Shown here piece after piece: positions 1 through 44,194 of a stretch of DNA of 44,194 nucleotides. The DNA is taken from positions 1 to 44,194 of the forward strand of contig JAAZNW010000022.1 of assembly GCA_012798065.1 (NCBI GenBank), read 5' to 3'. Below the pieces are notes generated by a model. The model was not told the origin of the DNA. It was given only the letters and a program-made list of their open reading frames with translations, and did no database searches. The stretch's first letter is position 1. Each line of letters starts with the position of its first letter. The stretch is from Chloroflexota bacterium (GTDB lineage Bacteria; Chloroflexota; Anaerolineae; Anaerolineales; Anaerolineaceae). The position numbers were made by a program, and so were the translations under genes.

Positions 1-34
1 AGATAATAAAATTCTTTTGGGATACAATGTATGC

Positions 35-100
35 GCATCGAGGCTTCTCTCCTTTTGTTTGGTTTGTCACCCTTAAGGATGACCTCGATGCTCTTTTTTG
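35..100 (+). terminator. Possible rho-independent terminator of an upstream gene
   Basis: A 9-bp inverted repeat (gcatcgagg at 35-43, cctcgatgc at 83-91) is followed at once by a T-rich run (tcttttttg). The loop is long (39 nt), which is unusual for an intrinsic terminator. No plus-strand gene follows, so the likeliest role is ending a gene that lies left of the window, convergent with the MFS gene. Confidence 0.45.
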
Positions 101-141
101 TCTAGCCTTTTTGTCTCATATGTATCTGAACTTATTCAGAA

Positions 142-1473
142 TCATCTGATGTTGGTAGACCCTTTTTTATTTCTTCCGATGAGCGTTCTTAGCGGAAAAA
201 AAGCAATAAAACCTGAAAAACGGATAAGCGAAGCGATGATTAAACCTGTGGGAATCGAGAATACATCCGCGACAAGCGTCCCAATCATAGGGGAAAAAAT
301 CGCTGCCAGGAACTGCATCATTTGAGCGAAGGAAACGAAGATGGCGCTGTATTCAATGGGAACTGTTTTCATGAGTTCATCAAAAAAAATCAGGTCCAAC
401 CCAGCCTGAAAAACACCGGCGATACCGGCAAACAAGGCGATCTGCCAGGGCACAACAGTGGTGGAGATGAGAAGTGGATAGAACGAGATGCCAAAGGTTG
501 TCCATAAAAGAACCGCGCGCGAACCATGTTTCCTGGACAACTTGGTCCAAAAAAAATAACCCAGGACCAAAATTGCGGTTTGGGTCATAGTGATGATAGA
601 GATCCATCCATCCGATACATGAGCCACACGCACCAGGTACAGAGGAATTAAAGGCGCGGAAAACTGGATGCCGCTCATTACCAGTAGTCTCTTGACCATG
701 AACAAAACAAAGGGCTTTTCACGTAAAACCAGGTCCCGATATTCGCGGTATAGGGCGCGAAGGTCGCGGCTGTTCTCCATTGGGGGAGGAGCGGCTGAAG
801 GTAAGACGATGTGAGAGGAGTAATAATAACTGATCAACCCTCCGAAGGACAAGCCGATGAACATTAACTGGTAATTTAATGGGAAGGCGATCCTGTCGAG
901 AAGCTGACCGATGGCGAGCACAACGAGGGTTGTGGTCAAACCCATGGTTGACCAGCGGCGGGACATCAATTCAAAACGTCTGTCTGGTCCGGCCACAGCG
1001 TTCATAACAACAGAAAACGCAATAGATACCAGTGATTGGGGGATTGTGGCAACCGCCCAGATGAGCAAGATCGAGTTCACCAGCACTTTTTCGGGCAGAA
1101 AGAACGAAATGATGCCGGTAAGCGCGTAACTGGCGATGACCAAAAGTCTGGCAATGCTAAACCATTTAACGATATTCGTTTGCTTTTGAAGAAACCTGCC
1201 CAGGGGAATGGCTAATAACAACCCGGTGAATGCCGGCATGGAGGACAGCAACCCGACCTGGAAAGATGAAGCGTTTAAATAAGTGAGGAAGACAGGCAAG
1301 AAAGGACTGGCTGCGTTGGCCAGGCCGACACCAATGGCATCAATCTGAACATTGCGAAAATTCCGTTTATCGCGTTCGGCGAGTGCAAGAGCAGGAGCGG
1401 GATCTATTAGTGGTTTTTTCACAGGTGCCATGATTTCTGGTAAACAGAATGAGTCGATTATACCAACGAGCAA
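142..1473 (-). CDS. MFS transporter, about 12 membrane segments
   Basis: A 443-aa hydrophobic protein with about twelve predicted membrane helices in two halves separated by a charged loop (around residues 225-255). This is the layout of the major facilitator superfamily. The N-terminal 40 residues are polar and cytoplasmic. The helix 2-3 loop has a reduced form of the family motif (PLGRFLQK). The substrate cannot be told from sequence; the family includes drug and sugar exporters. The first possible start is a TTG at 1473 with a GAGG just upstream. An ATG at 1431 (MAPVKK) is an alternative that would trim 14 residues and lacks a clear ribosome site. The gene is divergent from glmS and shares its 270-nt upstream region. 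I see nothing linking it functionally to glmS beyond position. Confidence 0.85.
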   Translation of the reverse strand: MLVGIIDSFCLPEIMAPVKKPLIDPAPALALAERDKRNFRNVQIDAIGVGLANAASPFLPVFLTYLNASSFQVGLLSSMPAFTGLLLAIPLGRFLQKQTNIVKWFSIARLLVIASYALTGIISFFLPEKVLVNSILLIWAVATIPQSLVSIAFSVVMNAVAGPDRRFELMSRRWSTMGLTTTLVVLAIGQLLDRIAFPLNYQLMFIGLSFGGLISYYYSSHIVLPSAAPPPMENSRDLRALYREYRDLVLREKPFVLFMVKRLLVMSGIQFSAPLIPLYLVRVAHVSDGWISIITMTQTAILVLGYFFWTKLSRKHGSRAVLLWTTFGISFYPLLISTTVVPWQIALFAGIAGVFQAGLDLIFFDELMKTVPIEYSAIFVSFAQMMQFLAAIFSPMIGTLVADVFSIPTGLIIASLIRFSGFIAFFPLRTLIGRNKKGSTNIR

Positions 1474-1507
1474 GAGACCTCAAAGAAGATAAGGATTTCG
1501 ATTAAGG

Positions 1508-1513
1508 TATAAT
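1508..1513 (+). promoter_or_regulatory. -10 element of the glmS promoter
   Basis: A perfect TATAAT lies about 37 nt upstream of the predicted ribozyme cleavage site. No good -35 is found 16-18 nt upstream (gaagat), so the promoter may rely on an activator or be weak. Transcription would begin near 1520, putting the whole ribozyme inside the leader. Confidence 0.5.
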
Positions 1514-1544
1514 GCACGTGAAAGGAAACGGAACCAATCACGGA

Positions 1545-1729
1545 AGAATAGCGCATGGACCTGTCAATCTGACAGGTTGACGAGGAGAGGGTTCTTTACC
1601 GCGAGGTAAAGCTAACCGGGAAGCCCGGAAAAATCGAAAGATCAGCGGATGCCCTTCAGATCGATGAGATCTGGTCTACCGAAAATTCCATTCTATCCTT
1701 TCCTTCCGGATCGCAAGACCCGGGTACCA
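1545..1729 (+). ncRNA. glmS self-cleaving ribozyme (glucosamine-6-phosphate sensor)
   Basis: The leader of glmS matches the glmS ribozyme from memory of the family consensus. There is an A|GCGC cleavage context (cut expected between 1550 and 1551). A P1 hairpin follows (acctgtca 1559-1566 with tgacaggt 1570-1577). Next comes the conserved TGACGAGG block at 1578-1585 followed by AGGGTT, and then the conserved GCGGATG core at 1645-1651. AGGG at 1588-1591 can pair with CCCT at 1652-1655, as in the family core helix. Between the two conserved blocks lie extra hairpins: ctttacc/ggtaaag with a GCGA loop (1594-1611), ccggg/cccgg (1616-1628) and atc/gat with a GAAA loop (1633-1642). A further hairpin cagatc/gatctg (1657-1673) follows. 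Known members cut their own mRNA when GlcN6P binds, lowering GlmS. The 3' boundary is approximate. Confidence 0.85.
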
Positions 1730-1747
1730 TTTTAATTGGAGGATACC

Positions 1748-3589
1748 ATGTGTGGAATTGTGGGCTATATCGGAGAAAGGGACGCCACTCCGCTCATTTT
1801 GGGTGGGCTGAAGAAGCTGGAATACCGGGGGTATGACTCAGCGGGACTGGCAGTATTAAAAAACGGACAGATTGAAGTGCGGCGGAATGCCGGAAAACTG
1901 GTAAACCTGGAAATGAACGTCTGTGAGCAACCCATTTCTGGTACGTTGGGAATTGGGCACACCCGCTGGGCAACACATGGCGAACCAAGCGCGCGTAACG
2001 CCCATCCTCACCTCAGCGGCAGCGGAGAGGTGGTGGTGGTGCACAACGGCATTGTAGAGAATTTCATCGAACTTAAGGAAGAGCTGGTAACAGAAGGGGT
2101 GGTTTTTCAATCCGATACTGATACGGAGACCATTGTTCACCTGATTGAAAAGTTTCTGAGCGTGACCGGTGATTTGGAAAGCGCTGCGCGTAAAGCGCTT
2201 GGGCAACTGAAAGGCGCGCATGGCATTGTCGTTTTTACCTCAAGAGAACCTGACAAGATTATCGCGGCTCGCATTGGCAACGCGGGCGGAGTGGTCATCG
2301 GGTTGGGAGAAGGTGAAAACTTTATCGCCTCTGATATACCCGCGATTCTCGAACACACTCGGAAGTTGATCTTCCTTGAATCACGACAAATGGCGGTAGT
2401 CACCCGCGAAGATGTACATATTTCTACCATTGAAGGCACGGTAATCCATCCCCAGGTATCTTCAGTGGCGTGGGATCCTGTATCTGCGGAAAAAGGTGAA
2501 TATCGCCACTTTATGCAAAAGGAGATCCACGAGCAGGTGCGGTCGCTGACAGATACGCTGGCTGGCCGGGTAAACTTCAAAGAAGGCACAATTCGTCTAC
2601 CGCAATTGAACCTGACGGTTGAAAAAGCGAAAGAGGTTGAGAAAATTGTTCTCACCGCCTGTGGGACAGCCTCGCATGCCGGGATGGTTGGGCGAATCTT
2701 GATTGAAAGAATCGCTGGTATTCCCGCGGCAATGGAGATAGCATCAGAATTCCGCTACTCTGACCCAATCGTGAATGACAAAACGATTCTGATTGCCATC
2801 AGCCAATCTGGAGAAACAGCCGATACATTGGCTGCAATGGAAGAAGGGCGCAGGAAAGGAGCCACGATTTGGTCGATCGTTAACGCAATCGGTTCCCAGG
2901 CGATGCGCGTAGCAGATGGATCGATTTCAATGCAAACCGGTCCGGAAATTGGGGTGGCCTCGACCAAAGCGTTTACTGCGCCTCTGGTGGACCTTTACAT
3001 GCTGGCAATCTTACTCGCTGATCTAAGGGGGGATCTCTCCGTTCAAGAGCGAAAAAAATTGGTGGAGGACCTGAGATTAATTCCTGAGCTAGCAGGACGC
3101 TGCCTTGACCGAGAAGGTGAAGTTGAAGAAACCGCTTACCTTTTACGGGAAAGCAAGGATATGCTGTACCTGGGACGGGGGATCAATATGCCTATCGCTT
3201 ATGAAGGCGCGTTGAAATTGAAAGAGATCTCTTATATTCACGCCGAGGCTTATCCGGCTGGTGAGATGAAACATGGCCCAATCGCGTTGATCGATGAGAA
3301 TATGCCAGTGGTGGCCATTGCCATCAAAGACCCGTGGTATGAAAAGATGATTTCACAAATCGAACAGGCGAAAGCGCGAGGTGGCATTGTTGTGGCGGTT
3401 GCCACGGAAGGAGATGAACGTGTGGCCGCGCTGGTTGACCGGGTTTTATGGGTGCCTGAAGCCCCCTGGATGCTGAGCCCTGTGCTCACATCCATCCCAT
3501 TACAAATGCTGGCATACCACATTGCGACCATGCGTGGATTGGATGTAGACCAACCGAGAAACCTGGCAAAATCGGTCACCGTGGAGTGA
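1748..3589 (+). CDS. glmS: Glutamine-fructose-6-phosphate aminotransferase (isomerizing)
   Basis: This enzyme makes glucosamine-6-phosphate from fructose-6-phosphate and glutamine, the first committed step to UDP-GlcNAc, peptidoglycan and other amino sugars. It is cytosolic. The 613-aa product begins MCGIVGYIG; Cys2 becomes the N-terminal nucleophile after Met removal, which fixes the start at the ATG at 1748 rather than an in-frame TTG at 1736. A GGAGG at 1738-1742 sits 5 nt before this ATG and overlaps that TTG. The N-terminal glutaminase domain (about 1-240) is followed by two SIS sugar-isomerase domains (about 290-430 and 460-600) with SQSGETADT and the C-terminal DQPRNLAKSVTVE tail typical of the family. 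Length is normal. Expression is probably controlled by the ribozyme in its leader. The gene faces the HTH gene at 3612 and no terminator is evident between them. Confidence 0.97.
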   Translation: MCGIVGYIGERDATPLILGGLKKLEYRGYDSAGLAVLKNGQIEVRRNAGKLVNLEMNVCEQPISGTLGIGHTRWATHGEPSARNAHPHLSGSGEVVVVHNGIVENFIELKEELVTEGVVFQSDTDTETIVHLIEKFLSVTGDLESAARKALGQLKGAHGIVVFTSREPDKIIAARIGNAGGVVIGLGEGENFIASDIPAILEHTRKLIFLESRQMAVVTREDVHISTIEGTVIHPQVSSVAWDPVSAEKGEYRHFMQKEIHEQVRSLTDTLAGRVNFKEGTIRLPQLNLTVEKAKEVEKIVLTACGTASHAGMVGRILIERIAGIPAAMEIASEFRYSDPIVNDKTILIAISQSGETADTLAAMEEGRRKGATIWSIVNAIGSQAMRVADGSISMQTGPEIGVASTKAFTAPLVDLYMLAILLADLRGDLSVQERKKLVEDLRLIPELAGRCLDREGEVEETAYLLRESKDMLYLGRGINMPIAYEGALKLKEISYIHAEAYPAGEMKHGPIALIDENMPVVAIAIKDPWYEKMISQIEQAKARGGIVVAVATEGDERVAALVDRVLWVPEAPWMLSPVLTSIPLQMLAYHIATMRGLDVDQPRNLAKSVTVE

Positions 3590-3611
3590 ACCAGGAAAAG
3601 ATCGGCTGTGT

Positions 3612-4166
3612 TTACTTGATGAACATTTTTTGAATTCTGAGCAATAGATCGCGCACGATCGCTTCAACCAACACTGGATCATCGATCAGCGTGGAGAGCT
3701 CTTCCTTTTCCAGGGATACCATCGGGCCGTCTTTCCCTGCCAACCAACGAAGGTGAATGCCAAAAGTTGAAAGGTTCTTGACTATCTTCGCCAGTCTGAC
3801 GGCTGGGGATGCGTGTTGAACCTCGAAGTGTTGATATTGTTCCAGCAGGCATTTTGAAAGATATTCAGCCAGCGCCTCTCGACTTGACTGTTGATCTTTG
3901 TTTTGGAGATGAAGATTGATCAAATGGTCGATCAAAAAGCGGGCAAGTGCGTCGGGGGCAGACCTCAATCGAACAAATTGACGCGCTGGTCGCCCTGCGC
4001 CAGCCTGGTAAGAGTCTGGAAGTACAGCAATTTCACCATTTTTAAGCAATATTCGAATGTGGTAATGAATGTCCGCTTTGGTGAGGTTGAGGTCACGGCT
4101 CAACTGTGAAACGGTCGCGGATGCATGGGCCTCCAAGTAGTTTTTTATTTTCGTGAAAGTGTTCAT
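3612..4166 (-). CDS. Winged-helix transcriptional regulator divergent from the nuo operon
   Basis: A 184-aa protein whose first 60 residues form a helix-turn-helix of the ArsR/MarR-like winged type (VSQLSRDLNLTKADIHYHIR, then a wing near GEIAVLPD). The remaining 120 residues are mostly helical and are not recognised. No cysteine or histidine cluster suggests metal sensing. It is divergent from nuoB with 93 nt between the start codons. That gap holds an inverted repeat and a tandem 9-bp repeat, so the simplest inference is that the protein binds there and controls the nuo operon, itself, or both. The ligand is unknown. The assignment to a DNA-binding regulator is firm; the subfamily is not. 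Confidence 0.75.
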   Translation of the reverse strand: MNTFTKIKNYLEAHASATVSQLSRDLNLTKADIHYHIRILLKNGEIAVLPDSYQAGAGRPARQFVRLRSAPDALARFLIDHLINLHLQNKDQQSSREALAEYLSKCLLEQYQHFEVQHASPAVRLAKIVKNLSTFGIHLRWLAGKDGPMVSLEKEELSTLIDDPVLVEAIVRDLLLRIQKMFIK

Positions 4167-4173
4167 TTTGAAA

Positions 4174-4202
4174 TAGTATAAAAATAATTATACTAATTAT
4201 AC
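4174..4202. promoter_or_regulatory. Putative operator in the nuo/HTH divergent region
   Basis: Two nested repeats are visible. A perfect 7-bp inverted repeat, tagtata (4174-4180) and tatacta (4189-4195), is separated by 8 nt. A perfect tandem direct repeat of taattatac occupies 4185-4193 and 4194-4202. The block abuts the -35 hexamer of the nuo promoter at 4205. Both direct-repeat copies also contain TATAAT read on the minus strand, so the regulator's own -10 may lie within the operator, giving possible autoregulation. Confidence 0.55.
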
Positions 4203-4204
4203 AC

Positions 4205-4232
4205 TTGACAATCCCGTACGGCCGCTTACAAT
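4205..4232 (+). promoter_or_regulatory. Sigma-70 type promoter for nuoB operon
   Basis: TTGACA (4205-4210), a 16-nt spacer and TACAAT (4227-4232) give a near-consensus promoter 28 nt before the nuoB ATG. A gggagga ribosome site (4249-4255) follows. Confidence 0.7.
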
Positions 4233-4259
4233 GGAGATAATTTCATCCGGGAGGAACAA

Positions 4260-4925
4260 ATGGATGTAAAGCCTGAGCTTAATCACACCGAAATAGACAT
4301 ACCTGCTGAATTGCGCCAGCAGGTAACCATCACAACCCTCGAACGCATCTATAACTGGGGGCGCAGCAACTCATTATGGCCGATGATGTTTGGATTGGCC
4401 TGTTGCGCGATCGAAATGATTTGTACCGCAGCAAGCCGCTATGACTTCTCCAGGTTTGGTATGGAGGTCATGCGCCCCAGCCCGCGGCAGGCAGACGTGA
4501 TGATCGTGGCGGGAACGGTCACCAAAAAAATGCTGCCTAATATCATCAGGTTGTATAACCAGATGTCTTTACCCAAGTATGTGATTGCCATGGGAACCTG
4601 CGCTTCTGGCGGTGGACCTTTTAAAGAAGGCTACAACGTGGTGCCAGGTATTGATACTTATATTCCGGTGGACGTGTATATTACGGGCTGCCCTCCCACC
4701 CCTCAGGCATTGCTCAACGGGCTGATCGCCTTACAGGAGAAAGTAAAAAAAGAGCAATTGAAAGAATCAGGCTGGTACACGAAAGAACCGGGGAAAGACA
4801 TCCCTGTTCCTGTGTTGGGTCCTGATATTATCGATCCACGGAAAAAAGACCTCATTTATACAGAGACGCATCGACCTGAACCAACAGTTGTTGAAGAAAA
4901 TGAAGCGGCGGGAGAGGACAAATGA
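4260..4925 (+). CDS. nuoB: NADH-quinone oxidoreductase subunit B
   Basis: NuoB carries iron-sulfur cluster N2, the last electron carrier before quinone in respiratory complex I, at the junction of the peripheral and membrane arms. The 221-aa product has the expected cluster ligands Cys48 and Cys49 (LACCAIEM), Cys114 ([11 protein letters not shown]) and Cys144 (ITGCPPTP). The last 60 residues are a charged extension rich in Glu/Lys and Pro, longer than in short NuoB proteins. The ATG at 4260 has a strong gggagga site 4-5 nt upstream. It is the first gene of the operon, and its stop overlaps the nuoCD start (ATGA at 4922-4925). No nuoA precedes it; the preceding gene is the divergent regulator. 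Confidence 0.96.
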
Positions 4926-6670
4926 GCGAATTGACTGTTCTTCACCCTGAGTATGAAGCGCTGCTCCAGCGATTCGCGCCGAATGTGGAACCAGATACAA
5001 GACCTGGCTTTTCAGGTATTGTGGTTTTGCCTGCTTCTTTGATTGAAGTGGTCACTTACCTGAAAGAACAAATGGGTTTTGATTACCTGTCTTCTGTTAC
5101 CGCGGTTGACCAGTATCCTGATGATCAGTTTGACGTGATTTACCACCTCTATAAAACGATCGGGGGGGAAGGACTGGAACTCAAGGTATTTACCACAAGA
5201 GAAAACCCTGTTGTACCAAGTGTGACCCAGCTGTACCCTGGCGCTGATTTCCAGGAGCGCGAGATTTGGGATATGTTTGGTATTCGTTTTTCAGGCCATT
5301 ATGACCTGCGGCGTTTATTATTATGGGAAGGTTTCTCCGGCTTTCCGTTGCGCAAGGACTGGCACGAACCCCTTTTTGAGGAGGAAGTGAAACCCTATAA
5401 GAGCCGTTGGCCAGAAGGGAGAGCGTTTCACAAAGAGCAGACGAATCCCTTTCATGACAACGTGCAATATCCAAAGGAGTTCGACCCGGAGAGTGTTTCG
5501 ACCGACGCTGACGAGAGCCTCTATAAAGCTTTGACCGCCAACCTGGCAAATGATGAGGATGGACTTCACACAGACCGCATGGTGGTGAACATCGGACCCC
5601 AGCATCCATCTACGCATGGGGTTTTTCGGATGAGCGCTGTCCTCGAGGGCGAAACAGTCGTCGCTTTAAAACCCGTGTTGGGTTATATGCATCGAAATCA
5701 CGAGAAAATTGGCGAGCGCAACACTTTTCTACAAAATATGCCTTTCACTGACCGACTGGATTACCTTTCATCGATGAGCAATAACTTCGGATACGCGATA
5801 ACCGTTGAAAAGTTGCTGGGTCTTCCGCCCCCTGAAAGAGGGGAATTTTTGCGGGTTATGATGGCAGAACTTACCAGGATAGCCAGTCATACCATGTCCA
5901 TTGGTTTTTTGCTTAACGACCTGGGAGCATTCTTTACACCATCTTTGTACGCGCTGGAAGAGCGCGAATTAATCCTGGACATTTTTGAATCGGTGGCGGG
6001 TTCGCGCATGATGTGCAACTATTTCCGCTTTGGTGGTGTGGTACGTGATATCAGCGCGGCCGACTTTGCAAAAGTCAAGTACCTGGTTGAGGAGCGCCTG
6101 CCGAGAAAGATCGATGACCTTGACCGTTACCTGACCGACAATGAAATTGTCCGTTCGCGCTGTGAAGGTGTGGGTGTGCTGACAGCTGAAGAGGCTATTG
6201 CCTGTTCCGCGGCTGGCCCCATCTTACGCGCTTCTGGGGTGCCGTATGATATTCGCCGGGCCGACCCATACAGTATTTACGATCGATTCGAGTTCGATGT
6301 TTGCTACCGTAATCACGGTGATGTGTACGACCGCTATTTGGTGAGATTGGATGAAATCCGCCAGAGCATACGCATCCTCAAGCAGGTCATTGAGCAGATA
6401 CCTCCAGAAGGACCCGTGATGAATGGAAAGGTGCAATACCTGGTGAAGGTCCCGCCGGGTGAATCTTATGGTCGAGTGGAAGGACCGAGAGGAGAGCTGG
6501 GATTTTATGTCGTCTCTGATGGGAAGGTCAACCCGAAGAGATATCATGTTCGCGCGCCTTCACTGATCAACCTGACCGGGCTGGAAAAAATGTGTGTTGG
6601 TGGCAAGATCGCAGACGCGGTGACGATACTGGGGTCTGTCGATATTGTGTTAGGTGAAGTGGACAGGTAA
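4922..6670 (+). CDS. nuoCD: Fused NADH-quinone oxidoreductase subunits C and D
   Basis: A 582-aa fusion of the 30-kDa NuoC and 49-kDa NuoD subunits of complex I. Residues about 1-190 are NuoC, with the signature [15 protein letters not shown] and PLRKDW. Residues about 215-582 are NuoD, beginning near [15 protein letters not shown], with [11 protein letters not shown] and the terminal [12 protein letters not shown]. NuoD forms the quinone-binding pocket together with NuoB. The nickel-binding CxxC pairs of hydrogenase large subunits are absent, so this is a NuoD rather than a membrane-bound hydrogenase subunit. Fused NuoCD proteins are known in several bacterial groups. The start overlaps the nuoB stop, implying coupled translation; nuoI follows after 12 nt. 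Confidence 0.95.
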
Positions 6671-6682
6671 AAAGGAGCACAG

Positions 6683-7252
6683 ATGAACGGCACAGGGATA
6701 ATCAAAGGTCTGGCGGTTACCATTCGGCACTTCTTCTCTACTTATTTCGCTGACCAATTCGGGTTGGGAAGAGCAAAAGCCAAACGCGGTACGATGATGG
6801 CTGAAGGCTTATTCACTGTACAGTATCCAGAAGAGTCTGTAACGGTTCCTGAGGAATTTAGGGTAATTCCCTTTCTGGTTTACACAATTGAGGAAGATGG
6901 ACAAAAGAAATACCGTTGCACCGCGTGTGGAATCTGCGCGAAAGTATGCCCAACCCAGTGCATCTGGATCACACGGATGAAGAATGAAGAAACAGGGAAG
7001 CCGGTACCAGAATCAGCGGAATTCTACATCGATATTGACAAGTGCATGAACTGCGGCTCATGCGCTGAGTTTTGTCCATTTGACGCGATAAAAATGGATC
7101 ATGATTTTCGTATCGCCAGTTATACCAGCGGAGACTCGCATATCTACAATAAAGAACGCTTAGGAAAACCGCTAGAATATTATGCTAAAATTCGACCGAC
7201 CAATTACGCTCAAGAAGAAGCGCAGCGGGCAGCCAAGGCGCAAGCCGGGTAG
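6683..7252 (+). CDS. nuoI: NADH-quinone oxidoreductase subunit I (2x[4Fe-4S] ferredoxin-like)
   Basis: NuoI carries clusters N6a and N6b, passing electrons toward NuoB. The 189-aa product has two Cx2Cx2Cx3C motifs: Cys79, 82, 85, 89 and Cys121, 124, 127, 131, with one extra cysteine at 93. The N-terminal 40 residues include the usual amphipathic segment (FFSTYFADQFGLG). The C-terminus after residue 150 is Lys/Ala-rich. A strong AAGGAG site precedes the ATG. In many genomes nuoH lies between nuoD and nuoI; here it is missing and no other membrane subunit (A, H, J-N) is in the window, so the membrane arm must be encoded elsewhere or this is a partial locus. Confidence 0.95.
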   Translation: MNGTGIIKGLAVTIRHFFSTYFADQFGLGRAKAKRGTMMAEGLFTVQYPEESVTVPEEFRVIPFLVYTIEEDGQKKYRCTACGICAKVCPTQCIWITRMKNEETGKPVPESAEFYIDIDKCMNCGSCAEFCPFDAIKMDHDFRIASYTSGDSHIYNKERLGKPLEYYAKIRPTNYAQEEAQRAAKAQAG

Positions 7253-7257
7253 CAAAA

Positions 7258-7602
7258 GTGACCATGCTTAACTCAGATACGGAAATTCTCTTCCCAATCC
7301 GGGTGATACCCTCTCTGCGGAATCTCCGTGGTGAAGAATGGCAGGCGTTGATCGATCGTTTGACCACAGCGGAGGTTGAAGAGATCGGGCAGGCTGCCTT
7401 CAGCCTGATGATGGTGAGGTTAGGTGGCTGCGCCGGCTGCAATGCGGATTCGTTTCGCGCGATGCGCGGCTGCACCCATTGTGCCCAGTTGACCGTAAAA
7501 CGTTTTAAAGGTTCCGATGATGACCTGTTGCAGCTTTATAGGGATACACTTGAGGAAGTGATTGGACACCTGGCAAAATATGAATTAATTGAGGAACAAT
7601 GA
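7258..7602 (+). CDS. Small four-cysteine protein coupled to mrp, function unknown
   Basis: I do not recognise this 114-aa protein. Its centre carries two CxxC pairs, Cys58/Cys61 (GGCAGCN) and Cys72/Cys75 (GCTHCAQ), separated by ten residues including basic FRAMR. This layout could bind one Fe-S cluster or a zinc ion. The flanks are predicted helical and acidic. The start may be the GTG at 7258 or the in-frame ATG at 7264; neither has a good ribosome site. Its stop overlaps the mrp ATG (ATGA at 7599-7602), so the two are probably translated together. It sits between nuoI and an Mrp ATPase that lacks its own CxxC, which suggests (inference only) a role in Fe-S handling for complex I. It is not a clear NifU, IscA or ferredoxin by motif. 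Confidence 0.75.
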   Translation: MTMLNSDTEILFPIRVIPSLRNLRGEEWQALIDRLTTAEVEEIGQAAFSLMMVRLGGCAGCNADSFRAMRGCTHCAQLTVKRFKGSDDDLLQLYRDTLEEVIGHLAKYELIEEQ

Positions 7603-8675
7603 AACTTACAGTTGAGATGGTAACAGATGCTCTCCGAAACGTGATTGAACCGGAACTGCATAAAGACCTGGTAAGCCTTAAAATGGTAGAAAACATCCAG
7701 GTGGCGGGGGAAAGTGTGGAACTTACTGTCGTGCTTACCACGCCCGCCTGCCCATTAAGTAAAAAAATCGAAAAAGAGGTAAAAGAAGCTGTCCTTGCAA
7801 TCCCAGGCGTGAGTTCAGTAAAGGTCAACATGACCGCCCGTGTGCCATCTGATGGGAAAAACCGTGAGGTGTTAAGCTTGCCGGTGAAAAATGTTGTGGC
7901 AGTGGCATCAGGCAAAGGCGGAGTGGGTAAATCTACGGTAGCGGTGAATATCGCTGTCATATTGGCACAAAAAGGCGCCAGCGTGGGTTTACTGGATGCA
8001 GATATTTACGGTCCCAACATACCTACCATGATGGGTGTAGACTCACTACCCCCGCCTGAAGATGGTAGGTTAGTTCCAGCAAAGGCTTATGGCGTAAAGT
8101 TGATGTCGATCGGCTTTATGGTACGCAAAGGTCAACCGTTGATCTGGAGAGGCCCGATGCTGCACAGCGCTATCCGGCAATTCCTGGCGGACGTGAACTG
8201 GGGCGAGCTGGATTATCTGATCATTGACCTCCCCCCCGGCACAGGCGATGCCCAGTTAAGCCTGATGCAGCACGTTCCGCTGAGTGGCGGCGTGATCGTG
8301 ACCTTGCCCCAACAGGTTTCACTTGAAGATGCGGAACGGGGTTTACAAATGTTCACAGAGATGAATGTGCCTGTGCTTGGGATTGTGGAGAACATGAGCT
8401 ATCTCCCGATGCCAGATGGATCAAAAATGGACCTGTTCGGTAATGGCGGCGGAAGAAGAATGGCTGAACGCCTGGGAATTCCATTTTTAGGGGAGATCCC
8501 GGTTGAACCGGCGGTGAGGATCGGAGGGGATTCGGGGAAACCAATTGCGTTAAGCGACACTACTTCTGCAGCGGCACAATCTTTGACCCGAATCGCGGAA
8601 GCGATGGCAGCCCAGATCAGCATCGCAGCACTCACGGGAGCTCCCGCTGGAGAACCTAAACAAGGAAATGAATGA
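7599..8675 (+). CDS. mrp: Mrp/ApbC-type P-loop ATPase for Fe-S cluster delivery
   Basis: A 358-aa protein with an N-terminal MIP18/DUF59 domain (about 1-90) and a ParA-like nucleotide-binding domain. The deviant Walker A is SGKGGVGKST, followed by DADIYGPNIPTM and LIIDLPPGTGD, all diagnostic of Mrp. Family members (bacterial ApbC, eukaryotic Nbp35/Ind1) bind and transfer [4Fe-4S] clusters. The usual CxxC after ENMSY is absent: the segment reads ENMSYLPMPDGSKMDLFG. CxxC-less Mrp proteins also exist in Actinobacteria, so the loss is not unique. It is coupled upstream to the four-Cys protein and downstream to the PSP1 gene (ATGA overlap at 8672). Being in the nuo operon, it may serve complex I assembly, as Ind1/NUBPL does in mitochondria. 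Confidence 0.92.
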   Translation: MKLTVEMVTDALRNVIEPELHKDLVSLKMVENIQVAGESVELTVVLTTPACPLSKKIEKEVKEAVLAIPGVSSVKVNMTARVPSDGKNREVLSLPVKNVVAVASGKGGVGKSTVAVNIAVILAQKGASVGLLDADIYGPNIPTMMGVDSLPPPEDGRLVPAKAYGVKLMSIGFMVRKGQPLIWRGPMLHSAIRQFLADVNWGELDYLIIDLPPGTGDAQLSLMQHVPLSGGVIVTLPQQVSLEDAERGLQMFTEMNVPVLGIVENMSYLPMPDGSKMDLFGNGGGRRMAERLGIPFLGEIPVEPAVRIGGDSGKPIALSDTTSAAAQSLTRIAEAMAAQISIAALTGAPAGEPKQGNE

Positions 8676-9586
8676 TGGAAACACCGTCTTCTCAGTTAAT
8701 TGTTGGCGTACGGTTTTCAAAGGTGGGTAAGATCTATAATTTTGATGCGACGAAAATTCAAAATATTCAAAGAGGGGATGTGGTAGTCGTTGAAACCAGC
8801 CGTGGGTGGCAATTAGGCGAGATTATCACCCTCTCAACACCAGAAAGTCAAAACGCCGATAGCACCTGGAAACCAATCGACAGGCTGGCGACACCAAAGG
8901 ACTTGATTCAACGTCAATTTTGGCAGAATAAAGAGGGCGAAGTAATTGAACAATGCGCAAGCCGGGCAAAAGAGTTGAAACTTCGCGGTATAAAGATAAT
9001 CGCGAGTGAATATAGCTTTGATGGAACTCGCTTGAACATCCTCTTTAGCAGTGAAAACGAGGAAAAAGTTGAATTGAAATCGCTGCGCGCGGATATGCAG
9101 CGTCAGTTCGCACCCGCACAGGTGGAATTAAGGCAGATTGGCCCACGCGACGTGGCGAAGATCATGGGAGGCATGGGCGCGTGCGGTCTTGAATCTCGCT
9201 GCTGCACCCGTTTTATTACTGAGTTTTCATCCATTTCGATCAAAATGGCAAAAGAACAGGGAATATCGCTCACGCCGACAGAAATTACGGGTATGTGTGG
9301 TCGATTGCGCTGCTGCCTGATCTACGAGTATGAGAACTACCTGGAAGCGCGCAAAACACTGCCAAAGAAAAACAAAAGGGTGATCACGCCCAACGGAGAG
9401 GGCAAAGTGGTTGATGTCTACCCCATACGAGGCGCTGTTCTGGTTGATATTCCTGAAATTGGAAGAAAAGAGTTTAATCAAACCGAAATTCAGGCTGCCG
9501 ATGAGCAGGAGGTGCTCAACCAGGCAGCGGCTTCTTTCGTCGCCAAGCATAGCGGCAGCGGCTGCGAGCAATGCAAGCGTAAATGA
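8672..9586 (+). CDS. PSP1-domain (RicT/YaaT-like) protein
   Basis: A 304-aa protein with an N-terminal beta-rich region (GVRFSKVGKIYNFDA) and the PSP1 C-terminal domain typical of Bacillus YaaT/RicT. Six cysteines cluster in the signature region: Cys171, Cys177, Cys178, Cys209, Cys214 and Cys215 (GACGLESRCC and GMCGRLRCC). A further CxxC (298-301) sits at the very C-terminus. In B. subtilis RicT joins RicA and RicF in a complex that carries two [4Fe-4S] clusters and affects RNase Y. Two adjacent ATGs (8672, 8675) are possible starts; the first overlaps the mrp stop. In the operon with mrp and nuo genes, its cysteines add to an Fe-S theme. RicA and RicF partners are not in the window. Confidence 0.9.
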   Translation: MMETPSSQLIVGVRFSKVGKIYNFDATKIQNIQRGDVVVVETSRGWQLGEIITLSTPESQNADSTWKPIDRLATPKDLIQRQFWQNKEGEVIEQCASRAKELKLRGIKIIASEYSFDGTRLNILFSSENEEKVELKSLRADMQRQFAPAQVELRQIGPRDVAKIMGGMGACGLESRCCTRFITEFSSISIKMAKEQGISLTPTEITGMCGRLRCCLIYEYENYLEARKTLPKKNKRVITPNGEGKVVDVYPIRGAVLVDIPEIGRKEFNQTEIQAADEQEVLNQAAASFVAKHSGSGCEQCKRK

Positions 9587-9598
9587 GACGCTGGCAAA

Positions 9599-10321
9599 AT
9601 GGAGAACCCTGAGGGCTGGAAAACCAAGAAAAAGATCCTGGCCATTTTTGCCCATCCAGACGATGCGGAATTTTTCTGCGGGGGAATGATTGCTCGATGG
9701 GTTGACCAGGGTCATTGTGTATCCTATTGCTTGCTGACCAAAGGTCAACGAGGTTTTCACGAAAAAGGCATGGATTTGACGACCATGGCAGAAATTAGGG
9801 TTCGGGAGCAAATGGCTGCCGGTTCTGTATTAGGCGTGACGGATATCCGTTTTCTTGAACATCTGGATGGTGAATTGGTCGCAGATATCGCGCTGAGAGA
9901 AGAAATCATCCAAGAAACCCGAAAACAAAAGCCAGATATCGTCGTCAGTTGTGACCCAACCAACTTGTTTCCTGCGGTAAACCGCATTAACCATCCAGAT
10001 CACCGGGCTGCAGGCCAGGCGGTAATAGACGCGGTTTTTCCAGCTGCTGGCAGCCCCGCGTACCAATTCAACGATAAGTTAACAGCCACTGAAGCCCACC
10101 AGGTTGAAGAAATGTGGCTGGCATTGACCCAACAGCCGAATTTCGAGATTGTATTAACGAATTACCTTGAAAAAAGGATTCGGGCTATCCTGTGCCACCA
10201 CTCTCAGGTACAGGCAACCGCTGAAGAATTGCTCGATAAGTACTTGAAACCTTCTTTGGCTAGAGAAGGGACGGACGCGCCAGCGTATTGCGAAAAATTC
10301 CTGCGAATCATCTTCAATTGA
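9599..10321 (+). CDS. PIG-L/LmbE family zinc-dependent deacetylase
   Basis: A 240-aa member of the PIG-L family, which removes N-acetyl groups from sugar conjugates (GlcNAc-PI, GlcNAc-inositol in mycothiol synthesis, diacetylchitobiose, or the BshB step of bacillithiol). The zinc-binding AHPDD motif is at residues 18-22 and a second HPDH at 132-135 supplies the third ligand. The rest has the expected alternating beta/alpha pattern. There is no signal peptide, so it is cytosolic. It follows the PSP1 gene by 12 nt and is probably the last gene of the nuo operon; a new promoter lies downstream. The substrate cannot be read from sequence, and no thiol-biosynthesis gene is next to it. Confidence 0.88.
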   Translation: MENPEGWKTKKKILAIFAHPDDAEFFCGGMIARWVDQGHCVSYCLLTKGQRGFHEKGMDLTTMAEIRVREQMAAGSVLGVTDIRFLEHLDGELVADIALREEIIQETRKQKPDIVVSCDPTNLFPAVNRINHPDHRAAGQAVIDAVFPAAGSPAYQFNDKLTATEAHQVEEMWLALTQQPNFEIVLTNYLEKRIRAILCHHSQVQATAEELLDKYLKPSLAREGTDAPAYCEKFLRIIFN

Positions 10322-10380
10322 CCCCTCAATCATCAGATTAATACCCTTAATAACGACAAAATTCGTAATTTAGAAGGTTG

Positions 10381-10409
10381 TTGCAAAGGAATTACGCCTG
10401 TGATATAAT
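10381..10409 (+). promoter_or_regulatory. Promoter for GntR-korAB transcription unit
   Basis: TTGCAA (10381-10386), a 17-nt spacer and a perfect TATAAT (10404-10409) lie 39 nt before the regulator's ATG. The leader contains a nine-codon ORF (10430-10459) that starts at its own ATG and overlaps the regulator start in another frame; this may be chance. Nothing else was seen in the 127-nt gap. Confidence 0.7.
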
Positions 10410-10448
10410 CAAAATATCGGAATAATCATATGAATAAAAGAGTTCCTG

Positions 10449-11138
10449 ATGACTACTGACAAGTCTCTCACCGCTTTGATGAGTTATCTGGCAGCGCTTC
10501 CGGAAACTGCTGACAACCGGCTTCCGGCTTTGAGCGAATTAAGCAAGGAACTGAATATGAGCGTGGCGACCTTACGTGAGCAGCTTGAGGTAGCCAGAAC
10601 ACTGGGAGTGGTCGAAGTGAAACCCAAAACGGGTATCCGCAAGCTCCCTTATGATTTTTATCGCACCATAAAACCAGGCCTGACCTACGCTCTGGCATGT
10701 GGGTCTATTTCATTTCACGAGTTTGCCGATTTGCGAAAACACCTGGAAGCCGCGTATTTTTTAGAAGCTGCGCAATTGCTTACACCGGCTGAAATCGAAC
10801 ATCTCGAAGGGCTTATTTCTTCAGCAAAAATGAAGCTAACTTCGTTTCCAGGACAGATTCCTGTGGAAGAACACAGGGAATTTCACACTTTCATTTATCG
10901 CAAACTTGAAAACCCTTATTTGGATGGCATGCTTGCAGCATTTTGGGATGTCTACCATTCGAGCGGCTTTGAGGTGTACCCTGATCTTGCCTATTTGGAA
11001 CGTGTATGGCAGTATCACTCCCGCATCATAGAGGAAATAAAAGCACGGAGGTTTTCTCAAGGGTTGGCGCTTCTGTTAGAACATATGGAACTGGTTGCGC
11101 AACGCGAAAGAACCATCCCCAGGTTGTCTTTTGAATGA
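10449..11138 (+). CDS. GntR-family transcriptional regulator with FCD domain
   Basis: A 229-aa regulator of the FadR subgroup. An N-terminal winged helix (about 20-75; LSELSKELNMSVATLREQL) is followed by an all-helical FCD ligand domain (about 85-225). Candidate metal or ligand residues lie in DLRKHLE, HREFH and YHSRI, the positions used by FCD proteins that bind a metal plus a carboxylate effector. The gene is first in a unit with korA and korB, 24 nt upstream of korA, so it probably regulates its own operon in response to an organic acid (inference). The ATG at 10449 lacks a strong ribosome site. Confidence 0.88.
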   Translation: MTTDKSLTALMSYLAALPETADNRLPALSELSKELNMSVATLREQLEVARTLGVVEVKPKTGIRKLPYDFYRTIKPGLTYALACGSISFHEFADLRKHLEAAYFLEAAQLLTPAEIEHLEGLISSAKMKLTSFPGQIPVEEHREFHTFIYRKLENPYLDGMLAAFWDVYHSSGFEVYPDLAYLERVWQYHSRIIEEIKARRFSQGLALLLEHMELVAQRERTIPRLSFE

Positions 11139-11162
11139 TTAAAAACCGGAGCGAATATTTTG

Positions 11163-12974
11163 ATGACTAAACCCACGATGATTGAAAATGAATTCTGCAT
11201 TACCTTCAGCACAGTCAATGGTTCAGGCAGCGCTACCGCGAACATCACCCTGATGCGAGCATTGTTTCGCATGGGCATACCCGTTTCTGGAAAGAATATT
11301 TTTCCCTCCAACATTCAAGGACAACCGACCTGGTTCACATTGCGCTTGAGCCGGAAAGGCTATATCGCCCGCAAACAAGAGGATGACATTATTGTAGCAA
11401 TGAACCCTTCTACTGTTGGGAAGGATATCTCCTGCCTTGTGCCGGGCGGGGTAATGTTGATTCCGGATGATTTCGAATATGTAAACCCTCGTGATGACAT
11501 CGTGGTGTACGAGATGCCAGTGCACGAATTAGTTCTGCAGGCGGAAATTCACACCGCGTTTCGCGAATACATCGCCAACATGGTATATGTCGGGGTGCTG
11601 GCTTCCTTGCTCAAAATTGAAATGGAAGCGATTTACAACGCACTAGATTACCATTTCAAGGGAAATGCCAAATCGATTGAAATCAATTATAAAGTTGTTG
11701 AACTGGCTTATAAATGGGCGGAGAACAACCTTACGAAGAAGGATCGTTACCTCACCTCTCGCATGAATGGAACAAAGGGGTGCATCATGACCGATGGTAA
11801 CACCGCAGCCGCGTTAGGGTCGATCTATGGAGGAGTCCAGTTCGTCTCCTGGTACCCCATTACGCCTGCTACCAGCCTGGTAGAAACGCTGCACGAGTAT
11901 TTACCGCAGTTACGCCAGGATCCTGAAACGGGGAAGGACACCTTTGCGGTTGTTCAGGCTGAAGATGAATTAGCTGCAATCGGTATGGCGATTGGCGCGG
12001 GTTGGGGTGGATTGCGGGCGATGACCTCCACTTCGGGCCCAGGGTTATCTCTCATGACTGAATACATTGGTCTGGCGTATTACGCTGAAGTGCCCGTCGT
12101 TATTTGGGATGTTCAACGAGTGGGACCCAGCACCGGTATGCCTACAAGGACTGCTCAGGGGGACCTGACGATGGTCAACTTTATCAGTCATGGGGATACA
12201 CAAATTCTCATCCTGATCCCTGGAACGATCAATGAGTGTTTCGATTTTGGCTGGATGGCTTTTGATATTGCCGAGCGTTACCAAACACCGGTAGTGGTGC
12301 TGTCTGACCTTGATTTTGGTATGAATCAATGGATGACAAAAAAATTTAAATATCCAGACCGCCCGATTGATCGTGGAAAAGTGTTGTGGGAAATGGACCT
12401 GGAAAAACTACTGGAAAAGAATCATGGTGAATGGGGTCGCTACCTGGATATTGATGGTGATGGGATACCGTATCGCACTTTACCGGGTAATAAACATCCC
12501 AAAAGCGGGCATTTTGTGCGCGGGACAAGTCACGATGAGTTTGCTCGATACACGGAAGATGGCATTACTTGGGTAAACAATTTCAACCGGATAAAGAGCA
12601 AGATCGACTTTGCCCGCGAGTCGCTGCCGGAGCCGTTTGTGACTTTGCAGCCAGGGGCGGAAATTGGCATCATCGCTTCCGGTTCGGTTGACCCGGCTGT
12701 TGTTGAAGCGAGAGATTTATTGAACGGAGACGGCATCAAGGTGGATTACCTGCGCGTCAGAGGGATTCCCTTCTCACAAAAAGTGAGGAATTTCATCGAA
12801 ACACATCGCATCACCTATGTGGTGGAAATGAACCGTGATGGTCAACTACTGCAACTATTGACGATGAATTTTCCAGATGTGGCTTATAAATTACGCAAGG
12901 TCGCCCATATGGATGGGCTGCCGCTGACAGCAAAATGGGTGAAGAAACAGATCAAATCGGGAGAGGGAAGATAA
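11163..12974 (+). CDS. korA: 2-oxoacid:ferredoxin oxidoreductase, fused gamma-alpha subunit
   Basis: This subunit, with KorB, oxidatively decarboxylates a 2-oxoacid (2-oxoglutarate is the commonest for this architecture) to the acyl-CoA while reducing ferredoxin. About 600 aa: residues about 1-190 are the gamma domain (GSGSATANITLMRALFRMGI), followed by the alpha pyrimidine-binding domain (GGVQFVSWYPITPATSLVE, then QAEDELAAIGMAIGAGWGG and TSTSGPGLSLM). The C-terminal domain ends with a typical GLPLTAKWVKKQI. The gamma-alpha fusion is standard for KorAB. The start could be the TTG at 11160 or the ATG at 11163; a GGAG at 11148-11151 fits either. korB follows after one base. Pyruvate or branched-chain oxoacids cannot be excluded as substrate. 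Confidence 0.92.
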   Translation: MTKPTMIENEFCITFSTVNGSGSATANITLMRALFRMGIPVSGKNIFPSNIQGQPTWFTLRLSRKGYIARKQEDDIIVAMNPSTVGKDISCLVPGGVMLIPDDFEYVNPRDDIVVYEMPVHELVLQAEIHTAFREYIANMVYVGVLASLLKIEMEAIYNALDYHFKGNAKSIEINYKVVELAYKWAENNLTKKDRYLTSRMNGTKGCIMTDGNTAAALGSIYGGVQFVSWYPITPATSLVETLHEYLPQLRQDPETGKDTFAVVQAEDELAAIGMAIGAGWGGLRAMTSTSGPGLSLMTEYIGLAYYAEVPVVIWDVQRVGPSTGMPTRTAQGDLTMVNFISHGDTQILILIPGTINECFDFGWMAFDIAERYQTPVVVLSDLDFGMNQWMTKKFKYPDRPIDRGKVLWEMDLEKLLEKNHGEWGRYLDIDGDGIPYRTLPGNKHPKSGHFVRGTSHDEFARYTEDGITWVNNFNRIKSKIDFARESLPEPFVTLQPGAEIGIIASGSVDPAVVEARDLLNGDGIKVDYLRVRGIPFSQKVRNFIETHRITYVVEMNRDGQLLQLLTMNFPDVAYKLRKVAHMDGLPLTAKWVKKQIKSGEGR

Positions 12975-12975
12975 A

Positions 12976-14022
12976 ATGACCGAAACTGTCCATCCAACCA
13001 GTCAAAATACCAATATCGCGGGACTTACTCGCGCAGATTATCGCGGAGCCCCGACAACACTTTGCCAGGGTTGTGGTCACAACAGCATCGCAGCGCAGAT
13101 AACCGCGGCCTGCTTTGAAATGAATATCATACCGGAAAACCTGGTGAAATTTAGCGGTATTGGCTGCTCCAGTAAAAGCCCGGCTTACTTTCTGGGGCGT
13201 TCTTTCTGCTTCAATGGACTTCATGGCCGCATGCCATCGCTCGCTTTAGGGGCGCTTTTCGCGGATAAAACGCTTGAAGCCATTGGCATCAGCGGGGATG
13301 GAGACACTGCCAGTATCGGTTTTGGTCAGTTTAAGCACTTGATCAGGCGTAACCTGCCATTGGTCTATATCATAGAAAACAACGGCGTTTATGGGCTCAC
13401 GAAAGGGCAATTTTCAGCAACCGCTGAAAAGGGACTGTCTCTGAAACGCCAGGGCACCAACCCTTTCACGCCAGTGGACCTGGCGATGGAAGCCTTGATC
13501 TCTGAAGCCACTTTTGTCGCCCGCTCTTTCGCCGGCGACCCGAAACAGGTTAAACAATTGATCAAAGCGGCTATCGCTCACCAGGGGATCGCGGTCATTG
13601 ACATCATCAGCCCCTGTGTTACTTTTCATAATCATGAGAATTCATTCCACTCTTATTCATTCGGCAAGACTCATGAAGAGCCGTTGCACGAGATTTCACT
13701 TGTGTTGGCTCGAGAGGAAATCACGGTGGATGATTTTGAGCGCGGTACGACGAAAGAAGTTACCATGTACGACGGCAGCGTTGTTTTACTGAAAAAACTC
13801 GAGAACGAATACGACCCCACAGATAAATGGCAAGCTTTGCGCACACTGGAAGACGCCGCCAACAATAACTGGTTATTGACCGGATTGATTTACGTTAACC
13901 CAACCGCGCCAACATTGTTTGACAAATATAACCTGCCTGATACTCCATTAAATAGATTACCTGCAGATAAACTACGACCTTCGCCGCAATCACTGGAGCA
14001 AATTAATCAATCCATGTTTTAG
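12976..14022 (+). CDS. korB: 2-oxoacid:ferredoxin oxidoreductase beta subunit
   Basis: A 348-aa thiamine-pyrophosphate-binding beta subunit. Cys30, Cys33 (LCQGCGH) and Cys64 (GIGCSS), together with a later cysteine in ISPCVTF near residue 213, are the usual [4Fe-4S] ligands. GDGD (107-110) and ENNGVYGLTKGQFSAT form the TPP/Mg binding region seen in KorB. No separate delta ferredoxin subunit is present, so a free ferredoxin would accept electrons; with a NuoEFG-free complex I elsewhere in the operon order this would be a natural electron route (inference). The stop codon overlaps that of the convergent GNAT-like gene (14019-14022), and no terminator is seen. Confidence 0.94.
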   Translation: MTETVHPTSQNTNIAGLTRADYRGAPTTLCQGCGHNSIAAQITAACFEMNIIPENLVKFSGIGCSSKSPAYFLGRSFCFNGLHGRMPSLALGALFADKTLEAIGISGDGDTASIGFGQFKHLIRRNLPLVYIIENNGVYGLTKGQFSATAEKGLSLKRQGTNPFTPVDLAMEALISEATFVARSFAGDPKQVKQLIKAAIAHQGIAVIDIISPCVTFHNHENSFHSYSFGKTHEEPLHEISLVLAREEITVDDFERGTTKEVTMYDGSVVLLKKLENEYDPTDKWQALRTLEDAANNNWLLTGLIYVNPTAPTLFDKYNLPDTPLNRLPADKLRPSPQSLEQINQSMF

Positions 14023-15146
14023 GAAGATGAAAGGTCTTTGATATAGGTCCTGTGAGTTTTCGAAAAAATCACACCCAGGTTGCCCATATCCGCTTTGCTG
14101 CGGAGATTGCGCTCGTCCACCTGCACAATCTCAGCTTTTTTGATGCGAGTTGACCTGGTCACTTTGTCCAGTTCGGAATATAACAGGGCATTTCCTCCAA
14201 GCCCCTGGTACTCGGGGAGCAATCCCACGCCATTCACATCCAGTATCCTTGAGGTCTTTTTCTCAATGAGATAAAACAACCAGCCAAACGGGAAAAGCCT
14301 GCCTTTGCTGAGTTGTAGCGCGCGGTTGATATTAAGGTACGCCACGATGAAACCCGCCACCTCATCATTATGTTGAATAATCTTGATGAATCGCGGGTCA
14401 GCGATGGCCAGGATATTTCTGGAGAGTGCTTCAAATTCAGCGGCAGTTGAAGGGAAAAAACTGGGGTTGTTTACGAAAGCCCGGTGTTCCACTTCATCAA
14501 CGCGTGGGATCCATTCAAGGAGCTGATTGATTGAAGTGAAATTAACCACTTGAAACTGACCTTTTTGCAATACCTTTTCAGCAATTTTATGAATAAACGG
14601 TTCAGGATGGCGGTCGAGGTAGCCTGAATAGTGGTCGTGACTTTTAGTATAACCGGCGCCTTCCACCAGGTTTTGGTAGTACGGCAGGTTATACGGTACA
14701 CCCATGGCTGGCAACTGGTCGAATCCTTCAATCAGCATACCGATCCCGTCTGAACGTAAAAAACCGCGCGGACCGCTGATCTGTTCTATCTTCCGCTGGG
14801 TGCACCAGTCTTCGATCGCCGAGAAAAGAAGATTGGCTACTTGCTGGTCGTTTTCGCATTCGAAATAATAAAAAAACGCGATTTGTTTGTGGTGATGCTG
14901 GCTGTAATTACGGTTGTGCAGAACCGCGATCCTCCCCAACACTTCTGAGCCTTCTTCTACAAGAAAGAAATCGGCTTCAGAGTGAGCGTAAAAAGGATGC
15001 CTGGAAGGGGACATCGCTTTTTCAACCAAACCCGGAAAGGGTGGAACCCAATACGGATTACCCCTGTAAAGCCTGAAAGGCAATTTTTTAAAGGCTCGAA
15101 TGTCTTTTTTGTTGTCTTTTTCTAACAAACGTATTTTCATTGGCAT
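14019..15146 (-). CDS. GNAT-like acyltransferase family protein, paralogue 1
   Basis: A 375-aa protein with an acetyltransferase-like fold inferred from the core VLGRIAVLHN and the C-terminal GLLPEYQGLGGNALLYSEL, which resembles the acyl-CoA pyrophosphate loop of GNAT enzymes. Other conserved blocks shared with the second copy at 40341 are HPFYAHSEADFF, GPRGF..DGIGMLIEGF, NLPYYQNLVEGAGY and KTHRTYI. The substrate is unknown. It follows pyruvate kinase with a TGATG stop-start overlap at 15144-15148, so both are co-transcribed. Its stop overlaps that of korB on the other strand. Confidence 0.7.
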   Translation of the reverse strand: MPMKIRLLEKDNKKDIRAFKKLPFRLYRGNPYWVPPFPGLVEKAMSPSRHPFYAHSEADFFLVEEGSEVLGRIAVLHNRNYSQHHHKQIAFFYYFECENDQQVANLLFSAIEDWCTQRKIEQISGPRGFLRSDGIGMLIEGFDQLPAMGVPYNLPYYQNLVEGAGYTKSHDHYSGYLDRHPEPFIHKIAEKVLQKGQFQVVNFTSINQLLEWIPRVDEVEHRAFVNNPSFFPSTAAEFEALSRNILAIADPRFIKIIQHNDEVAGFIVAYLNINRALQLSKGRLFPFGWLFYLIEKKTSRILDVNGVGLLPEYQGLGGNALLYSELDKVTRSTRIKKAEIVQVDERNLRSKADMGNLGVIFSKTHRTYIKDLSSS

Positions 15147-16597
15147 CAGACTTTCTCTCCAATTGAATGAAGCAGCGCAAGATTGGGCAGCCGCATCGCA
15201 CCAACGGGAAAACCAGAAACAAGGACGACCTGCTCACCAACCCGTAACTTCTTTCTTTTTATCAAGTAATTATCCACGCTTTGGACCATTTCTTCCAGGC
15301 TGTTGGCGAATGGCACCAATATGGGGTTAACCCCCCAATACAGGCTCATTTGAGACAAGGTAGATGGTTCTGGCGTAAAGGCGATGATGGGGACTCTTGG
15401 GCGTGTTTTTGACATCAATAAAGCTGTTTTACCGCTTTGAGTAAACACCGCGATGTTGGCGACATCCTGATCATGCGCCAGGGTCTTGGCCGCGTTTGAG
15501 ATTGCCAGCGCATCATCTTTCAGCGCTGCTTTAGGGAAACCTTCCGCGTGGCTCCATTTAGCCATATGTTTTTCAGCCTCGCGAATAATGGAATCCATCA
15601 TTTTCACGCTTTCTACAGGATAGCGTCCTGAAGCGGTCTCCGCGGAAAGCATCACCGCATCCGTACCGTCATACACCGCATTGGCTACGTCGGAGGCTTC
15701 TGCCCTGGTTGGACGGGGATTGCTGATCATCGATTCGAGCATTTGCGTGGCAGTGATCACCAGTTTGGCGTGGTTATTGGCCATGCGGATAATCTCTTTT
15801 TGAACATTAGGCACCAACGCAGGCGAGGTTTCAACCCCCAGATCACCGCGAGCCACCATCACTCCTTCAGCCGCGTGCACGATCTCGTGTAAATTCTTGA
15901 TGGCCGCCGGGCGCTCCAGCTTGGCAATGATAGGCAGGCGTTTTTTATTCCCGGTCGCCTGGTCAATAATGCGCCTGACAATCTGCACATCCTCAGCGCT
16001 CTCCACAAAAGAAATCGCGACCAGGTCCACACCGTTCTCCAGCCCAAACTGTAAATCTGCCTGGTCTTTCGCGGTAAAGCGCGCGATTCCCAGGTCAGTA
16101 CCAGGGAGGTTTACCCCTTTGTGAGATTGGAGAGTGCCGCCGAGCACAACCCTGGCGCGCACTACCTCCGCGTCTACTGCCACAACCTGCAGCTCAAGTT
16201 TCCCATCATCCAGAAGTAACCTGTTACCGGGTTTAACCGATCGGGTGAGGTTAGGGACATCCAGCGGCAAGGCTATTTCGCCGCCATGGAAGATTGGCTG
16301 AGCCACACCTACTGTAAACAGGCTCACTTTATCGCCTGCTTTTAAAAGAAGACCATCAGGTGGTAAATTTCCGACGCGTAGTTTGGGTCCTTGTAGATCC
16401 TGTAAAATGGCGATTGGTTTGCCAGTTTCGACTGCGCATTCACGAATCAGGCGGATCAATTCAAGATGCGAGTCATGGGTTCCATGAGAGAAATTTAACC
16501 TGGCGACATTCATACCAGCACTGATAAGACGTTTAATCAGGGTTTTTGAGGACGTACTGGGTCCAAGTGTGCAGACGATCTTCGCGAATCTATTCAT
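15146..16597 (-). CDS. pyk: Pyruvate kinase
   Basis: Converts phosphoenolpyruvate and ADP to pyruvate and ATP, the last step of glycolysis. The 483-aa cytosolic enzyme has the expected blocks: KIVCTLGPS at the N-terminus, ARLNFSHG (32-39, with Arg33 and Asn35), ILQDLQGPKLR, the catalytic-lysine segment IIAKLERPAAI, VARGDLGVE and GTDAVMLSAETASGRYPVE. The C-terminal allosteric domain is present (about 350-480) but the extra PEP-utiliser domain of some Bacillus enzymes is absent. It is the first gene of a two-gene unit with the GNAT-like gene. Another glycolytic gene (phosphofructokinase) starts at the far end of the window. Confidence 0.97.
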   Translation of the reverse strand: MNRFAKIVCTLGPSTSSKTLIKRLISAGMNVARLNFSHGTHDSHLELIRLIRECAVETGKPIAILQDLQGPKLRVGNLPPDGLLLKAGDKVSLFTVGVAQPIFHGGEIALPLDVPNLTRSVKPGNRLLLDDGKLELQVVAVDAEVVRARVVLGGTLQSHKGVNLPGTDLGIARFTAKDQADLQFGLENGVDLVAISFVESAEDVQIVRRIIDQATGNKKRLPIIAKLERPAAIKNLHEIVHAAEGVMVARGDLGVETSPALVPNVQKEIIRMANNHAKLVITATQMLESMISNPRPTRAEASDVANAVYDGTDAVMLSAETASGRYPVESVKMMDSIIREAEKHMAKWSHAEGFPKAALKDDALAISNAAKTLAHDQDVANIAVFTQSGKTALLMSKTRPRVPIIAFTPEPSTLSQMSLYWGVNPILVPFANSLEEMVQSVDNYLIKRKKLRVGEQVVLVSGFPVGAMRLPNLALLHSIGEKV

Positions 16598-16633
16598 GAG
16601 GCTCCTGATGGTAGAAAGGACTCTTTTGATTTT

Positions 16634-16639
16634 ATTATA
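16634..16639 (-). promoter_or_regulatory. -10 element upstream of pyk
   Basis: TATAAT on the minus strand, about 37 nt before the pyk ATG. The -35 is weak (TTGTTT at 15 nt or TTTTGT at 17 nt), and that stretch is also the T-tract of the argF terminator. Confidence 0.5.
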
Positions 16640-16654
16640 GTATCACCTGGGTTT

Positions 16655-16690
16655 AAACAAAAAACCGGTGATTGAGATGCATCACCGGGT
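16655..16690 (-). terminator. Rho-independent terminator downstream of argF
   Basis: Minus-strand reading gives CCGGTGAT, an 8-nt loop, ATCACCGG, then TTTTTTGTTT. The stem is a perfect 8 bp (16665-16672 with 16681-16688), ideally placed 22 nt after the argF stop. Confidence 0.85.
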
Positions 16691-16711
16691 CTTTTGTTAA
16701 GCAATCAGAGA

Positions 16712-17635
16712 CTAAGCCGCAAGCAGTTTGACCAGTACTGCTTTTTGCGCGTGCAGGCGGTTGTGCGCCTGCGGGAAAATGACCGAATGCGGTCCATCTG
16801 CCACCTCGTCTGTCAATTCCTGTCCGCGATGGGCTGGCAGGCAGTGCATAACGATCACATCTTTATCAGCTTCGCTCACCAGTTTCTGGTTGACCTGGTA
16901 AGGAGGGAAGACCTTGATGCGTTTTTCGGTCTCTGCCTCCTGCCCCATGCTGGTCCAGGTATCTGTGTAGATGACATGGGCGTGTTTGACCGCCTCGTGC
17001 GGGTCGCGGATGAAATTAAGCTTACTGCCAGACGCTGCCGCAAACTTACGACCATCTTCGATTGCTGCTGGCAACATGTCGTATCCTTCAGGGCTGGCGA
17101 GGGTGAAATTTGCCCCAAGTTTAGCGCAAATATGCAGTAATGAAACGGCTACATTGTTCCCATCGCCGATGAAAGAGATGTTCAGCCCTTTCAGTGTTTT
17201 AAACTTCTCGATAATGGTCAGGGCGTCTGCCATTGCCTGGCAGGGATGGTTGTAATCGCTCAATCCGTTAATCACCGGTATGCTGGACCAGCGGGCGAGC
17301 TCAATTACATGCGCGTGATCAAACACGCGTGCCATGATGGCGTCCACATAGCCCGAGATTACCCTGGCGACATCGGCAATTGATTCTCTCTGACCAAGCC
17401 CGATTTCCGCGGGGGAGAGGTATAAAGCATCTCCACCCAGGTGTCGCATCGCCATGTCAAAGCTCATACGGGTGCGCAGGCTTGGTTTTTGAAAGATCAT
17501 CGCCAGCACTTTTCCTTTGAAAATCGGTTTGTTTCCACCAGCGAAATGCTCTTTTTTTAATGATACAGCCAGATCGATCATTTCCTGCAGTTCAGAAGGG
17601 GTATAGTCGGATACCGCGAGAAAATCTTTTTTCAT
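16712..17635 (-). CDS. argF: Ornithine carbamoyltransferase
   Basis: Forms citrulline from ornithine and carbamoyl phosphate in arginine synthesis. The 307-aa enzyme has the carbamoyl-phosphate loop SLRTR (52-56), HPCQ (130-133), the ornithine-binding DTWTSMG (226-231) and HCLPAHRG with Cys265, which together separate it from aspartate carbamoyltransferase. Length is normal. It has its own extended -10 promoter and a strong terminator, so it is probably a monocistronic unit; no other arginine gene lies nearby. A catabolic role (citrulline phosphorolysis) cannot be excluded, but arcA and arcC are absent here. Confidence 0.95.
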
Positions 17636-17666
17636 TTCATCCTCATTGGTTGAATTTTATGAACTT

Positions 17667-17675
17667 AGTATAACA
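17667..17675 (-). promoter_or_regulatory. Extended -10 promoter of argF
   Basis: Minus-strand TGTTATACT fits the extended -10 form TGnTATAAT, about 32 nt before the argF start. No -35 match is visible, which is usual for extended -10 promoters. Confidence 0.5.
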
Positions 17676-17701
17676 TGACCAGTTTTTAAGGGGGGTTCTA
17701 T

Positions 17702-18547
17702 CTACCCGAGCTTAAGTTTGCGAATGGAATTATTTACCATCAGGTCTAAAACAGGATGGAGGTTTTTTCCCAGAAGGTTCTTGACCAGGAAGAGCAACTT
17801 GCCTTCAAACCCAGGTAAGATGATGTATTTTTTTTGGGCGAGTTTTTTTAGAACTTCATCAGCAACCTGTTCCGCTCCCATCAGGTTGGCAGAGCCCGCC
17901 AGTTCCTGAGTGATAAAAGGCTTAAATTCCTTTTCATACTCCAGTTGAGGAGTTTTTGTGTCGGGCGGGAAAACAATTGAAACATGAATATTGTATGGCT
18001 TTAATTCTGAACGGAGCGCATCTGTGAATCCGTTCACCGCGAATTTTGATGCGCTATACGCGGTATATCCATAGATCCCCAAAAAACCAGCTATCGATGA
18101 AATATTGACAATAGAGCCTGAACGCCTGGCTTTGAATGCGGGTACCAGGTGTTTTAATACATTCACGGTACCGAAATAATTAACGTTCATCATCCACTCA
18201 AATAATTCAGGCTTTAACATGGTAAAAGTGCCGGGATGCGCAACACCCGCGGAGTTAATCACAATATCAGGGATTCCGTTCGCGGCGATATGCTTATCTA
18301 ATGCCTGGTTCAGCTCGTCCCTCAGGGTTACATCTGCTTGGATGATGGATATCTTCGTGGTTTCATTGTCTTTTACCCGCTGTAAAGTTTTTTCGGCCTC
18401 TTGCAACAGCTGCTTTTGCCTGGATAGAATTGCAACATGACAACCCTGTTCTACCATCTTCTTGGCGAGAGCCAATCCAATTCCGCTTGAACCACCGGTG
18501 ATCAGGGCCGATTTTCCTTCAAACAAGGACTTTTGAGAATTATTCAT
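17702..18547 (-). CDS. Short-chain dehydrogenase, 3-ketodihydrosphingosine reductase-like
   Basis: A 281-aa NAD(P)-dependent SDR. It has the cofactor loop TGGSSGIG (17-24), NSAG (98-101), a catalytic Ser near 150 and YSASK with Tyr164/Lys168. The segment FPPDTKTPQLEYEKEFKP (from 193) resembles the PPDTDTP motif of eukaryotic 3-ketodihydrosphingosine reductases, so the substrate may be a long-chain 3-keto lipid (inference). The C-terminal hydrophobic stretch (LLFLVKNLLG) could contact the membrane. An upstream in-frame start at 18598 would overlap the fmdB-like gene; the ATG at 18547 leaves a 5-nt gap and is preferred, although its ribosome site is poor. Last gene of the minus-strand run. Confidence 0.82.
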   Translation of the reverse strand: MNNSQKSLFEGKSALITGGSSGIGLALAKKMVEQGCHVAILSRQKQLLQEAEKTLQRVKDNETTKISIIQADVTLRDELNQALDKHIAANGIPDIVINSAGVAHPGTFTMLKPELFEWMMNVNYFGTVNVLKHLVPAFKARRSGSIVNISSIAGFLGIYGYTAYSASKFAVNGFTDALRSELKPYNIHVSIVFPPDTKTPQLEYEKEFKPFITQELAGSANLMGAEQVADEVLKKLAQKKYIILPGFEGKLLFLVKNLLGKNLHPVLDLMVNNSIRKLKLG

Positions 18548-18552
18548 CGTAA

Positions 18553-18777
18553 TTAATGTCCACAACTGGCGCAAGAACCGCCGGAGCAACCGGCGCATCC
18601 GCCTGAACTGGTTTTTGAAGCCGATCCTGGCACGTGAGTCTGACAGACAGAAAGCATACGCATTGTTTCATTGGATCCGCATTTTTTACACTCAATTACG
18701 GCGTCAGCATCTTTCATTGTACGGAGGGCTTCAAATTTTGAGTCGCAATTACTGCATAGATATTCGTAGATGGGCAT
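18553..18777 (-). CDS. FmdB-family zinc ribbon protein
   Basis: A 74-aa protein starting MPIYEYLCSNC with Cys8, Cys11 and a second pair CKKCGS, forming the zinc ribbon of the FmdB/CxxC_CXXC_SSSS family. The C-terminal 18 residues are a Gly/Ser/Cys-rich tail (GGCAGCSGGSCASCGH) with five additional cysteines. The family is usually called a regulatory protein, but its molecular role is not established. It lies 5 nt upstream of the SDR and about 50 nt after the SpoU methyltransferase gene. Confidence 0.85.
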   Translation of the reverse strand: MPIYEYLCSNCDSKFEALRTMKDADAVIECKKCGSNETMRMLSVCQTHVPGSASKTSSGGCAGCSGGSCASCGH

Positions 18778-18829
18778 GTCAATCTCTTTTTTTCTTTGAT
18801 TTTAATCCATTTCGACAGGCTCGAAGGTC

Positions 18830-19471
18830 TCACTTATTTTGAAAAACGAGGTGGTAGAGCGCGATACCCGCGGCCACGGCAGCGTTCAGCGATGTTTTCT
18901 TCCCTGCCATTGGAAGATGGACGACATGGTCAGCCAGTGAAAGCAACTGCGGATCAATACCTGAAATTTCATTGCCAATCACCAGGATCGTTTCTTGCTG
19001 AGAGTTGGATGAAAACGCGAAATCGAACAATGAGGTTGATTCGGGAGTTGATTCAAGGGCAATAATTAACGCGTGGGCAGCGCGTAATTCAGCCGCCAGT
19101 ACGAGAGAATTGTGATGATAACTCGTGCTCACGGTGAGCTCTGCCCCAAGGCTGGCTTTTTTTACTTTGGGGTGCTTAGCAGTGGGGGTGGTTCCACAGC
19201 AATAGATGTGAGAAACGCCGGCGCCGTCAGCGCTGCGGAAAATGGAACCAACATTTTCAGTGCTGCGTAAATTATCCAGCAACAGGGAAAAATTATTATG
19301 GTTACCTGCGTTTCTTGCTGGATGATAATTTCCAAATGGCGATCCCACAGGCTGCATTTCAGAGGAACAGAACGGGCAATTGAATAACTTTTTAACGGAT
19401 AGGTCGCTTGGCATCCGCAGGCGACAATTTTCGTTACTGCACTCAAATATCTGAAAAAGCGGTTCGACCAT
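18830..19471 (-). CDS. SpoU/TrmH-family RNA 2'-O-methyltransferase with N-terminal zinc finger
   Basis: A 213-aa protein. Residues 1-45 hold four cysteines (11, 16, 32, 35) likely to bind zinc. The rest is a SPOUT methyltransferase with motif 1 LDNLRSTENVGSIFRSADG, motif 2 LVIGNEISGID and motif 3 LPMAGKKTSLNAAVAAGIALY. It should transfer a methyl group from SAM to a ribose 2'-OH in tRNA or rRNA. The motif 3 sequence NAAVA differs slightly from the usual NVSVA. It is six bases downstream of the TIGR03936-like gene, in the same minus-strand unit. Confidence 0.9.
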   Translation of the reverse strand: MVEPLFQIFECSNENCRLRMPSDLSVKKLFNCPFCSSEMQPVGSPFGNYHPARNAGNHNNFSLLLDNLRSTENVGSIFRSADGAGVSHIYCCGTTPTAKHPKVKKASLGAELTVSTSYHHNSLVLAAELRAAHALIIALESTPESTSLFDFAFSSNSQQETILVIGNEISGIDPQLLSLADHVVHLPMAGKKTSLNAAVAAGIALYHLVFQNK

Positions 19472-19477
19472 ACCAAC

Positions 19478-20104
19478 CTATTCGGACAAAACAAGATCAG
19501 TTCTGACAATTGAAGTGTCGGTGTAATCTATTCCCAACTCGTCTAAAACCTCTTCGGGCCTGCCAGTGGCCCCAGCGGTGGCTGAAAGTATCATTTCGAG
19601 GTAAGGATGAGGTCCATTGATGAACGAAATTGATTTGATCAATGGAAGAAGGTCATACTCTTTGCCGCGCCGGGTTCTGATACAGGCTTCGCTGCTTCTT
19701 AACCTGTTTAGGCGGTTTTCAACTTGTTGTTTATTGACTTTGAAATCAAAAAAAACCACGTATTTAGCCGCTACGACCTGAGTTTGCAGTGAATTTTCAC
19801 TTAAAGGAACTTCGCGCATATGGAGGATGGTGATTCCCGGCTGCAGTGCGGGTTGTAGTTTTGCTTCAATCTCTTGAAGTGTGCCGTTCGTGTTTAACCA
19901 GAAATCTAACAGTTCAAATTGACTGGTAAACCCCACTGGCAGTGGGCAAGCCTGGTGGATACGCGGTTGCGGATGGAATCCCTGAGAATACGCCAGTTCC
20001 AACCCAGCCCGTCTGAATGTCCGTTCCCAGACTTTCTGCATATCCAGGTTGCCTGTGAACATCAGTTCTCTGCCTTTCGCATAAACAATACGAATACGCT
20101 GCAT
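19478..20104 (-). CDS. Radical-SAM-linked protein (TIGR03936/DUF2344-like)
   Basis: A 208-aa protein beginning MQRIRIVYAKG, with LMFTGNLDMQKVWERTFRRAGLELAYSQGFHPQPRI. The order RxxGLxxxxSxGFxPxP is the hallmark of the DUF2344 family, which is always found next to or fused with the radical SAM protein encoded just upstream. Its function is unproven; association with RNA modification has been suggested from context. The start at 20104 gives a TGATG overlap with the radical SAM stop, better than an in-frame start at 20128 inside that gene. Confidence 0.88.
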   Translation of the reverse strand: MQRIRIVYAKGRELMFTGNLDMQKVWERTFRRAGLELAYSQGFHPQPRIHQACPLPVGFTSQFELLDFWLNTNGTLQEIEAKLQPALQPGITILHMREVPLSENSLQTQVVAAKYVVFFDFKVNKQQVENRLNRLRSSEACIRTRRGKEYDLLPLIKSISFINGPHPYLEMILSATAGATGRPEEVLDELGIDYTDTSIVRTDLVLSE

Positions 20105-21978
20105 CAAGTACGCTCCGGGCAAAGCCATCTATCCGCAGGCGCCTTTTGCCGCAGGTCGCTGAATTCAGTCAGGATTCCACAACCATGGCAACCCTCGCGA
20201 CAGTCGCTTGTGAGCTGCCCCTCCTTTGATTTCAAGAACTCATTCTTAAGATAACGTTTTGAGACTCCAGTGTGGATGTGATCCCAAGGAAAAACCTCTT
20301 CTAAATCACGCGGGCGTGAAGTATAGAATTCAGGGTCGATCAGCTGCGCGTCGAAGGCATCCATCCAAACATTGTAATTGAATTGGTCCTGCCAGGCATC
20401 AAATTTTGCCCCTCCTCTCCAGGCTGCTTCAATTACTTTGGCAAGGTTGCGGTCTCCTCTTGACAGTGCGGCTTCCAAAATTGTTTCGCGTGGATTAGAC
20501 CAGGTCATCTTCATGCCAGGTCCACGCAACTGGTCTTTGAGCAGGTTCTGTTTTTCGAGCACCACCGGAAGGGAGTCAAGCGACGCCCATTGGAAAGGTG
20601 TGTGCGGCTTGGGCACAAAAGTGCTGACGCCTGCGTGTAAGTTGGCACGTTTACCGATTGCTTTTCGCCCCTCAGCGATAACCTGTTTACAGATGTCTGC
20701 GATGGCCTGAACATCCTCAATGGTTTCACCGGGTTGACCGATCATGAAGTATAGTTTAATGGACTGCCAGCCCCGAGAATAAATTTCACGGGCGGTTGAC
20801 AGGAGCTTTTCCATCTGGATGAGTTTGTTTATAATATTGCGCATTTTATCTGACGCGGCTTCTGGGGCAAGTGTAAAGCCACCCTGGCGCACACCTTTTA
20901 ATTTTTCCATCAGGTCAACTGAAAACGATTCAATACGCAAGGAAGGAAGGGAGATAGTGAGATTTCGTCCGGAAAAGCGATCGACAATGGCTTCTACCAG
21001 TTGTTGAATATGTGTATAGTCACTAGAAGACAGGGATAAGAGCGCAATTTCTTCGTAACCTGTATGTTTAAGAGCGGTATCCAGGGCATTTAATATGTCA
21101 GGAACGGAACGTTCTCGTACCGGACGGGTGACGATGCCTGCGTGGCAAAAACGGCAACCACGAGTACAACCACGCATAATCTCAAGCGCCACACGGTTGT
21201 GAACGACATCTATTGAAGGCACCAAAAAGCGGGTTGGGGGTAGGGGGAGACTGCTGCAAATACGTTTACGGATACTCAATGGCGCATTTTCAAAGACAGG
21301 CTTGAGTTCTTTGAATGTGCCATCCGCGTGATATTGTGGCTCATACAGGGCAGGGACATAAATTCCTGCAATTCTGGACAACGATTGGATCGTTTCAGCG
21401 CGGGTGGCTCCGCTTGCTTTTGATTTCTGAACACAGTCAATGACTTCGTGTATCACTTCCTCGCCCTCGCCGATGACGAAAACATCGAAAAACGGTGCCA
21501 TTGGTTCCGGGTTAAAGGTTGCGTGCCCGCCGGCCAGAATGATTGGGTGGGCATCAGCGCGTTGGGCTGAATGGAGTGGTATATTCGCCAGGTCAAGCGC
21601 GTTTAGTACATTCGTATAAAGCGTTTCATAAGGGAGGGTAAACCCGACGATATCAAATTCAGCCAACGGCTTGAAAGATTCCAGCGAATATAAAGGGATT
21701 CCCGCCCGGCGCATCGCCGTTTCCATGTCCAACCAGGGAACATACGTACGTTCACACAGGGCATCTTGACGCTGGTTGATCTGTTCATAGAGGATCATGA
21801 TGCCCAGGTTGGGCAAGCCGATATCGTAAATATCTGGAAACACCAGCGCGATATGAGTAGCAACGCTTTCCCAATCCTTCTTCACCTGGTTAAGCTCTCC
21901 GCCAACATATCTGCCTGGTTTTTGCACGGCTGGGAGAATCTTTTTTAATTTCCTGGCTATTTCTGTGTTTTCATTCAC
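20104..21978 (-). CDS. B12-binding-like radical SAM protein (TIGR03960-like)
   Basis: A 624-aa protein. Residues about 30-190 resemble a B12-binding-like fold (ALVFPDIYDIGLPNLG, ILAGGHATFNPEP, VIGEGEE). The radical SAM core follows, with the cluster motif CTRGCRFCHAG (CxxxCxxC) and a long TIM-barrel segment. A C-terminal cysteine cluster (CREGCHGCG) is near residue 600. The start is a GTG at 21978 with GGAG 8 nt upstream. TIGR03960 proteins are uncharacterised and pair with TIGR03936, exactly as here. The chemistry is presumably SAM-dependent, but the substrate is unknown. Confidence 0.92.
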   Translation of the reverse strand: MNENTEIARKLKKILPAVQKPGRYVGGELNQVKKDWESVATHIALVFPDIYDIGLPNLGIMILYEQINQRQDALCERTYVPWLDMETAMRRAGIPLYSLESFKPLAEFDIVGFTLPYETLYTNVLNALDLANIPLHSAQRADAHPIILAGGHATFNPEPMAPFFDVFVIGEGEEVIHEVIDCVQKSKASGATRAETIQSLSRIAGIYVPALYEPQYHADGTFKELKPVFENAPLSIRKRICSSLPLPPTRFLVPSIDVVHNRVALEIMRGCTRGCRFCHAGIVTRPVRERSVPDILNALDTALKHTGYEEIALLSLSSSDYTHIQQLVEAIVDRFSGRNLTISLPSLRIESFSVDLMEKLKGVRQGGFTLAPEAASDKMRNIINKLIQMEKLLSTAREIYSRGWQSIKLYFMIGQPGETIEDVQAIADICKQVIAEGRKAIGKRANLHAGVSTFVPKPHTPFQWASLDSLPVVLEKQNLLKDQLRGPGMKMTWSNPRETILEAALSRGDRNLAKVIEAAWRGGAKFDAWQDQFNYNVWMDAFDAQLIDPEFYTSRPRDLEEVFPWDHIHTGVSKRYLKNEFLKSKEGQLTSDCREGCHGCGILTEFSDLRQKAPADRWLCPERT

Positions 21979-21999
21979 ACGAATTTCTCCAGCGATGGA

Positions 22000-22320
22000 T
22001 TAGCGTTGTTCTAATTGATGACTTTCGATGACCTCGTCGGGATAATGGTCTTCTATGTATTTCAAGATTTGTTCTGCAGATTGTGCGTTCACCAGGTTCG
22101 AATTCGAAACCAGCACGCACGAAACCCATGCTGATTGCCATACATCCTGCAGTCCGGTCTCTGCAATTGCGGCGTTGAATTCTTTTCTGAGCCTGTTGAG
22201 GATGGGGAGCAGCCGACCTCGCTTTTCCTTCAGAGACGAACACCCCAGAAAATTCATCTTAATCTTTAGGAGAGAGATAGCCACGTGATTTTGCTGACTG
22301 GATGCAGTCCCTCTTGTCAT
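22000..22320 (-). CDS. DUF503 (YlxP-like) protein
   Basis: A 106-aa protein with the DUF503 core: HVAISLLKIKMNFLGCSSLKEKRG, then ILNRLRKEFNAAIAE and DVWQSAWVSCVLVS. Members average about 95 aa and often sit near rbfA, so a ribosome-related role is guessed in the literature but not shown. It is the first gene of the minus-strand unit ending with the SDR, and it is divergent from folC across 58 nt. Confidence 0.9.
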   Translation of the reverse strand: MTRGTASSQQNHVAISLLKIKMNFLGCSSLKEKRGRLLPILNRLRKEFNAAIAETGLQDVWQSAWVSCVLVSNSNLVNAQSAEQILKYIEDHYPDEVIESHQLEQR

Positions 22321-22353
22321 AAGCTTCTCACAAGATTACAATGCCTGCGTAAA

Positions 22354-22359
22354 TATAAT
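22354..22359 (+). promoter_or_regulatory. -10 element upstream of folC
   Basis: A perfect TATAAT 19 nt before the folC ATG; no -35 of note. The predicted leader is about 13 nt. The overlapping minus-strand TATATT may serve the divergent DUF503 gene. Confidence 0.4.
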
Positions 22360-22378
22360 ATAGATTGGAAAAAAAGCA

Positions 22379-23761
22379 ATGCCTGATGTTGAAGAAAGAT
22401 ATCAACAAGCGCTGGATTACCTGTACAGCTTTGTGGACTACAGCCTTACCAGGCAGCTGCGCTATTCACCGGATAAGTTCAACCTGGATCGCATGTATCA
22501 ATTGATGCGTTTGGAGGGAAACCCTCATACGCAATACCCGGTCATTCATGTTGCAGGAACGAAGGGAAAGGGATCGACAGCCTCTATGATCGCCAGTATA
22601 TTGCGACAGGCTGGTTATAGAGTGGGCTTATACACTTCTCCGCACCTGCAGGAATTTACAGAGCGCATCCAAATCAACGGACAACCCATTTCGAAAGAAG
22701 ATCTAATTGAGTATCTTGAAGAAATGAAGCCGTTCATTGAAAGGACTGCGGAGTTGACCACTTTTGAAATCACCACCGCGCTTGGGTTTAAAGCCTTCTC
22801 ACGCAAGCAGGTCGACCTGGCGGTTGTTGAGGTGGGTTTAGGCGGCCGGCTGGACGCGACGAATATTGTGGACCCCCTGGTTTCCGTGATTACTTCACTC
22901 TCTTTTGATCATATGAACATCTTGGGCGACTCGATCACGCAGATTGCCGCCGAAAAAGGCGGCATCATTATACCAACAAAACCCGTTATTCTCGCTCCGC
23001 AATGGAAAGAAGCCCGCGAAGTCATAGAAAGGATTTCAGAAGAGAAAAAGGCTCCTTTAACCATCATTGGGAGAGATTACTTTTTCAGCGAACGTTCGCA
23101 CTCTTTAAGCGGGCAAACATTTATTGTTTGGCCAAAAGAAGACCAGGAACTCATTAATGACTTCATTGCTTCGGGCGGCAGAAGTGACTGGGAACCAGAA
23201 CATTTCACCATTCCTTTGCTGGGCTTTCACCAGGTGGAAAACGCCGCAACGGCCTACGCAGCCATCGAGGTATTGAGAGCAACAGGTGTAAAAATTTCAA
23301 AAAACCATATCAGCGAAGGGTTTGCCAGGGTTCAATGGCCGGGCAGATTTGAAGTGGTTCATACGAACCCGTTCGTGATCGTCGATTCAGCCCACAACAA
23401 AGACTCAGCGCTGAGATTGCGCCTGGCGATGGATGATTATCTCAACGGCAAACCCATTTTCTTGATATATGGTTCTTCAGAAGACAAGGACGTGCAGGGA
23501 ATGTTTTCCCATTTGCTTCCCAGGGTAAAGATGGTTATTGCTACAAAAAGCGAACATCCGCGGGCAATGGAACCCGATATACTGGTAGAATTAGCCAATC
23601 AATTTGGGAAAAAGGCAATCGCGACTCAGTCCATTGAAGAAGCGCTTGAACTGGCTAAACATCACGCAGGCAATGAAACTGTCATCCTTGTAGCGGGGAG
23701 TATATTTGTGGCTGCGGCCGCCAGAGCGGCACTGATCAACCAATCAACAGATATGAAGTAA
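22379..23761 (+). CDS. folC: Folylpolyglutamate synthase/dihydrofolate synthase
   Basis: Adds glutamate to (dihydro)folate or dihydropteroate, making one-carbon carriers. The 460-aa Mur-ligase-family enzyme has the P-loop AGTKGKGST (59-67), SPHLQEFTERI, VVEVGLGGRLDATN and the C-terminal domain motif PGRFEVVHTNPFVIVDSAHN. The N-terminal extension ALDYLYSFVDYS is typical of FolC. It is 7 nt upstream of lon and probably co-transcribed with it. Whether it has both activities cannot be decided from sequence. Confidence 0.95.
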   Translation: MPDVEERYQQALDYLYSFVDYSLTRQLRYSPDKFNLDRMYQLMRLEGNPHTQYPVIHVAGTKGKGSTASMIASILRQAGYRVGLYTSPHLQEFTERIQINGQPISKEDLIEYLEEMKPFIERTAELTTFEITTALGFKAFSRKQVDLAVVEVGLGGRLDATNIVDPLVSVITSLSFDHMNILGDSITQIAAEKGGIIIPTKPVILAPQWKEAREVIERISEEKKAPLTIIGRDYFFSERSHSLSGQTFIVWPKEDQELINDFIASGGRSDWEPEHFTIPLLGFHQVENAATAYAAIEVLRATGVKISKNHISEGFARVQWPGRFEVVHTNPFVIVDSAHNKDSALRLRLAMDDYLNGKPIFLIYGSSEDKDVQGMFSHLLPRVKMVIATKSEHPRAMEPDILVELANQFGKKAIATQSIEEALELAKHHAGNETVILVAGSIFVAAAARAALINQSTDMK

Positions 23762-23768
23762 GGATTCT

Positions 23769-26258
23769 ATGAGAGACGACTGGAAAAAGAGACAAGACAA
23801 CCCGGAAGAGTTTAACGCGGCTTTATATCAACGAACAGACGAGCTGTACCAGGTAAATGATGCCATACCGGATGAGAACGGGCAAATCTACTGCCCGGTT
23901 CTGGTAATGCGCGATATCGTTGTGTTTCCACGCATGGTGTCGCCTATTTTTATCGCCCCGGGCCCGAACATGGAGGCCATCCACCATGCACAGCAAAACG
24001 CGGGAACGATGATTTCGCTAGTATTAAAGAACAGCGAAATAGAAAAACCCACCCCTAAGGATTTTTTGGATGTAGGGGTTGAAATTGCCGTAGGTAGATT
24101 ATTAAGTCTGCAAGATGGAAACGCCTCAGCGTTGGTTCAGGGGCGACGGAGAATTCGAATTGACAAAATCATTAAAACAGGCAGTTTTTATTGGGCGAAG
24201 GGGACTGTCATCACCGAAAAACTGAGCGTTGACCGGAGAACAGAAGCGTTAATGCGCACCACGCGTGACCTTTTTGAGCGCTGCATTCAGCTTGACCGCA
24301 GTTTACCGGATGAGGCGCATTTATTTTCAGTGAACATTTCAGAGCCTGGTTGGCTGGCGGATATGGTGGCTACCGCGATCTCTCTCCCGTTCGAAGAGAG
24401 ACAAAAATTAATCACCCTGGTGGAGCCAAAAGAAAGGTTGAAAAAAGTGAACTGGCTGCTGGCGCAGGAATTGGACGTGCTGCAGCTGGAAGATGAGATT
24501 CAGAACAGAGTGCAAAGCGAGGTAGACCGCTCTCAGCGCGAATTTTACCTGAGAGAGCAACTGCGCGCCATCCAGACTGAGTTGGGTGAAGGCGACGTAT
24601 GGTCTCGAGAATTGAATGAAATAAGGGAAAAGGTCGAGAAGAAACACATGCCAGAAGAAGCAAAAAAGCAGGCTATTAAGGAAATCGAACGCCTCGCTCA
24701 AATGCCTTCGATGGCTCCAGAAGTCGGGATTATTCGCACTTATTTAGACTGGATATTGGATTTGCCCTGGGAAGAAAGAACTGAAGATAACCTGGATGTG
24801 AAACACGCAGCCAAGGTTCTTGAAGAAAATCATTATGGGTTGGGAAAAGCCAAAGACCGCATTTTGGAATATATTGCGGTAAAAAGCCTGAAACCTAAAA
24901 AAGAAAGGCAGCCAATACTTTGTTTTATCGGCCCGCCTGGAACAGGAAAAACTTCGCTGGGGCGTTCGATCGCTGAAGCGCTGGGACGAAAGTTCGTCCG
25001 TTTATCTCTCGGCGGTGTACGCGATGAGGCAGAAATTCGCGGTCATCGGCGCACCTATATCGGCGCCTTACCCGGCAGGATCATCCAAACGATGAAAAGG
25101 GCGGGCACCATCAATCCGCTTTTTATGCTGGATGAGATCGATAAACTTGGCGCTGATTTCAGGGGCGACCCATCATCCGCATTACTGGAAGTGCTGGACC
25201 CTGAACAGAATTATTCGTTTTCTGACCATTACCTGGAATTGGCTTATGACCTGTCAAAGGTGATGTTTATTACTACGGCTAACAGTCTGTCCAGCATCCC
25301 ACCGGCTTTACTTGACCGCATGGAGACCATTGAATTCCCTGGCTATATTGAAGAAGAGAAAGTAGAGATTTCAAAAAGGTTCCTAATACCCCGTCAGATG
25401 GAAGAAAGTGGCTTTGACCTGGGAGAGATTGTCATTGAGGATGACGCGTTAAAAAAGGTCATCAGAGAATACACTTATGAAGCTGGCGTCAGGAACCTGG
25501 AAAGAGAAATCGGGCGGTTGTGCCGCAAGGTAGCAAGGTTGAAGTCGGAAAAGAAAAAAGTACCGGCGACAATAACGCTTAGAATGATTGAAAAATACCT
25601 CGGTCCTCCGCAATTTTTTATGACCGAAGCCGAACGCCAGGACGAAATAGGTGTGGCAACTGCCATCGCCTGGACGGAAAATGGGGGGGAAATTATGCCA
25701 GTAGAGGTATTAATTCTGGAAGGCAAAGGCAATTTGCAGATAACTGGACAGGTTGGCGATGTGATGCAGGAATCAGCCCAGGCGGCGCTTTCATACCTGA
25801 AATCCAAGTCAACATTGCTTAAACTGGAACCGCAACTTTTTGAAGAAGTGGACGTGCATGTGCATATCCCTGAAGGCGCCATACCCAAGGATGGGCCAAG
25901 TGCGGGCATCACCATTGCTACAGCTTTGTTTTCAGCTTTTTCTGAGAGAAGAGTTTTCAAAGAAATTGGAATGACAGGAGAAATCACACTCAGGGGGAAC
26001 ATTTTGCCTGTCGGCGGCGTGCGCGAGAAGATACTGGCAGCACACAGGAGCGGTTTAAAAACCATTCTACTGCCCGAAAAGAATATCAAGGACCTCGTTG
26101 AAGTGCCCAAAAAAGTGCTTGACGAATTGCATATTAAATTTGTGAAACATATGGACGAAGTAATCAAACTTGCGCTTCACACCGAACAGGAACGGTCGAA
26201 CCCCGCGTTACGCAGGGACAAGAAAAAACAAGAAAAGTCGCAAAAAAAGCGCAAATGA
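23769..26258 (+). CDS. lon: ATP-dependent protease Lon
   Basis: An 829-aa LonA protease that degrades misfolded and regulatory proteins in the cytosol. The N-terminal substrate-binding domain (about 40-240, PVLVMRDIVVFPRMVSPI) leads to a coiled coil, then AAA+ with Walker A GPPGTGKTS (about 387) and Walker B FMLDEIDKLG. The protease domain has the catalytic Ser near 711 (PKDGPSAGIT) and the Lys near 754 (GEITLRGNILPVGGVREK). The C-terminal tail is very basic (KKKQEKSQKKRK). The start follows an AAGGA site. It ends 2 nt before a perfect 12-bp terminator hairpin. Length is normal for LonA. Confidence 0.97.
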   Translation: MRDDWKKRQDNPEEFNAALYQRTDELYQVNDAIPDENGQIYCPVLVMRDIVVFPRMVSPIFIAPGPNMEAIHHAQQNAGTMISLVLKNSEIEKPTPKDFLDVGVEIAVGRLLSLQDGNASALVQGRRRIRIDKIIKTGSFYWAKGTVITEKLSVDRRTEALMRTTRDLFERCIQLDRSLPDEAHLFSVNISEPGWLADMVATAISLPFEERQKLITLVEPKERLKKVNWLLAQELDVLQLEDEIQNRVQSEVDRSQREFYLREQLRAIQTELGEGDVWSRELNEIREKVEKKHMPEEAKKQAIKEIERLAQMPSMAPEVGIIRTYLDWILDLPWEERTEDNLDVKHAAKVLEENHYGLGKAKDRILEYIAVKSLKPKKERQPILCFIGPPGTGKTSLGRSIAEALGRKFVRLSLGGVRDEAEIRGHRRTYIGALPGRIIQTMKRAGTINPLFMLDEIDKLGADFRGDPSSALLEVLDPEQNYSFSDHYLELAYDLSKVMFITTANSLSSIPPALLDRMETIEFPGYIEEEKVEISKRFLIPRQMEESGFDLGEIVIEDDALKKVIREYTYEAGVRNLEREIGRLCRKVARLKSEKKKVPATITLRMIEKYLGPPQFFMTEAERQDEIGVATAIAWTENGGEIMPVEVLILEGKGNLQITGQVGDVMQESAQAALSYLKSKSTLLKLEPQLFEEVDVHVHIPEGAIPKDGPSAGITIATALFSAFSERRVFKEIGMTGEITLRGNILPVGGVREKILAAHRSGLKTILLPEKNIKDLVEVPKKVLDELHIKFVKHMDEVIKLALHTEQERSNPALRRDKKKQEKSQKKRK

Positions 26259-26259
26259 G

Positions 26260-26290
26260 AGAAGAGCGGCGATTATCGCCGCTCTTCTTT
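26260..26290 (+). terminator. Terminator between lon and the convergent coiled-coil gene
   Basis: A perfect 12-bp stem, gaagagcggcga (26261-26272) and tcgccgctcttc (26276-26287), with a 3-nt loop, then tttaat. The T-tract is short. It may end transcription from both sides. Confidence 0.75.
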
Positions 26291-26294
26291 AATC

Positions 26295-26756
26295 CTATTC
26301 ACTATCTCCAGGAAGGTCTTTTTTTAATGCAGAGATGCCGTTTTTCACCTGCGCTGAGATCTTTTGCAGTTCTTGTTCCATGGCTGCGAGAGAATCGAGA
26401 ATATAGGCGTCCGTTTCTTTTTTTGTCAGTTCTGATTCCATGCGCGCCTGGGCGATTATCTGTTCCGCTTTTATTTGCGCGGCCTGTGTAACCGGGTCGT
26501 TTTCCACCAGTTTTTCCGCTTTTTCTCGCGCGAGCGCGATGGTTCGATTGGCCTCTTCTTGCGCCTGAGCAAGGATGCGATCTCGCTGTGAAAGCAGCTG
26601 TTGCGACTTTTTGATCTCTTCAGGGATGGTGACCCGCATCTGGTCAATCAAATCAAGCATACGATCCTCGTCAACCACAACACTATGAGTAAACCAGATG
26701 GGTTTGCTCTCATTGAACAGTTCTTCCAGGCGATCGACCAGATGTAATATATCCAT
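26295..26756 (-). CDS. Coiled-coil protein, ATP synthase B/DivIVA-like, function unknown
   Basis: A 153-aa, strongly helical and charged protein with a long coiled coil from about residue 45 to 140 (alternating Glu/Lys/Ala/Gln, AREKAEKL, AQARMESELTKKE). It resembles ATP synthase subunit b or DivIVA stalks, but no membrane anchor is present. The N-terminus MDILHLVDRLEELF followed by a VDEDRMLDLIDQMR segment looks like a conserved short family often annotated as hypothetical. A good AAGGAG (26764-26769) lies 7 nt before the ATG at 26756, so the GTG at 26762 is rejected. It follows coaD on the minus strand but has its own promoter. Confidence 0.75.
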   Translation of the reverse strand: MDILHLVDRLEELFNESKPIWFTHSVVVDEDRMLDLIDQMRVTIPEEIKKSQQLLSQRDRILAQAQEEANRTIALAREKAEKLVENDPVTQAAQIKAEQIIAQARMESELTKKETDAYILDSLAAMEQELQKISAQVKNGISALKKDLPGDSE

Positions 26757-26775
26757 ACCCACGCTCCTTGCTTAA

Positions 26776-26804
26776 ATTATAGCGAGAATTCAGCATAATG
26801 TACA
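26776..26804 (-). promoter_or_regulatory. Promoter for the coiled-coil gene
   Basis: Minus-strand TGTACA (26799-26804), a 17-nt spacer and TATAAT (26776-26781). The predicted transcript starts about 13 nt before the ATG at 26756, so the leader is only long enough for the AAGGAG site. Confidence 0.55.
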
Positions 26805-26817
26805 TAAAAAGACATGG

Positions 26818-27342
26818 TTAATCCCGGATAGAGTGACTGGGAATGACCCTCTGGTCATTACCGGGTGTATTAAATTTGGCATCTAACGCGATTTTTACGT
26901 GTTCCGGGACCATGGTGGAGACGTTTCCGCCCAAAGAAGAGATTTCTCTTACTGTTGAGGAGGAGAGAAAGGTATGCTCTTCACTGGTGATTAAAGCCAT
27001 TACCTCAACTTCAGGCTCGATGCGGTGGTTTGCCAGGGCCATTCTGAATTCATATTCAAAATCAGAGAATACTCTTAAACCACGAATCATTACCTGAGCC
27101 CCAATCTGCTGGCAAAAGTGGACGGTAATACCGCTGTAGCCTGTAACGGTTATTTTGTTGTCGTTCAAGAAAACCTTTTTGACCATATCAATGCGTTCCT
27201 CGGGGCTAAAGAGGAAGTTTTTTAACGGCTTGTCATAAACCGCGATGACCAGCTCGTCTACCAGCCTGGAAGCACGTTTGGCGATGTCGATGTGGCCATT
27301 GTGTATCGGGTCAAAAGAACCAGGAAATACTGCTTTAATCAT
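26818..27342 (-). CDS. coaD: Phosphopantetheine adenylyltransferase
   Basis: Transfers AMP from ATP to 4'-phosphopantetheine, giving dephospho-CoA in coenzyme A synthesis. The 174-aa enzyme has the nucleotidyl-transferase motif HNGH (14-17), RGLRVFSDFEYEFRMA and a TFLSSSTVRE segment, all standard for CoaD. A C-terminal extension of about 15 residues (NDQRVIPSHSIRD) is not part of the core. An AGGAG lies 6 nt before the ATG. It is 9 nt downstream of recG, so probably co-transcribed with it. Confidence 0.96.
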   Translation of the reverse strand: MIKAVFPGSFDPIHNGHIDIAKRASRLVDELVIAVYDKPLKNFLFSPEERIDMVKKVFLNDNKITVTGYSGITVHFCQQIGAQVMIRGLRVFSDFEYEFRMALANHRIEPEVEVMALITSEEHTFLSSSTVREISSLGGNVSTMVPEHVKIALDAKFNTPGNDQRVIPSHSIRD

Positions 27343-27351
27343 CGTAATCTC

Positions 27352-29826
27352 CTAACTGATATCGCTGGAAGCGACGTTCCATAAACTCTCAAGTTTGCGT
27401 TTAATCGTTTGGTGTTCAGGCTTTTCAAGCGTTGGGTCGCTTTTCAGAATATCCTGCGCGAAATGCCGCGCCTTCTCGATCAGGCGTATATCCGATAGGC
27501 TGGCCATTCGCAGATCGGCGTAGCCAGATTGGCGATAGCCAATAAAATCACCAGGTCCTCTCTGCTCCAGGTCTTTTTCGGCAAGGATAAAACCGTCAGT
27601 GGTGTCCGCCATCACGGTAAGCCGTTCGTTTTCGAGAGCGTCTTCATTTTCCGGGATTAGCAAACAATAAGCCGAATCACCGCCCCGTCCTACCCGTCCT
27701 CTCAATTGATGGAGTTGGGCCAGACCGAAGCGGTTCGCGCTTTCAATGAGCATCACGGTCGCATTGGGGACATCCACGCCCACCTCGATAACGGTCGTTG
27801 AGACAAGAATATCGTACTGGCGGTTGCGAAAATCCTGCATGACCCTGTCTTTCTGTTCGGCAGGCATTTTCCCGTGTAGCAAGCCCAATTTGTATTTCGG
27901 GAAAACTTCCTTTTGCAAGTGGGCATGTTCTTCGACAGCGGCTTTTTGGTCTTCGTCCTCTCCTTTTTCAATCAACGGGTAAATGATGAACGCCTGGTGC
28001 CCAGATTGGATTTCTTTGTGGATCAATGAATAAGCGCTTTCACGGGCAAAGGGATGTATGATTTGTGTGTCGACTGGCTTTCTGCCGGTCGGCATTTCAT
28101 CAATTATGGAAATGTCCAGATCACCGAACAGGGTTAAAGCCAGCGACCTTGGAATAGGCGTGGCGCTCATTACCAGTAAATGAGGGTTCTCGCCTTTATT
28201 TCTTAACGCTGAGCGTTGCGTAATTCCGAAACGATGTTGTTCGTCGATAATGGCCAACTGGAGGTTCTTGAATCGTACCGGGTCTTCAATCAGCGCATGT
28301 GTGCCGATAAGTATTTTAATGCTGCCATCCATGCAACCAGAGTTGATTTCATCGCGTTCCTGAGTTGATGTGTCGCCGGTGAGCAACCGAATTTCACCTT
28401 CTGCCAGTAAAGCGGGTTTCACTTCTGGGTTACATAGCAAACTGAGCAAGGAACGGTAGTGCTGTTCTGCCAGAATGCTGGTAGGCGCCATAAAGGCGGT
28501 TTGACCATGGTTGATGTTGACGGCAACGGAAGCAATGGCGGCAACGATTGTTTTACCAGAGCCAACGTCTCCCTGAATCAGCCGGTTCATCGGGTGACCA
28601 GAAGAAAGGTCAGCGCGGATTTCGCTTATTACTTTTTGTTGGGCGTTGGTCAGCGAGAACGGCAGCGGTTCAAGCAGGCGGGCAATTTGATCATCTGTAA
28701 TGGCATAAACCTCTGCTGTGTTCTGCTGCCAGTTCTGTTTTTGCTGTTGAACTCCAAGCTGGAGAAAAAAGATCTCATCAAACGCCAATCGGTCTCGAGC
28801 TGCGCGCAGCAAATCGAAATTATCAGGATAATGAACCTGATGCAGAGCCACAGGCAGGTCTACCAGACCCGCGGACTGCTTGATTGCCGGCGTCAGGTAA
28901 TCTTCAATTTTTGTGATATGGAAACGAATCACGCTATTGACCGCGGAACGCACATCTTTTTGAGTCAGCCCAGCTGTGAGCGGATAAACGGGGATGATAC
29001 GGTTGGTATTCAAATGGGATTGATCAAGGCTTTCAAAAGCTGGGTCATTCATCTGCTTTCTGCCCAGGTACATGGTGACTTTTCCTGAAATCACCAGTTG
29101 GGTACCTCGTCTGAAATGGTTTTCAAAGCTTTGGATATATTTGAGAGAGCGGAAAAATACCAGCCGTAAAAACCCTGTGCCATCGCTGACGACAACCTCG
29201 ACCCGTGCCTGATTTCGGCGGCGAATCGGTGTGGTCAAAGAGCTTTGCACTGTGGCAATGATGGTCAATTCATCACCGAATTCCAGCCGATTGATCGGTT
29301 TAAGCGTTGAATAATCGACATAACGCCTCGGAAAGTAATACATCAAGTCTTCAACTTTGTTGACGCCGATGGACTGATAAATTTCTTTTTTTACTTCTCC
29401 AATTCCCTGAAGCACATTCAGCGGCGCGTTTAATCCTGTTGGAAGAGGTTTGGCGGGTTCTTTTGAAGCAGAAGCAGATTCAGTGGGTGATGAAGAATAC
29501 TTAGAGCTTGTTTTTTGAGACTTACTAGAAGATGGTGATACACCAGGAGATGTTTGGATCGTTGACCCGCTATTAGATTGGTGTTGCTTGAGCAGGTCGA
29601 TCATCCCCGAAGTCTCAAGGGTGCGTTCTTCAATCGTCATCGTTGAATAACGCGGTAAAAAGTTTCCCATTGTTCTAAGTAAATCATCTGGGACGCCTTC
29701 TTTCTGCGCTTCTGCCAGCCAGTTTGGATAAAACTTATCCATGCCACCGATGATGGCTTTATTCTGATAACGGTTTTGACCTTCCAATACCAATATCTTA
29801 ATGAGTGTATCCAGTGATTTATACAT
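27352..29826 (-). CDS. recG: ATP-dependent DNA helicase RecG
   Basis: A monomeric superfamily 2 helicase that reverses stalled forks and branch-migrates Holliday junctions. The 824-aa protein has the wedge/OB domain (about 130-330), Walker A GDVGSGKT (419-426), DEQHRFG (528-534), SATPIPR, and motif VI QLRGRVGRG. It carries about 125 extra N-terminal residues: a helical domain (1-82) and a Ser/Pro-rich linker (83-125). Comparable N-terminal domains occur in RecG of some thermophiles. No ribosome site precedes the ATG; a TAAAAT lies 7 nt upstream, so the mRNA may be leaderless. Confidence 0.96.
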   Translation of the reverse strand: MYKSLDTLIKILVLEGQNRYQNKAIIGGMDKFYPNWLAEAQKEGVPDDLLRTMGNFLPRYSTMTIEERTLETSGMIDLLKQHQSNSGSTIQTSPGVSPSSSKSQKTSSKYSSSPTESASASKEPAKPLPTGLNAPLNVLQGIGEVKKEIYQSIGVNKVEDLMYYFPRRYVDYSTLKPINRLEFGDELTIIATVQSSLTTPIRRRNQARVEVVVSDGTGFLRLVFFRSLKYIQSFENHFRRGTQLVISGKVTMYLGRKQMNDPAFESLDQSHLNTNRIIPVYPLTAGLTQKDVRSAVNSVIRFHITKIEDYLTPAIKQSAGLVDLPVALHQVHYPDNFDLLRAARDRLAFDEIFFLQLGVQQQKQNWQQNTAEVYAITDDQIARLLEPLPFSLTNAQQKVISEIRADLSSGHPMNRLIQGDVGSGKTIVAAIASVAVNINHGQTAFMAPTSILAEQHYRSLLSLLCNPEVKPALLAEGEIRLLTGDTSTQERDEINSGCMDGSIKILIGTHALIEDPVRFKNLQLAIIDEQHRFGITQRSALRNKGENPHLLVMSATPIPRSLALTLFGDLDISIIDEMPTGRKPVDTQIIHPFARESAYSLIHKEIQSGHQAFIIYPLIEKGEDEDQKAAVEEHAHLQKEVFPKYKLGLLHGKMPAEQKDRVMQDFRNRQYDILVSTTVIEVGVDVPNATVMLIESANRFGLAQLHQLRGRVGRGGDSAYCLLIPENEDALENERLTVMADTTDGFILAEKDLEQRGPGDFIGYRQSGYADLRMASLSDIRLIEKARHFAQDILKSDPTLEKPEHQTIKRKLESLWNVASSDIS

Positions 29827-29832
29827 GGTTAT

Positions 29833-29838
29833 ATTTTA
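29833..29838 (-). promoter_or_regulatory. Possible -10 of a leaderless recG transcript
   Basis: Minus-strand TAAAAT, placed so that +1 would fall on the A of the recG ATG. No -35 match and no Shine-Dalgarno were seen in the 74-nt gap between recG and the degV-like gene. Confidence 0.3.
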
Positions 29839-29900
29839 CAGCATCCAGTTAGGATTTGGCCTGAATACCAAAGCAAAATAGCAGGGTGAATAGAGGTTAT

Positions 29901-30746
29901 TTACTTTTCGGTGATGGCAATGCCCATACCTTGAGGGCCAATCAATGAGGCGAGATAAGGATTGATTGTATGTTCAGTATAGAGGACATCCGGGTGGAAT
30001 TCATCCACATGCTGACGTATCAAACGGGTTTCGTTGAGATTGCCCCCACACGGCTGAAGCACCGCGATATTATCCAGTTTTTCAAATTCATCGATAAATT
30101 CGATAAAATAGTCCACCACACTGCGGTAATTCTTCACCTTTTCGAGGGGATTTAATTTTCCTTCTTCAAGAGAAAAAATTGGCAAAAAGCCCAGAATTTC
30201 ACCGCTAATGGATTGTCCTCGATCAATAAAACCCGATTTCTGAAGGTATGAAAAATTCGGGGTGCAGAGAAGAGTATAAGTATGAGGGATTACGGAGCGT
30301 AGGTTTTCTTCAATTGTTACACTGTTTTTGTTCTGATTGATCAATTCGGCTGCCAATTGAACCAGGCGACCTTCACCTATGGCTAAGGAAAGAGAATCTA
30401 TCAGATGAATAGTAGCAGGACCGCGTAATTTTTTTACCACGCTGGAAGTAACAGTGAAAAGCGGGTGTAAGGCTGACGAAATGAGAATAATGAAAATTTC
30501 GTCATAAACCTGAGAAAGAGCGAGTATTTTTTTCGTTATCGTGTCAGCATCAAGAAGGATTAATTGGGCCTGGCAATCTTGCGATACCCTCTTGGGGAAT
30601 TCTGAAACCCTGATTTCTCGGATATCTTTTTTTACGCCGTCTTGCAGTTGAATCTCTTCATGAAAAACATGAACGTGTTTGCAACCAGGGAAGTTGGGTC
30701 TGTTGAATTGAGCGGCGTTATCGGTCAGGACACAACTTAAGCCCAT
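29901..30746 (-). CDS. DegV-family (FakB-like) fatty-acid-binding protein
   Basis: A 281-aa DegV-domain protein. The N-terminal start VLTDNAAQF is the degenerate form of the family's TDS(T/A) block, followed by IILISSALHPLF (fatty-acid pocket Ser region). In Firmicutes FakB binds a fatty acid which FakA phosphorylates to acyl-phosphate. It is 3 nt downstream of the FakA-like gene, strongly supporting this partner role. Which chain it prefers is not readable. The C-terminal third (NIAVLQPCGG, HTINPYLASLIGPQGMGIAI) is typical. Confidence 0.85.
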   Translation of the reverse strand: MGLSCVLTDNAAQFNRPNFPGCKHVHVFHEEIQLQDGVKKDIREIRVSEFPKRVSQDCQAQLILLDADTITKKILALSQVYDEIFIILISSALHPLFTVTSSVVKKLRGPATIHLIDSLSLAIGEGRLVQLAAELINQNKNSVTIEENLRSVIPHTYTLLCTPNFSYLQKSGFIDRGQSISGEILGFLPIFSLEEGKLNPLEKVKNYRSVVDYFIEFIDEFEKLDNIAVLQPCGGNLNETRLIRQHVDEFHPDVLYTEHTINPYLASLIGPQGMGIAITEK

Positions 30747-30749
30747 ATC

Positions 30750-32435
30750 TTACTCTAATGACATGATAAGGGGGTAATGAGGTTGTCCGCCGGAATGTAA
30801 CTCAATTTCATGGTTGGGGTATTTTTGCTGCACGATGTCTGCGATACGATTGGCTTCTTGCTCAGTAAGGTCTGTCCCATAAAAGAAGGTCACGCGTTCT
30901 CTTTCTTCCAGGTTATACTTTTCCAGTAGATTCAAGCAAGTTTCACTAACAGAATCACCAGCAACCACGAGTTTCCCGTTAAGGAGGCCAATTGTTTTGC
31001 CCTTTTGCACTTCCACGCCGTTCAAGTTCACATTACGCGTGGCGATGGTGATTTCTCCACAATCAGCCTCGTCAAGAGCATCATTCATGTCATCCACAAC
31101 TTGTTGAAAGTCACCGTCGGGGTTCCAGCGAAGAATGGCAGAGATCCCCTGCGGGATATTGCGCGTGGGAATTACCTCAACTTGCTTGACGCTGAGAGGT
31201 TTTGCGGAATTGGCCGCGAGGATAATGTTTTTGTTGTTTGGTAGGATGATCACCTTGTCTGTTGGCAAATCCTCAAACGATTTCAGGATTTCCTGAATAC
31301 TGGGATTCATTGTTTGCCCACCTTCAATGATGGCACACGCCCCCTGGCTGGCAAATATCTGGGATAAGCCAATTCCCGGTGAAACAGCGACTACGGCGAT
31401 CGACCCGGAAACGAAGTCGTTGAACGTAATTTCGTTCTTTTTAGCCTCGATACGCCTCATTTGCTCAGCCAAATCTTCTTTATAAATCTTGGAGATCTCT
31501 CCAAGCTTCTTGATCAAAGCCTCCGGTTCGTCCTGTTTTTGGGCTTCGGTGTGGATGTGCATGCGATACAGACCATCCCCTTCGCCCACCTGGATGGAGG
31601 TGCCAATCAAAGAAAGATCGTCGTAGAAAGCTTTCAGATCAAGAGCCTGGTATGGGGTAAAGTCGATCACCACTTCAACGTCTTGTCCATCTTCAATGTC
31701 TTCGATGGTTTCAGCAAACTTGATGGCAGAGAAGTCTTTAATGACGACAGCGCTTTCATCGAGCGGCAGCCCATTGAGATACCGCTGGATACCCTCAAGC
31801 AGGATGAAGAGACCTTTACCCCCAGAATCAACGACCCCAGCTGTCTTCAGAATGGGCAGTAGTTCAGGAGTAAACTTAACGGACTCATCTGCCGCTTTAA
31901 CAGCCTCTTCCAGGATGGCCAGCAAATTAGAGGTCTTTTTGGATGCGTTTTCAACCGCGATCGAAATGTCTTTTATGACCGTCGAAATGGTGCCTTCCAC
32001 CGGGCGTACAACGCCTTTATAGGCAGTATTCCGGCTTTCAGCAAGGGCGTTTGAGAATAATTGAGCATCCATCTCGGGCAGGTTGTCCAGCACACGCGCG
32101 AATCCACGTAGGATCTGTGAGAGGATCACGCCAGAATTACCTCTGGCGCCCATAAGCGCGCCCTGAGCGGCGTTCTTTGCCATTTTCCCGATATTTTCTT
32201 CTTCAAGGGTACTGATCTCGTTGTACGCAGCCTGCATGGTCAACAACATGTTCGTACCCGTATCTCCATCCGGGACGGGGAAAACATTTAAGGAATTAAC
32301 GTATTGCTGGTTGGCTTTTAACCACCGTAAGGATGCTTCAAATAATTTTTTAAACTGGTTGCCATTAATCGTTTTTTGAGTTTCGAGAATACCGGTCATC
32401 GTATGCGAGTCCAAATCTGTATTTTGTTTGAGCAT
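30750..32435 (-). CDS. fakA: FakA-like fatty acid kinase (DAK2 domain)
   Basis: A 561-aa protein with an N-terminal Dak phosphatase/kinase domain: VFPVPDGDTGTNM (51-63, the Asp cluster that binds Mg-ATP), ARGNSGVILSQ and GVVDSGGKGLFILLEG. The middle and C-terminal domains have the fold of FakA middle (DVVIDFTPYQA) and C-terminal DegV-like parts. FakA phosphorylates fatty acids held by FakB, feeding phospholipid synthesis. It is adjacent to a FakB-like gene and downstream of the asp23-like gene. The ATG at 32435 is used; a second Met at residue 13 is possible. Confidence 0.88.
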   Translation of the reverse strand: MLKQNTDLDSHTMTGILETQKTINGNQFKKLFEASLRWLKANQQYVNSLNVFPVPDGDTGTNMLLTMQAAYNEISTLEEENIGKMAKNAAQGALMGARGNSGVILSQILRGFARVLDNLPEMDAQLFSNALAESRNTAYKGVVRPVEGTISTVIKDISIAVENASKKTSNLLAILEEAVKAADESVKFTPELLPILKTAGVVDSGGKGLFILLEGIQRYLNGLPLDESAVVIKDFSAIKFAETIEDIEDGQDVEVVIDFTPYQALDLKAFYDDLSLIGTSIQVGEGDGLYRMHIHTEAQKQDEPEALIKKLGEISKIYKEDLAEQMRRIEAKKNEITFNDFVSGSIAVVAVSPGIGLSQIFASQGACAIIEGGQTMNPSIQEILKSFEDLPTDKVIILPNNKNIILAANSAKPLSVKQVEVIPTRNIPQGISAILRWNPDGDFQQVVDDMNDALDEADCGEITIATRNVNLNGVEVQKGKTIGLLNGKLVVAGDSVSETCLNLLEKYNLEERERVTFFYGTDLTEQEANRIADIVQQKYPNHEIELHSGGQPHYPLIMSLE

Positions 32436-32450
32436 GGATTGAATACCCCA

Positions 32451-32807
32451 TTAATCAGTGTTGCTGATTCGCAAACCTCGTACATGAATGTTAACCTTCG
32501 CAACATTTAAGCCCGTCATGGATTCAATCTGGTATTTAATCAATTCTGCGGCGTTGTCCGCAACAGATTTAATTCGAGTACCATATTCAACAATGATATA
32601 CAGGTCAATAAAAACAAGGTTGTCTTGATAGGTAACATTGACCCCCAAGACCGGGTCTTTCACCAGGAATTGGGTTATCCCGGCTGCCAGATTTTTGGTA
32701 GCCAATCCAACCACGCCGTAAGATTCCAAAGCAGACTGGCTGGCAATGGTTGCCAGGGCGCGGTGTGAAATGAAAATGCTGCCGTTGGGTTTATTCTTAA
32801 GAGCCAT
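32451..32807 (-). CDS. Asp23/YloU-family protein
   Basis: A 118-aa small alpha-beta protein of the Asp23/Gls24 family, with GSIFISHRALATIASQSALESYGVVGLATK and a C-terminal VAKVNIHVRGLRI. B. subtilis YloU, the family member that sits upstream of the fakA homologue yloV, is of similar size. The role is uncertain, although membrane association and cell-envelope stress have been reported for relatives. Start: AAAGGA lies about 7 nt before the ATG at 32807 but only 2 nt before the ATG at 32813, so the shorter form is preferred. Confidence 0.87.
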   Translation of the reverse strand: MALKNKPNGSIFISHRALATIASQSALESYGVVGLATKNLAAGITQFLVKDPVLGVNVTYQDNLVFIDLYIIVEYGTRIKSVADNAAELIKYQIESMTGLNVAKVNIHVRGLRISNTD

Positions 32808-32822
32808 GTTCATATCCTTTGA

Positions 32823-32831
32823 TTTATAACA
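32823..32831 (-). promoter_or_regulatory. Extended -10 promoter of the asp23-fakA unit
   Basis: Minus-strand TGTTATAAA fits an extended -10. Predicted +1 is near 32816, about 9 nt before the ATG at 32807, so the leader contains little more than the ribosome site. It is divergent from and close to the rpmB promoter. Confidence 0.45.
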
Positions 32832-32838
32832 TTGTTTC

Positions 32839-32867
32839 TTGTAAAAAGATACGCTTTATGTTAGAAT
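32839..32867 (+). promoter_or_regulatory. Promoter of rpmB
   Basis: TTGTAA (32839-32844), a 17-nt spacer and TAGAAT (32862-32867). The leader is about 65 nt and includes GAAAGGA before the ATG. No L28 autoregulatory structure was recognised. Confidence 0.65.
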
Positions 32868-32938
32868 TTAGCGCTGTGTTCGGCAAGTAGTAGAACCAAT
32901 TTTACCTAAAAGCAGGGTTGTTTTGAAAGGAACTTCTG

Positions 32939-33121
32939 ATGGCAAAGTGTGATAATTGTGGAAAAACCACCACCTTCGGGCATAACCGTAGCTTTTCTCT
33001 CCGCGCTACTAACCGTACTTTTAAACCGAATCTACAAAACATTACGATTGTTGAAAACGGTAAAAAGGTCAAGAAAACACTGTGCGCCAAATGCATACGT
33101 ACATTAGTTAAGTCAGCGTAA
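32939..33121 (+). CDS. rpmB: 50S ribosomal protein L28
   Basis: A 60-aa ribosomal protein with the L28 core FGHNRSFSLRATNRTFKPNLQ. Zinc-ribbon cysteines Cys4/Cys7 and Cys49/Cys52 are all present, so this is the zinc-binding (C+) form. A GAAAGGA site precedes the ATG by 7 nt. It stands alone on the plus strand between two minus-strand runs, with its own promoter and terminator. Confidence 0.97.
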   Translation: MAKCDNCGKTTTFGHNRSFSLRATNRTFKPNLQNITIVENGKKVKKTLCAKCIRTLVKSA

Positions 33122-33137
33122 ATGAGTGTTCCCGCAC

Positions 33138-33167
33138 AAAATACGGCTGAAAGCCGTATTTTTGTTT
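33138..33167 (+). terminator. Bidirectional terminator between rpmB and rpe
   Basis: A perfect 11-bp stem, aaaatacggct (33138-33148) and agccgtatttt (33152-33162), with a GAA loop, followed by tttttgtttt. The left flank also gives a short T-run on the minus strand, so it can serve the convergent rpe gene. Confidence 0.85.
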
Positions 33168-33826
33168 TAACCCAAGCCTTTTTTAAGCGCGAATACAGCA
33201 GCGTTTATGCCATCAGGGTGATCAAAGATAGCTGAACCACTGACAAACGCGTCTGCGCCAGCCTGGCGTGCGCGGATGATTGTGCTGGCGTTTATCCCCC
33301 CATCAACTTGCAGCCGAATCTCTTTGTTCTGACCCTTGATCATCCTGGCTGTTTCGTTGACCTTTGTAATCATCTCCGGCATAAAGCTTTGGCCAGAGAA
33401 ACCTGGATTAACCGTCATTACCAATACCAGGTCAACGAAAGGCAATAAAGGCTGCAGCACCAGGTGGCTTGTGCCTGGATTAATTGCGACGCCAGCTTTA
33501 CAGCCGAGTTCGTTAATGAATCCAAGCGTACGAAGGATATTCGGATTATTTTCAGGGTGGATGGTCAGGCTGTCGGCGCCGGCATCTATGAACGAGCGCA
33601 CCAGGTTTTCTGGTTTTTCTATTATTAAATGGCAGTCTAAAGGCAGGTTGGTGATCCTTTTACAGGTTTCTACAATGAAAGGCCCCATGGTCAGGTTGGG
33701 TACGAAATGACCATCCATTACATCGATATGGATCCAATCTACCCCTGCCTGTTCACAATTACGAATCGAGGCTTCCAGGTTTGAAAAATCTGCGGAGAGT
33801 ATTGAAGCGGATAAAATGTACTTCAT
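33167..33826 (-). CDS. rpe: Ribulose-phosphate 3-epimerase
   Basis: Interconverts ribulose-5-phosphate and xylulose-5-phosphate in the pentose phosphate pathway. The 219-aa TIM-barrel enzyme has SASILSADFSNLE, WIHIDVMDGHFVPN with the metal ligands His33 and Asp35, LDCHLIIEKPE, VNPGFSGQ and QVDGGIN with the catalytic Asp. It follows the Ser/Thr kinase gene by 4 nt, the same prkC-rpe arrangement found in Firmicutes except that rsgA is missing. Confidence 0.96.
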   Translation of the reverse strand: MKYILSASILSADFSNLEASIRNCEQAGVDWIHIDVMDGHFVPNLTMGPFIVETCKRITNLPLDCHLIIEKPENLVRSFIDAGADSLTIHPENNPNILRTLGFINELGCKAGVAINPGTSHLVLQPLLPFVDLVLVMTVNPGFSGQSFMPEMITKVNETARMIKGQNKEIRLQVDGGINASTIIRARQAGADAFVSGSAIFDHPDGINAAVFALKKGLG

Positions 33827-33830
33827 GAGT

Positions 33831-34892
33831 TCACCGGATGATGCTGTTTATTTTAAACCAAATGAACAGCCAGAACGGAATGAGACCGCCAACCAGAAGG
33901 ATGGTCAACAACTCCAGCCAGATCAATTTCCAATCCACCTGTTTTTTGGGCTGGGGGAGGATGACTGTTTGTTGTGTACTATCGGGCGAGGTGGTTGAGG
34001 GTTCTAGCGGAAACGCGGGCATCCGCAGGGTAGGAGGGTCTTCATGTAACTTGGGGATTCGACCGCTCAGCATCGTCAGCACATGCCCCAATTGGTCGGC
34101 GGTGCGATAGCGTGCGGTGGGTTCCTTGGAGAGGACCTTGAGCAGCACTTGCTCCAAATCAGCAGGGATGCCAGGGACAAATTGGCGAGGAGGGACCGGC
34201 ATTTGTAATTGATGCAGGTTGATCAGTTCTTCTATCGAATTTGCATCAAAAGGGAGATGCCCGGTAAAGACCTCATACATAACCACACCAAGCGAGTACA
34301 CATCTGAAGCCGGGGTTGGCGGTTGTCCTAAAGCCTGTTCTGGGGCTAAGTATTGAGGAGACCCCCAAATCACTTCCTGACTCTCATGCGCTTCAATAGA
34401 GGATAACGCGCGTGCGATACCAAAATCAGTGATCTTCAGCCTTTCATCGGCTGTGACCAGCATATTGTGAGGTTTTACATCACAGTGAATAATTCCAGCG
34501 CGGTGCGCGTAGCCTAAACCAGCACATGCCTGAATCATTAGCGCCAAGCCTTCATCCGTAGTGTAGTTGCCTTTTTTCTTGATGCTGGTCTTAAGGTCGG
34601 TTCCGGAGATGTATTCCATGACGATATAGACCCCGTACGGGTCAACGCCAAAGTCGTGTACGGTGACGATATTCGGGTGGGAGAGGTTGGCGGCTGCCCT
34701 GGCTTCTTGCTTGAATCGTTCACGAAATTCTTCATCATTTGAAAAATCCCGCTTTAAAACTTTTACAGCGACAGGTCGCTCCAACATTTGGTCATAACCC
34801 TTATAAACATACGCCATCCCCCCTTTGCCAACCTGGCGGATAAGCAGGTAACGACCCCCAAGAACGATTTGCTGTGCTGTAGCATCAAACAT
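33831..34892 (-). CDS. PknB-like Ser/Thr protein kinase with a C-terminal membrane helix
   Basis: A 353-aa eukaryotic-like kinase. The glycine loop is GKGGMAYVYKG (22-32), the ATP lysine Lys44 (VAVK), the activation-loop DFG at 156-158 and APE at 183-185. The catalytic loop reads HCDVKPHN (136-143): the Arg of the usual HRD is Cys137, so this is an HCD, non-RD-like kinase, while Asp138, Lys140 and Asn143 are kept. After a Pro/Thr-rich linker comes one membrane helix (about 323-347) and no PASTA repeats, unlike PrkC. It is beside rpe and not far from a PP2C phosphatase, its likely antagonist. The start codon coincides with the predicted +1 of its promoter. Confidence 0.93.
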   Translation of the reverse strand: MFDATAQQIVLGGRYLLIRQVGKGGMAYVYKGYDQMLERPVAVKVLKRDFSNDEEFRERFKQEARAAANLSHPNIVTVHDFGVDPYGVYIVMEYISGTDLKTSIKKKGNYTTDEGLALMIQACAGLGYAHRAGIIHCDVKPHNMLVTADERLKITDFGIARALSSIEAHESQEVIWGSPQYLAPEQALGQPPTPASDVYSLGVVMYEVFTGHLPFDANSIEELINLHQLQMPVPPRQFVPGIPADLEQVLLKVLSKEPTARYRTADQLGHVLTMLSGRIPKLHEDPPTLRMPAFPLEPSTTSPDSTQQTVILPQPKKQVDWKLIWLELLTILLVGGLIPFWLFIWFKINSIIR

Positions 34893-34898
34893 AAAAAG

Positions 34899-34907
34899 AT
34901 TATAACA
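34899..34907 (-). promoter_or_regulatory. Extended -10 promoter of the kinase gene (leaderless)
   Basis: Minus-strand TGTTATAAT is a perfect extended -10. Its last base is 7 nt from 34892, the A of the kinase ATG, so transcription would start on the start codon. No ribosome site is present, consistent with a leaderless mRNA. Confidence 0.55.
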
Positions 34908-34929
34908 CGCCAGTTTTCTGTTCCTTCGT

Positions 34930-34935
34930 TATAAT
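34930..34935 (+). promoter_or_regulatory. -10 of the antiporter gene (near-leaderless)
   Basis: A perfect TATAAT. Predicted +1 is about 34942, two bases before the ATG at 34944, and after the alternative ATG at 34938. Only 25 bp separate it from the opposing kinase -10. Confidence 0.45.
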
Positions 34936-34943
34936 AAATGCTT

Positions 34944-36026
34944 ATGATAAGGCTCTCTAAGTATCTTCAGCAAAAACCTTTTTCCCTGCTGCTGTTGGTG
35001 TTTCCAATTGCCATTGCATCCGCATATTTCCAATGGAATCCGGTCCTGGTTTTTAGCCTATCCGCTGCAGGCGTGATCCCTCTCGCGGGTTTGATAGGAG
35101 ATGGCACTGAAGGGCTGGCTGCGCACACAGGACCGAAGGTGGGGGGGCTGATTAACGCTACCTTGGGCAACGCAGCAGAATTAATTATCACGCTCTTTGC
35201 CATTCATAAAGGCTTGCTGGAGCTGGTGAAAGCTTCTATTACCGGTTCCATTATTGGTAATTTGCTGTTCGTATTAGGCATTTCGATTTTGGCTGGAGGG
35301 ATAAAAAATGGCGTGCAAAAAATAGACCGCCAGCATACTGTCAATAACACGATTTTATTATCCATTGCGGTTCTTGGTTTGGTCATTCCTTCGTTATTCA
35401 GCCACTCGACGGCTTCTGGAATCAATGAGAAAGTTGAAATACTCAGTCTTTGTGTTGCTGGCGTGATGATCAGCCTTTATGTACTTGGAATTTTATTTTC
35501 ATTGAATCAAAAAAAGACAAAGGGCATGGCAGCCCCACTAGAAGAAGACCAAGATCACCCTGCCTGGAGCGTAAAAAAATCACTCATCGTGCTGGCTATG
35601 GCAACCGGCGGAATTGTGTGGTTAAGCGAGATTTTGGTAGGAAGCGTGGAAGCAGTGGTGGCGGGCTCGGGTATCTCTGAGTTTTTCTTAGGCATTATCC
35701 TGGTACCCATTATCGGTAATGTTGCTGAACATCTGGTGGCCATAAACGTTGCCCTCAAGAATAAGATGGAATTAAGTATGGAAATTGCCATCTCATCCAG
35801 TTTACAAATTGCCTTGTTTGTTGCGCCATTCCTGGTTTTTATCAGCCTGCTGATGAAGAACCCAATAAACCTCGTTTTTAATACATTTGAACTCGCCGCG
35901 TTGATGGCTGGAGTGCTTATCAGTTACTTTGTGGCTGCTGATGGCGAAACCAATTACCTTGAAGGAGCAGCGTTGCTGGCTGTGTATGTAATCTTTGGCT
36001 TTGCCTTTTTCATCTTTCCGTCTTAA
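34944..36026 (+). CDS. Ca2+/H+ antiporter (CAX family)
   Basis: A 360-aa membrane protein with about 11 helices and the two conserved CAX repeats: GGLINATLGNAAELIITL (near residues 67-84) and PIIGNVAEHLVAINVAL with K-MELSMEIAISSSLQ. These Gly-Asn-Ala-Glu motifs form the ion-binding sites of calcium/cation antiporters, which export Ca2+ in exchange for protons. Start: the ATG at 34944 is chosen because the -10 at 34930-34935 would place +1 after the ATG at 34938. It is divergent from the kinase gene. E. coli ChaA belongs to the same family. Confidence 0.9.
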   Translation: MIRLSKYLQQKPFSLLLLVFPIAIASAYFQWNPVLVFSLSAAGVIPLAGLIGDGTEGLAAHTGPKVGGLINATLGNAAELIITLFAIHKGLLELVKASITGSIIGNLLFVLGISILAGGIKNGVQKIDRQHTVNNTILLSIAVLGLVIPSLFSHSTASGINEKVEILSLCVAGVMISLYVLGILFSLNQKKTKGMAAPLEEDQDHPAWSVKKSLIVLAMATGGIVWLSEILVGSVEAVVAGSGISEFFLGIILVPIIGNVAEHLVAINVALKNKMELSMEIAISSSLQIALFVAPFLVFISLLMKNPINLVFNTFELAALMAGVLISYFVAADGETNYLEGAALLAVYVIFGFAFFIFPS

Positions 36027-36046
36027 AGGTTGGCGAGGTAATGCGC

Positions 36047-36517
36047 ATGATCAACAAGAAAGTCATCCTGGGGGCCATCCTCGTTGTTTTTGTCTGTTTT
36101 TTGTACCTGTTTTTATGGCTGAATGGGCTTTCTTACAGACAGCAATCTGCGTTACTTCCCAAGGCGAAACTGACCGTGATTGCCGCAGAGGTGATCCCGA
36201 CGGTAGATAGCCGTTTTTTACAGTTAACGCCCAGCCCAACTGCCCAGCCTTTTATTGAAGTGAATGGTATTGCTGCAGGTTATTATGTGAAAATCAGTGG
36301 TACGGAAGGGGTTGGTTTACGCATCAGACGTGAGCCCGGCATATCCTCAGAAGTTGTCTTCCTGGGGAATGAATCAGAAGTATTTACCGTGATAGGCGGG
36401 CCGATTGAGAAGGATGGTTTTCTTTGGTGGCAATTAACCGCGCCTTACGATAACAGCCGAAGTGGATGGGCTTCAGCGGATTTCTTGGCGGCGCTTACAG
36501 AAGAAAACCAGCCATAA
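36047..36517 (+). CDS. Membrane-anchored SH3b-domain protein
   Basis: A 156-aa protein with an N-terminal hydrophobic helix (about 6-28, VILGAILVVFVCFLYLFLWL), then a short Thr/Pro-rich linker (TPSPTAQP) and an SH3b-type domain (GLRIRREPG, then GPIEKDGFLWWQL and GWASADF). Extracytoplasmic SH3b domains often bind peptidoglycan or act as scaffolds; the partner is unknown. An ATG at 36041 is also in frame, but GAGG (36035-36038) is 8 nt from 36047 and only 2 nt from 36041. It is 20 nt after the antiporter gene. Confidence 0.82.
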   Translation: MINKKVILGAILVVFVCFLYLFLWLNGLSYRQQSALLPKAKLTVIAAEVIPTVDSRFLQLTPSPTAQPFIEVNGIAAGYYVKISGTEGVGLRIRREPGISSEVVFLGNESEVFTVIGGPIEKDGFLWWQLTAPYDNSRSGWASADFLAALTEENQP

Positions 36518-36581
36518 AAACCATGCGAGGTCTTTTGATCAACCGCCTGAGGAAAAGAGAATGGCAACGAGGTGCTGAAAA

Positions 36582-37484
36582 TTGACTCATCGATTGAACA
36601 AGATATTTGGTAAAAAAGAAGGGTCAGGGAGGCAGGCGAAAAAGCCTTCACCGGAGGCTCCGCGTGATGATCAACTGACCCGAGGAACCACAAAAAAATT
36701 AAGCGTCTATCCGAAGCAGTTGGTTGCGGGTACCGGTCAATCGGTTGGCTTGCATCGCGAACATAATGAAGACGCATTGTTTGCATTCACCTACGGTAGC
36801 GCGGATGGAAAAAACCAGAAAGAGATTGGTTTCTTTATCATTGCAGATGGCATGGGCGGGCATCGAAACGGGGAAGTGGCTTCCAGTGTCGCCTGCCAGG
36901 TGATCAGCCGCAACATACTTCATAAGCTGGTTGAAATTGTTTCTTTTGATGAATTCGATTTGACTGAAATGGATTGGAGTGGGCATTTACAACAGGCATT
37001 TGAGGAAGCACAACGTGCGGTGACCCAGCAAGTTCCTGGCGGGGGTACAACTGCTACCGCCGTGTTATGGTCTGACCACAAACTTACAGTTGCCCATGTA
37101 GGTGATAGCCGCGCTTATCTTGTCTTCTCTGATGGCAGGCTGAAAAAATTGACCGTTGACCATTCTCTGGTGCAGAGGTTGGTTGAGATGAACGAAATCA
37201 CACCGGGTGAGGCTGATGTGCACCCCCAGAAGAACGTGCTGTTGCGCGCCATTGGTCAACCAGAACCATTGCAAACGGATGTGAGTACGCTTACGACACC
37301 GCCAGGAGTGAAATTAATGTTGTGCAGCGATGGGTTATGGGGGGTCGTAGACGAAGCAACGATAGTGAGCATTGTCTTGCAGAATGATGATCCGGTTGAT
37401 GCCTGTGCACATCTCGTGGCGGCAGCAAACGCGCAAGGAGGTCCTGATAACATTAGTACGATCATTGCTGAACTAAAAGAGTAG
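36582..37484 (+). CDS. PP2C-type Ser/Thr protein phosphatase
   Basis: A 300-aa phosphatase of the PPM family. Motifs: REHNEDALF, ADGMGGHRNGE (metal-binding Asp), GGTTATAVL, VGDSRAYLV, CSDGLWGV and GGPDNIS with the last metal ligand. The first 45 residues are basic and disordered. No membrane helix is seen. The start is TTG at 36582 with GAGG 9 nt upstream; no ATG in frame is nearby. It follows the SH3b gene by 64 nt and lies on the opposite strand to the kinase about 2 kb away; it would dephosphorylate that kinase's targets (inference). Confidence 0.93.
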   Translation: MTHRLNKIFGKKEGSGRQAKKPSPEAPRDDQLTRGTTKKLSVYPKQLVAGTGQSVGLHREHNEDALFAFTYGSADGKNQKEIGFFIIADGMGGHRNGEVASSVACQVISRNILHKLVEIVSFDEFDLTEMDWSGHLQQAFEEAQRAVTQQVPGGGTTATAVLWSDHKLTVAHVGDSRAYLVFSDGRLKKLTVDHSLVQRLVEMNEITPGEADVHPQKNVLLRAIGQPEPLQTDVSTLTTPPGVKLMLCSDGLWGVVDEATIVSIVLQNDDPVDACAHLVAAANAQGGPDNISTIIAELKE

Positions 37485-37514
37485 TTACAGCAGAACCTTC
37501 AGGGAGGATATAAT
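37485..37514 (+). promoter_or_regulatory. Promoter of the small ORF/response-regulator unit
   Basis: TTACAG (37485-37490), an 18-nt spacer and a perfect TATAAT (37509-37514), directly after the PP2C stop. A gggaggga ribosome site follows. Confidence 0.5.
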
Positions 37515-37536
37515 AAACTCATAGAAGGGAGGGATC

Positions 37537-37776
37537 GTGATAACTGTAATCTTACACATGTTAAACGAAGATCCTGTGGTTGGGGAACTGGAGAAGCTGC
37601 CCGCTGCAACCGACACGCTGGTATACATCCATCATCCGAGGCGGCGAGATGGAAAAATACTGCCTTATATCGAATCAAATGTGACCGTTGCAGCGTGGCC
37701 AATCACCCGGCTTTCATTTTTTGAAATACTGCCGGATGAGCAAGAAGATGATTTGGATAATGATGTTAGAGAGTAG
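37537..37776 (+). CDS. Conserved-looking 79-aa protein upstream of the response regulator
   Basis: Not recognised. Starts at a GTG with a strong gggaggga site. The sequence alternates beta-like segments (ITVILHML, VVGELEKLP, LVYIHHPRR, ILPYIESNVTVAAWP, LSFFEIL) and ends in an acidic tail (DEQEDDLDNDVRE). The strand pattern, ending in a W-P-x-x-R segment, would suit a small Sm/SH3-like barrel, but this is a guess. It is 4 nt before the response regulator ATG and shares its promoter, so the two probably act together. Confidence 0.6.
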   Translation: MITVILHMLNEDPVVGELEKLPAATDTLVYIHHPRRRDGKILPYIESNVTVAAWPITRLSFFEILPDEQEDDLDNDVRE

Positions 37777-37780
37777 ACCA

Positions 37781-38497
37781 ATGGCTGATGATATTTACAA
37801 AAACAAGCTGATTCTGGTGGTTGACGATGAAGAACGCATGGCGCGGTTCATCCGGTTAAACCTGGAACATGATGGTTTTCAGGTTGTTGAAGCGAACCGT
37901 GGCATGCAGGCGATCCAGGTTTTACGAGACCGTATGCCCGATGTGGTCATTCTTGATGTAATGATGCCTGATATAGATGGGTTTGAGGTCTTGCAGTTGA
38001 TCAGAGAGACCAGCCAGGTACCGGTGATCATGCTGACAGCGAAAGGCGAAGAAGATGACCGGGTGCGAGGACTGGAATTAGGCGCAGATGATTACATCAC
38101 CAAACCGTTCAGTCCAAGGGAAATGGTCAGCCGGGTTAAAGCAGTGTTACGCAGAACAGACCAGGGCGCTGCGGCTGGAGATGGGTTGATCGAGGTCGAC
38201 GAACACCTGAAAATCGATTTTGGGCGGCGGGAAGTTTGGCTGGATGGTGAACTGGTTAAACTGCGACCTACTGAATACCGCCTGCTTTATCACTTGGTGC
38301 AGAACGCTGGTTGGGTCATGACGTATGATCAAATATTAGCCAAGGTATGGGGATATGAATATCGTGATGAACCCCATTATGTGCGCCTTTATGTGAATTA
38401 TTTAAGACAAAAACTTGAAAAAGATCCCGCAAACCCTGTATATATTCTTACCGAGCGCGGGGTGGGTTACAGGTTTGTAGATTATAAAAGAAAATAA
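37781..38497 (+). CDS. OmpR-family response regulator
   Basis: A 238-aa response regulator. The receiver domain (about 8-120) has VVDDEE, phosphoacceptor Asp59 (ILDVMMPDIDG), Thr86 and Lys108. The OmpR/PhoB-type winged helix (about 140-238) has LRPTEYRLLYHLVQNAG, VWGYEYRDE, VRLYVNYLRQKLE and ERGVGYRF. The start is the ATG at 37781; an upstream in-frame start at 37688 would overlap the small gene. No cognate histidine kinase is adjacent, making it an orphan within this window. Confidence 0.94.
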   Translation: MADDIYKNKLILVVDDEERMARFIRLNLEHDGFQVVEANRGMQAIQVLRDRMPDVVILDVMMPDIDGFEVLQLIRETSQVPVIMLTAKGEEDDRVRGLELGADDYITKPFSPREMVSRVKAVLRRTDQGAAAGDGLIEVDEHLKIDFGRREVWLDGELVKLRPTEYRLLYHLVQNAGWVMTYDQILAKVWGYEYRDEPHYVRLYVNYLRQKLEKDPANPVYILTERGVGYRFVDYKRK

Positions 38498-38528
38498 GAA
38501 CACGTCACGATTTTTGGAGAAGAAGACG

Positions 38529-38873
38529 ATGATTAAAGAACCTGTTCATGTAACGGATCAGACGTTTGAGAAGGCAGTTTTACAGTCTCCGTTGCCAATC
38601 TTAGTGGATTTTTGGGCGCCGTGGTGCGGTCCATGCAGAATGATAGCGCCTGTCCTGGAAAAAATTGCCGCTGACTTCGCCGGCAAAATCCTGGTGGCGA
38701 AGGTCAATACCGACGAAAACCCTGAGTATGCCTTAAAATATGGCGTGCAGAGCATTCCCACCGTGTTTTTTATTCACGGTGGAAAAATCATTCATCGCCA
38801 GATTGGCGCTCTACCTGAACCCAATATGCGTGAAGCTGTTGAACAGTTTTTAACAGCACTCGAGCAAAAATAA
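38529..38873 (+). CDS. trxA: Thioredoxin
   Basis: A 114-aa thioredoxin with the active site WCGPC (32-36) in DFWAPWCGPCRM, and the conserved SIPTVFFIHGG with cis-Pro. It reduces cytosolic disulfides. GGAG is 9 nt before the ATG at 38529; a TTG at 38514 overlapping that site is rejected. It is 31 nt after the response regulator. Confidence 0.95.
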   Translation: MIKEPVHVTDQTFEKAVLQSPLPILVDFWAPWCGPCRMIAPVLEKIAADFAGKILVAKVNTDENPEYALKYGVQSIPTVFFIHGGKIIHRQIGALPEPNMREAVEQFLTALEQK

Positions 38874-38899
38874 TTATTGGTGTCTGTCAGCTAAACGAC

Positions 38900-40183
38900 T
38901 TATTCTTCAGTTGTTCTAATGATATCAGCTCCGAGATTGCGGAGCTTTTCTTCAACTTTTTCATAACCTCGGTCGATCTGGTTGACATTGCGAATGATCG
39001 ATTGACCATGGGCAGAAAGAGACGCCAACACAAGCGCCATACCCGCGCGAATATCTGGGCTTTCCATCTTCTCGCCTGCCAATGGGGTAGGGCCCTGAAC
39101 AATGCAACGGTGAGGGTCGCACAGGACGATTTGCGCGCCCATAGCAACCAGTTTATCAGTGAAGAACATACGTGAAGGATACATCCAGTCATGGAATAGA
39201 ACGGTGCCCTGTGATTGAGTGGCGGTGACGATGGCGATACTCATCAAGTCAGTTGGGAACGCTGGCCAGGGCATCACATTGATTGTTGGAATTGCGCCAC
39301 CCAGATCGGGTTCGATCATCAGTTTTTGATTGGAAGGCACATACAGGTCATTTCCGCGTTCTTCCCAAACAACACCCAGCCGCTTGAAAACGAGCCTGAT
39401 CATATCCAGGTATTGAACACCCGCATTCTTAATGGTAATTTCACCCCGCGTTACCGCCGCAGCGCCAACAAAACTGATGACCTCCAAATAATCCGGACCG
39501 ATTTCAAAATCTGCGCCATGGAGCGCGGGTACACCTTCAATGTTCAAAGTATTGGAACCGATATTGCTGATTTTCGCACCCATCGCGTTTAACAGATGGC
39601 ATAAATCCTGGACGTGAGGTTCACTGGCAGCGTTTCGGATGATGGACATTCCCCTGGCGAGCACACTGGCCATGATGGCGTTCTCAGTGGCTGTGACGCT
39701 TGTTTCATCCAATAGAATATCAGCCCCTTTTAACCCCTTTGCTTTGAATTTAAAAGCGCGGTCATAATGGACTTCAGCACCAAGTTTTTCGAGGGCGAGT
39801 AAATGGGTATCCACACGGCGTCTACCGATGACATCTCCGCCGGGGGGGGGCAACTGCAAATTTCCAGTTTTTGCTACCACAGGGCCTGCCAGGAGGATAG
39901 AGGCTCGGATTTTCCTGCACAGGTCAGGGTCAAGGTCAGTTGGATGAATCTCTTTTGCGTGGATTTGCCAGGTTGTTGCTTCTAACTTTTTGATCTCCAC
40001 GCCCAGGCTCTGAATCAGTTCACCCATAATCTGAACATCCTTAATGTCAGGGACATTCCGCAAGGTTACCGGTTCTTCTGAAAGCAGGCATGCGGATAGA
40101 AGCGGAAGCGCGGCATTTTTATTTCCCCCAGGGGTAACTTCTCCATGAAGCGGGATACCGCCGTTGATGATGAACTTATCCAT
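38900..40183 (-). CDS. murA: UDP-N-acetylglucosamine 1-carboxyvinyltransferase
   Basis: Transfers enolpyruvate from PEP to UDP-GlcNAc, the first step of peptidoglycan synthesis. The 427-aa enzyme has GNKNAALP (Lys22, Asn23), GGDVIGRRRVDTH and PAFPTDLMS with a catalytic-type Asp. The residue matching E. coli Cys115 is Asp117 (PPGGDVIG). A Cys-to-Asp change at this place in Mycobacterium, Borrelia and Chlamydia MurA keeps activity but gives intrinsic fosfomycin resistance. Length is normal. A GGAGG precedes the ATG by 6 nt. It is convergent with trxA without a terminator, and divergent from the second GNAT-like gene. Confidence 0.95.
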   Translation of the reverse strand: MDKFIINGGIPLHGEVTPGGNKNAALPLLSACLLSEEPVTLRNVPDIKDVQIMGELIQSLGVEIKKLEATTWQIHAKEIHPTDLDPDLCRKIRASILLAGPVVAKTGNLQLPPPGGDVIGRRRVDTHLLALEKLGAEVHYDRAFKFKAKGLKGADILLDETSVTATENAIMASVLARGMSIIRNAASEPHVQDLCHLLNAMGAKISNIGSNTLNIEGVPALHGADFEIGPDYLEVISFVGAAAVTRGEITIKNAGVQYLDMIRLVFKRLGVVWEERGNDLYVPSNQKLMIEPDLGGAIPTINVMPWPAFPTDLMSIAIVTATQSQGTVLFHDWMYPSRMFFTDKLVAMGAQIVLCDPHRCIVQGPTPLAGEKMESPDIRAGMALVLASLSAHGQSIIRNVNQIDRGYEKVEEKLRNLGADIIRTTEE

Positions 40184-40298
40184 TGATACCCTCCAGGTAA
40201 TATTCTTATGACTAATGATAAATGATAGTGGTTTATTTTACCAATCTGTTTTTTAAAACCTGTAATGAAGATTTGCTGATCACAGCGGAATAATCAAG

Positions 40299-40304
40299 TA
40301 TACT
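40299..40304 (+). promoter_or_regulatory. Possible -10 of the second GNAT-like gene
   Basis: TATACT, 36 nt before the ATG. The nearest TTG-type -35 (TTGCTG at 40273) is 20 nt away, too far for a standard promoter. The 157-nt gap between murA and this gene is AT-rich and shows nothing else. Confidence 0.35.
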
Positions 40305-40340
40305 TTTGATATTCCCAAATTCCAGAAACTCGAGGATGAA

Positions 40341-41468
40341 ATGATAACGATAGAAAAAGTGAACCTGGACTCAGCGAGCGAAGTTAACCGTTTCATCCAA
40401 TTTCAATACGATTTGTACCAAAGCTGCCCTCAGTTTTGCCCGCCATTCAGGGCAGATATACGCGTGATGATGAACAAAAAAAAGCATCCATTTTTTGAGC
40501 ACTCAGATGGTGATTTTTTTGTGGCGTTAAGCGATGGGAAGGTAGTCGGAAGAATTGCGGTTTTCATTAATTATTTATTTAACCAGTACCATAAGGTCAA
40601 GAAGGGACAATTTTACTTTTTCGATAGTATTGATAACCAAGAAGTCGCCGGGAAACTTTTCGAACGGGCCTTTGAATATTGCCAGGAACGAGGAATGGAA
40701 GATATTGTTGGACCAAAAGGCCTATCTGCCTTTGACGGGTATGGCATTCTTATTAAAGGCTTCGAACATCATCAGATGATGACAATGATGAATTACAATT
40801 TTCCGTATTACCCCAAACTACTGGAGAACATTGGTTTTGAAAAAGAGGTCGATTTTGCTTCTTGTTACCTTCACCGCGATAAATTTCAATTCCCCGAAAA
40901 AATGGCAGAGGTTGCGCGCCGGGTACTCGAAAGAGGAAAATTTCAAATCATCCATTTTAAGCATAAAAAACAAATAAAAGAAATCGCTGATGAGCTTGGC
41001 GCGGCTTACAACAATACCTTTATACATAACTGGGAATACTATCCCATGACCAAGGGCGAGATCGACTTACTGTTACGTAACTTACTGGATGTAGTCAACC
41101 CGAAACTTGTGAAGATCATTACTTATGAAGAAAGGATTGTAGGCTTCTTCGTTGCGTTTCCTGATATTTCGAAAGCGTTACAACGCCATCACGGTCGGAT
41201 CACGCCATTCAGTATTGTGGATATGTTAATATCGTTAAGAAATACGGATTGGGTCTCAATGAATGGCGCGGGTGTATTGCCTGAATATCATGGGAGAGGT
41301 GGCAACGCCCTTCTTTACCATGAGATGCAGAAAACCATCAAGGAATTCGGGTTTACCCACTGGGAGTTAACGCAGGTGGCAGAAACCGCTGTGCAAATGC
41401 GTAAAGATATGACCATGGCCGGTGGTGAATTTTATAAGACGCACCGCGTTTATCATAAACGCCTGTAA
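40341..41468 (+). CDS. GNAT-like acyltransferase family protein, paralogue 2
   Basis: A 375-aa protein, the same length as and clearly related to the one at 14019-15146. Shared blocks include HPFFEHSDGDFF, VVGRIAVF, GPKGL..DGYGILIKGFE, NFPYYPKLLENIGF, GVLPEYHGRGGNALLY and KTHRVYH. The GRGGNALLY loop resembles the acyl-CoA binding loop of GNAT enzymes; the substrate is unknown. cgagg lies 5 nt before the ATG. It stands alone between murA and the GT87-like gene. Confidence 0.72.
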   Translation: MITIEKVNLDSASEVNRFIQFQYDLYQSCPQFCPPFRADIRVMMNKKKHPFFEHSDGDFFVALSDGKVVGRIAVFINYLFNQYHKVKKGQFYFFDSIDNQEVAGKLFERAFEYCQERGMEDIVGPKGLSAFDGYGILIKGFEHHQMMTMMNYNFPYYPKLLENIGFEKEVDFASCYLHRDKFQFPEKMAEVARRVLERGKFQIIHFKHKKQIKEIADELGAAYNNTFIHNWEYYPMTKGEIDLLLRNLLDVVNPKLVKIITYEERIVGFFVAFPDISKALQRHHGRITPFSIVDMLISLRNTDWVSMNGAGVLPEYHGRGGNALLYHEMQKTIKEFGFTHWELTQVAETAVQMRKDMTMAGGEFYKTHRVYHKRL

Positions 41469-41514
41469 CAGCATAAAATCAAAACCAAAAGCCGCCTGGG
41501 TCTCCCTCGAAGAG

Positions 41515-41520
41515 TATAAT
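41515..41520 (+). promoter_or_regulatory. -10 element of the GT87-like gene
   Basis: A perfect TATAAT 28 nt before the ATG; no -35 match. Confidence 0.4.
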
Positions 41521-41548
41521 ATTTCTCTGCTGATTTGAATAAGGTTGG

Positions 41549-42790
41549 ATGATGATCAAGCTTATCACGACTAAGCGTTTGTATCTGTTGCTCGCTTTCA
41601 TTCTTTTATTGATGGTGGCTCTATTCTTTGGCAATTTTGCTTTTGTCAAAGCCAATAGTGGCGGTTATGACTTTTTCGCCCACTGGTACGCAACCCGTAT
41701 TTATATCAAGGATGGTGTGAACCCGTACTCAGAGATCTCGATCGCAAGAACCGCTGAGGCGATAAACCAGGCGCTTGAACCAGCTGATAATGAAGAGTTT
41801 CGCTTTACCGCCCCGCTCTTTGCGATCATTCCCCTCACCCCTTTCAGTTTAGTCGGAGAATTCAAAGTCGCGCGTGCTCTGTGGATGACTTTCCAGGAAG
41901 TTGCCTGGATAGCGATGGTATGGTTATTATCAGGCCAGCTCAAAATAAAGAAAAAAACCAGCGTCATATTGGTTCTGATCATTTTATGCGGATTTTCGCT
42001 ACCATCCATTAGTGCAATTCTCAATGGCAGCCAGACTCTTACAGCGTTGTTCTTTTTTGTTCTGGCTGTTTCGTTGATTACCCGACAGTCCGATGAAGCT
42101 GCTGGATTATTGCTCAATTTTTCGCTCATTAAAGCTGAATTGTTTTACCCGGGTGTGTTGCTATTGCTTATTTGGGCGGCAATACGGGGAAGAAAGCGGA
42201 TTGTTGGATGGTTTTTTGGCACTTTTATTTTATTAATGGGTTTTAGTATTCTTTTAATCCCTGATTGGTCCATCTCCTATCTACGGGTGATCATTTCTCA
42301 TTTCGGGATTAATCCTTTGGAACCGCTGCCATCGTTGGATAACCCTATGACTTTGCGCTTAACCTTGCTGAAAAACCTGGTGATAACCATATTACTGATA
42401 TTGGAGTGGATTGTGGTGCGATTTCAAGGAAAAAAGAAAATCATCTGGAACATAGGTTTATTATTTACCTTGCTTCCCTGGTTCGGGGTTGGTATGCACA
42501 TTGAACACACAACTCTGTACCTGCCAGCGATGATTATCATTACTTTATTATTCTTAAGTACGTGGAACGAAAGAATATCCTTTAGCATTCTCCTTCTCCC
42601 AATATTTCTTTTTATCCTGAGCTGGATTTTCTCTGGGTTATTCTTTTCGGGAATTTCGATTGTGCTATCAAGAATTATTCTCTATGTGGTACAACCTTTG
42701 ACCATACTGGTTTTTTATTATTGGGTAAGATGGTGGGTTCTACGCAGCGAGAAGTTTTCGATTCCCAGTGGGATTGAAAATCCGTCTTGA
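41549..42790 (+). CDS. GT87 (DUF2029)-like membrane glycosyltransferase
   Basis: A 413-aa protein with about ten to eleven membrane helices. After the first helix comes a periplasmic loop with GYDFFAHWYATRIYIKDG and NPYSE, the layout of the GT87/DUF2029 polyprenyl-phosphate-mannose-dependent transferases, where an early acidic residue is catalytic. It may add mannose or another sugar to a cell-surface glycan; the acceptor is unknown. A pair of ATGs (41549, 41552) offers two starts. Confidence 0.72.
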   Translation: MMIKLITTKRLYLLLAFILLLMVALFFGNFAFVKANSGGYDFFAHWYATRIYIKDGVNPYSEISIARTAEAINQALEPADNEEFRFTAPLFAIIPLTPFSLVGEFKVARALWMTFQEVAWIAMVWLLSGQLKIKKKTSVILVLIILCGFSLPSISAILNGSQTLTALFFFVLAVSLITRQSDEAAGLLLNFSLIKAELFYPGVLLLLIWAAIRGRKRIVGWFFGTFILLMGFSILLIPDWSISYLRVIISHFGINPLEPLPSLDNPMTLRLTLLKNLVITILLILEWIVVRFQGKKKIIWNIGLLFTLLPWFGVGMHIEHTTLYLPAMIIITLLFLSTWNERISFSILLLPIFLFILSWIFSGLFFSGISIVLSRIILYVVQPLTILVFYYWVRWWVLRSEKFSIPSGIENPS

Positions 42791-42869
42791 CCGGATTATG
42801 GGCTTTTATGGTTTCAGAAAACTGGAGCGTTATCAAACGTGTAAAGGAAAATAAAGCGATTATTCAATA

Positions 42870-42878
42870 TGCTATACT
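42870..42878 (+). promoter_or_regulatory. Extended -10 promoter of the histidine kinase gene
   Basis: TGCTATACT fits TGnTATAAT, 44 nt before the ATG. The rest of the 132-nt gap after the GT87-like gene shows no gene or clear hairpin. Confidence 0.45.
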
Positions 42879-42922
42879 TAAGCAGTTAAAAACGGACACC
42901 GGTAGGAAATTCGGGAGACGAC

Positions 42923-43990
42923 ATGGATAATCCGAATCTTGAGAATGGCGAGGGAGCAATAGATTTCTTAGAAGAAATCGAAAAGCAACTTGACTCAACC
43001 AATCAATTGATCAAAGAAGTAACGCAAACCTTGGAACAAAGTCAGACCGAGATCAACCGACTGACCCAACGTGCATCAATGGTAACCTCCCAGCTGCAAA
43101 AGGTTACAGACACATTAGAACGATCTACCAAAGAAGAATTACGAGACGCGTATATTGAGGCGATGGATTCACAACAACGCTTCTTGCTGATGCGAGGGCA
43201 GGTAGAAAAATTTCAGGAACAACTGAACCACCTCGAATCGAAAAGGGACCTGCTGGAGAAGTTAAAGGTAAGCTCTTTGCAGAACAGCATCGCCGGCTTT
43301 GACAGTAAATTCAAGCATAAAAGTATTGAAACACTCGAAATGATGATCACGGCACAGGAGGCAGAGCGGCAGAGATTGTCCCGGCAAATGCATGATGGTC
43401 CTGCTCAGGCGTTATCTAACTTTATTGTTCAGGCAGAAATTGCAACAAAATTGTTCGATATCGATCCAGCCAAAGCCAGAGATGAATTGGACAAACTGAA
43501 AAGCTCAGCGATGGGCGCTTTTCAAAAAATTCGCAACTTTGTGAGCGAAGTGCGACCGATGATGTTGGATGACCTGGGCCTGACACCAACCTTGCGTAAG
43601 TATGTCGCCAACTTACAGGAAACCACTGGAACACAGATCCTTTTAACCTTAAATGGCAGTGAGAAAAAACTGGAACCCTATCTTGAAGTGTTTGTTTTTC
43701 GAACGATTCAAGAATTGGTAGCGAATTCGATTAAACGAAACCAGGCTGCAATAGGAGACCTGAAAATCGAGGTAATTCTCACGCTTGATCATTCAAAAAT
43801 TCTCTTAACCGTGATGGACAATGGGAAAGAGTTCTCTTCGGAAGAATTAAAGGAAGAAGATGGGCTGGGATTGAACTTGATCGAAGAGAGGGTAGGGCTG
43901 CTTGGAGGGACTTTCAACATCCAGACAACACCTGAGTTGGGCGTGGAGTGCCTGATCACAATTCCGGTGCTGGAAGCGCCGGCGGCGTAA
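42923..43990 (+). CDS. DegS-like cytosolic sensor histidine kinase
   Basis: A 355-aa kinase with no membrane helix. Residues about 10-150 are a long coiled coil, as in the DegS sensor domain. The HisKA_3 dimerisation region has the phospho-accepting His157 in RQMHDGPAQALSN, the same HDGPAQ motif as B. subtilis DegS. The HATPase domain carries QELVANSIKRN, the VMDNGKEF G1 box and GLGLNLIEERVGLLGG. Partners of this class are NarL/FixJ-type regulators; none is in the window (the OmpR-type one at 37781 is the wrong class). It is followed by a phosphofructokinase gene after 28 nt. Confidence 0.9.
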   Translation: MDNPNLENGEGAIDFLEEIEKQLDSTNQLIKEVTQTLEQSQTEINRLTQRASMVTSQLQKVTDTLERSTKEELRDAYIEAMDSQQRFLLMRGQVEKFQEQLNHLESKRDLLEKLKVSSLQNSIAGFDSKFKHKSIETLEMMITAQEAERQRLSRQMHDGPAQALSNFIVQAEIATKLFDIDPAKARDELDKLKSSAMGAFQKIRNFVSEVRPMMLDDLGLTPTLRKYVANLQETTGTQILLTLNGSEKKLEPYLEVFVFRTIQELVANSIKRNQAAIGDLKIEVILTLDHSKILLTVMDNGKEFSSEELKEEDGLGLNLIEERVGLLGGTFNIQTTPELGVECLITIPVLEAPAA

Positions 43991-44018
43991 TTATTTCTCT
44001 TGCAGGAGTGACTGACCG

Positions 44019-44194
44019 ATGACCAAAACGATTGGCATACTTACTGGTGGAGGTGACGTTCCAGGCCTGAACCCGGCAATTAAATCTTTTGTCATGAGCG
44101 CTTTTGACTTAGGCTATAAAGTTGTAGGGATCAGGCGAGGGTGGGGCGGATTGTTAAATTATGACCTGGATGATGATGCCAAGAATAGCCTGTA
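44019..44194 (+). CDS. pfkA: 6-phosphofructokinase, N-terminal fragment (cut by window end)
   Basis: 58 complete codons from the ATG at 44019, running off the window. The sequence begins [22 protein letters not shown] with the GGDxPGLN nucleotide-binding loop, followed by [12 protein letters not shown]. This is the phosphofructokinase family. ATP versus pyrophosphate use depends on residues beyond the window. A GGAG is 10 nt upstream. Being just behind the DegS-like kinase it may be co-transcribed. Confidence 0.85.

Follow-up and report, generated by a model that had tools for sequence, protein, structure and literature searches.

The stretch of DNA analysed here (44,194 nucleotides, the window) carries a locus in which the detached Q-module of a 2M complex I, formed by nuoB, a fused nuoCD and nuoI, is joined to Fe-S helper genes. 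In part of the Chloroflexota, a small, hitherto undescribed protein with four Cys (4C) is encoded between these nuo genes and an Mrp-type ATPase, and it may therefore help the complex to obtain its metal clusters. We favour, tentatively and stopping short of calling it probable, the reading that 4C is an optional, probably metal-binding accessory in maturing the Fe-S clusters of the Q-module, acting with Mrp where both are present. Before NuoB and NuoI enter the 2M complex I, it would fill or hold their 4Fe-4S clusters, and the ATPase would work alongside it where both are encoded at the locus. The pairing of 4C with Mrp is not obligate. Gene order, conservation, clustering in the family tree, the separate membrane-arm genes and the lack of 4C in some nuo-bearing lineages were observed; from them we infer that 4C may bind metal, act on NuoB and NuoI and cooperate with Mrp.

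Organization of the locus

All the features lie on the forward strand. The nuoB gene (4260..4925) gave PF01058 at 97 bits and NF005012 at 241.9 (cut-off 116), and the fused nuoCD (4922..6670) gave PF00329 plus PF00346 and NF004739 at 432 against 360. The nuoI gene (6683..7252) is divergent, with two 4Fe-4S motifs in two Fer4 stretches and a TIGR01971 score of 87.7, below the cut-off of 113. They are followed by the 4C gene (7258..7602; C-x2-C-x10-C-x2-C), characterized through family alignments, a tree and a helical model, by the gene for the Mrp-type P-loop ATPase (7599..8675), which has an N-terminal MIP18-like domain (PF10609, 325 bits; PF01883, 76 bits) and ENMSYLPMPDG in place of CxxC, and by ricT (8672..9586), encoding a RicT/YaaT-type PSP1 protein (PF04468, 49 bits; NF041131, 192.3 against 70). 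RicT/YaaT is a member of the Bacillus Ric complex, and the window protein resembles it in scoring above the RicT family cut-off.

These results bear out the gene order, the two CxxC pairs of 4C and the lack of a CxxC in Mrp given in a preliminary description of this DNA. The ATGA coupling that it reported is present at three junctions, nuoB/nuoCD (4922-4925), 4C/mrp (7599-7602) and mrp/ricT (8672-8675), but not at nuoCD/nuoI and nuoI/4C, where gaps of 12 and 5 bases were found. Likewise, its length of 114 residues for 4C corresponds to a start at GTG 7258, but ATG 7264, which gives 112 residues, is the likelier start because many homologues begin with M-Y-x-x-D-x-E. A promoter-like TTGACA-16-TACAAT (4205..4232), with 11 of 12 consensus matches, lies 5' of nuoB and is suggestive only, since the number of such sites in the region is not above that in shuffled sequences. 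A PIG-L deacetylase gene (9599..10321; PF02585, 94 bits), also 3' of ricT in some relatives, is probably outside the system. Genes named by eye as KorAB-like were seen 3' of the locus.

A second, 2M-type complex I gene set

The earlier assignment to complex I peripheral genes stands for nuoB, nuoCD and nuoI, but they form a second, 2M-type set and not the ordinary complex I of the genome. The latter was ruled out because the genome holds a complete separate nuo operon, with nuoE, nuoF and nuoG, on another contig (G000:C35). In the window, the nuo queries matched nuoB, nuoCD and nuoI alone; no match to nuoE, nuoF or nuoG was found there or at loci L240 and L241, which leaves the set short of the canonical 14 genes, and nuoEFG were missing from every 2M membrane operon examined. 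The fused nuoCD, nuoB and nuoI lie apart from the remaining nuo genes, and the set agrees with the published nuoB-CD-I cluster, likewise detached, of the 2M complex I in Chloroflexi. The membrane-arm contig of the same genome stops inside nuoM, so that a second nuoM is not seen; in relatives, two nuoM-like genes are present in each of six membrane-arm operons, in the order nuoA-H-J-K-L-M-M-N. Contamination of the MAG is an unlikely source of the two nuo sets, as genome G202 (99% complete, 1% contamination) also carries both, a canonical one at L247 and a 2M-type one at L244 plus L031.

According to passages of PMC7117926, the 2M complex I of Chloroflexi (Chadwick et al. 2018) has a fused nuoCD, with nuoBCDI away from the membrane-arm operon, and this NuoEFG-less enzyme is proposed to pump an extra proton. 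The window shares both traits of gene order and its relatives the doubled nuoM, whereas 4C, Mrp and RicT beside nuoBCDI are not mentioned in those passages. Other nuo systems without an NADH-oxidising module resemble the window set in lacking it, but differ in that here the clusters are split, CD is fused, relatives have an extra nuoM and 4C-mrp-ricT is present.

The 4C protein family

The Cys residues of 4C, at positions 58, 61, 72 and 75, were all invariant in 25 members of the class retrieved without a Cys-bearing pattern. They were equally so in a second set of 81 rows, 80 of which were obtained by searching for the peptide DS[YF]R[AG]MRGC and correspond to named loci, the best 80 among 252 confirmed matches to this single pattern, derived from linked-type and MYT-type sequences. 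The dN/dS ratio was 0.07-0.13 in five of ten pairs, and synonymous sites were saturated in the remaining five. Judged from these comparisons, 4C is a real, constrained gene. It represents a protein family, likewise constrained and as yet unnamed, that occurs in 175 of the 249 genomes of the class searched; an orthologue is present in Anaerolinea thermolimosa (locus L140).

Similarity searches with the window 4C gave no match in Pfam or NCBIfam up to E 0.1 and one row only in PHROGs (E 0.12). Across the 81 members, with Pfam searched to E 10, no family was matched by more than two members (best E 0.0028); the family profile found one chain in PDB (E 1.4), and Foldseek against PDB with both 4C models gave nothing better than E 2.5. 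None of these searches in Pfam, NCBIfam, PHROGs or PDB placed 4C in a known family. A motif spotted by eye had pointed to an AhpD/carboxymuconolactone-decarboxylase-like protein, a candidate that was dropped with Foldseek E values of at least 2.5. The Foldseek list included a few antioxidant/thiol proteins at E of about 6-8, which have no evidential value. The family appears to be lineage-restricted, about 110 residues long and, as modelled, helical, with the four Cys predicted in and beside a loop that joins two helices. The metal that these invariant residues probably hold would be an Fe-S cluster or zinc.

Linkage of 4C to the nuo genes

A tree was built with one 4C sequence per locus (116 distinct sequences from 117 loci, 10 edge loci being unlabelled). 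The 62 sequences with a nuoI, mrp or ricT neighbour were split from 44 unlinked paralogs with only 2 label changes, compared with a mean of 34.1 in label shuffles, none of 500 being as low as 2 in a test that near-copies favour. The tie of 4C to the locus is therefore real. In the 45 linked loci where 3 kb or more flanked 4C on either side, nuoI was within 2.5 kb upstream in 38 (and no more than 350 bases away in 31) and mrp within 2.5 kb downstream in 37, including the overlapping mrp of the window.

Counts of linkage, co-occurrence and CxxC adjacency rest on the matches listed, about 150 places per search, and several of the regions read were chosen by hand, some for being linked or unlinked. 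Among the matches listed, nuoCD and mrp were no more than 12 kb apart in 72 of the 116 genomes with both, and 4C lay 5 kb or less from a listed mrp in 42 genomes, every one of which had a nuoCD match (38 in the listed strong set and the other four at 1e-136 or better). For the family as a whole, linkage was found in 58 of 137 genomes among the matches listed. The gene is thus mostly away from mrp and nuo genes family-wide, which the preliminary description had named as evidence against its proposal, but not in the part of the tree that contains the window gene. Moreover, at least 10 genomes without a nuoCD match at 1e-40 have family members (three of these genomes are less than 75% complete), and in the four read (G002, G101, G158 and G187) the 4C copy was an unlinked paralog, so that the family overall is not specific to complex I.

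At 54 loci that lacked nuoI, mrp and ricT, the raw counts of Fe-S neighbours were seven HdrD-like, two CO dehydrogenase and one NifU_N/SufU-type, and none of these three was present at 44 of the 54. A lipoprotein-like gene on the opposite strand accompanied unlinked paralogs at 11 of 39 loci; a search for its function yielded DUF3426 only (28.2 against a cut-off of 27.7) and nothing functional. Named by eye, the genes adjoining unlinked paralogs were varied and included infC/rplT, this lipoprotein-like gene and others. Such variety would suit a structural zinc or dithiol redox protein whose role has nothing to do with Fe-S, be it regulation or the chaperoning of another partner, that sits in the operon for its expression, and two CxxC pairs suit zinc as well as Fe-S. 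However, the linked sequences, drawn from many families, group together in the tree, away from the unlinked ones, and we consider this explanation improbable.

NuoB and NuoI are 4Fe-4S subunits, a fact that, together with the tree split, the nuoI-4C-mrp order, the presence of nuoCD in 42 of 42 genomes, the invariant Cys, the dN/dS values and the Fe-S neighbours of some paralogs, argues for 4C as a putative maturation accessory. The 4Fe-4S clusters that other Mrp proteins carry, according to passages of PMC6345978 and PMC8593673, point the same way. Against it stand the genomes with nuoCD and no 4C (described below), the paralogs in nuoCD-less genomes, the 44 of 54 loci without the Fe-S neighbours sought, the window Mrp without the cluster-holding CxxC of studied Mrps and a 4C without fold match. 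Linked 4C could also be a new kind of complex I accessory, a bacterial factor tied at gene level to one complex I type: small, helical and, as an Fe-S protein, dedicated to the 2M NuoB/NuoI module, where it would load clusters or feed electrons in the place of NuoEFG; we regard this as possible, if rather doubtful. Should linked 4C serve the 2M complex I, it would be a candidate for how a NuoEFG-less complex I matures or gets its electrons.

The Mrp-type ATPase and its missing CxxC

The window Mrp has the PF10609 P-loop and a deviant Walker A (SGKGGVGKST in the translation, fitting GKGGhGK[ST]), and reads ENMSYLPMPDGSKMDLFG at the position where four of the five listed solved homologues carry CxxC. 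It thus resembles the Mrp/ApbC/NBP35 carriers in its P-loop ATPase and its Walker A GKGGVGKS but lacks CxxC, a main signature of the Mrp family according to a passage of PMC6345978; the protein is therefore filed as an Mrp-type ATPase only and not as a cluster-carrying Mrp. Mitochondrial Ind1/NUBPL is tied to complex I by function and the window mrp by gene linkage, and the nuoB-CD-I-mrp order is a bacterial gene-level parallel to that mitochondrial link.

The preliminary description had proposed a bipartite loader, in which 4C would provide the Cys ligands and the CxxC-less Mrp the ATPase as one unit. In agreement with this, the two genes are adjacent, with an ATGA overlap in the window, and among the matches listed CxxC was absent from 41 of 42 4C-adjacent Mrps versus 78 of 108 others (Fisher p 0.0002, uncorrected for kinship), in a count by DNA pattern that misses spacing variants and sequences whose ENM start varies. 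When 67 Mrp rows from the loci were read directly, one had CxxC (one locus appearing twice, L092 = L197). In a phylum sample, 23 of the 30 Mrps with the best scores carried CxxC (the class contributed one of the 30). However, 11 nuo-linked Mrps in f2 and nine in f36, among the matches listed, lacked CxxC where 4C was not found, and seven in f67/f77, outside the class, did so with no 4C match reported there. Conversely, a CxxC-bearing Mrp lies about 2 kb from 4C in genome G026, and at L142 and L144 the order is nuoI-4C-ricT, mrp being absent between 4C and ricT. The f2/f36 loci, G026 and L142/L144 contradict a strict split of CxxC and ATPase, which was rejected, and the proposal is not supported in its stated form; one functional unit of 4C and Mrp seems to us distinctly unlikely.

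Loci that break the pairing

Among the matches listed, 37 of 150 genomes with a strong nuoCD had no 4C match (a hand count in which some genomes are incomplete), and 4C is therefore not needed everywhere. A 4C profile search of 15 nuoCD-bearing genomes of this kind gave a best E of 0.4, and the eight f2 and f36 loci read had the nuoB-CD-I-mrp order intact, no 4C and an Mrp without CxxC. The suggested co-occurrence of 4C, a CxxC-less mrp and nuoB/CD/I thus holds as a conserved linkage concentrated in one part of the tree, but related lineages in which 4C was not detected keep nuoB-CD-I-mrp with a CxxC-less Mrp. Lineages with and without 4C offer natural comparisons.

Linked 4C could instead be an additional subunit on the periphery of the 2M complex, binding a cluster or zinc and replacing NuoEFG at the NuoI tip as an electron-entry or docking site for ferredoxin or another donor. 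This would fit nuoI being within 2.5 kb upstream in 38 of 45 informative loci, the nuoI-4C-ricT order of L142 and L144, the 2M membrane operons without nuoEFG, the KorAB-like genes downstream and the donor of NuoEFG-less enzymes, which passages of PMC11238625 treat as unsettled. It would also fit six genomes (G117, G142, G144, G154, G160 and G199), among the matches listed, with 4C near nuoCD and mrp elsewhere; in four (G117, G144, G154 and G160) at least 6 kb past 4C was read and mrp was absent, and in G199 the contig stops 0.8 kb after 4C. The 37 genomes with nuoCD and no 4C and the paralogs at loci without nuo genes speak against such a subunit, which we consider unlikely. So do eight genomes, among the matches listed, with 4C near mrp and nuoCD elsewhere: at least 3.8 kb upstream was read in G052, G065, G081 and G125, where nuo genes were absent, and the other four are at contig ends.

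The Q-module genes of the window and their complex I

On the forward strand of the window, translation and family searches identified nuoB (4260-4925), nuoCD (4922-6670), nuoI (6683-7252), a gene for an Mrp-type ATPase (mrp, 7599-8675) and a PSP1/RicT gene (ricT, 8672-9586), together with a small gene for a four-Cys protein (4C, 7258-7602) that was translated but had no match in the family searches. The preliminary description had the genes coupled by ATGA overlaps; these are present at nuoB/nuoCD, 4C/mrp and mrp/ricT, but not at nuoI/4C, where there is a gap of 5 bases. Since many 4C homologues begin with M-Y-x-x-D-x-E, the ATG at 7264 is a likelier start than the one at 7258. A promoter-like site (TTGACA, 16 bases, TACAAT; 4205-4232) lies 5' of nuoB and, because promoter-like and terminator-like sites are about as frequent here as in shuffled sequence, a single transcript is at most plausible. 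Divergent from nuoB there is a helix-turn-helix-like gene (3612-4166, reverse strand), by eye a candidate regulator.

Elsewhere, the same genome carries a complete nuo operon (A to N, including E, F and G) in which nuoC and nuoD are distinct genes (contig C35, locus L236, 72000-91000), and a nuo set on contig C98 (L237, 1-13000) that, from Cys motifs read by eye, we take to be hydrogenase-like. A third set, nuoA-nuoH and nuoH-J-K-L-M, is divided between the ends of two contigs, C15 and C21 (L240/L241), and we infer that the break falls within a single nuoH gene; neither contig gave a match to B, C, D, E, F, G or I. The NuoL of this set was searched in eight relatives; the six loci fetched from among the best (L242, L243, L244, L245, L246 and L248) all displayed the membrane-arm order A-H-J-K-L-M-M-N, and in G213, a single-contig genome, a locus of this type lay about 297 kb from nuoCD. 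According to passages of PMC7117926, the Chloroflexi complex I with two nuoM (2M; Chadwick et al. 2018) has nuoLM1M2N in one place and nuoBCDI, its nuoCD fused, in another, and the window genome and its relatives present the same split from the membrane-arm genes. On the basis of this matching arrangement, the window nuoB-nuoCD-nuoI is best read as the Q-module gene cluster of a 2M-type complex I, detached from the rest of its genes. Counted in this way, the genome has three complex-I-related sets: a canonical one that includes E, F and G, one of the 2M type over two loci (window 4260-7252 and C15/C21) and the hydrogenase-like one on C98.

The 4C family

The window 4C protein gave no Pfam or NCBIfam match up to E 0.1, no match to PDB sequences and a single PHROGs row at E 0.12. 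When the 81 members of a family alignment were each compared with Pfam up to E 10, no family was hit by more than two members (best E 0.0028), and their profile found one PDB chain at E 1.4. The gene was present in 175 of 249 Anaerolineae genomes (116 of 162 when only those at 90% completeness and no more than 5% contamination are counted). Across 300 genomes of the phylum, class members among them, a profile gave 19 matches, all within the class, and the best 80 of 252 contig stretches with a pattern-matched relative were all labelled Chloroflexota.

The two CxxC pairs noticed originally are confirmed as C-x2-C-x10-C-x2-C, with all four Cys unchanged throughout 25 sequences collected independently of any Cys pattern and throughout the 81 aligned rows, 80 of which were collected by means of one. 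Five pairs gave dN/dS of 0.07, 0.08, 0.10, 0.12 and 0.13, and five more pairs were saturated at synonymous sites. The AlphaFold model (mean pLDDT 79, pTM 0.75) predicts helices at 14-23, 26-36, 42-56, 73-82 and 87-113, with three Cys in a poorly defined stretch between helices 3 and 4 and the last at the start of helix 4; a paralog model had a similar layout (pLDDT 82). Foldseek found no match below E 2 for these models among PDB and viral structures.

Linkage to nuoI, mrp and ricT

We built a tree of 116 4C sequences and labelled as linked the 62 that have nuoI, mrp or ricT no more than 3.5 kb away; another 44 count as unlinked, and 10 come from contig edges. Although the alignment had few columns and many forks lacked support, the linked/unlinked label changed 2 times against a shuffled mean of 34. 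Since the two kinds scarcely intermix, the family, as judged from this tree, is made up of a linked part, which includes the window 4C, and two unlinked paralog groups. Many unlinked paralogs are recognisable by MYTxNE or MYPDSE starts, and some genomes (G222, G127 and G023) have both kinds of copy.

Flanks of 3 kb or more on both sides were available for 45 linked loci. Of these, 38 have nuoI no more than 2.5 kb upstream of 4C (31 of them no more than 350 bases), 37, the window and 36 others, have mrp no more than 2.5 kb downstream, and 21 have ricT downstream at up to 3.5 kb. The proposed co-occurrence of the small gene with mrp and nuo holds for the linked part of the family but not for the family as a whole, 4C being near nuoCD or mrp in 58 of 137 genomes among the places listed. 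Despite contig breaks, 72 of the 116 genomes in which nuoCD and mrp were both listed have the two no more than 12 kb apart (median distance 2.7 kb).

Mrp without CxxC and the idea of a split loader

In class loci that were fetched and read directly, 66 of 67 Mrp rows (one locus counted twice) lack CxxC; of the 30 Mrps that scored best in a phylum sample, one of them from the class, 23 have it. A DNA pattern, ENM-x4-CxxC, run over the 249 genomes and compared with 150 listed Mrps, placed CxxC in 1 of the 42 Mrps that lie no more than 5 kb from 4C versus 30 of 108 others, kinship being ignored. In another Chloroflexota group (L224-L228 and L233 of family f77, L235 of f67), for which the phylum profile search reported no 4C match, Mrp has APDTGKRYDIFG instead of CxxC. 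A second Mrp of the window genome (contig C81, L178 4959-6068) keeps a single Cys of the motif (YPCPDGGGNHEIFG).

It had been suggested that 4C and the ATPase form a bipartite loader, with the CxxC on one protein and the ATPase on the other. The comparison of loci argues against obligate halves, because 4C and a CxxC-less Mrp occur apart in several ways. No 4C match was found in 11 of 12 genomes of family f2 and in 13 of 13 of f36, and no hit better than E 0.4 came from searching 15 genomes with a profile (six from f2, six from f36 and one from each of f13, f21 and f38); eight fetched f2/f36 loci nevertheless keep nuoB-CD-I-mrp with a CxxC-less Mrp, at a nuoI-mrp spacing of 157 to 612 bases by matched ranges. 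Conversely, genome G026 has an Mrp with CxxC about 2 kb from 4C, ricT directly follows 4C in L142 and L144, and, among the places listed, 4C lies at nuo with mrp elsewhere in six genomes (four without mrp in at least 6 kb read beyond 4C, one at a contig end).

Other neighbours and proposed role

In loci of families f18, f33 and f39 (L179-L183, L042, L045, L186 and L187), a FAD amine-oxidase-like gene directly follows 4C, mrp stands behind it in most, and in several an Fe-S protein resembling HdrD, with CCG domains, is encoded downstream. Of the 54 4C loci that have neither nuoI nor mrp nor ricT, 7 carry an HdrD-like gene, 2 a CO dehydrogenase gene and 1 a gene of SufU type; these counts, which carry no background rate, lean towards Fe-S chemistry for 4C.

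From these gene-level facts, from which every molecular step is inferred, linked 4C probably holds a metal through its four cysteines and probably serves NuoB and NuoI, the 4Fe-4S subunits of the 2M complex I, and Mrp may work alongside it where present. We prefer a part in the maturation of these subunits as the form of this help; a place as an electron-entry subunit is the less favoured form. No description of 4C or mrp adjoining nuoBCDI was found in titles and abstract starts of the literature on Mrp with complex I, nuo operons or CxxC, on Anaerolineae and Chloroflexi complex I and on RicT-Mrp (subscription papers fell mostly outside this scope), and Anaerolinea with nuoI or apbC gave no literature match.

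KorA/KorB-like 2-oxoacid:ferredoxin oxidoreductase genes, named by eye from translations, lie 1.6 kb after ricT (11160-14022), with homologues also downstream in L031 and L032; their position is in keeping with ferredoxin as donor. Some unlinked paralogs adjoin infC or rplT (L033, L041, L157 and others), and a lipoprotein-like gene lies opposite 11 of 39 unlinked paralogs.
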